Positions 1 through 36,159 of a stretch of DNA of 36,159 nt are shown in pieces (within the stretch, counting starts at the first letter, position 1; each line of letters starts with the position of its first letter). The stretch comes from Gammaproteobacteria bacterium. Lineage in GTDB: Bacteria > Pseudomonadota > Gammaproteobacteria > Chromatiales > Chromatiaceae. A program made the position numbers and the translations under genes. The notes beneath the pieces were generated by a model. That model had not been told where the DNA came from. It worked only from the letters and a program-made list of their open reading frames with translations, and searched no databases. The stretch is taken from contig JAABSM010000036.1 of NCBI GenBank assembly GCA_011390365.1, forward strand, positions 1 through 36,159, read 5' to 3'.

Positions 1-1107
1 GGTGCGGAAGAGCTGGCCGACGCCCTGGCCCCGGCCATCCAGATTGTGGAAGCTGACCTGCATCAGCTGATCGTAGGCGGCTTCTTCGGCGCTGCTGGCC
101 TCGATTCGGGCGACTTCGATAATTCGCTCGGGGAAGTTGCCGGTGAGCTGGTGGCGCACGTCCTTCTTGAAGCGACGGATCACCAGCCCCTTGTCGCGAA
201 AATCCTCCTGGGCGTAGTCGCTGGGGTTGGCGATGGCGGTGGGGTCGAGCATGTTGACCAGGCTGGCGAAGCTCTCGGCCTTGCCGTCGTGGGGGGTGGC
301 GGAGAGCATGATGAGGGTGTCGGAGCGGGTGGCGAGGAGCTTGGCCAGCTTGGCGCGCTGGGAGCGACCGCCGCGCTCGGCGACGTTGTGGGCCTCGTCG
401 ATGATGATGATGTCCCAGTAGGCCTGCTCCAGGTGGTGGCGGTATTCGATGTCCTGCTTGAGGGTGTCGATGGAGATGATGGAGCGGTCGAAATAGTGGA
501 ACGGGTTGTGGTTGGCGGGGATGCGGTTGCGCACCCGTTGCAGCCCCACCGAGTCGAGACGCACCAGCGGGATGGTAAACCGACTCCAGAACTCCTGCTG
601 GAATTGGGTGAGCATGGATTTGACCGCCAGCACCAGAATGCGCTTGCCCAGGCCCCGGGCGATGAGTTCACTGGCGAGGATGCCAGCTTCCAGGGTCTTG
701 CCCAGCCCCACGGCATCGGCGATGAGGATGCGCTGGCGCGGCTGGCGCAGCGCCTGAACGGCGGGTTCGAGCTGGAAGTCGAGGGCATCGAGGGCGGCGC
801 GGTGACCGAGGTGGATGCGCTCGTCGGAGGGGGCGGTCTTGCGCAGCAGCGAATCGATATAGAGCAGGCTGGCGCCGAAGTTGCCGGAGGTGTCGTCGGT
901 GAGGGCGGTCTCTTTGGGATCGAGGATCTGGATCTGTTCCAGCTTGGAGAGGAACAGCGCCTCACGACCCTGCACCAGCTCGGAAAGCCCCTCGCAGTTG
1001 AGTACATAGCCGCCATCGGAGCCGTGGTCGACGCGCTTGACGCGCCATTCGGCATCGCGGACCTGCAGGCGCATACCGGGGGTGTAGTTTGCTGTCTGGA
1101 TCGTCAT
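1..1107 (-). CDS. SNF2/RapA-like DEAH helicase, N-terminal part (cut by window edge)
   Basis: Open frame from ATG at 1107 to the window edge, 369 codons, 3' end missing. It carries the first half of a superfamily 2 ATPase: motif I DAVGLGKT around residues 131-138 (Lys137), motif II DEAH at 237-240, and motif III SATP at 269-272. The wording around these (GLGKTLEAG, IIDEAHN, LSATPHDG) resembles RapA/HepA-type SNF2 proteins, which use ATP to translocate on double-stranded DNA and remodel protein-nucleic acid complexes. Residues 1-100 are a preceding domain I do not recognise. The C-terminal RecA lobe lies outside the window, so I cannot say whether this is a housekeeping remodeller or part of a defence locus such as DISARM. 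It is followed on the other side of its start by ispG in the same direction; 53 bp separate the two genes. Confidence 0.88.
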   Translation of the reverse strand, partial: MTIQTANYTPGMRLQVRDAEWRVKRVDHGSDGGYVLNCEGLSELVQGREALFLSKLEQIQILDPKETALTDDTSGNFGASLLYIDSLLRKTAPSDERIHLGHRAALDALDFQLEPAVQALRQPRQRILIADAVGLGKTLEAGILASELIARGLGKRILVLAVKSMLTQFQQEFWSRFTIPLVRLDSVGLQRVRNRIPANHNPFHYFDRSIISIDTLKQDIEYRHHLEQAYWDIIIIDEAHNVAERGGRSQRAKLAKLLATRSDTLIMLSATPHDGKAESFASLVNMLDPTAIANPSDYAQEDFRDKGLVIRRFKKDVRHQLTGNFPERIIEVARIEASSAEEAAYDQLMQVSFHNLDGRGQGVGQLFRT

Positions 1108-1160
1108 GACTTGATTGTATCTCCCACTCAACACAAAGCCACCAGGGCCATGCTTTCCGC

Positions 1161-2381
1161 TCAACCCCCAAACCGCCGCGCCACATAGGCCTCCAGGATC
1201 GCCTTGAACTCGGCGGCGATGCCGTCGCCCTTGAGGGTGACGGTCTTCCCGCCGTCTTCGTAGACCGGGGCCATGGGGATCTCGCCGGTTCCCGGGAGAG
1301 AGATGCCGATGTCGGCGTGCTTGCTTTCGCCGGGGCCGTTGACCACGCAGCCCATCACCGCGACCTTCATCGCCTCGACGCCGGGGTAGCTTTGTCGCCA
1401 ACCGGGCATGCGCTCGCCGAGATAGCCTTCGATCTCCTGGGCGAGGCGCTGGAAGTAGTCGCTGGTGGTGCGACCGCAGCCGGGGCAGGCGATCACCTCG
1501 GGCATGAAGGAGCGCAGCCCCATGGATTGCAGGATCTCGCGCGCCACCTTGACCTCGCCGGTGCGGGGCGCGCCGGGTTCGGGGGTGAGGGAGACGCGGA
1601 TGGTGTCGCCGATACCCTGTTGCAACAGCACCGCCAGCGCGGCGGTGGAGGAGACGATGCCCTTGCTGCCCATGCCCGCCTCGGTCAGGCCCAGGTGGAG
1701 GGCGTAGTCGCACTGGGCGGCGAGATCGCTGTAGACGGCGATCAGGTCCTGGACGCCGCTCATCTTGCAGGAGAGGACGATGCGATCCCGCCCCAGCCCC
1801 AGCGCCTCGGCGCGGGCGGCGCTCTCCAGCGCCGACGCGATCATGATGCGGCGAATCATCTCGTCGTTGGACTTTGGTTCGGCGGAACGGGCGTTGTCAT
1901 CCATCATGCGCGCCACCAGCGCCTGGTCCATGCTGCCCCAGTTGACGCCGATGCGTACCGCCTTATCGTGGCGGCAGGCGGTTTCGATCATGGCGGAGAA
2001 GCGGCGATCGCCCTGCTCCCCCTTGCCCACGTTACCGGGGTTGATACGGTACTTGGCCAGCGCCTCGGCGCAGGCGGGGACCCGCTCCAGCAGGGTATGG
2101 CCATTGAAGTGAAAATCGCCGATCAGGGGCACGCCACAACCGGCGGCGTCGAGGGCCTGACGGATCTCCGGCACCGCTTTGGCCGCCTCTTCGCTGTTGA
2201 CGGTGATACGCACCAGCTCCGAACCGGCATCCGCCAGCTCCAGGGTCTGGCGCACCGTCGCCGCCACGTCGGCGGTGTCGGTGTTGGTCATGGACTGGAC
2301 CACGATCGGCGCATCGCCGCCCATGGCGACGTCGCCGATGCGAACGGGGGTGGTGGAGTGGCGAAGGGGGGAGCGTGACAT
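1161..2381 (-). CDS. ispG: 4-hydroxy-3-methylbut-2-en-1-yl diphosphate synthase (IspG/GcpE)
   Basis: 406 residues. IspG is the [4Fe-4S] enzyme of the MEP isoprenoid pathway that converts 2-C-methyl-erythritol 2,4-cyclodiphosphate to HMBPP. The family N-terminus is clear ([22 protein letters not shown]). The three cluster cysteines are visible in VIACPGCGR (Cys299, Cys302) and GCVVNGPGE (Cys345), with the following Glu352. I chose ATG at 2381 because family homology begins there and an AGGT element lies just upstream; an upstream in-frame extension of 35 residues has no family character. It is a little longer than the E. coli enzyme (about 372 residues). The gene diverges from the CHAT pseudogene at 2516. 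Confidence 0.97.
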
Positions 2382-2515
2382 GGGGTTACCTGCTGATGTT
2401 TCCTGGAAATCACCCGAAACCGGCTGCAACTGCCGAATCCAGAAGTTTGCCCGGTTATTGGCAATTCGGCAAGGGTGTACTAGCATCAGGTTATGAGATC
2501 GCCAAGGTGGACGCC

Positions 2516-3969
2516 ATGTTCCGTTTGCTGTTGCCGTTATTGCTTTGCTGTCTGGTCGCGCCGCTTGCCGCCGCCGATGAGCTGGAGATGGTCACCCGCT
2601 CGGCCCAGCAACGGTTGAACGAAGGGGATGATCTTCGCGGTCGCGTCGAGCGCTGGAGCTGCTGCAACGGCAACGCACCGGGGCCGCGACGATCAATGAT
2701 ATCGGCGCGGCGGCGGCGCGACTGGGGATGCTGGATCAGGCGCTCGATCTGTTTCACCAGGCCCGATCGAATGCCGAAACGCCGACGGAGCGCCATGAGG
2801 CCTCCCTCAATCTCGCCCGAGCGCTGCTCGCCAAGGACGATCGGACCGGGGCGATCGAGGTCATCCACTCCCTCGAAGAGGAGCTCCCGCGACACCCCGA
2901 GAGCACGCCCCAGGCGCGACTGATAGTGGCGCTGAGTCATCTCCAGCGCCGCGCCGAGCTGCCCGCCGGACGCATCGAGCCGCGGCTGCGGGCGGTGCTG
3001 ACCTGGGCCGAATCGGCGGACAAGGCCGAATGGCGGGTCGCGGCGCTGGACGCACTGGCGCGGGTCGCCCATCGCGACCGGCGGCTCGCCGGCGCCATGG
3101 AGTTTGATCACCGGGCGCTGCTGGCGGCGCAGCGGGCGCGTCTGCCGGAGAGCGAATTCCGCATCCGCCACCGCCTCGCCCGCGCCTTGCGGGACAGCGG
3201 CCATCGCGATCAGGCGATCGCCCTCTACCGTCAGGCGCTTGTCGACCTCGCCCCGATCCGCCAGCGGCTGCTCGGCGAGACGCTGTTGCGGGGCGGCTCG
3301 TTTCGGGAAGGCGGCGGGGCGATCTATTACGAACTGGCGGATCTGCTGTTGCAGCGGGCCGAGGCGTATCGCGGCGCGGGACGCCAGACCGCTGAAGCCC
3401 GACGCCAGCGCGGGGGTCGCGATTCTCTACCCCATCGTCCTCGATGATCGGCTGGAACTGCTGCTGGATGATGGCGAGCGACTGACCCGAACCACCTCCG
3501 CCATCACCGCCGCCGCGAGGCGCTGGCGGAGAACCCTTACACCCTGGTGCATATCGCCACCCACGGCGTGATCGAGGCGGATGTGCGCGACTCCTTCCTG
3601 CTCACCTGGGATGGCCGCCTGACCATGGACGACCTGGAACAGACCCTCAACCCCAGCCGTTATCGGGATCGGGGCATCGACCAGCTTACCCTGAGCGCCT
3701 GCCAGACCGCCGTGGGCGACGAGCGCGCCGCGCTGGGGTTGGGCGGCATCGCCCTCAAGGCCGGCGCCAGCAGCGCCCTGGCCACCCTGTGGTCGATCAG
3801 CGACGAAGCCACCTCAAGGCTGATCGCCGACTTCTATCGCCGGCTCAAGGAGGGCGGAACCGGCAAGGCCGAGGCGCTGCGCCAGGCGCAACGGCAACTG
3901 CTGGCGCAGCCCCGTTATCGCCACCCCGGCTACTGGGCGCCGTTTCTGTTGATCGGCAACTGGATGTAG
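2516..3969 (+). pseudogene. Decayed secreted TPR-CHAT protein
   Basis: Pieces of one gene lie in successive frames. From ATG 2516 a signal peptide is readable ([20 protein letters not shown]) followed by about 25 residues. The frame then changes near 2630-2650, and TPR-like helices run to about 3390 (for example GMLDQALDLFHQA, RDQAIALYRQAL). The frame changes again near 3390-3400 into the start of a CHAT domain (AILYPIVLDDRLELLLDDGE). A last change near 3505-3525 leads to the CHAT C-terminal half, with the His motif HIATHG and the Cys motif LSACQTA, ending at a stop at 3969. CHAT domains are caspase-like cysteine peptidases. Besides the frameshifts, the middle of the CHAT domain (about 200 residues in intact relatives) and the linker before it are missing, which argues for real decay and not sequencing error. 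Confidence 0.82.
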
Positions 3970-3971
3970 AC

Positions 3972-5633
3972 TCACAACACCGCCCAACGATTCTTACCGC
4001 CCTTCTTGGCCTGATACATGGCCAGGTCCGCCTCCTTGAGGAGGCGGTCGCGGTCGTCGCCGTGGCGGGGGTGGTAGGCGATGCCGATGCTGAGGGTGAT
4101 GGGCAGGACGACCTCATTCAGCTCCACCTGCATGCGGCACTTCTCCAGGATCCGCTCCGCTACCTCGATGGCGCGGGATTCGTCGTCGAGGTCGGTGAGC
4201 AGGATGGCGAATTCGTCGCCGCCGAGGCGGGCCACCGTATCCTCCTCGCGCACGCACTGGTTGAGCAGGCCGCCGAGACGGGCCAGCACGCGGTCGCCTT
4301 CGTCGTGGCCGAAGGTGTCGTTGACCGGCTTGAAGCCGTCCAGGTCAAGGTACATCACGGCGAGATGGCTTTTCCGGCGCACCGCCCGTTGCACGGCGAC
4401 ATCCAGCCGGTCATGGAACAGCACGCGGTTGGGCAGACGGGTAAGCGGGTCGAAGTGGGCCTGCTTGCGCAGGAGCTCCTCCAGCTCCTTGCGTTTGCCG
4501 ATATCGATGCCGACGGCGACGTAGTTGACCACCTCGCCCTCGTTGTTGCGCACGATTGAGATGGTGGTCTGCTGGGGATAGATCTCGCCGTTCTTGCGCC
4601 GATTCCAGATCTCGCCCTGCCAGTGCTCTCCCTGCTCCAGGTGCGCCCAGAGGTCGGTGAAAAAATCGGCTTGGTGATGCTCGGAGGCGAGCAGCGCCGG
4701 GTTCTTGCCCAGCACCTCCTCCTTGACGTAGCCGGTCATGCGGGTGAAGGCACGATTGACGGAGACGATGTGATTGGCGGCGTCGGTGACCAGGATCGAC
4801 TCGCCGGCGGTCTCGAAGACGGTGGCGGCAAGGCGCATCTCCTCTTCGCTCTTGCGGTATTCGGTGAGGTCGGTGACCACGCTGATCAGGGCGCGGGGCC
4901 GCCCATCCTCGTCCGCCAGCACCGACAGCCCCTCCTCGCCCCAGAAGACGACGCCGTCGCGACGGCGAAAGCGCTTGACCTGGTTGAAGGATTCGATATG
5001 CCCGCCGGCCAGCTGACGGACCGCCCTGGCGGTTTCGTCTCCTTCCGGGTAATCGAGCTGCCACAATGCCTTGCCGTGCAGATCCTGCTCGCCGTAGCCG
5101 AAGATATCGATCCAGCGATCATTGACCCGGTCGAAGCGGCCATCGGGTTCGAGCAGGGCCACACCCACATTTGCGCTGTTGAAGATGGCGCGAAAGAGTC
5201 GCTCGCTTTCCCGCAACTGGTCGTTATGCGCCGCTAGCTGACGCCCCATACGGGCGATACGAATATGGGTGGAGACGCGGATCTCCAGCTCCTTTTCGTT
5301 GATCGGCTTCTCCAGATAGTCGACGCCGCCCAGCTCGAAACCGCGGATCTTGCTCTCGGTATCAATCAGCGCGGTGAGGAAGATCACCGGGATCTCGGCG
5401 GCGATCGGGTCCTTCTTGAGTTTGACGCAGACCTCGAAACCGTCGATACCCGGCATCATCACGTCGAGCAGGATCAGGTCGGGACAGGCATGGCGGGCGA
5501 TCTCCAGACCTCTCTCCCCTTCCCGCGCGGAGAGCACCTCATAGCCCGACTCCTCCAGCAGCGAGGAGACGATGCTGAGGTTGAGGGGCTCGTCATCAAT
5601 GACGAGGATCGAGTACTGCGTTTCGCTGGACAT
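3972..5633 (-). CDS. Response regulator with two PAS domains and a GGDEF diguanylate cyclase domain
   Basis: 553 residues. Receiver domain at about 5-125, with the acidic pair Asp13/Asp14, phospho-acceptor Asp57 in LLDVMMPG and Lys in YLEKPI. A first PAS domain lies at about 135-260 and a second at about 265-380, then a GGDEF domain to the end. The signature is intact (ARLGGDEF, GGDEF at 471-475) and is preceded by a REED inhibitory site (RxxD, 462-465) at the standard five-residue spacing. The protein should therefore make cyclic di-GMP from GTP with product inhibition. There is no EAL domain and no membrane segment, so it is a cytosolic output protein for a histidine kinase not in the window. 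ATG 5633 is chosen because the receiver begins there and GGAG precedes it by 4 nt. The stop is only 2 bp from the end of the convergent CHAT pseudogene. Confidence 0.95.
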   Translation of the reverse strand: MSSETQYSILVIDDEPLNLSIVSSLLEESGYEVLSAREGERGLEIARHACPDLILLDVMMPGIDGFEVCVKLKKDPIAAEIPVIFLTALIDTESKIRGFELGGVDYLEKPINEKELEIRVSTHIRIARMGRQLAAHNDQLRESERLFRAIFNSANVGVALLEPDGRFDRVNDRWIDIFGYGEQDLHGKALWQLDYPEGDETARAVRQLAGGHIESFNQVKRFRRRDGVVFWGEEGLSVLADEDGRPRALISVVTDLTEYRKSEEEMRLAATVFETAGESILVTDAANHIVSVNRAFTRMTGYVKEEVLGKNPALLASEHHQADFFTDLWAHLEQGEHWQGEIWNRRKNGEIYPQQTTISIVRNNEGEVVNYVAVGIDIGKRKELEELLRKQAHFDPLTRLPNRVLFHDRLDVAVQRAVRRKSHLAVMYLDLDGFKPVNDTFGHDEGDRVLARLGGLLNQCVREEDTVARLGGDEFAILLTDLDDESRAIEVAERILEKCRMQVELNEVVLPITLSIGIAYHPRHGDDRDRLLKEADLAMYQAKKGGKNRWAVL

Positions 5634-5840
5634 GAACTCCCGATATCCCGAGCCCCACAGAGGCATAGAGACCACAGAGCAGGACCAAAGGGGCGTGCAA
5701 AGCGCTCTCACCTTCCATCTTGCCCCCGCGACCCCGCAACTTGCCGTAAAAGCCCCGTGTACCCTGTCTCTCCGTGGCCAACCGATCGAATTTGGATTGC
5801 CCCGCGCGAGGCGCGCATTGAACCCTATTGCTCGACAAGC
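5634..5840. repeat. Intergenic space with a degenerate CACAGAG inverted-repeat unit
   Basis: Between the GGDEF gene and the aconitase stop. Left arm 5655-5679 (CCACAGAGG...) and right arm 5764-5777 (CTGTCTCTCCGTGG) are degenerate members of the dispersed inverted repeat seen at six other places in this window. No gene is visible here. Confidence 0.6.
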
Positions 5841-7754
5841 CTAATGGGTTGTCTTGAATAATGCCAGTGCTCCGCCCGCCTTGAGGGTCGGAATATCCTT
5901 TTTCCCGAAGGCGGGAACGAGGGAAATCTCCTGACCATCCACGCTTAGCGCCAATTCGCCATCAAGGTCGCCCGTTTTCAGCGAGACATGCGCCCCCTGG
6001 GTGACCCGGTCATAGTCGTCGGCATTGGCGAAGGTCAGGGGCACGATGCCGAAGTTGACCAGATTGGCGACGTGAATGCGGGCGAACTGCTTGACGATGA
6101 CGCAGCGTACCCCCAGCCAGCGCGGACACAGCGCGGCGTGCTCGCGGGAGCTGCCCTGGCCGTAGTTCTCGCCGCCAATCAGGAAGCCGTGACCGCCGCC
6201 GTCGCGATGGGCCACCGCCCGTTCGGCGAAGGTCTGGTCGACCATCGTGAAGGTCGCCTGCATGGCGTACTCCTTGACGTTGGAGCGCAGCGGCAGGTAG
6301 ATGCCGGCGGGCTGGATGTCGTCGGTGGAGATGTTGTCGCCGAGTTTCAGCAGCACCTCGCCTTCCAACACATCCGGCAGCGGCTCGAAATCGGGCAGCG
6401 GCATGATGTTGGGGCCGCGCACCACCTCGACCTTGGCCGCCTCGTCGGCGGGGATCGGCATCTGGAAGGATTGGGTATCGACCACCTGGGGCTCCTGTTT
6501 GAAGGGCAGGGACTCCTTGGGCAGGCTGATCTCGCCGGTGAGGGCGGAGGCCGCGGCCACCGCCGGGCTGACCAGGTGAACCTGGGCGTCCGGGGTGCCG
6601 GAGCGCTTGGGGAAGTTGCGGTTGAAGGTGCGCAGTGAGACCGACTTGGAAGGCGGTGAACCACCCTGGCCGATGCAGGCCCCGCAGCCATTCTCCAGCA
6701 CCCGCACGCCGGAGGTGAACAGCGAACCGAGATAGCCGGAGTTGGCCATCATGATCGCCACCGCCCGCGAACCGGGGTAGAGCAGGGTATCCACCGCCAC
6801 CCGTTTGCCCTTGAGCTGCTCGCCGAAGCTGGCGATATTCTCATAGGAGCTGTTGGTGCAGGAGCCGACGCAGACTTGCTGGATCTTGGTTCCCACATGA
6901 TCGGCGACCCGCTCCACGTTGCCCGGCGAGGGGTAGAGGGCGATCAGCGGCTCCAGTTGGTCCAGATCGATCTCGATGGTGTCGCTGTACCGCGCGCCCT
7001 CGTCCGCCGCCAGCGGGCGATAGTCCTGCTCCCGTTCACGACTGGCGAGATATTCGCGGGTACGTTCGTCGCTGGGGAAGATTGAGGTCGAGGCCCCCAT
7101 CTCCGCGCCCATGTTGGTGATGGTGGCGCGCTCCGACAGGGAGAGGCTGGCCGTGCCCGGACCGCCGTATTCGAAGATCTTGCCCTTGCCGCCCTTGACG
7201 CCGACGATGGAGAGCATCTTTAAAATGACATCCATCGCCTGCACCCCCGGTTGCAGGGAACCGGTGAGGTGCACCTTGACGATCTCCGGCATCGGCAGGG
7301 TGTATTCCCCGGTGGCCATGGCAAAGGCCACATCATAGCCGCCGGCGCCGAAGTAGATCGCCCCCATGCCGCCGGCATTGACCGTGTGGCTGTCCGCGCC
7401 GACGCCGGTCATCCCCGGCTTGACGAAGTTCTCGATGTTGAGAAAGTGGCAAATGCCCGCGCCGGGGGGCGAGAAGATGATGCCGAGACGCTTGGAGACG
7501 CTACGCAGGTATTCATGGTCATCCGGGTTGCGGAAGCCGGACTGCATCATCGAGTGGTCGACGAAGTTGACCGCCAGGGTCTTGACCCGCTCCACCCCCA
7601 TGGCCTCCAGTTGGAGCATGGCCATGGTGCCGGTGGCGTCCTGGGTAAAGGCCTCGTCGATCTTGATGGTGATGGGCGTGCCCGCCTCGGGCAGCGCGGC
7701 GCCGCCTACCAGATGTTCGCTGAGGATTTGTTCGGTGAGGTTCAATGGTTTCAT
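5841..7754 (-). CDS. acn: Aconitate hydratase, short Aquifex/Geobacter-type
   Basis: 637 residues. Aconitase isomerises citrate to isocitrate in the TCA cycle using a [4Fe-4S] cluster. Cluster ligands are visible as Cys299 in VGSCTN and Cys357/Cys360 in GCGACIGQGG. Other signatures are GADSHT near 119-123, and in the swivel domain DNISTDDI and YGQGSSREHAAL. The length of about 640 residues, against about 890 for enterobacterial AcnA, fits the shorter 'putative aconitase, Aquifex type' family common in Geobacter and Chromatiaceae. The start at 7754 gives a normal N-terminus (MKPLNLTEQILSEHL). It lies upstream of the GGDEF gene with 207 bp between, and downstream of recJ with 138 bp between, so it probably has its own promoter. 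Confidence 0.96.
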   Translation of the reverse strand: MKPLNLTEQILSEHLVGGAALPEAGTPITIKIDEAFTQDATGTMAMLQLEAMGVERVKTLAVNFVDHSMMQSGFRNPDDHEYLRSVSKRLGIIFSPPGAGICHFLNIENFVKPGMTGVGADSHTVNAGGMGAIYFGAGGYDVAFAMATGEYTLPMPEIVKVHLTGSLQPGVQAMDVILKMLSIVGVKGGKGKIFEYGGPGTASLSLSERATITNMGAEMGASTSIFPSDERTREYLASREREQDYRPLAADEGARYSDTIEIDLDQLEPLIALYPSPGNVERVADHVGTKIQQVCVGSCTNSSYENIASFGEQLKGKRVAVDTLLYPGSRAVAIMMANSGYLGSLFTSGVRVLENGCGACIGQGGSPPSKSVSLRTFNRNFPKRSGTPDAQVHLVSPAVAAASALTGEISLPKESLPFKQEPQVVDTQSFQMPIPADEAAKVEVVRGPNIMPLPDFEPLPDVLEGEVLLKLGDNISTDDIQPAGIYLPLRSNVKEYAMQATFTMVDQTFAERAVAHRDGGGHGFLIGGENYGQGSSREHAALCPRWLGVRCVIVKQFARIHVANLVNFGIVPLTFANADDYDRVTQGAHVSLKTGDLDGELALSVDGQEISLVPAFGKKDIPTLKAGGALALFKTTH

Positions 7755-7892
7755 GGATCAGGCCTTGTTTTTCGGAAGTCGTCGGCACCCCCGCCAGCGG
7801 GCAATGCGCCAGTTTCAATTGGTAAAGAGTAAAACAGTGATCGTCGATTTAACAGCCCCTATCTTGCGTTCAATCGTTTGCATTGCAAGGAT

Positions 7893-9626
7893 TCAGGCGT
7901 TATCGATGTGCTCGACGATCAACTGCAAACGGGTCGCGCCCCGGTATTCATTGATATCGAGACGATAGGCGGCGTGAATCCGCTGCCCCGCTTCGACCTC
8001 CGCCTGGGCCTGGCGAAAGGCGATGCCATCGAGGCTCTCCTCGCCGCCTTGCGGGATCAGGCTGAGCTTGAGGTGATGTTCGCCCACCACCCGGCGCGCC
8101 GCCACCATGAACTCGCCGTCGAAGAGGGGCTCGGGAAAGCCCTGGCCCCAGGGGCCGCCCTCCCGCAGCTGGGCGGCGAGGTCGAGGTTGAACTCCTCAA
8201 CGTCCAGGGGACCGTCGGAGTGGATCACGCCGTGCAGGTCATCCGCGCCGAGATGGCGACGCACCTCCGTATCGAAGGCGGCGGCGAAGGTGTCGTAGGC
8301 TTCCAGCGGCAGCGACAGCCCGGCGGCCATGGCGTGGCCGCCGAATTTGCTGATCAGCCCCGGATTGGCGCTGGCCACCGCGTCCAGGGCATCCCGGATA
8401 TGCAACCCGGGCACGGAGCGGGCGGAGCCTTTGAGCGTGCCCTCGTCACCCGGGGCGAAGGCGATCACCGGGCGATGGTAGCGATCCTTGATGCGCGAGG
8501 CGAGGATGCCGATCACCCCCTGGTGCCAGTGGGGCTGGTAGAGGCAGAGGCCGGCGGCGATGGCGATGCCGCCGGCCTGTTCGAGGGATTCCAGCTCGCT
8601 CAGGGCCTCGCGCTTCATGGTCTCCTCGATCTCCCGTCTTTCCCGATTGAGTCCATCGAGACGGCTGGCCAGCTCGCCGGCGTGGCGCGGATCGTCGCAC
8701 AACAGGCATTCGATGCCCAGGGACATGTCGTCGAGCCGGCCGGCGGCGTTGAGGCGGGGGCCGATGAAGAAGCCCAGATCCATGGCGGCGAGCCGGCGAG
8801 GATCCCGCCCGGCGGCCTGGACCAGGGCGGCGATGCCAGGGCGGGTGCGGCCGGCGCGCATGCGTTGCAGGCCCTGATGGACGAGGATGCGATTGACCCG
8901 ATCGAGGCCGACCACATCCGCCACCGTGCCCAGCGCGACCAGATCGAGATAGTCGCCCAGATTGGGGACCGCCAGCCCCTGGCGGGCGAACCAGTCGCGG
9001 CCCTTGAGTTCGGCGCGCAACGCCGCCAGCACGTAGAAGATGACGCCGACGCCGGCGAGGTTGGCGCCGGCGAAGCCCTCGCTGCCCGGCAGCCGCGGAT
9101 TGACCAGCGCCGCCGCCGCCGGCAGCGACTCGCCGGGCAGGTGGTGATCGGTGACGATGACCGACATGCCGAGGCGATTGGCGGCGGCGACGCCGTCGAT
9201 GCTGGAGATGCCGTTGTCCACCGTGAGCAGCAGGTCCGGCCCGCGTTCGCGGGCGACGGCGACGATCTCCGGCGTCAGCCCATAGCCGTATTCGAAGCGA
9301 TTGGGGACCAGGTAGTCGACGCGGGCGCCCATGGCCCCTAGCGCCAGCATCCCCAACGCGCTGCTGGTGGCGCCGTCGCAATCAAAGTCGCCGACGATGA
9401 GGATCGAGCGACCCTTCTCGATGGCATCCGCCAGCAGCCCCGCCGCCCGCTTGGCCCCGGGCAGGGTCTCGGGGCCGGGCAGGCCGTTCAGCGTGCGCTC
9501 CAGTTCGTCGGCGCGGCGAACCCCGCGCGCGGCGTAGATGCGGTTCAGTAACGGCGAAACACCGCCGTCGAGGTGGATCGCGGGTTCAATGGGGCGGCGC
9601 TGGATCTGGATGAGGTCGGCGGACAT
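7893..9626 (-). CDS. recJ: Single-stranded-DNA-specific 5'-3' exonuclease RecJ
   Basis: 577 residues, the usual RecJ length. RecJ degrades single-stranded DNA in recombination and mismatch/base-excision repair. DHH-family metal-binding motifs are present: DFDCDG (80-85), TVDNGI (Asp137), and DHHLPG (160-165), followed later by the DHHA1 region with GGHAMAAG. The start at 9626 gives MSADLIQIQRRP; no strong Shine-Dalgarno is seen in front of it. Same strand as the aconitase and the hemerythrin, but gaps over 100 bp make a common operon uncertain. Confidence 0.96.
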   Translation of the reverse strand: MSADLIQIQRRPIEPAIHLDGGVSPLLNRIYAARGVRRADELERTLNGLPGPETLPGAKRAAGLLADAIEKGRSILIVGDFDCDGATSSALGMLALGAMGARVDYLVPNRFEYGYGLTPEIVAVARERGPDLLLTVDNGISSIDGVAAANRLGMSVIVTDHHLPGESLPAAAALVNPRLPGSEGFAGANLAGVGVIFYVLAALRAELKGRDWFARQGLAVPNLGDYLDLVALGTVADVVGLDRVNRILVHQGLQRMRAGRTRPGIAALVQAAGRDPRRLAAMDLGFFIGPRLNAAGRLDDMSLGIECLLCDDPRHAGELASRLDGLNRERREIEETMKREALSELESLEQAGGIAIAAGLCLYQPHWHQGVIGILASRIKDRYHRPVIAFAPGDEGTLKGSARSVPGLHIRDALDAVASANPGLISKFGGHAMAAGLSLPLEAYDTFAAAFDTEVRRHLGADDLHGVIHSDGPLDVEEFNLDLAAQLREGGPWGQGFPEPLFDGEFMVAARRVVGEHHLKLSLIPQGGEESLDGIAFRQAQAEVEAGQRIHAAYRLDINEYRGATRLQLIVEHIDNA

Positions 9627-9713
9627 TCAGCGTAAATTCATGTGGTTGGAAACTTCGCGGGTGAGGTTGAGACTTTACCGTGAAAGAACACCGTCATTCC
9701 GGCCAACGCCTGC

Positions 9714-9731
9714 CCCTGGTCTCCGCCAGGG
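9714..9731 (-). terminator. Short hairpin after the hemerythrin gene
   Basis: CCCTGG-6 nt-CCAGGG lies 20 bp beyond the hemerythrin stop on the minus strand. There is no following T-run, so it is at best a weak or Rho-assisted end. Confidence 0.3.
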
Positions 9732-9751
9732 TCCGGATCGCTGAGACGGCT

Positions 9752-10231
9752 TCAGGCGCCCTTGCCCCTGTCGCCGAAGAATCGGCCGAAGCTCTTCTTC
9801 AGGAAGCGCTCCCGCTCCGGGTTCGCATCCAGGGAACTGATGACGAGCGCACCGTAGTCCTTGTCCTCGGAGCGAATATGGGTGATCAGCCAGCGGTGGA
9901 GCATCTCGATCAACTCCTCGGCGACATCCTCACCGTTGACGAAACGGTCGGCGTACTCCCGCACCCGCTTCTCGAACAGGCGATGGATGCGCTTGTGGGG
10001 AGAGATATAGGCGTACTCGGCCTTCTCCATCAGACTCTCCTCGAAACCGAAGTGAGAGACGGTGTAGGCGATCAGCTCGGAGATCACCTCTTCGGTGACC
10101 TTGCGGTCGTCATTGCCGCGACTGTCGATGAGGAGATTGATGTAATCGACGATCTGGCGATGCTGATCGTCGATCTCCTGAATCCCGATGACCAGGTCCT
10201 TGGACCATTCCACTCGCATGATATCGGCCAT
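9752..10231 (-). CDS. Bacteriohemerythrin
   Basis: 159 residues from ATG 10231. A single hemerythrin four-helix domain holds the complete di-iron ligand set: His24 (DDQH), His60 and Glu64 (HFGFEE), His79 and His83 (SPHKRIH), His118 and Asp123 (THIRSED). Such proteins bind O2 reversibly and act in oxygen supply or sensing in microaerophiles. No other domain is present, so it is a carrier and not a chemoreceptor. An ATG at 10249 would add six residues; I prefer 10231 because GGAG lies 11 nt before it and family proteins begin with a short lead into the xVEW motif. A perfect GCGCGG-AA-CCGCGC hairpin lies just upstream at 10252-10265. Confidence 0.93.
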   Translation of the reverse strand: MADIMRVEWSKDLVIGIQEIDDQHRQIVDYINLLIDSRGNDDRKVTEEVISELIAYTVSHFGFEESLMEKAEYAYISPHKRIHRLFEKRVREYADRFVNGEDVAEELIEMLHRWLITHIRSEDKDYGALVISSLDANPERERFLKKSFGRFFGDRGKGA

Positions 10232-10251
10232 TTTGGAGGGTGCTCCCATAC

Positions 10252-10265
10252 GCGCGGAACCGCGC
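10252..10265. repeat. Perfect 6-bp hairpin upstream of the hemerythrin gene
   Basis: GCGCGG-AA-CCGCGC. It lies 3 bp in front of the alternative hemerythrin ATG at 10249. It could shape the hemerythrin leader mRNA or end transcripts from the Sel1 gene; the sequence does not decide. Confidence 0.35.
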
Positions 10266-10341
10266 TACAGCTTACGGACGTGCGACGGAAGAGGCGTTAC
10301 CCGAAGACCGTCATCCCTGGATCAAGGTCCCGCGAAGACGG

Positions 10342-10797
10342 TTACCACTCCATGTCCTCTTCCCCAAACCCTGCCATCTTATACCATTTCCTGGCCTCTT
10401 CAACATCTTTCTCCACGCCGTTTCCATCCCTGTACATCATCCCCAGGGTCGCCATCGAGCCAACCATCCCCTGCTCCGCCGCCTTGCTGAACCACTCTAC
10501 CGCCTTCTGGCCGTTGGCCTCGACGCACTCGCCCTGCAAGTACATGAAGCCGAGCCCGTGCTGGGCCAGCGCCAGCCCGCTCTCCGCCGCCGCGCGCATA
10601 TATTTGAGGGCCAGCAGTTCGTTCTGTACCATGCCGAGGCCGTTCTGGGCCATGATCGCCATGCGGTACTGGGCCTCGGCCACGCCCGCGTCGGCGAGGG
10701 GCGAGAGGATCTTGCTGGCGTCGGCGAAATACTTGGCCTCGAAGGCGGAGATTCCGCTGCTCAGCTCCATGTCGAGGTTCATTTGGTGTTGCTGCAT
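10342..10797 (-). CDS. Sel1-like repeat protein
   Basis: 151 residues from ATG 10797, preceded by CGGAG at about 11 nt. Three or four Sel1-like (SLR, TPR-related) helical repeats are readable: AEAQYRMAIMAQNGLG, ALAQHGLGFMYLQGE, GSMATLGMMYRDGNGV, each followed by an A-x-x-W/Y-x-x-x-A helix. Such proteins are protein-protein adaptors. No signal peptide is present, so it is probably cytosolic. An upstream in-frame extension of 36 residues lacks homology and was dropped. Partner and pathway are unknown. It is divergent from slt. Confidence 0.85.
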   Translation of the reverse strand: MQQHQMNLDMELSSGISAFEAKYFADASKILSPLADAGVAEAQYRMAIMAQNGLGMVQNELLALKYMRAAAESGLALAQHGLGFMYLQGECVEANGQKAVEWFSKAAEQGMVGSMATLGMMYRDGNGVEKDVEEARKWYKMAGFGEEDMEW

Positions 10798-10959
10798 TTT
10801 CGAGTTGCTCCGGGATGGATTTCGAGTCGATATCGGGGCGATGCGGGGTTTTGGAGGAAAATTCGCGGATTTTTTCGCGATATCGCTTGCAACCCCCCCG
10901 CGCAAACTCTAATCTTTAGACTCTGGCTCAGGAAATCAAGTTATTGGGTGCGGTACGAG

Positions 10960-12933
10960 ATGTTTGTTAAGACGATTCCCATCATTCTGGTCGCCTTGCT
11001 GGTGCATGCCACCCCGGCAATCGGGTCGAATCTGACCCTCGACAACCAACGGCAAGAGTATCTCGCCGCGGAGCGTGCGCTCAAGCAGCGGGATTACCCG
11101 GAGTATCGCCGACTCAAGGCGAGACTGAAGGATTACCCCCTCTACGCCTATCTCCTCCATGACGAGGCGCTGGGGCAGGTCAGCCGTGGCGAGGCCGCGC
11201 CGGTGCTGGCGTTTCTCGAACACTACGCCGACTCCCCCCTCGCCGATCGGTTGCGCAGCAAGTGGCTGTGGCGACTGGTCAAGCAAGGCGACTGGCAAGC
11301 CTACGCCGAGGTCTACCAGGAGAGCCGCGACAGCAACCTCCAGTGCTACTACCTGCGCGCCCTCAAGGAGACCGGCCAGACCGCCAGGATGCTGGAGCTG
11401 GTCGAACCCATGTGGCTCTACGGCAAATCCCGCCCCGACACCTGCGACCCCGCCTTCGATGTCTGGCGCGCCGCCGGTCGCCTGACCCCGGAACTGGTAT
11501 GGGGTCGCATCGAACTGGCGATGGAGGAGAATAACGCCAAGCTCGCCAACTATCTCCAGCGCTACCTGCCCGCATCCGACAAGCCGGCGGTCGACCTGTG
11601 GCTCAAGGTCCACGCCTCGCCGACCCTGGTCACCGATCGCAATCGCTTCGGCCAGGACCATCCCCGACGGCAGAAGATCCTCATCCACGGCATCGAACGG
11701 CTGGTGCGCACCCAGGGCGCGGAGACGGCGCTGAGCGCTTGGCGCGACATCAAGTCCCGCTACCCCTTCGGCGACGCCCAGGCGGCAAGCATCGAAGGGC
11801 GCATCGCCCTGCAACTGATGTGGGACGACAACCCCAGGGCCCTCGACTACCTGGCCTCGGTACCCGCCGCGCACCGCGATGAGACCCTGATCGACACCGG
11901 CGTGCGTGAAGCGGTCGGCCTCAAGCAGTGGCGGCACATCGTCGATCTGGTCGCCGCCACCCCGGCGGAGCAGCGCAACGAGTACCAGCGCTACTGGCAC
12001 GGCCGCGCCCTGGAGAAGCTGGACCGTCGCGACGAGGCGGAGCCCATTCTTCGCGAACTGGCCAAAGAGCGCACCTATCACGGCTTTCTCGCCGCCGACC
12101 GGGTCGGCGCCCCCTACCACCTGGACAACATCCCGGTGCCGGTGGATCAGGATCTGCTGGCGCGGGTGGAGAACCTTCCGGCGGTGCAGCGCGCGCGGGA
12201 GCTGTTCGCCCTGCGCCGCATGCTGGACGCCCGCCGCGAATGGTACAAACTGATCCAGTCCATGGAGATCGACGAGAAAAAGGCCTTCTCCAAGCTCGCC
12301 CAGGGCTGGGGCTGGCACTCCCGCGCCATCTTCACCCTGGCCAAAACCGACTACTGGGATGACCTGGATCTGCGCTTCCCGCTGGAACACAAGCGACACA
12401 TCGAACCCATCGCCGATCTGCGCGCGCTGGACCGCTCCTGGGTCTTCGCGGTGGTGCGCCAGGAGAGCGCCTTCATCCCCGACGCCCGCTCCCACTCCGG
12501 CGCCCTGGGGCTGATGCAGCTGATGCCCGGCACCGCCAACGACGTGGCGCGCAAGCTCAACATGAAGCGCCCCGGACGCAGCGAACTGCTGACGCCGGAG
12601 ATCAACATCACCCTCGGCGCCAGCTACCTGCGCCAGATGCTCGACCGCCTTGGCCAGCACCCGATCCTCGCCACCGCCGCCTACAACGCCGGACCGCATC
12701 GTGTTGCGCGCTGGCTGCCGGACGAGATCATCCCCGCCGACGAATGGGTCGCCACCATCCCCTTCACCGAGACCCGGGGCTACGTGGAGCGGATCCTGGC
12801 CTACACCGTCATCTACGACGCCCGCCTCGGCTTCGAACCCCGCCGCCTCGCCGATACCATGATGCACCCCATCGGCAAGGACGAGACCGGCCGGGTCAGC
12901 GCGGTGGTCACCGCCGGCAACGGCGCGGGCTGA
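10960..12933 (+). CDS. slt: Soluble lytic murein transglycosylase (Slt70 family)
   Basis: 657 residues with a signal peptide (MFVKTIPIILVALLVHATPAIG), so periplasmic. A long superhelical region (about 30-480) made of helical repeats precedes a C-terminal lysozyme-like SLT domain. Catalytic Glu502 lies in VRQESAF, followed by GALGLMQLMPGTA and AAYNAGPHR, all typical. The enzyme cleaves the MurNAc-GlcNAc bond of peptidoglycan to form 1,6-anhydroMurNAc, for wall turnover and recycling. I chose ATG 10960 because the signal peptide starts there; the upstream open frame (to 10240) overlaps the Sel1 gene on the other strand and is a shadow. Confidence 0.96.
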   Translation: MFVKTIPIILVALLVHATPAIGSNLTLDNQRQEYLAAERALKQRDYPEYRRLKARLKDYPLYAYLLHDEALGQVSRGEAAPVLAFLEHYADSPLADRLRSKWLWRLVKQGDWQAYAEVYQESRDSNLQCYYLRALKETGQTARMLELVEPMWLYGKSRPDTCDPAFDVWRAAGRLTPELVWGRIELAMEENNAKLANYLQRYLPASDKPAVDLWLKVHASPTLVTDRNRFGQDHPRRQKILIHGIERLVRTQGAETALSAWRDIKSRYPFGDAQAASIEGRIALQLMWDDNPRALDYLASVPAAHRDETLIDTGVREAVGLKQWRHIVDLVAATPAEQRNEYQRYWHGRALEKLDRRDEAEPILRELAKERTYHGFLAADRVGAPYHLDNIPVPVDQDLLARVENLPAVQRARELFALRRMLDARREWYKLIQSMEIDEKKAFSKLAQGWGWHSRAIFTLAKTDYWDDLDLRFPLEHKRHIEPIADLRALDRSWVFAVVRQESAFIPDARSHSGALGLMQLMPGTANDVARKLNMKRPGRSELLTPEINITLGASYLRQMLDRLGQHPILATAAYNAGPHRVARWLPDEIIPADEWVATIPFTETRGYVERILAYTVIYDARLGFEPRRLADTMMHPIGKDETGRVSAVVTAGNGAG

Positions 12934-12944
12934 GGATTAGATAG

Positions 12945-13103
12945 CCACGGAGACACAGAGCACACGGAGATCTGTCGGGAAGCTCCCTGGGTTGAATCCA
13001 GTCTCGGGAGCGTAAATCCTTTCAGTCACCGCTTCACGACCTCCCCGCTTCGTTTTTACCGCAGGTCATTGTTACAATCTCTGTGGACTCTGTGTCTCTG
13101 TGG
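12945..13103. repeat. Dispersed CACAGAG inverted-repeat unit
   Basis: Arms 12945-12970 (CCACGGAGACACAGAGCACA...) and 13078-13103 (ending CTCTGTGTCTCTGTGG) are inverted copies about 107 bp apart. They fill the slt-M61 intergenic space, where no gene is seen. Confidence 0.75.
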
Positions 13104-13135
13104 TAATTCAATAGAGAACCAAAACGGAACCCAGC

Positions 13136-15037
13136 ATGATCGAATACCGGGTAAGCCTGCACCAACCCGAGGCCCATCTCTACCAGGTCGAAATGAAGAT
13201 CTCCACGCCCGATCCAAAGGGCCAGCGCCTCACCCTGCCCGCCTGGATCCCCGGCAGCTACATGATCCGCGACTTCGCCCGGCATATCGTTTCGATGGAG
13301 GCCGAGTCCGACGGCGTGCCGCTAACGGTCTGGAAGACCGACAAGCAGAGCTGGCAATGCGCCCCCGCCAACGCCCCCGTAACCCTGCGCTATCGGGTCT
13401 ACGCCTGGGATCTATCGGTACGCGGCGCCCACTTCGACACCACCCACGCCTTCTTCAACGGCACCTCCCTCTTCCTGCGCGCCCTGGGCCATGAGTCCGA
13501 TCCCCATCACGTCATCATCGAACGCCCAGACCATCTCCCCAATAAAAGCCCCTCTCCCCGAGGGAGAGGGGTTGGGGTGAGGGCTCGAATGCCCGAAGAT
13601 GAGGGGTACGCGGACTTTACCGCAACCTGGCGGGTCGCCACCACCCTGCCCGCCGGCTCGCCCCGGGACGACCGCGGCTTCGGCCACTTCCAGGCCCCGG
13701 ATTACGACACCTTGATCGACCATCCGGTGGAAATCGGCAACCTCACCGAGATCCGTTACCGGGTCGCCGACACCCCCCACCGCATGGCCATCACCGGCCG
13801 TATCGATTGCGACGGCGAACGCCTCGCCAAAGACCTGGAGAAGATCTGCGCCGCGCAAGTCGAAATGTTCGGCGAACTGCCGCGGATGCCCGAGTACCTG
13901 TTCCTCGCCACCGCCGTCGGCGACGGCTACGGCGGCCTGGAGCACAAAACCTCCAGCGCCCTGATGTGCGACCGCGACGACCTGCCCCGCCCGGGGATGG
14001 AGGGCGCACCGGACGAGGGTTACCGCCGCTTCCTCGGCCTGTGCAGCCACGAATACCTGCACCTGTGGAACGTCAAGCGCATCCGCCCCAAGGCCTTCAT
14101 GGAGCACGATCTCTCCGGCGAGGTCCACACCACCCTGCTGTGGGCCTTCGAGGGGATCACCTCCTACTACGACGACCTGATGCTGCTGCGAAGCGGCGTC
14201 ATCGACCGGGACGCCTGGCTGGAGCTGCTCGCCCACAACATCACCCGCCTGATGCGCAACCGCGGCCGCCTCACCCAGACCCTGGCCGAATCCAGCTTCG
14301 ACGCCTGGACCAAGTTCTACAAGCAGGACGAAAACGCCATCAACGCCATCGTCAGCTACTACAACAAGGGTGCGCTGGCGGCGCTCTGCCTCGACCTGTT
14401 GATCCGCCGCGACAGTAATAACCAGCGTAGCCTCGATGACCTGATGCGCGCCCTCTGGCGGGGGCACGGCAAGCCCGGCATCGGCGTCACCGAAGAGGAC
14501 ATCGAACGCCTCGCCGAACGGGTCAGCGGCGTCAAACTGGGCGACTTCTTCGACCTCGCCCTGCGCTCCACCGCCGAACTGCCGCTGGCGGAACTGCTCG
14601 CCGACTTCGGCATCGGCATGAAGCTGCGCCCGGCAAACGACAAGGACCAGGGCGGGGCCCTGAAAGAGCCGCCCAAGGCCTCTGCCGAGGAACGGGCGAA
14701 ACCAAAGCCGACCCTCGGCCTGCGTCTGGCCCCCGGCAACGAAACCCGCATCGCCGCCGTCTTCAACGACGGCCCGGCGATGGCCGCCGGCCTCGCCGCC
14801 GGAGACCTGCTGGTCGCCATCGACGGCCTCAAGGCGACCCAGGACAACCTCGAAAAACGCATCGCCCGCCGCGACCCCGGCGACCCGATCGAGATCCACG
14901 CCTTCCGCCGCGACGAACTGATGCGCTTTAACGCCACCCTCCAACCCGCCCCGGCGGACACCTGCGACCTGTGGTCAATCCCGGACCCCGCCGACCCCAT
15001 TCGCCAACGCCGCCAGGCGTGGCTTGGTGTGTTGTAG
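13136..15037 (+). CDS. M61-family (glycyl aminopeptidase-like) metallopeptidase with PDZ domain
   Basis: 633 residues. N-terminal M61 beta domain (WIPGSYMIRDFARHI near 37-51), then a thermolysin-like catalytic domain with the zinc motif HEYLH (His305, Glu306, His309) and a third ligand Glu339 in FEGITSYY. A C-terminal PDZ domain lies at about 520-600 (GPAMAAGLAAGDLLVAIDG). No signal peptide is apparent, so it is probably a cytosolic aminopeptidase. Residues about 136-151 are encoded by a palindromic repeat inserted in frame (see 13548-13586). Relatives pass directly from the preceding beta strand to the WxVATxLP strand. The stop codon TAG (15035-15037) lies inside the arm of another inverted repeat. 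Confidence 0.93.
   Translation: MIEYRVSLHQPEAHLYQVEMKISTPDPKGQRLTLPAWIPGSYMIRDFARHIVSMEAESDGVPLTVWKTDKQSWQCAPANAPVTLRYRVYAWDLSVRGAHFDTTHAFFNGTSLFLRALGHESDPHHVIIERPDHLPNKSPSPRGRGVGVRARMPEDEGYADFTATWRVATTLPAGSPRDDRGFGHFQAPDYDTLIDHPVEIGNLTEIRYRVADTPHRMAITGRIDCDGERLAKDLEKICAAQVEMFGELPRMPEYLFLATAVGDGYGGLEHKTSSALMCDRDDLPRPGMEGAPDEGYRRFLGLCSHEYLHLWNVKRIRPKAFMEHDLSGEVHTTLLWAFEGITSYYDDLMLLRSGVIDRDAWLELLAHNITRLMRNRGRLTQTLAESSFDAWTKFYKQDENAINAIVSYYNKGALAALCLDLLIRRDSNNQRSLDDLMRALWRGHGKPGIGVTEEDIERLAERVSGVKLGDFFDLALRSTAELPLAELLADFGIGMKLRPANDKDQGGALKEPPKASAEERAKPKPTLGLRLAPGNETRIAAVFNDGPAMAAGLAAGDLLVAIDGLKATQDNLEKRIARRDPGDPIEIHAFRRDELMRFNATLQPAPADTCDLWSIPDPADPIRQRRQAWLGVL
13548..13586. repeat. REP-like palindrome inside the M61 peptidase gene
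   Basis: CCCCTCTCCC-CGA-GGGAGAGGGG (13549-13571) is followed by a GTTGGGGTGAGGG tail. A second copy with the same tail stands at 19004-19040. The copy here is translated in frame without a stop as a basic, Ser/Arg/Gly-rich stretch. Confidence 0.88.
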
Positions 15038-15105
15038 GATGGGCACGGCGCTGATAAATTGTCCCAAGCGAACAACTGACGGTGGAGCGCCTTTGCCCAT
15101 CCTAC
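15034..15105. repeat. Short inverted-repeat element (GTAGGATGGGCA arms)
   Basis: Perfect 12-bp arms GTAGGATGGGCA (15034-15045) and TGCCCATCCTAC (15094-15105) enclose 48 bp, about 72 bp in all. The left arm contains the M61 stop codon. The right end plus flank (GCCCATCCTACGTACT) recurs at 15467-15482, so the toxin-antitoxin remnant is bracketed by direct copies of this end. A related arm (TAGGATGTGCCG) occurs in the MITE at 30742. Confidence 0.75.
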
Positions 15106-15145
15106 GTACTAGAAGTTTTATAACCGATGGCAGCAGGAGAAAACG

Positions 15146-15403
15146 ATGCATCACTCACAAATGCTGATCGACTACCCAGCTAACCTTCCAGATGCACTCC
15201 ATACCACGCCCACCGCTTTCGCCGAGGAGGCAAAAATGGCGATGGCGGTCAAACTATTCGAGATGAAAAGAATCTCCTCGGGCGTTGCCGCTCAGTTGGC
15301 CGGCGTCGATCGCGTGACCTTTCTACTCAGTTTGCACCGCTATAACGTAGCGATGATAGACCTGGAAGAGGATGATCTGAATACGGACTTGGCAAATGCA
15401 TGA
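15146..15403 (+). CDS. UPF0175-family antitoxin-like protein
   Basis: 85 residues, the size of UPF0175 proteins. The family pattern is visible: YPANLPDAL near the start, FAEEAKMAMAVKLFEM in the first helices, SSGVAAQLAGVDRVTFLLSLHRYNV as the helix-turn-helix-like core, and an acidic end. UPF0175 proteins usually precede a DUF3368 PIN-like toxin and are treated as its antitoxin. A GCAGGAGAAAAC ribosome site stands directly before the ATG. The next frame overlaps the 3' end by 8 nt and is a truncated toxin, so this antitoxin seems orphaned. Confidence 0.82.
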   Translation: MHHSQMLIDYPANLPDALHTTPTAFAEEAKMAMAVKLFEMKRISSGVAAQLAGVDRVTFLLSLHRYNVAMIDLEEDDLNTDLANA

Positions 15404-15455
15404 AAAGTCGATTGTCATCAATACAAGCCCTCTGCTCGCGCAAAGCAAAGCCTAA
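15396..15455 (+). pseudogene. Truncated DUF3368 (PIN-like) toxin start
   Basis: ATG 15396 overlaps the antitoxin end. The frame reads MHEKSIVINTSPLLAQSKA and stops. VINTSPLLA is the characteristic first strand and metal-binding Asn/Asp region of DUF3368 proteins, which continue for about 150 residues. Here the similarity ends after 15 residues, shortly before a copy of the CCCATCCTACGTACT repeat end. The sequence suggests that the toxin body was lost by deletion or element insertion. Confidence 0.75.
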
Positions 15456-15543
15456 GCAACGTTATCGCCCATCCTACGTACTTGAAAGGTTAAGCGCGGA
15501 TAGACGCAGATGAAAAAGGCAAGGATTTAATGACGACCCGAAA

Positions 15544-15600
15544 CTGAATAAAAGGCACCACATCCCACCCCCCCTTTTACAAAGGGGGGGGGCGGATCCG
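15544..15600. repeat. C7T3/A3G7 palindrome in a gene-free stretch
   Basis: CCCCCCCTTT-TAC-AAAGGGGGGG forms a perfect stem. The stretch 15456-15716 holds no gene I can support. Related C-rich pieces recur at about 15920-15940 and 24880-24985. Confidence 0.6.
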
Positions 15601-15716
15601 GTGCTTCGTTTAGTTGCCAATGCCACCACCAGAGTCCCGAGCATTAGATAGATCCTTGCGCCAGTTCTCAGTGGTATGGAAGTTCTCGGAAATCGCCTTA
15701 ACAGGAGGAAAACGTA

Positions 15717-15773
15717 GTGCATCGCTCACAACTGCCGATCGACTACCCAGCCAACCTACCAGATCAGCCGCAC
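15717..15773 (+). pseudogene. Second, truncated copy of the UPF0175 antitoxin start
   Basis: From GTG 15717 the frame reads VHRSQLPIDYPANLPDQPH, closely matching the intact antitoxin at 15146 (MHHSQMLIDYPANLPDALH). The ribosome site (CAGGAGGAAAAC) is conserved too. Similarity stops at about 15770, after which the frame runs into a CACGGAG repeat. It is a partial duplicate, about 570 bp downstream of the first. Confidence 0.72.
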
Positions 15774-15810
15774 TTAAGTTTCGTATGCATTATCAAAGCC
15801 TGCAAAATCT

Positions 15811-15870
15811 CTCACAAAGGCACGGAGCACACGGAGAGCTCTTCCTCCGTGATCTCTGTGGCTCCGTGAG
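15811..15870. repeat. CACGGAG repeat folded as one long palindrome
   Basis: Arms CTCACAAAGGCACGGAGCACACGGAG... and CCTCCGTGATCTCTGTGGCTCCGTGAG abut with almost no spacer, unlike other copies, whose arms stand about 75-110 bp apart. Confidence 0.7.
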
Positions 15871-16007
15871 AGATCTTATGAAAACTTTGGAGCCGCTGTA
15901 CTAGAACCACCCAACCCACTCCCCCCTTTCGCAAAGTGGCATCCTGAGCTTGTCGAAGGAGGGCTGGAGGGGATTTTACCGACCCACAAAAACCCTACGA
16001 GAACCCC

Positions 16008-16802
16008 ATGTCATCCACCACCCCATCCACCGACAAGATCATCGACATCGCCCGTCGCGCCGGCGACGCCATTCTGGAGATCTACGCAAAGGACTTCTCC
16101 GTCTACGAAAAGCAGGACGCCTCGCCCCTCACCGAGGCGGACATGGCCTCCCACAAGCTGATCGTCGCCGCGCTGGAGGAACTCACTCCGGAGATTCCGG
16201 TACTCTCCGAAGAGTCCAAGGCGGTCCCCTACGACACCCGCAAGGGCTGGCAACACTACTGGCTGATCGACCCCCTCGACGGCACCAAGGAGTTCATCAA
16301 ACGCAACGGCGAATTCACCGTCAACATCGCCCTCATCGAAGAGGGCCAGGCGACCCTCGGCGTGGTGCATGTGCCGGTACGCGGCCTCACCTACGTCGGC
16401 AAGGCCGGCGAAGGGGCATGGCTCTACGAAGGGGACGACAAGCAACCGATCCAGGTACGCACCCAACGCGGCACGCCGCTACTGGTCGCCGGCAGCCGCT
16501 CCCACGCCGGCGAGAGCCTGCAACGCTTCCTCGAACGGGTCGGCGAGCATGAACTGGTGAGCATGGGCAGCTCCCTCAAGCTGTGCCTGGTCGCCGAAGG
16601 CAAGGCCGACATCTACCCACGCCTAGGCCCCACCTCCGAATGGGACACCGCCGCCGCCCAGGCGGTGGTAGAGGCCGCCGGCGGCAAGGTCACCGGCATC
16701 GACCTGCAACCCCTGCGCTACAACACCAAGGACTCCCTGCTCAATCCCCACTTCCTGGTGTTTGGCGACGCCTCCGTGGACTGGTCTCAGTACCTCGACT
16801 GA
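16008..16802 (+). CDS. cysQ: 3'(2'),5'-bisphosphate nucleotidase CysQ
   Basis: 264 residues of the inositol-monophosphatase fold. Metal-binding motifs are present: SEES (Glu in LSEESKA), LIDPLDGTKEF (near 87-97), and the C-terminal GPTSEWDTAAAQAVVEAAGG. The TKEF and SEWDTAA wording is specific to CysQ. It hydrolyses 3'-phosphoadenosine 5'-phosphate (PAP), removing the by-product of sulfate assimilation, and also acts on PAPS. ATG 16008 begins MSSTTPSTDKIIDIARRAG, where family homology starts. It stands alone between repeat-filled spaces. Confidence 0.96.
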   Translation: MSSTTPSTDKIIDIARRAGDAILEIYAKDFSVYEKQDASPLTEADMASHKLIVAALEELTPEIPVLSEESKAVPYDTRKGWQHYWLIDPLDGTKEFIKRNGEFTVNIALIEEGQATLGVVHVPVRGLTYVGKAGEGAWLYEGDDKQPIQVRTQRGTPLLVAGSRSHAGESLQRFLERVGEHELVSMGSSLKLCLVAEGKADIYPRLGPTSEWDTAAAQAVVEAAGGKVTGIDLQPLRYNTKDSLLNPHFLVFGDASVDWSQYLD

Positions 16803-16814
16803 TCGGTTTCCCTC

Positions 16815-16837
16815 GTTACCAATTTCTGCTTGGTAAC
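16815..16837 (+). terminator. Perfect 8-bp hairpin after cysQ
   Basis: GTTACCAA-7 nt-TTGGTAAC lies 13 bp after the cysQ stop and is followed by A-rich, not T-rich, sequence. It may be a bidirectional or Rho-assisted end, or a dispersed repeat of the GTTCCCA...TGGGAAC type. The rest of 16838-17025 holds nothing recognisable. Confidence 0.35.
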
Positions 16838-17025
16838 AACAAAACGACCGCCGATGGCCCCGAGCTCGGACCTCAGTCCGGCATCGCCGGTCGCGGCGCA
16901 TGGAAACACGCCAGGGTCGGTCATGTCGCGCCATTGCCTGGGATTGCCACGAAACGCTCGCCAGAAATGGCCAAATGCATCCAAATCAGGTAAAAAGAGG
17001 GCATCCCCCAACCGCCGGTGACGCC

Positions 17026-18549
17026 ATGGACCTGATCAAGGAACTCGAACTCTGCATTCGCTCCCGCTTCCCCCTCATCGCCATCCTCTCCTACGAGGAG
17101 GAGCGGATCGTCGACAGCGTCATCGAGCTGTGCGAGAAGCGGGACGAGGCGTGTTTCCTATGGGATCACGCCGACTTCTTCCAGCATCTCACGGGGCAGG
17201 CCGAGACGCCGCGCACGGCAAAGGACCCGCTCACCGCGCTGGAGGCGATCGACAAGGCGGATGGGGCGATGCTGTTCATCCTGCGCGACTTCCACCAGTG
17301 CTGGGATCGCCAGCCGCGGGTGGTGCGCAAGCTGCGCAACCTGGCCCAGCGCCTCAAGTACACCAAGAAGACCATCGTCATCACCACTCCCGTGCAACAA
17401 GTCCCGGAAGAGCTGCGGGACGAGATGGTGATCCTCGACTATCCGGTGCCCGGAACCGAGGAGTTGCAGGGCATCCTCAAGCGCCTGCTGCGCACCCCCA
17501 ACGCCAAGTGGGATCTCAAGGATGGCGAAGGGGAGCGGGTGATTCGCTCGGCGCTGGGGCTGTCATCCAATCAGGCGCAGCGGGTCTTCGCCAAGGCGAT
17601 CGTCTCCAACGGCGTGCTCGACCAGCGGGATATCGAGCTGATCAACGCCGAGAAAAAGCAGATCATCCGCCAGTCCGGGGCGCTGGAGTACTACACCGCC
17701 AGCGAGACCCCGGCGGATGTGGGCGGCTTGCGGAACCTCAAGGCCTGGCTCGACCTGCGCGAACGGGCCTTCGGCAAGCAGGCGCGGGACTACGGCCTGC
17801 CCGAGCCCAAGGGCATCGCCCTGATCGGCGTGCCCGGCACCGGCAAATCCCTCACCGCCAAGATGATCGCCGCCCAGTGGCGACTGCCCTTGATCAAGCT
17901 CGACGTCGGCGCCCTGTTCGGACAACTGGTGGGGGAATCGGAACACAACCTGCGTCGCGCCCTGCACCTGGCCGAGACCGTCTCCCCCTGCGTGATGTGG
18001 ATCGACGAGATCGAAAAGGGGCTGGCGGTGGGCGGCGGCGATGGCGGCACCTCGCAACGGGTCTTCGCCACCATGCTCTCGTGGATGCAGGAGAAGACCC
18101 GCCCGGTATTCGTCGTCGCCACCGCCAACGACGTCAGCCTGCTGCCCCCGGAACTGCTGCGCCGGGGACGCTTCGACGAGATCTTCTTCCTCGATCTGCC
18201 GTCGCTGGATGAACGTCGCGAGATCTTCAACGTCCACCTGCGCAAGCGCAGGCGCGACCCGGAAAAATTCGACCTGGAAGAGCTAGCCGCCTTCTCCGAG
18301 GGCTATGTGGGGGCGGAGATCGAACAGGCGGTGATCGACGCCATGTTCATCGCCTTCAACGACGGTGAGGGTCGCGAGATCGAGACCAGCGATGTGGTTG
18401 CCGCCCTCAAAAAGCAGGTCCCCCTCAGCCGCTCCCAGCGCGAAACCATCGCCCGCCTGCGCAGCTGGCTCACCGAAGGACGTGCCCAGAGCGCGTCTTA
18501 TCGGGAGCCGGAAAAGGCCAAGGTGCGGTTCGTGCCGATCGAGGTTTGA
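17026..18549 (+). CDS. Ycf46-like AAA ATPase
   Basis: 507 residues from ATG 17026 (GGTGA just upstream). The N-terminal domain (1-230) has the MDLIKELELCIRSRFPLIAILSYEE opening found in the plastid/cyanobacterial Ycf46 family. The C-terminal AAA module has Walker A GVPGTGKS (about residue 268), Walker B MWIDEIEK, sensor-1 ATAND and arginine finger/box VII RRGRFDEIF. Ycf46 relatives are linked to CO2 use in cyanobacteria, but the bacterial function is not settled. It is transcribed after cysQ with a 223-bp gap and is followed by a strong palindrome at 18579. Confidence 0.9.
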   Translation: MDLIKELELCIRSRFPLIAILSYEEERIVDSVIELCEKRDEACFLWDHADFFQHLTGQAETPRTAKDPLTALEAIDKADGAMLFILRDFHQCWDRQPRVVRKLRNLAQRLKYTKKTIVITTPVQQVPEELRDEMVILDYPVPGTEELQGILKRLLRTPNAKWDLKDGEGERVIRSALGLSSNQAQRVFAKAIVSNGVLDQRDIELINAEKKQIIRQSGALEYYTASETPADVGGLRNLKAWLDLRERAFGKQARDYGLPEPKGIALIGVPGTGKSLTAKMIAAQWRLPLIKLDVGALFGQLVGESEHNLRRALHLAETVSPCVMWIDEIEKGLAVGGGDGGTSQRVFATMLSWMQEKTRPVFVVATANDVSLLPPELLRRGRFDEIFFLDLPSLDERREIFNVHLRKRRRDPEKFDLEELAAFSEGYVGAEIEQAVIDAMFIAFNDGEGREIETSDVVAALKKQVPLSRSQRETIARLRSWLTEGRAQSASYREPEKAKVRFVPIEV

Positions 18550-18578
18550 ATCGAAGAACTTTACTGTGAATCTATCGA

Positions 18579-18609
18579 GGAGTGGCAGTCCTTGAAGGAC
18601 TGCCACTCC
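18579..18609 (+). repeat. 31-nt perfect palindrome after the AAA gene
   Basis: GGAGTGGCAGTCCTT-G-AAGGACTGCCACTCC, a 15-bp stem with a one-base centre, 29 bp after the stop. It could end transcription but lacks a T-tract. Related palindromes stand at 18909-18941 and 19990-20022. Confidence 0.8.
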
Positions 18610-18720
18610 TTGGGCTGATTCATTTCCCGGGGTGGTGCATCACTCCATGACCGTTAGACAGGATGGACCAGATCATTATTAGTTGAAAAGCATCACATCA
18701 CCAGGCAAGGAGACGAACAG

Positions 18721-18843
18721 ACGGTCAATGGCCAAACTCTGCACGGGGGCGATGGCATCACCCTGCGCGACGAAGCACTCCGACTGACCGGCACGAGCAA
18801 GGGCGACGAGGCGCTGCTGTGCGAATTGATTGAACAGGGATGA
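18721..18843 (+). pseudogene. Possible pirin-family C-terminal remnant
   Basis: A 40-codon open piece ending at TGA 18841 reads TVNGQTLHGGDGITLRDEALRLTG...EALLCELIEQG. The pattern VNGxxLxxGDG...ALxLTG...AEVLLFDL is how pirin/YhhW bicupin proteins end. There is no start and no upstream domain, so it is at best a fossil. The stretch 18610-19070 holds no intact gene. Confidence 0.4.
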
Positions 18844-18908
18844 CTCCATGCCCATTTGGGCGGTCGTCCGTTTGGGTGTAGAATCCAGTCGTCAATGAAA
18901 GCGCACTG

Positions 18909-18941
18909 AGGAGAGGCAGTCCATCAAGGACGGCCTCTCCT
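18909..18941. repeat. Imperfect GGAGAGGC...GCCTCTCC palindrome
   Basis: AGGAGAGGCAGTCC-ATCAA-GGACGGCCTCTCCT, one mismatch in the stem. Same family as 18579-18609. Confidence 0.7.
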
Positions 18942-19003
18942 GTTGTGGCAAGCACTCCGGAACCGTTAGCCGCCCCCCTCTCCCGCGGACCGATGCCGCA
19001 AAA

Positions 19004-19040
19004 GCCCCTCTCCCGGGGGAGAGGGGCTGGGGTGAGGGCG
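19004..19040. repeat. REP-like palindrome, second copy
   Basis: CCCCTCTCCC-GGG-GGAGAGGGG with the GGGGTGAGGG tail, ending 30 bp before the next gene. A partial copy of the left arm (CCCCCCTCTCCCG) precedes it near 18972. The in-gene copy is at 13548. Confidence 0.85.
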
Positions 19041-19070
19041 CAACGCTACCTTCCGTTTGGGAACTTGTGA

Positions 19071-20024
19071 ATGAATCTCCGGGAAAGGCTGATCAGCTTC
19101 GTCGTTCGCAAGTTTCGCAAGCTGACCCTTCCCGCCGAGCTGCGCCACATGGCGGGCATCTCGCCGTTTTTCCGCATGGAGCGGCAGGAAGACGGGGCCT
19201 ACCTCATCTCCTGGCGTGGGCGTCGCTACGGTGAGGCGCGCAGCCTGGCGGGCCTGAAGGGGGACTGCCCGGGGGATGCCTGGATCGTCGGCGCGGGCCC
19301 GTCGATCAGCGAGGTCGACTTCTCGCGGCTGCCGGCGGGGGAGTATCTCGCCCTCAACGGGGCGATCGCCCTGCAAGAGACCGCGGGGGTCCGTTTTCAC
19401 GCCTTCATGGCGATCGACATCAACTTCGTGGAGAATCGTTTCGCCATGGTCCGAACGGCGATGGAGGCGGGCTGCCGTTGCTTTTTCACCTTTCGGGTGA
19501 TTCACGCCATCTGCCGCATCGATCCCGGGATCCTCGCCAGTGCCGAGGTCTATCTGGTGGAAGAGGTGACGCGCCCTTATGGCCGGGCCTCCCTGAACCC
19601 CGCCGAGCTCGGCGAGGGTTTCATCACCCTCGACCCGCAAGCGGCGACCGGCTTCAGCCTGCGCCCGGATATCGCCTTCTACGACGGCGGTACCGTCGCC
19701 TACGCCGCGCTTCAGGTACTCTGCTTCATGGGGGCGAAGAGGATTCGTCTGCTTGGTTTCGACCTCTCCGCCGGCGGCCCCAAGACCCGCTTTTATGAAA
19801 ACCAAGAGACCGCCCTGCCCTGCTGGCTGGATCTGGACTACGAAAGCCGCATCGAGCCAAGCTTCCAGCTCGCCAGAGAGGTGTGCTACCAGAGGGGGAT
19901 CGAGTTGCTCAACGCCACGCCGAACAGTCGCCTGCCCGGGGAGATCATTACCAAGACTGATGTCGCCGAGCTATACGATGGATCACCGAAGGACTGCCAG
20001 TCCTCGCAGGACTGGCAGTCCTGA
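19071..20024 (+). CDS. MptE/DUF115-like protein, probable surface-polysaccharide role
   Basis: 317 residues. The core motif WIVGAGPSISEVDF (about 70-84) and the later YDGGTVAYAALQVLCFMGAKRIRLLGFDLS (about 204-233) match DUF115/MptE-like proteins. These include archaeal pterin pyrophosphokinases, flagellin-glycosylation Maf proteins and LPS-cluster proteins. The neighbour is an O-antigen-ligase-like gene, so a lipopolysaccharide role is likely but inferred. No membrane segment is seen. The last 12 or so residues (KDCQSSQDWQS) are encoded by a palindromic repeat that also supplies the first base of the stop. The original C-terminus may have ended differently. Confidence 0.8.
   Translation: MNLRERLISFVVRKFRKLTLPAELRHMAGISPFFRMERQEDGAYLISWRGRRYGEARSLAGLKGDCPGDAWIVGAGPSISEVDFSRLPAGEYLALNGAIALQETAGVRFHAFMAIDINFVENRFAMVRTAMEAGCRCFFTFRVIHAICRIDPGILASAEVYLVEEVTRPYGRASLNPAELGEGFITLDPQAATGFSLRPDIAFYDGGTVAYAALQVLCFMGAKRIRLLGFDLSAGGPKTRFYENQETALPCWLDLDYESRIEPSFQLAREVCYQRGIELLNATPNSRLPGEIITKTDVAELYDGSPKDCQSSQDWQS
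19990..20022 (+). repeat. Perfect palindrome forming the 3' end of the DUF115-like gene
   Basis: AGGACTGCCAGTCCT-CGC-AGGACTGGCAGTCCT (15-bp stem). Each arm is itself nearly palindromic. It overlaps the coding end and the stop codon (TGA 20022-20024). Confidence 0.85.
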
Positions 20025-20104
20025 GTTCGATTCATGTTTCGTTTTTTCGAGGCCGCCATTCGTGTTAACGACAACCTTCGTCATCCTGAACCCGTTGATT
20101 GAAG

Positions 20105-20230
20105 CCACAGAGGCACAAAGATCACAGACAAGAATAATGAGCGCCACTCCACCATCGAATCACCGTCAAGGTTCTCAAGAGCACCACTCTAGCCCACTGC
20201 AAACTCTCCGTGGGCTCTGTGTCTCTGTGG
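20105..20230. repeat. Dispersed CACAGAG inverted-repeat unit
   Basis: Arms 20105-20128 (CCACAGAGGCACAAAG...) and 20204-20230 (ending CTCTGTGTCTCTGTGG). They fill the space between the two polysaccharide genes. Confidence 0.72.
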
Positions 20231-20257
20231 TTAACGACGTTTTCTAGGATCATACCC

Positions 20258-21514
20258 TTGTCCCTGCGATCGCCTCCCAAGGCCACGCCAGCAGCCGCCA
20301 GCCAGTCCCTGCTGACCCAATGGGTAAATCTGCTGCTATTCGTCGCCCCCAGTGTCGCCCTGACCACCGATGACGGCGTCGACATCGCCGCTGCGCTGCT
20401 GCTGCTCACCGCGTTGGCGGCGCTGCCCTGGCTACCCCGAACCCGGCTGGCCCGCGACGAGGTGATCTATCTGGGGATCGTCGCCGCCTTTTCGCTGACG
20501 GCGCTGCTCTCGATCCTGGTACACCAGCTCGAAATCAGCCGCTTCGACACCTTCAGTCGCTTTCTGTTGATGATCCCCGTCTACTGGTTGCTGCGCGGCC
20601 TTCCACTGAACAGGGCGTTTTTCATCTACGGGCTGGCGGCGGGCTGTATCGGCGCGGGGGCGCTGGGGCTCTATCAGGTGCTTGTGTTGGATATGGATCG
20701 GGCACAGGGGTTCGCCACCAACGCCATCACCTTCGGCAATCTGGCCATCGCCATGGCGATCGTTCTCGGCCTGCTCTGGCCCACCTTGAAACCGCGCAAG
20801 CCGATGGCCACGTTTTTCATCCTCGCGCTGCTGTGCGGTCTGCTGGCGTCTCTGCTTTCGGGCGCACGCGGGGGTTGGCTGGTGATTCTGCCGGCGCTGG
20901 CCGCCTACCTCATCCTCCACCGCCGGGCCTGGCCGGCGATCCTGGCGGGATTGGCGCTGGTCACGGTGGTCGCGGTAATGGTGGATCAGCTCCTCACCCA
21001 CGCCATCATCTCCAGTCGCCTTCAGCTTGCGGCGGTGGAGTTTTCCGCCTATCTGGAGGGCGACGTCACCGGCTCCATCGGCAAGCGGCTGGAGATCTGG
21101 CGGGCGGCGGCGATGCTCTTCTTCGAATCTCCCTGGCTCGGCATCGGCCTGGACCGGTTCAACGAACACCTCAACGGGCTGATCCAGCAGGGCCTGATCG
21201 ATCCCCAGCTCGACCACTTTCTCACCATCCACAACTCCTACCTGGGGCTGGCCTGCGAGCTGGGCGTGCTGGGTCTGCTGACGCTACTGTTGCTGCTCCT
21301 CTACCCGCTGCCCATCCTTGTCGCCCACTACCGCCAGACGCCCAATCTGTCAATGGCGGGCATGCTGTGGGTGATCGGTTTCGCCATCTTCTGCCTCTCC
21401 AACAGCATGTTTCGGGTGCATCTGAGCGCAACGGTCTTTCCCCTGTTTCTGTTTATCCTGATGGCACTGCCCCTTAATCAAAGCAGATCCGCGCCTTCGA
21501 CGACGAGCGAATGA
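20258..21514 (+). CDS. O-antigen ligase/polymerase-like (WaaL/Wzy_C) membrane protein
   Basis: 418 residues with about ten to twelve hydrophobic segments. The Wzy_C/O-antigen ligase signature is recognisable: a periplasmic loop with GSIGKRLEIWRAAAMLFFESPWLGIGLDRFNEH (about 268-300) and then HNSYLGLACELGVLGLL. Such proteins join or polymerise O-antigen on the periplasmic face. No ATG exists near the N-terminus. A GTG at 20210 lies inside the repeat arm, so I prefer TTG 20258, which has AGGA 8 nt upstream. The last 41 bp overlap the convergent phosphatase gene. Confidence 0.82.
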   Translation: MSLRSPPKATPAAASQSLLTQWVNLLLFVAPSVALTTDDGVDIAAALLLLTALAALPWLPRTRLARDEVIYLGIVAAFSLTALLSILVHQLEISRFDTFSRFLLMIPVYWLLRGLPLNRAFFIYGLAAGCIGAGALGLYQVLVLDMDRAQGFATNAITFGNLAIAMAIVLGLLWPTLKPRKPMATFFILALLCGLLASLLSGARGGWLVILPALAAYLILHRRAWPAILAGLALVTVVAVMVDQLLTHAIISSRLQLAAVEFSAYLEGDVTGSIGKRLEIWRAAAMLFFESPWLGIGLDRFNEHLNGLIQQGLIDPQLDHFLTIHNSYLGLACELGVLGLLTLLLLLLYPLPILVAHYRQTPNLSMAGMLWVIGFAIFCLSNSMFRVHLSATVFPLFLFILMALPLNQSRSAPSTTSE

Positions 21515-22457
21515 CCTCGCCATCGGCGCGGGTCAGGCGCAGGTAGAGATCCTCGCACCCGGCCAACTCGCCATCGAGACCGGCCCGAAGCCGCCAACCG
21601 GATCCCTCCATGGGTGGTGCGTTGTAGGCATGGACCACATCCCGCCGGATCACCCCCATCTCGGCGTGCCCCAGGGAGTGCTCGCCCCACAGGATCTCGA
21701 CCCCTTTTGGCGGGTTGTCGGCGATGGGGTCAAAGGCCCAACCGCTGAGCTGGAGCCAGGGTAGGTCCCGATCCAGGGTTAACGGCCGCTCGCCCTGGCC
21801 CCGATAGCGCTCCTCGTTGATGCGATCTACAACGATCCAGAGGTTGTGATCCGGGTCCCGGTAGCCCTGCTCCAGGAACGCCCGGAAGGTCGCGGCGTCG
21901 TGGCCCCGCCCCTTCGCCGCCAACCACCTCTGGTACTGGGCGAGAAACCGCCGCCCGACGCTGTCGGAATGAATCACCCCGCGCCAGATCGAGACCTCCG
22001 CCCACGCCTGCTCCAGCGTTCCGTCCGCGGCAAGCAGACGGAGGATGATCGCCGCCAGCCCGGAGCGATCCCGCCCGTGCTGGCAGTGCACCAGCAGCGG
22101 ACGCGGCATCCCCGTCAGGCTCTCCACCAGCCTTGCCATGGTTCGGAAATCCGGCAGCTCGCGGGAGCTCAAGGGGATATCCCGCATCTCGAGCCCCAGG
22201 CGCTTCGCCGCTTCGGTCTCTTGCCGATACCAGGCCTTATCCGGATTGGCGCCGCGCAGGTTGAGCAGCGACACGATGCCGTATCGCTCGGTGATGCGCG
22301 CCAGCGCCTCGGCGTCGGGCTGGGCCATGCGATAGACATCACTGCCGCCGACTTGACGAAAGTTCTCGCCCAGGAGGATGGACGCAACACCCATCAACAG
22401 CACCAGAAACAGCGCCAGCGGGAGGATGAGGGACCGCTTGTCGTATCTTCGCGTCAT
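21474..22457 (-). CDS. Membrane-anchored dual-specificity (tyrosine) phosphatase family protein
   Basis: 327 residues from ATG 22457. One transmembrane segment (about 10-30, LILPLALFLVLLMGVASILL) is followed by a DSP-type phosphatase domain. The P-loop HCQHGRDRSG carries catalytic Cys125, and an upstream Asp (LPDF) is a candidate general acid. The domain probably faces the periplasm. A C-terminal part of about 130 residues (WIVVDRINEERYRG... to the end) has no family I recognise. Relatives act on phosphotyrosine or polyphosphate/lipid substrates; the substrate here is unknown. It overlaps the O-antigen-ligase-like gene tail to tail by 41 bp. A TTG start at 22490 is possible. Confidence 0.85.
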   Translation of the reverse strand: MTRRYDKRSLILPLALFLVLLMGVASILLGENFRQVGGSDVYRMAQPDAEALARITERYGIVSLLNLRGANPDKAWYRQETEAAKRLGLEMRDIPLSSRELPDFRTMARLVESLTGMPRPLLVHCQHGRDRSGLAAIILRLLAADGTLEQAWAEVSIWRGVIHSDSVGRRFLAQYQRWLAAKGRGHDAATFRAFLEQGYRDPDHNLWIVVDRINEERYRGQGERPLTLDRDLPWLQLSGWAFDPIADNPPKGVEILWGEHSLGHAEMGVIRRDVVHAYNAPPMEGSGWRLRAGLDGELAGCEDLYLRLTRADGEVIRSSSKARICFD

Positions 22458-22494
22458 ATCGATTGCCGATCTCGTCTTTTTTACAGTCAATTAG

Positions 22495-23435
<941 letters not shown>

Positions 23436-23436
<1 letters not shown>

Positions 23437-24596
23437 TGACCGAATGGCTCCTGCTCTTGCTACCGGTAGCCGCCGCCTCCGGCTGGATCGCGGCGCGGCG
23501 CAGCGCGGCCAAGGGCCCGGAGCCATGCCAGTCCCACAACGGTCGCACCCCGGACTACTTCAAGGGGCTCAATTACGTTCTCAATGAACAGCCGGACAAG
23601 GCCATCGACGTCTTCGTCAAGATGGTCGAGGTGGACAGCGAGACGGTGGAGACCCACCTGGCGCTGGGCAACCTGTTTCGTCGTCGCGGCGAGGTGGACC
23701 GGGCGATTCGGGTCCACCAGAACCTGATCTCCCGCGACAGCCTGTCGCCGGAGCAACGCGCCCTGTCGCTGCTGGAGCTGGGCCAGGACTACATGCGCGC
23801 GGGACTCTTCGATCGCGCCGAAAACCTCCTCGACGAACTGGTGGAGAGCGGCTTCCACTGCGAACAGGCGCTACAGAGCCTGCGCGCCATCTACGAACAG
23901 GAGAAGGAGTGGGACAAGTGCCTGGAGACGGCGCGCAAGCTGGAGTCCATCGCCGGCCTGCAACTACGTACCGAACGCGCCCACTACCACTGCGAAAAGG
24001 CCGAGCTGGCGCGCGCTGGCGGCGAGATCGAGAGCGCCGTCGAGCACCTCAACCGGGCGCGTCTGTGTAACGAGGGCTGCGTGCGCGCCAACATCCTGCT
24101 CGGACGCATCGAGATGGACCAGAAGGAGTGGCGCAAGGCGGCGGAGACCCTGATTCGCGTCGAACACCTGGACTACGCCTTCTTCCCGGTGGTGCTGCCC
24201 TACCTGATCAAGTGCCACCAGCGCGACGCCAGCGAGGCCAAGCTGCGCAGCGAGTTGCAGCGCATCTTCGAAAAGCGCCGCGGCCGCGCCGAACTCCTCG
24301 CCCTCACCGACCTGATCCAGAACCAGGAGGGAGACGAAATCGCCCTCTCCTTCCTCAGCACCCACTTGCAACAACACGCCAGCCTGGAAGGGATCGAGCG
24401 CCTCATCGCCCTCGACCTCAAGACCGCCACCAGCAAGGGCGACCACTCCGGCACCCTGCGGGTCATTCGCCCCCTCATCGCCCAACTGCTCGAACGTCGC
24501 GCCGGCTACCAATGCGGTCGCTGCGGCTTCACCGCCAAGGAGCTGCACTGGCAATGCCCGGGGTGCAAGAACTGGCATAGCATCAAGCCGGCTTGA
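23436..24596 (+). CDS. lapB: Lipopolysaccharide assembly protein LapB (YciM)
   Basis: 386 residues, the family length. An N-terminal hydrophobic anchor (WLLLLLPVAAASGWIAA, about 4-20) is followed by TPR repeats (from GLNYVLNEQPDKAIDVFVKMV onward). A C-terminal rubredoxin-like zinc site is present, CGRCGF...CPGCKNW (about 361-379). LapB restrains LPS synthesis by directing FtsH degradation of LpxC. The usual partner lapA is absent; instead the gene is coupled to dapB by a 1-base stop/start overlap. pyrF, often next to lapB, follows after a 466-bp repeat island. Confidence 0.95.
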
Positions 24597-24638
24597 TGAA
24601 GTTAGAAATTAGGAGCTGGAAAATAGCCTCCCGCATAC

Positions 24639-24716
24639 GTAGGTCGGATAAGCGATAGCGCATCCGACGCCCCGTGCCTCCGTTCTGGTGGATGCGCTGT
24701 CGCTTATCCACCCTAC
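24639..24716. repeat. Long REP-type inverted repeat (GTAGG...CCTAC)
   Basis: Arms of about 27 bp: 24639-24665 (GTAGGTCGGATAAGCGATAG...) and 24690-24716 (...GTCGCTTATCCACCCTAC), with few mismatches. It stands in the 466-bp gene-free space between lapB and pyrF. Confidence 0.8.
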
Positions 24717-24774
24717 ATGGCATAGTGGGAACGGATTGCATCCGCGATGACGAGGCTTCGACCGGGCGCCATTC

Positions 24775-24789
24775 GCGGTTGCAAACCGC
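24775..24789. repeat. GCGGTT-GCA-AACCGC palindrome
   Basis: Part of a GTGGGAGCGGTTTGCAACCGCGAA-type dispersed element read on the minus strand. A related copy stands at 29206-29220 (GCGCTT-TGC-AAGCGC with the same GTGGGA prefix). Confidence 0.65.
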
Positions 24790-24987
24790 TCCCACCGGCG
24801 GACGGGGCTACCGCAAGAAAAGGGAGGGGATCAACTCGTCAAGCCGCGAAAAGCGCACGCTAAGAGAACAAGGCGCCCAAACCAGCCCACCCCTTTCGAA
24901 AAAAAGTTGAGTGTTTAGGGGGGGGATTTCCCGAACAATGGCGATATCTTGGCCCCATCACCGGCCTCGATAAAATCCCCCCTTGAT

Positions 24988-25019
24988 AAATCTGCGTTGA
25001 TCGGCGTTAATCCGCGGTT
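24988..25019. repeat. GATCGGCGTTAATCCGCGGTT repeat, copy 1
   Basis: Directly upstream of pyrF. A near-identical copy lies at 31001-31032, just upstream of fbpB. A degenerate trace may exist at about 15495-15510. Confidence 0.75.
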
Positions 25020-25062
25020 AAATAGATTCAGGCCCAAAACAACACCACCAGAGAGATTTCGG

Positions 25063-25776
25063 ATGCCCCAATCGACCCCGCGATCCCCCCGCATCATCGT
25101 CGCCCTCGACTTCCCCGACCGCCGTCCGGCGCTGGAGTTGATCGAGCGTCTCGACCCCGCCGCCTGCCGCGTCAAGATCGGCAAGGAGATGTTCACCCGC
25201 TACGGCCCGCCGCTGGTAGAGGAGATCACCAGGCGGGGTTTTGATCTCTTTCTCGATCTGAAATTTCACGACATCCCCAACACCACCGCCGCCGCCTGCG
25301 CCGCCGCCGCGGATCTGGGGGTGTGGATGATCAACCTCCACGCCGGCGGCGGTCGCAAGATGATGGCGACCGCCCGCGAGCGGCTCGACGCGCTCGCCGC
25401 GCCGCCGCTGCTGATCGCCGTCACCATCCTCACCAGCCTGTCGCGGGAAGACATCGCCGAGACCGGCCTGAGCGGCGAACCCAGTGACAACGTGCAGCGC
25501 CTCGCGCGACTGGCCGCCGACTCCGGCATGGACGGGGTGGTCTGCTCCCCCCGCGAGGCCTCGCAGGTACGCGCCGCGACAAACGACCGCTTTCTGCTGG
25601 TCACCCCCGGCGTGCGCCCCGCCGGCTCCGCGACCAATGACCAACAACGCATCGCCACCCCGTCCGACGCCCTGGCCTGGGGCTCCGACTATCTGGTAAT
25701 CGGCCGCCCCATCACCGCCGCCGAAGACCCGGCCCAGGCACTCACCACCATCCGCAAGGAGATCGGCGAAGCATGA
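25063..25776 (+). CDS. pyrF: Orotidine 5'-phosphate decarboxylase
   Basis: 237 residues. PyrF makes UMP from OMP, the last step of de novo pyrimidine synthesis. The catalytic signature [10 protein letters not shown] (about 65-74) and the phosphate-binding TPGVRP and VIGRPIT motifs are intact. ATG 25063 gives [19 protein letters not shown], where homology starts; the upstream open stretch is repeat sequence. The 3' end overlaps the rhodanese gene by 4 nt (ATGA), indicating one operon. Confidence 0.97.
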
Positions 25777-26198
25777 AAAACGAACCCGCCCACATCACCC
25801 CCCAGGCCGCTTGGCAACTGGTGCAGGATGACCCGCGCACCCTGCTCATCGATATCCGCTCCAGCATGGAGTTCCTCTTCGTCGGCCACCCGACGGGGGC
25901 GATCCACATCCCCTGGATCGACGAACCGGACTGGGTCGAAAACCCCAACTTCGTCGCCGACGTGCGCAAGCTGCTGCTGGGCGGCGCAGTGTGCGAGCAG
26001 GAGCAGGGCTGCCCGGCGATCATCCTCATCTGCCGCAGCGGCAAACGCTCCCTGGAGGCGGGACGCAAGCTGCTGGAGGCGGGCCTGAAACGGGTCATGC
26101 ACGTCGACGAGGGCTTCGAAGGGGAACTCAACGAACACCACCAGCGCAGCAGCGTCGGCGGCTGGCGGTTTCACGGCCTGCCGTGGGAGCAATGCTGA
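25773..26198 (+). CDS. Rhodanese-like sulfurtransferase
   Basis: 141 residues, a single rhodanese domain. [22 protein letters not shown] and the active-site loop LICRSGKRS (Cys87) are present, so catalysis is probable. It has no signal peptide. Single-domain rhodaneses carry persulfide sulfur to acceptors; a sulfur-metabolising host would fit but the acceptor is unknown. Translationally coupled to pyrF. Confidence 0.92.
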
Positions 26199-26224
26199 AG
26201 CCCCGTCTGTTAAACAGTGGTTCG

Positions 26225-26347
26225 CCACAGAGGCACGGAGCACACAGAGTATTTTCAATCCGCTATCCGGCTATTCGTGACCAGCTTATCGGGAGTTAGG
26301 CACCTACAACGCCGTGCTATCCCTCTGTGACCTCTGTGTCTCTGTGG
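26225..26347. repeat. Dispersed CACAGAG inverted-repeat unit
   Basis: Arms 26225-26249 (CCACAGAGGCACGGAGCACA...) and 26322-26347 (ending CTCTGTGTCTCTGTGG), filling the gap before the ureohydrolase gene. Confidence 0.75.
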
Positions 26348-26370
26348 CTAAACAGGAAATCTTCGACATC

Positions 26371-27417
26371 ATGGACCTGGAACAAACCATCGCCGAACTG
26401 GAACTGGGCCTGCCCCCCGCCGCCGACGCCGGCTTTCTCGGCTCCCGCCTCGACCCGGCACAGGCCGCCCTGCTGCTGCTGCCCGTGCCCTGGGAGGCCA
26501 CCGTCTCCTATGGTCGCGGCACCGCTCGCGGCCCCGAGGCGATCCGCCTCGCCAGCCACCAACTGGACCTGGAAGACCCCGCCTTCGGCCAGCCCTACCA
26601 CGCCGGCATCGTCGACCTGCCCCCCATCGACGGCATCGAGGCCCTCAACCGCCAGGCCATCCCGCTGGTGCAGGAGGTCGTCGCGGCACTGGAAACCGGC
26701 AAGCCACCGCCAGCGGCGCTGGACCGGGTCAACGCCATCGGCGCGGAGGTCAACCAACGGGTCCGAAGCGCCGCCGAGGCATTGCTTGAACAAAACCGCC
26801 TGATCGGCCTGGTCGGCGGCGACCACTCCTGCCCCTTCGGCCTGATCCAGGCCCTCGCCCAGCGCCACCCCGACGGCTTCGGCGTACTCCACATCGACGC
26901 CCACCACGACCTGCGCCACGCCTTCGAAGGCTTCACCTGGTCCCACGCCTCCATCTTTCGCAACGTCATGGCGCGGATCCCCCAGGTCATCCGCCTGACC
27001 CAGGTCGCCATTCGCGACTACTCCCGGGAAGAGGCGGAGTACGCCCGCGCCCTGGACGAGCGCAACCGCACCTTCTACGCCGCCGACCTCTTCCGCCGCA
27101 AGGCCGTCGGCGAAACCTTCCACGCCATCGCCCAGGACATCATCCAATCCCTGCCCGAGAAGGTCTATATCTCCTTCGACATCGACGGCCTCGACCCGCC
27201 CTACTGCCCCCACACCGGCACCCCCGTCCCCGGCGGCCTCAGCTTCGACGAAGCCGGCTACCTGCTCGAACAACTCGCCGCCAGCGGTCGCCGCATCATC
27301 GGCTTCGACCTCTGCGAAGTCGCCCCCGCCGACAACGACGAGTGGGACGCCAACGTCGGCGCGCGCATCCTCTACAAACTCTGCGGCGCCACCCTGCGCG
27401 GCAACGGCCTCTGCTGA
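26371..27417 (+). CDS. Agmatinase/arginase family ureohydrolase
   Basis: 348 residues from ATG 26371. The di-manganese motifs are complete: GGDHSCP, HIDAHHDLR (the DAHxD site) and SFDIDGLDP. Family members hydrolyse guanidino groups of agmatine, arginine, guanidinobutyrate and similar compounds to release urea. The GTARGPEAIRLAS opening and the length resemble the agmatinase/SpeB side of the family, but substrate cannot be fixed from sequence alone. The 19 extra codons upstream fall in the repeat arm and were excluded; AGGAA lies before the chosen ATG with a long spacing. Confidence 0.88.
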   Translation: MDLEQTIAELELGLPPAADAGFLGSRLDPAQAALLLLPVPWEATVSYGRGTARGPEAIRLASHQLDLEDPAFGQPYHAGIVDLPPIDGIEALNRQAIPLVQEVVAALETGKPPPAALDRVNAIGAEVNQRVRSAAEALLEQNRLIGLVGGDHSCPFGLIQALAQRHPDGFGVLHIDAHHDLRHAFEGFTWSHASIFRNVMARIPQVIRLTQVAIRDYSREEAEYARALDERNRTFYAADLFRRKAVGETFHAIAQDIIQSLPEKVYISFDIDGLDPPYCPHTGTPVPGGLSFDEAGYLLEQLAASGRRIIGFDLCEVAPADNDEWDANVGARILYKLCGATLRGNGLC

Positions 27418-27493
27418 AACCACGAAACCGCGGAGCGCGCGGCTTGACGCGCCAATGCCGGCCCACCCTACCCGCTTTCGTGGAAATGGTGAT

Positions 27494-27515
27494 GAGACAC
27501 AGAGCACACGGAGGG
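27494..27515. repeat. Solo arm of the CACAGAG repeat
   Basis: GAGACACAGAGCACACGGAG with no opposite arm seen. It lies in the 399-bp space between the ureohydrolase and the retron RT. The rest of 27418-27700 shows only repeat-like debris (CCACGAAA at 27420 and TTTCGTGG at 27476; CGAAGCGTAACGCACC near 27565). Confidence 0.55.
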
Positions 27516-27701
27516 TTTTCAGCCAGATACCGCCTTGACCCTTCGCCGTTGGAAATAAACCCCGCGAAGCGTAACGCACCATGCACGGAAACCCAACCAT
27601 CGGCGGTGGTGCATCTCACGGCGCGCGGCAGGATCGGAGATGGGTTCGAGCCTGGTGGTTGCGCGCCTGACGCACTGCACGCTAACGCACCCGCGCTGCC
27701 G

Positions 27702-27775
27702 CCCGTCTCTTGGAGCGGGGCATCAGGTTTCTCTGCGTCTGACCATAGGTAGCGGCAGAGAGCCGCCAAGACGGG
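27702..27775. other. Nested-helix element (possible structured RNA) downstream of the RT
   Basis: Three nested stems: CCCGTCT..TG (27702-27712) with CAAGACGGG (27767-27775), GCGG (27715-27718) with CCGC (27763-27766), and TCTCTGC (27730-27736) with GCAGAGA (27755-27761). Either strand could form it. It lies beyond the RT stop on the RT transcript. It may be a palindromic repeat element; no function is known. Confidence 0.5.
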
Positions 27776-27776
27776 A

Positions 27777-27797
27777 TTCCGTGGCGGAACCACGGAA
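27777..27797 (-). terminator. Hairpin 20 bp after the RT stop
   Basis: TTCCGTGG-CGGAA-CCACGGAA, a perfect 8-bp stem in the right place to end the retron transcript, but without a T-tract. Confidence 0.45.
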
Positions 27798-27816
27798 CCA
27801 GGTAATCTTTTACGCG

Positions 27817-29142
27817 TCACCAACGGATCTCACGAAACAGGGTCATCAGGTTCTCGCCCTTTGTGTCATTGATCGAGCGCACATGGGCGATCCTGCCGAG
27901 CAGGTGGGCGCGAAAGTCGGGGTGGTGTTGGCGGTTCTGGCTTGCCGGGCCATGGCGCACGCAGTTGGTGAGGATCGCCTTGAGTTGGTCGAAGGTTCGG
28001 CGGGGAATGTTGGGTCGTTGGTTGACGACCATGCCGAGCAGCCGTTGTTGGCCGCCCTGGCCGGTGTGGCGGCTCTTGCGCTGGTTGAGGGCGAAGCCCT
28101 CTTCGAGGACGATGCGCTGGATCAGCACCCGAAGGCGCTGAAACTCGCCGTTTGCCATGCGCCTGCCGGAGAAGGCCATATCGTCGGCATAGCGGGTGTA
28201 GTTGAGGTCCATCCGCTCCGCCAGCGCGGCAAGACGGCAATCGAGTCGCCAGGCGCAGAGGTTGGCGAGGGCCGGGGAGGTGGGAGCGCCTTGAGGCAGG
28301 TGCAGGGCCATCAGCCGGTTGCGGGTCGCCCAGGGCAGACCGCGCCGTGCGGATTCGCCATTGACCAGCGCCGGGGGCGCGCGATGGGCGCACAGGCCGC
28401 GCAGCAGGATCGCCACTGGTTCGGGGTAGCCCAGGGCGCGAAACAGGGCGAGAAGTCGTCCGCCGCCGATGGAGGGAAAGAAGGCTTGCAGGTCCATGCG
28501 AATGAGGGATTCCTGACCGATGTGAGGGAGCGCGGCGGTACGGCAGGAACAACCGGCGACGAAGCCGTGGGCCGCGGGGTGGACCGGTACTTGCGCCAGC
28601 AATTCGTCGAGGAGCCGCCGCTGGATCCGCTTGAGTCGTGGGCGAGGCGCTTCGAGCAGGCGCAGCTCGCCGTCGGATTTGGCGGCGAAGAGATAGCGAT
28701 AGTGGCACAGGGGGCCGTGCGTGATCCGGCGCAGACGGCCCTCGGGATCGGCGAACCATAGTAGCTGCCCCATCGACAGGCCGAGGAGGTCGGCCAGGTC
28801 TTGCGGGGTGTGGAGGATTGGCAGGGCGCAGTGGGCGAGCGCCGGGAGCGGCGCTTCCATGCTCTGGGGTTCGAGGGGGTAGCGGACGATGCGCGGGCGG
28901 GTGACTTGCACCTCCCAGGCGCGGCTGAAGCCGGCGTCTTCGAAGATCATTCGCGCCAGTTGCCGCGAGGGCGGGCGGCGAAAGTCGCCGAACTGGCTCC
29001 AGACGCGGTGGATCAGCGGTTGCAGCCAGCGCCGATCCCCTTCTAGCGCGGATTCCAGCCGCTCGACCATCGCCCGCCGCTGCCACTCGCCGGAGAGCAG
29101 GATGTGGGCAATGGCCTGGGCGGTTTGCTGCTTTTTGCTCAT
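27817..29142 (-). CDS. Retron-type reverse transcriptase
   Basis: 441 residues from ATG 29142. The RT core starts near residue 110 (TPQDLADLLGL...LLWFADPEG), followed by CHYRYLFAAKSDGELRLLEAPRPRLK, PAAHGFVAG, the first catalytic Asp217 in RMDLQAFFPSI, LPQGAPTSP (282-290) and the catalytic YADD box (318-321, in YTRYADDMAFSG). The wording and the roughly 110-residue N-terminal extension recall the long myxobacterial Mx162-type retron RTs. Two retron signatures are off-consensus: the VTG box reads RLLG in RLLGMVVN (367-374), and the NAxxH box reads AALPH (203-207). Retron RTs copy part of their own upstream RNA into branched msDNA, usually for phage defence. The RT is preceded by a candidate msr-msd RNA. 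No effector gene adjoins it. No Shine-Dalgarno precedes the ATG. Confidence 0.93.
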   Translation of the reverse strand: MSKKQQTAQAIAHILLSGEWQRRAMVERLESALEGDRRWLQPLIHRVWSQFGDFRRPPSRQLARMIFEDAGFSRAWEVQVTRPRIVRYPLEPQSMEAPLPALAHCALPILHTPQDLADLLGLSMGQLLWFADPEGRLRRITHGPLCHYRYLFAAKSDGELRLLEAPRPRLKRIQRRLLDELLAQVPVHPAAHGFVAGCSCRTAALPHIGQESLIRMDLQAFFPSIGGGRLLALFRALGYPEPVAILLRGLCAHRAPPALVNGESARRGLPWATRNRLMALHLPQGAPTSPALANLCAWRLDCRLAALAERMDLNYTRYADDMAFSGRRMANGEFQRLRVLIQRIVLEEGFALNQRKSRHTGQGGQQRLLGMVVNQRPNIPRRTFDQLKAILTNCVRHGPASQNRQHHPDFRAHLLGRIAHVRSINDTKGENLMTLFREIRW

Positions 29143-29205
29143 GATGGGGGAATAGGAAAATCCGCCGAGGACGGAGCAGTGATCACATGGCCTGGATTTG
29201 TGGGA

Positions 29206-29220
29206 GCGCTTTGCAAGCGC
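29206..29220. repeat. GCGCTT-TGC-AAGCGC palindrome between msd and RT
   Basis: Member of the GTGGGAGCGxTTTGCAAxCGCGAA family (other copy near 24775). It lies 4 bp outside the a2 repeat of the retron RNA. Confidence 0.65.
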
Positions 29221-29224
29221 GAAA

Positions 29225-29385
29225 GACGGCGATACCTCCAACCCGTCTCGTCCGGCGTGAACTGATCCGCACTTGGGTGCGGATGCGTTCACGCGACCTG
29301 GTGGTCTACTCGCTTCGATTCCTCGGGGTAGCCCCGAAGAGGCCTGGCAGGCGTGCTGCTTCGGCCAACTTGGAGGTCCGCCGTC
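29225..29385 (-). ncRNA. Candidate retron msr-msd RNA
   Basis: Read on the minus strand. a1 (29385-29370) GACGGCGGACCTCCAA pairs with a2 (29241-29225) TTGGAGGTATCGCCGTC over 15 bp with one small internal loop. Directly after a1 come two abutting msr stem-loops. SL1 (29366-29341) has GGCC/GGCC and inner GCAG/CUGC stems. SL2 (29340-29320) has a 9-bp stem UCUUCGGGG/CCCCGAGGA with a 3-nt loop. After a 25-nt linker the msd hairpin (29294-29255) has GCGUGAAC/GUUCACGC and AUCCGCAC/GUGCGGAU stems with a UUGG-complement loop. The order a1-msr-msd-a2 followed by the RT 83 bp later is the retron layout. The fold was found by eye; the branching guanosine is not assigned. Confidence 0.75.
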
Positions 29386-29391
29386 GGGGTT

Positions 29392-29420
29392 ACGATACGC
29401 TTCGATTCAGGTCATGGCAA
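29392..29420 (-). promoter_or_regulatory. Sigma70-like promoter of the retron
   Basis: Minus strand TTGCCA (29420-29415), 17-bp spacer, TATCGT (29397-29392). Seven bases after the -10 box comes G 29385, the first base of a1, which is where a retron RNA is expected to begin. Confidence 0.6.
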
Positions 29421-29441
29421 TCCGCAAGCATTAGCAAACAC

Positions 29442-29470
29442 TTGACAAGACCCATGCGAACCCGGATGAT
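29442..29470 (+). promoter_or_regulatory. Promoter of the fbpA iron-uptake gene
   Basis: TTGACA (29442-29447), 17-bp spacer, GATGAT (29465-29470); TGATAC at 29467 is an alternative -10. It stands 21 bp from the divergent retron -35 box. Confidence 0.55.
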
Positions 29471-29478
29471 ACGCAAAC

Positions 29479-29497
29479 GATAACGATTATCAATTCC
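29479..29497 (+). promoter_or_regulatory. Fur box upstream of fbpA
   Basis: GATAACGATTATCAATTCC matches the 19-bp Fur consensus (GATAATGATAATCATTATC) at 14 positions, just downstream of the -10 box. Fur with Fe(II) would block transcription, giving expression under iron limitation. Confidence 0.75.
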
Positions 29498-29538
29498 TTT
29501 ATCACGATTCAACGAAAACCGTACGAGGTCGAAAACCC

Positions 29539-30558
29539 ATGAAACCCTACTTCAAAACCACCCTCCTCCTCAGCGCCATCTATCTCGCCCCCGGCATCCT
29601 CCAGGCGGCGGAGGTCAACCTCTACTCGGCGCGCAAGGAGGCCTTGATCAAGCCACTGCTGGACCAATTCACCGAGAGGACCGGGGTGACGGTCAACCTG
29701 GTGACCGGCAAGGCGGACGCCCTGTTGCAGCGCCTGACCAGCGAGGGGGATAATACCCCCGCGGATCTTCTGATCACCACCGACGCCGGTCGCCTGCACC
29801 GCGCCAAGGAGGCGGGGGTGCTGCAACCGGTCGCGTCCGCGGCCCTCGACGCCGCCGTGCCCGAGCAGTATCGGGATGCGGATGATCAGTGGTACGGGCT
29901 GTCGGTGCGGGCGCGGGTGATGATGATCGCCCCGGATCGGGTCGACGAGAGCAAGCTCAAAAGCTACCAGGATCTGGCCAATGAGGAGTGGAAGGGGCGC
30001 ATCTGCATCCGCTCCTCCAACAACATCTACAACCAGTCGCTGATCGCCTCCATGATTGCCCATCAGGGCGAAGAGCAGACCGAGGCCTGGGCCAAGGGGC
30101 TTGTCGAGAACTTCGCGCGCCCGCCCGCCGGCGGCGATCGGGATCAGATCAAGGGGGTCGCGGTGGGGCAGTGTGACATCGCCGTCGCCAACACCTACTA
30201 TCTGGGCGGCATGCTCACCGGCAGCGACGAGACCCAGCGCGCCATGGCCCAGGAGGTGAAGGTGATCTGGCCCAATCAGGAGAGCACCGGCGCCCACGTC
30301 AACGTCAGCGGCGCGGGGGTGGTGAAGGCGGCCAAGAACAAGGAGAACGCGATCAAGCTGCTGGAGTTTCTGGTCAGCGACGAGGCGCAGAAGTGGTATG
30401 CTGAAGAGAACTCCGAGTACCCGGTCAAGGCGGGCGTGGGGATCAGCGATCTCCTCAAGTCCTGGGGCGAGTTCAAGGCCGATGACCTGGCCATGGACAA
30501 GCTCGGCGAGCTCAATGACGAGGCGGTACGCCTGATGGATCGCGCCGGCTGGCGGTAA
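29539..30558 (+). CDS. fbpA: Ferric-iron ABC transporter, periplasmic binding protein
   Basis: 339 residues with a signal peptide (MKPYFKTTLLLSAIYLAPGILQAA). The mature start EVNLYSARKEALIKPLLDQF is typical of FbpA/FutA/IdiA proteins, as is the paired iron-binding tyrosine motif NTYYLGG (Tyr220, Tyr221). It binds free Fe(III) in the periplasm for the FbpB permease. A Fur box and promoter stand upstream. The permease and ATPase genes follow, but only after 491 bp of repeats and a MITE, so the operon may be split. Confidence 0.95.
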   Translation: MKPYFKTTLLLSAIYLAPGILQAAEVNLYSARKEALIKPLLDQFTERTGVTVNLVTGKADALLQRLTSEGDNTPADLLITTDAGRLHRAKEAGVLQPVASAALDAAVPEQYRDADDQWYGLSVRARVMMIAPDRVDESKLKSYQDLANEEWKGRICIRSSNNIYNQSLIASMIAHQGEEQTEAWAKGLVENFARPPAGGDRDQIKGVAVGQCDIAVANTYYLGGMLTGSDETQRAMAQEVKVIWPNQESTGAHVNVSGAGVVKAAKNKENAIKLLEFLVSDEAQKWYAEENSEYPVKAGVGISDLLKSWGEFKADDLAMDKLGELNDEAVRLMDRAGWR

Positions 30559-30567
30559 GGGGATAAT

Positions 30568-30894
30568 CACCACAGAGAACACGGAGGGCACAGCGATAGT
30601 TGGATGAGTGAACCGGCATTCTCAGGAAGACACAGCGCATCTCCCTCTGTGCGCTCTCAATGTCATTAACTTAAGCCACCATGGCATTTTCCGGGAATGA
30701 TGCGCCTCATTTCGTGGGTGCGCCGAGCGTTTTTGGTTCTTCATAGGATGTGCCGTCGACCGAGCGACAAGGCTTTTTATTCGGCACATCCTATGCCGGC
30801 CCAGCGATTTCCAGGCTGCCCCGGAGTAAGGCGCATCAAGGGCGGGAACCTGGCGTGGCGCTTAAGTTAATGACATTGTGTGCGCTCTGTGGTG
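30568..30894. repeat. CACAGAG repeat unit interrupted by a MITE
   Basis: Left arm 30568-30593 (CACCACAGAGAACACGGAGG) and right arm (CCTCTGTGCGCTCT... resumed as TGTGCGCTCTGTGGTG to 30894). The 221-bp element at 30658 sits inside the right arm, so the repeat is older than the insertion. Confidence 0.75.
30658..30878. mobile_element. 221-bp MITE-like element with 19-bp TIRs and 10-bp target duplication
   Basis: Perfect terminal inverted repeats CAATGTCATTAACTTAAGC (30658-30676) and GCTTAAGTTAATGACATTG (30860-30878). They are flanked by the direct repeat TGTGCGCTCT on both sides (30648-30657 and 30879-30888). There is no transposase gene. A perfect inner inverted repeat CATAGGATGTGCCG/CGGCACATCCTATG lies at 30742-30755 and 30782-30795. 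It is a non-autonomous insertion; a 10-bp duplication would suit an IS4-like transposase, which is an inference. Confidence 0.9.
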
Positions 30895-30907
30895 CAATCT
30901 TCAGCAG

Positions 30908-30945
30908 CGTAGCCCGGATTCCCGCACGGCTTCATCCGGGCTACG
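30908..30945. repeat. GTAGCCCGGAT REP palindrome
   Basis: Perfect 12-bp arms CGTAGCCCGGAT (30908-30919) and ATCCGGGCTACG (30934-30945), a repeat type common in proteobacterial intergenic DNA. Confidence 0.8.
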
Positions 30946-31000
30946 CGACTGAGGCATAATGCGACTTTCATGACCACTAGCCTGTATCGCAACCTTACAA

Positions 31001-31032
31001 AAATCTGCTTTAATCGGCGTTAATCCGCGGTT
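31001..31032. repeat. AATCGGCGTTAATCCGCGGTT repeat, copy 2
   Basis: Near-identical to 24988-25019. It ends 17 bp before the fbpB start, again directly upstream of a gene. Confidence 0.75.
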
Positions 31033-31049
31033 CAGATAGCAAATCAAAC

Positions 31050-32693
31050 ATGAAACCCTTCTCCCCCTGGAGCAGCGGCGCGATCACCATCGCGCTGTTG
31101 CTTTCTCTGCCCCTGCTGACCATCGTCGGCTTTCTCTTCTCGCCGAGCGGGGGGGTGTGGTCCCATCTGGTCGATACCGTCCTCGAAGAGTATGTGGTCA
31201 ACTCCCTGTGGCTGATGCTTGGGGTAGGAACGGGGGCGGCGGTGTTGGGGATCAGCGGGGCCTGGCTGACCACCATGTGCCAGTTCCCGGGGCGGCGGGT
31301 GTTCGAGTGGGCATTGTTGTTGCCGCTGGCCCTGCCCGGTTACATCATCGCCTACACCTACACCGGGCTTTTGGATGTCGCGGGGCCGGTGCAGAGCGGT
31401 CTCAGAGAACTCTTCGGCTGGGGCTTCGCCGACTACTGGTTTCCCAATATCCGCTCCCTCGGTGGTGCCATGACGATGCTGGCGCTGGTGCTCTATCCCT
31501 ATGTCTATCTGCTCACCCGCGCCGCCTTTCTGGAGCAGTCGATGTGCGTGCTGGAGGTGAGTCGCAGCCTCGGGCGCGGTCCCTGGAATACCTTTTTCAG
31601 GGTCGCGCTGCCGCTGGCGCGACCGGCGGCGGCGGCGGGGCTGGCGCTGGTGCTGATGGAGACCCTGGCCGATTTCGGCACGGTGCAGTACTTTGGAGTG
31701 CAGACCTTCACCACCGGCATCTTTCGCACCTGGTTCGGCCTGGGCGAGGTGGCGGCGGCGGCCCAGCTCTCGGCGCTGCTGCTGGGGGCGGTGTTTCTGC
31801 TGCTGGCGCTGGAGCGCTGGTCGCGACGCAAGGCCCGCTATCACCAGAGCGGCAATCGTCATGGCGCCCTGGCCCGCTACCCGCTGCGCGGCTGGAAGGC
31901 GGTGGGGGCCTTCGCCGCCTGCCTGACACCGCTGCTGTTCGGCTTTCTGATCCCGGCGGCGCAGCTGGGCGTGTGGAGCTGGGAGCGCCTCGATACCCTG
32001 GTGGATGATGCCTTCCTGCGCCTGCTCGGCCACAGCATCGGCCTGGCCCTGGCGGCGGCGCTGCTCGCGGTAGCGATCGCCCTTTTCATGGCCTACGCCA
32101 AGCGCCTGCGCCCCACCCCCGGCGCGCGCGCCGCGGTACGCACCGCCTCCATGGGCTACGCCATCCCCGGCGCGGTGATCGCGGTGGGGGTGATGATCCC
32201 GCTGGCGTGGCTGGACAATGCGGTGGACGGTTGGTTTCGCCAATACTTCGGCATCTCGACCGGACTGTTGCTGTCCGGGACCCTTTTCGCGCTGCTGTTC
32301 GGCTATCTGGTGCGCTTTCTAGCGGTGGCGATCAACGGCATCGAGGCGGGGCTGCTCAAGATTCGTCCGTCTCAAGAACAAGCCGCGCGCAGCCTGGGGC
32401 TGGGGCCGGGCGAGGTGCTGCGCCGCATCCACCTGCCGCTGCTGCGCGGATCCCTGTTCACCGCCTTGCTATTGGTGTTCGTGGACGTGCTCAAGGAGCT
32501 GCCGGCGACCCTCATCCTGCGCCCCTTCAACTTCAACACATTGGCGGTACGCGCCTATGAGCTGGCGTCGGACGAGCGGCTGGCCGACGCCGCGCCGCCG
32601 GCGCTGGCGATCGTGGTCGCCGGCCTGATCCCCATCCTCATCCTCAGCCTGTCCATCAGCCGCTCCCGGGAGAGCCAGAATGTCGCAACTTGA
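31050..32693 (+). CDS. fbpB: Ferric-iron ABC transporter permease
   Basis: 547 residues with about twelve membrane segments in two homologous halves, the fused FbpB/SfuB layout. Each half carries an EAA loop that contacts the ATPase: EVSRSLGRGPWNTFFRVALPLARP (about 171-194) and EQAARSLGLGPGEVLRRIHLPLLRG. It moves Fe(III) delivered by the binding protein across the inner membrane. The ATG at 31050 lacks a clear ribosome site. The 3' end overlaps the ATPase gene by 14 bp, so these two are co-translated. The gene must be transcribed through the repeat island from fbpA or from a new promoter inside it. Confidence 0.95.
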   Translation: MKPFSPWSSGAITIALLLSLPLLTIVGFLFSPSGGVWSHLVDTVLEEYVVNSLWLMLGVGTGAAVLGISGAWLTTMCQFPGRRVFEWALLLPLALPGYIIAYTYTGLLDVAGPVQSGLRELFGWGFADYWFPNIRSLGGAMTMLALVLYPYVYLLTRAAFLEQSMCVLEVSRSLGRGPWNTFFRVALPLARPAAAAGLALVLMETLADFGTVQYFGVQTFTTGIFRTWFGLGEVAAAAQLSALLLGAVFLLLALERWSRRKARYHQSGNRHGALARYPLRGWKAVGAFAACLTPLLFGFLIPAAQLGVWSWERLDTLVDDAFLRLLGHSIGLALAAALLAVAIALFMAYAKRLRPTPGARAAVRTASMGYAIPGAVIAVGVMIPLAWLDNAVDGWFRQYFGISTGLLLSGTLFALLFGYLVRFLAVAINGIEAGLLKIRPSQEQAARSLGLGPGEVLRRIHLPLLRGSLFTALLLVFVDVLKELPATLILRPFNFNTLAVRAYELASDERLADAAPPALAIVVAGLIPILILSLSISRSRESQNVAT

Positions 32694-33783
32694 AGTCCAG
32701 CAGGTCTCGGTGGCCTACGCCGAGAATATCGTCATTCAGTATCTGGACATGGACCTCGAAGCGGGCAAGCTGGGTTGCCTGATCGGCCCCAGCGGCTGCG
32801 GCAAGTCGACCCTGCTGCGCGCCATCGCCGGTTTCGAGCCGGTGCGCGAGGGGTCGATCCGCCTCGGCGGACGGGAGATCAGCCGCCCCGGCAAGACCCT
32901 GCCGCCGGAGCGTCGCCGCATCGGCATGGTATTTCAGGACTTCGCCCTCTTCCCCCACCTCAGCATCGAGGATAACGTCGCCTTCGGCCTGCGCGGCTGG
33001 AGCAGCGGCAAACGCCGCACCCGGGTCGAAGAGCTGTTGCGGCTGGTGGGCCTGGCGGATCGCGCCAACGCCCATCCCCATCAGCTCTCCGGCGGGCAGC
33101 AGCAGCGCATCGCCCTGGCGCGGGCGCTGGCCCCCAAGCCGGAGATCCTGCTGCTGGACGAACCCTTCTCCAGCCTCGACGCGGAACTGCGGGAGCAGCT
33201 CGCCCTGGACGTACGCGGCTGGCTGCAAAAGGAGGAGATGACCGGGCTGATGGTGACCCACGACCAGGGCGAGGCGCTGGGCATCGCCGATCATGTCGGC
33301 CTGCTGCATCAGGGGCGGCTGCTGCAATGGGACACCCCCTACCGCATCTACCACGCCCCCAGCCACCGCTTCGTCGCCGAATTCATCGGCCACAGCCGTT
33401 TCCTGCCCGGCGAGCTGCTGGAGGGCCAACAGGTGCGCACCCCCTTCGGCTGCTTCGCGCGCAAGGTCGACGGTATCCACCCGGAGTCCGCCAGCGGCAT
33501 CACCTGCCCAGTGGACCAATGCGGCCAGATGGGGCGGCGGGTCGAAGTGCTGCTGCGTCCCGACGACTTCCTGCCCAGCGAGGAGGGGACGCTGCGCGGC
33601 AAGGTGGTGGAGCGACGCTTTCGCGGCGCGGAGTATCTGTACAACGTGGAATTGGCGGATGGCAACCGCATCCAGTGCCTGGCCCCCAGCCACTTCGCCT
33701 ACCAGCCGGGGGAGGAGATCGCCCTGCTCAGTACCCTGCAAGAGGTGGTGGTGTTCGATGGGGAGCGGGCGGTACTGGAGTAG
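32680..33783 (+). CDS. fbpC: Ferric-iron ABC transporter ATP-binding protein
   Basis: 367 residues. ABC ATPase domain with Walker A GPSGCGKST (about 36-44), Q-loop FQDFALFPHLS, signature LSGGQQQR, Walker B ILLLDEPFSSLDA and switch His in VTHDQGEA. A C-terminal TOBE-like regulatory domain (from about 240) is typical of FbpC/PotA-type importers. It powers iron uptake with the permease whose gene it overlaps by 14 bp. Confidence 0.95.
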   Translation: MSQLEVQQVSVAYAENIVIQYLDMDLEAGKLGCLIGPSGCGKSTLLRAIAGFEPVREGSIRLGGREISRPGKTLPPERRRIGMVFQDFALFPHLSIEDNVAFGLRGWSSGKRRTRVEELLRLVGLADRANAHPHQLSGGQQQRIALARALAPKPEILLLDEPFSSLDAELREQLALDVRGWLQKEEMTGLMVTHDQGEALGIADHVGLLHQGRLLQWDTPYRIYHAPSHRFVAEFIGHSRFLPGELLEGQQVRTPFGCFARKVDGIHPESASGITCPVDQCGQMGRRVEVLLRPDDFLPSEEGTLRGKVVERRFRGAEYLYNVELADGNRIQCLAPSHFAYQPGEEIALLSTLQEVVVFDGERAVLE

Positions 33784-33856
33784 CGCGCGCCGGCAACGAA
33801 AAATCGCAACCAAAGGACGTGGATCACACTTTTTCACCTTCCAACATGCACCGATA

Positions 33857-33870
33857 CTGACCTGCGTCAA
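33857..33870 (+). promoter_or_regulatory. Possible FNR/ANR-like site upstream of the peroxidase gene
   Basis: CTGACCTGCGTCAA resembles TTGATnnnnATCAA with a perfect TGAC-4-GTCA core. Bacterial cytochrome c peroxidase genes are often FNR-activated. No matching -10 box could be assigned, so this is tentative. Confidence 0.35.
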
Positions 33871-34007
33871 CTCTCCCGCCGATCGTCGCTTTTGACGATT
33901 GCCAAGCCTTTAGAAACAGTCTTATCATTCCCGGCGCCAACCTTGGCATAGCGATCGCTAGGCCAATCCTCAACATCAAAAAATGCAAGCAACCGGGAGA
34001 CGATCCA

Positions 34008-35012
34008 ATGAAGAAACTGGCTATTGCCATTACCCTGGCCCTGACCACCGCCGCCGCGAGCGTCGCCGTAGTGGCCGCCGTGAAGGATGAGCCGATCAAG
34101 CCCATCCGCCCCGCCCAGGAGCTGAACCTGGCCCAGGTCGAACTGGGCAAGAAACTCTATTTCGACCCGCGACTCTCCAAGTCCGGCTTCATCTCCTGCA
34201 ACTCCTGCCACAACCTGAGCATGGGCGGCACCGACAACATCCCCACCTCCATCGGTCATGGCTGGCAGCAGGGACCGATCAACGCCCCCACCGTGCTCAA
34301 CTCCAGCCTGAATCTCGCCCAGTTCTGGGACGGCCGCGCCGCGGACCTTAAGGAGCAGGCCGGCGGCCCCATCGCCAACCCGGGCGAAATGGCCTCCAAC
34401 CACACCTTGGCGATCGAGGTACTACAGTCCATTCCCGACTATGTACGGGAGTTCGAACTGGTCTTCGGCAGCGACAAGATCACCATCGACGAGGTGACCC
34501 AGGCCATCGCCGAGTTCGAGAAGACCCTGGTCACCCCCAACTCCCCCTTCGACCTGTGGCTGATGGGTGACGAGGATGCCCTTACCGACAAGGAGAAGGC
34601 CGGCTACAAGCTGTTCAAGGACAGCGGCTGCGTCGCCTGCCACAATGGCGCGGCGGTTGGCGGCAACTCCTACCAGAAGATGGGTTCAGTGGAACCCTAC
34701 CAGACCGACAACCCCGCCGAGGGCCGTGTCGCGGTCACCAAGAAAGACGCGGACCGCTTCATGTTCAAGGTGCCGACCCTGCGCAACGTCGAGCTGACCT
34801 ACCCCTACTTCCACGACGGCGCGGCCCAGACCCTGGGCGAAGCGGTGGAGATCATGGGCCGTATCCAGCTGGGCAAGAAGTTCACCGAGGAAGAAAACGC
34901 CCAGATCGTCTCCTTCCTCAAGAGCCTGACCGGCGATCAGCCCAGCTTCCAGATGCCGATCCTGCCGCCCTCCAACGAAAACACCCCAAAACCGGAGCCT
35001 TTCGACAGCTGA
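34008..35012 (+). CDS. ccp: Di-haem cytochrome c peroxidase (CcpA/MauG family)
   Basis: 334 residues with a signal peptide (MKKLAIAITLALTTAAASVAVVAA), so periplasmic. Two c-type haem sites: CNSCH (64-68) and CVACH (208-212). Supporting motifs are FFDPRLS-like YFDPRLSKSG, APTVLNSSLN, FWDGRA and the C-terminal FKVPTLRNVELTYPYFHDG. The enzyme reduces H2O2 to water with electrons from small cytochromes. An AAGCAACCGGGAGA ribosome region precedes the ATG. It stands upstream of rubrerythrin, making a peroxide-handling pair. Confidence 0.96.
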   Translation: MKKLAIAITLALTTAAASVAVVAAVKDEPIKPIRPAQELNLAQVELGKKLYFDPRLSKSGFISCNSCHNLSMGGTDNIPTSIGHGWQQGPINAPTVLNSSLNLAQFWDGRAADLKEQAGGPIANPGEMASNHTLAIEVLQSIPDYVREFELVFGSDKITIDEVTQAIAEFEKTLVTPNSPFDLWLMGDEDALTDKEKAGYKLFKDSGCVACHNGAAVGGNSYQKMGSVEPYQTDNPAEGRVAVTKKDADRFMFKVPTLRNVELTYPYFHDGAAQTLGEAVEIMGRIQLGKKFTEEENAQIVSFLKSLTGDQPSFQMPILPPSNENTPKPEPFDS

Positions 35013-35014
35013 TC

Positions 35015-35041
35015 GGGGCGCGGCTGGCCGTCGGTCGCCCC
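35015..35041 (+). terminator. GC-rich hairpin after the peroxidase gene
   Basis: GGGGCG-15 nt-CGCCCC starts 2 bp after the stop; no T-tract follows. Confidence 0.35.
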
Positions 35042-35062
35042 ACGACCGGCGGCATCTTCGCT

Positions 35063-35081
35063 TAATCGATTTTATCGATTA
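35063..35081. promoter_or_regulatory. Palindromic operator candidate upstream of rubrerythrin
   Basis: TAATCGAT-TTT-ATCGATTA is a perfect 8-bp inverted repeat in an AT-rich stretch of an otherwise GC-rich window, 110 bp before the rubrerythrin ATG. It looks like a dimeric regulator site; the regulator is not identifiable. Confidence 0.5.
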
Positions 35082-35190
35082 CAAAAATCTGAAAAAGCCG
35101 TTTCACAAACCAGGAAAGGGGCTTTACACTCTAGTCATGGTCGAAACGGCCATATTTCTCCCAATCTTATCCAGAAGAGGTAACACCAAC

Positions 35191-35607
35191 ATGGAACTGA
35201 AAGGCAGCAAGACCGAACAGCATCTGAAAGACGCCTTCGCCGGCGAATCCCAGGCCAACCGACGCTATCTCTACTTCGCCAACAAGGCGGACGTGGAAGG
35301 CTACGCCGACGTCGCGGCCCTGTTCCGCTCCACCGCCGAAGGTGAAACCGGCCACGCCCACGGCCACTTGGAGTATCTGGAAGAGTCCGGCGACCCCGCC
35401 ACCGGCATGGTATTCGGCAGCACCGCCGACAACCTCAAGACCGCCGTCGCCGGCGAGACCCACGAATACACCGACATGTACCCCGGCATGGCCAAAGACG
35501 CCCGTGAAGAGGGCTTCGACGAAATCGCCGACTGGTTCGAGACCCTCGCCAAGGCCGAGCGCTCCCACGCCAACCGTTATCAGAAGGCGCTGGACAGCCT
35601 CGACTAG
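35191..35607 (+). CDS. Rubrerythrin-family protein without rubredoxin domain
   Basis: 138 residues. Di-iron four-helix bundle: [11 protein letters not shown] (Glu18 region), [34 protein letters not shown] and [12 protein letters not shown] provide the repeated E and ExxH ligands. The usual C-terminal rubredoxin domain is absent, so electrons must come from another carrier. Such proteins reduce H2O2 under low oxygen. AGAGG lies 11 nt before ATG 35191. The Fe-S protein gene follows on the same strand after a 148-bp repeat-filled gap. Confidence 0.94.
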
Positions 35608-35755
35608 GTTGAGTACTGAGTGCTGAGTACCTAGTGCTGAGTCGCTTGTCAGGCGACTCAGTACAGCGGGAACACCTCAGCAATCCGTGATGGTCACTCA
35701 GCACTCGGCACTCAGAACTTAGAACTCAGCACTCAGCACTCATCAAGGAGCCCCC
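35608..35755. repeat. ACTCAGC-type short-repeat hairpin region
   Basis: The left part repeats GAGTACTGAGTGCTGAGTACC, the right part repeats ACTCAGCACTCGGCACTCAGA, so the two are inverted copies of a 7-nt-based repeat. An inner perfect hairpin GAGTCGC-7 nt-GCGACTC sits in the left half. The right end abuts the AAGGAG ribosome site of the next gene. Confidence 0.75.
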
Positions 35756-36159
35756 ATGGCCGCACCGGTAAAAGAAGGCAATCTCGAAGCCCCCACACGT
35801 CACCCGCTGGACTGGAAGAACCCGGAGTTCTATGACGAGGAGTCCCTGTTCAAGGAGATGGAGCGGGTCTTCGATATCTGTCACGGCTGCCGTCGTTGCG
35901 TGAGCCTGTGCCAGTCCTTCCCTTCCCTTTTCGATCTGGTCGATGAATCCGAGACCATGGAGGTAGACGGGGTCGACAAGAAGGACTACTGGCAGGTGGT
36001 GGACCATTGCTACCTGTGCGACCTGTGCTACATGACCAAGTGCCCCTATGTGCCGCCCCACGAGTGGAACCTGGACTTTCCCCACCTGATGCTGCGTGCC
36101 AAGGCGGTGAAGTTCAAAAAGGGCGACATCAAGTTTCGGGATCGTGTTCTCACCAGCAC
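35756..36159 (+). CDS. GlpC/HdrD-like Fe-S oxidoreductase (3' end beyond window)
   Basis: 134 complete codons, open at the window edge. Two [4Fe-4S] ferredoxin motifs are visible: CHGCRRCVSLC near residue 42 and CYLCDLCYMTKCP near residue 84. The COG0247-type CCG domains expected in the rest of the protein are outside the window. Genes of this type commonly follow rubrerythrin in Chromatiales and related sulfur or iron oxidisers, often with a DUF3501 gene next, so it is a good candidate electron donor for the rubredoxin-less rubrerythrin. AAGGAG lies 6 nt before the ATG. Confidence 0.85.
   Translation, partial: MAAPVKEGNLEAPTRHPLDWKNPEFYDEESLFKEMERVFDICHGCRRCVSLCQSFPSLFDLVDESETMEVDGVDKKDYWQVVDHCYLCDLCYMTKCPYVPPHEWNLDFPHLMLRAKAVKFKKGDIKFRDRVLTS

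Follow-up and report, generated by a model that had tools for sequence, protein, structure and literature searches.

The window that we analysed, a stretch of 36,159 nt (contig JAABSM010000036.1), very probably carries a complete, single-copy retron on its minus strand, a confidence that belongs to the retron reading and not to the biological role. Along that strand, a sigma-70-type promoter (29420-29392) is followed by a structured RNA (29385-29225) and, after a spacing of 82 nt, by a reverse transcriptase (RT) gene (29142-27817). The msr precedes the msd and both lie on the same strand as the RT, which is the order of a retron cassette. As a retron, this is an element of a known kind; what makes it notable is its clade, a little-studied one that has its own RNA family, unusual RT motifs and no shared partner gene that we could find. 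An earlier note on this DNA had called the retron apparently intact, and our analyses strongly support it as intact-looking.

The msr-msd non-coding RNA (29225-29385, minus strand) has a minimum free energy fold of -89.2 kcal/mol (z -7.3), and none of 200 shuffled sequences folded as well. Its two msr stem-loops and single 40-nt msd hairpin, all noticed before, are present in this fold and fit the retron pattern of one to three msr hairpins of about 7-10 bp with one long msd hairpin. The a1 arm (29370-29385) and the a2 arm (29225-29241) pair as a closing stem, within the range of about 8-30 complementary end bases seen in retrons; the proposed closing repeats form 16 pairs with one bulged base and not a perfect 15-bp repeat. 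The first unpaired base after a1, where retrons have a guanosine, is G29369, the predicted priming (branch) nucleotide. This G is aligned with one that is invariant in all 15 relatives of alignment A2, and the branch word around it reads AAGT in the window and mostly GAGC or GAGT in relatives; AAGT is absent from the branch-site words listed in the available part of PMC6868368. Msr stem-loop 1 (29341-29366) is variable in sequence and absent from the covariance model described below, and a hairpin can be folded at this place in relatives (z < -1 in 31 of 34 loci, three of the 37 given having been dropped as too short). Msr stem-loop 2 (29320-29340) has a 9-bp stem and a 3-nt loop, of the CCGGGGnnACCCCGG type. 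The msd hairpin (29255-29294) is the template of the predicted msDNA, and the complementary DNA strand of 29241-29310 itself folds with z -5.6. Just before a2 lies a conserved element of the ACGAGAnnGG type (29242-29251), at which reverse transcription would begin. A terminator-like hairpin (29161-29175) in the spacer before the RT gene does not rise above chance; it could set the ratio of RNA to RT.

This RNA was also tested with a covariance model, R1, built from 15 relatives that were chosen by their RT and a visible closing stem, with the window left out. R1 recovered exactly the boundaries previously drawn for a 161-nt segment, 29225-29385 (79.3 bits, E 1.7e-14, full model 1-168), with one model pair non-standard and one a1 position deleted. 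Nothing else in the window matched at E up to 10, nor did anything else in its genome at E <= 0.001, where 150 of the 2327 candidates from a first look were scored; the RNA is therefore no repeat scattered through this genome without RT genes. Over 88 sources, R1 matched all 38 with a clade RT at E <= 0.0033, so that each of the 37 other clade-RT loci carries the RNA. These 38 include the 15 training loci and several near-copies among the others; L003 is identical in sequence to L139, L013 is a partial match (model 14-156) and L021 has an E of 0.0009. None of the remaining 50 sources, 26 of which are outside the clade by the tree and 24 unplaced, was matched below 0.01. Furthermore, when 369 genomes of the class were scanned by RNA first, the four that matched all did so beside this type of RT: the window, G008 and two previously unseen loci, each closely followed by an RT with 42-44% identity.

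The pairs of the model also change together. Across 35 aligned loci, 31 of 39 pairs have changes on both sides and 95.5% of cells pair, in an alignment that favours structure because it was fitted to the model and includes training rows; none of 500 shuffles reached any of five measures, and slid versions were 34-46% paired. Changes on both sides were found in 15 of the 16 pairs of helix 1 (the closing stem), in 12 of the 14 pairs of the msd hairpin and in four of the nine pairs of msr stem-loop 2, whose other five pairs are invariant. The clade has its own conserved RNA family. The term 'uncatalogued', applied to the retron before, holds as far as Rfam is concerned, in which the RNA has no match at the gathering threshold, but not for the RT group, which PADLOC protein profiles cover. 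Two observations concern more distant RNAs. A weak R1 match (E 0.29) lies just before an RT on a Tsukamurella plasmid (L091:3511-3664), a possible distant member of the clade, and two Planctomycetota loci (L010:4426-4580 and L011:4440-4594) have a similar closing stem and a GGGGTTACCCC hairpin with no R1 match, perhaps a sister RNA family.

The promoter (29392-29420, minus strand) consists of a -35 element TTGCCA (29420-29415), a 17-nt spacer and a -10 element TATCGT (29397-29392), with 9 of 12 matches. In the window the -35 element starts 35 nt before a1. Among 37 loci, TTGAC occurs 33-41 nt before a1 in 25, against 0.48 expected from its rate in the same upstream DNA; twelve of these 25 loci come from one genus, and the other 13 are L001-L003, L010, L088-L090, L121, L122, L131, L135, L137 and L141. 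In the remaining 12 loci, the window among them, TTGAC is missing at the expected distance. The promoter proposed in the earlier note is thus present, and its placing of +1 on the first base of a1 is supported rather than proven, because a second promoter-like site lies upstream on the retron strand (29493-29466, 10 of 12 matches). Another promoter-like site (29442-29470, 10 of 12 matches) faces the neighbouring ABC transporter. An AT-rich stretch within 29442-29493 resembles a Fur site by eye but failed the pattern test.

The RT gene (27817-29142, minus strand, stop codon included) encodes 441 aa with no internal stop and is, as had been claimed, a YADD enzyme on the retron strand; its start at 29142 agrees with that of aligned relatives. 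The YADD (residues 318-321) conforms to the YxDD of retron RTs and is present in all 36 clade RTs. The window RT scored 489 bits with the PADLOC profile RT_other, 466 with RT_outgroup and 294 with RT_XIII, the first two being full-length matches to retron RT groups for which PADLOC gives profiles and not a mechanism. Among eight comparison RTs, the best profile was RT_other for L001, L005, L009 and L088 of the clade and for L010 outside it, and RT_XIII for L016, L100 and L101. In a Foldseek search of the PDB, the 18 best rows were retron RTs, DRT2 ranked 24th and DRT9 was also below the retron RTs. Two motifs are unusual. Region X of the window is AALPH and not NAxxH, and its first residue is N in one of 36 clade rows (F in 19, Y in 7, H in 5, G in 3 and A in 1) versus 22 of 27 other rows. 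In region Y, the window has LLG in place of VTG, which is found in five of 36 clade rows versus 25 of 27 others. According to the available text of PMC6868368, NAxxH occurs in 14 of 16 validated RTs and VTG in 14 validated RTs with two named exceptions, so that each is usual but not strictly required. Since validated retrons include exceptions to both motifs, a retron is compatible with these departures, which are nonetheless a mark of the clade.

In a 63-row tree built only from the RTs, a branch with 99/96 support separates the 36 rows that have an R1-matched locus from all others, and a single change is needed to place the RNA. Of the other 27 rows, 26 had been searched with R1 and gave no match, and L054 was outside that search. 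The tree is unrooted and has several long branches, those of the Mx162 and Mx65 types among them; the end branch of the window RT is itself long (0.85). The phyla named in the clade are Pseudomonadota, Myxococcota, Verrucomicrobiota and Actinomycetota, of which Verrucomicrobiota and Actinomycetota are represented by metagenome bins alone. Of 211 genomes in the family to which the window belongs, 24, in eight of 61 genera, have a match at E <= 1e-40; in 22 of these, the window's included, the RT is near full-length, and the RNA is present in all 21 others. The window's genome also contains an RT-like stretch elsewhere (L093, G000:C19:2496-3152; RT_outgroup 59 bits), within an open frame of 1006 aa.

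Upstream of its catalytic part, the RT has, as the part specific to the clade, an N-terminal helical domain of about 80 residues (28858-29142, minus strand, including the start of the linker). Modelled alone, it forms a compact unit (pLDDT 84.9, pTM 0.77) joined to the rest of the RT by a low-confidence linker. The domain aligns among the clade members examined, with 18-30% identity to that of the window, and is less conserved than the RT. The window's own domain gave no Pfam match and no clear PDB match, and neither a catalytic motif nor a known fold could be recognized in it. Across ten clade pairs, drawn from relatives and not including the window RT itself, dN/dS of the domain was 0.14-0.54, and in seven of the ten it was 0.17-0.25; in clade relatives, the domain is under purifying selection.

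How might such a unit work? In the established retron scheme, as given in the available part of PMC6868368, a G primes synthesis, the RT copies through the msd and a branched DNA results. Here, transcription would start at or near 29385 and the RNA would close on itself via a1/a2. The msr would be recognized by the RT, probably through the hairpin with the 9-bp stem and 3-nt loop, and the 2'-OH of G29369 would act as primer. Copying by the RT would then begin at about 29242 and run through the msd hairpin. Trimming of the template by host RNase H would leave a branched msDNA whose DNA part is about 55-70 nt long.

The usual description of a retron is that of a defence unit in three parts, namely an RNA, an RT and an effector. 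On one flank of the window's unit are an arginase-family gene (26314-27417, convergent with the RT), a rhodanese gene, an OMP decarboxylase gene and a LapB-like TPR gene; on the other are a divergent ABC transporter, a MauG-type peroxidase and a rubrerythrin. Four of the window's neighbours were compared with PADLOC and nothing matched. When the flanks of 21 representatives were compared, matches were found within one genus only, and two of 218 clusters of neighbouring ORFs (40 loci) spanned more than one lineage, namely a generic ABC ATPase and the ORFs opposite to it. By neighbour clusters and flank comparison, no partner gene common to the clade was found nearby, and because of this the RT-msDNA particle would most likely lack a cis-encoded effector. 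We moderately favour the reading that it acts without a dedicated effector in cis, via its own N-terminal helical domain or via an unlinked host protein. Some retrons lack a clear effector association (PMC8867640, in its available part); the window's clade, now outlined with an RNA family and a promoter, is only a candidate member of that group. Retron-Eco1 (Ec86) has a separate accessory protein and Retron-Eco2 (Ec67) a fused topoisomerase-primase domain (PMC8989520; PMC12405507, each in part), whereas neither was recognized in the window's unit.

Within that reading, a possible but tentative version places the effector inside the RT, with the N-terminal domain itself as the effector, or an adaptor to a host target, of a two-part retron. 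The alignment of this domain across the clade members examined, its compact model, the purifying selection upon it and the lack of a shared cis gene all point this way, but its lower conservation than the RT and the lack of any recognized catalytic motif or fold argue against it. Extended N-termini are also described for Mx162-type RTs in the available part of PMC6868368, and since those RTs nevertheless have a separate partner gene, the domain could simply bind RNA. A broader form of the idea, which we hold equally tentatively, is that the clade is a two-part retron lineage that extends over at least four phyla and needs no dedicated partner, its RNA and RT being sufficient to act through the N-terminal domain or on a core target in the cell. 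Because the clade combines purifying selection and strong RNA covariation with the lack of any shared partner gene that we could find, it offers a clean system in which to study what msDNA itself does, and the RNA family, its boundaries and the priming site make that role directly testable. The clade also enlarges the set of compact RNA-RT pairs that can be used for DNA production in cells.

A cis effector that varies by lineage, here perhaps the arginase-family gene or another neighbour, is unlikely. Effector replacement has been proposed for Retron-Sda1 (PMC12548924, in its available part), and unrelated, lineage-specific effectors would be compatible with the lack of a shared neighbour. However, the neighbours in the window are those named above, four of them with no PADLOC match, and the arginase gene is not in one operon with the RT because the two are convergent.

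We regard as improbable a decayed retron, one whose RNA and RT can still be recognized although it makes no msDNA. The non-standard regions X and Y, an RT stop codon in the relative G008 and the length of the window RT's end branch would fit decay, but the frame of 441 codons is open, the YADD is intact and the closing stem has been kept by compensatory changes relative to relatives.

The RT had previously been called Mx162-like, and this assignment was not borne out. Type XIII retrons (Mx162, Mx65) do resemble the window's unit in their extended N-terminus, YADD and upstream msr-msd, and the clade's GAGC-type branch word is the one given for Mx65 in the available part of PMC6868368. The RT part alone is 39-40% identical to that of the type XIII rows L016 and L099, close to clade rows, and there is an RT_XIII match of 294 bits. 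Nevertheless, a type XIII retron whose partner genes were lost or moved is highly improbable, since the RT_other score is far above that of RT_XIII, the clade is split off at 99/96 and the RNA family and X/Y motifs differ, R1 having no match in L099-L101. In Myxococcus sp. CA023 we found three RTs, of which those of 485 aa (RT_XIII 514 bits) and 427 aa (RT_XIII 439 bits) we take to be the Mx162 and Mx65 types; the third, L005, has profile scores like those of the window RT. The window RT is 31.8% identical to the Mx162 type and 33.5% to the Mx65 type, against 39-48% to the clade rows compared. A search of the window's genome for SWIM_XIII, the partner gene that lies upstream in the type XIII controls L016, L099, L100 and L101, gave nothing at E <= 0.001. 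Of 18 genomes that have a clade RT, 15 gave no SWIM_XIII match, and in the other three the gene adjoins a separate RT. One SWIM_XIII gene (L149, G047:C399:7060-8445) has one in-frame TAG and lies beside the RT stretch L087; the same genome holds a clade retron.

Just as improbable is a DRT-like enzyme that works on a structured RNA to make non-branched DNA: some defence RTs use structured RNAs (DRT10, in the available account) and DRT2 and DRT9 are among the lower structure matches, but retron RTs occupy the first 18 PDB rows and the msr-msd-RT order, closing stem and guanosine after a1 fit retrons as described in the available part of PMC6868368.

Two other copies deserve mention. In L085/L124 (G008:C9:5449-6726), the RT has one early in-frame TAG and the RNA fits the model well, so that this may be a decaying retron. 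Near the Myxococcus retron copy, at L005:1332-1727, lies an RNase P RNA gene (Rfam RF00010, 302.5 bits).
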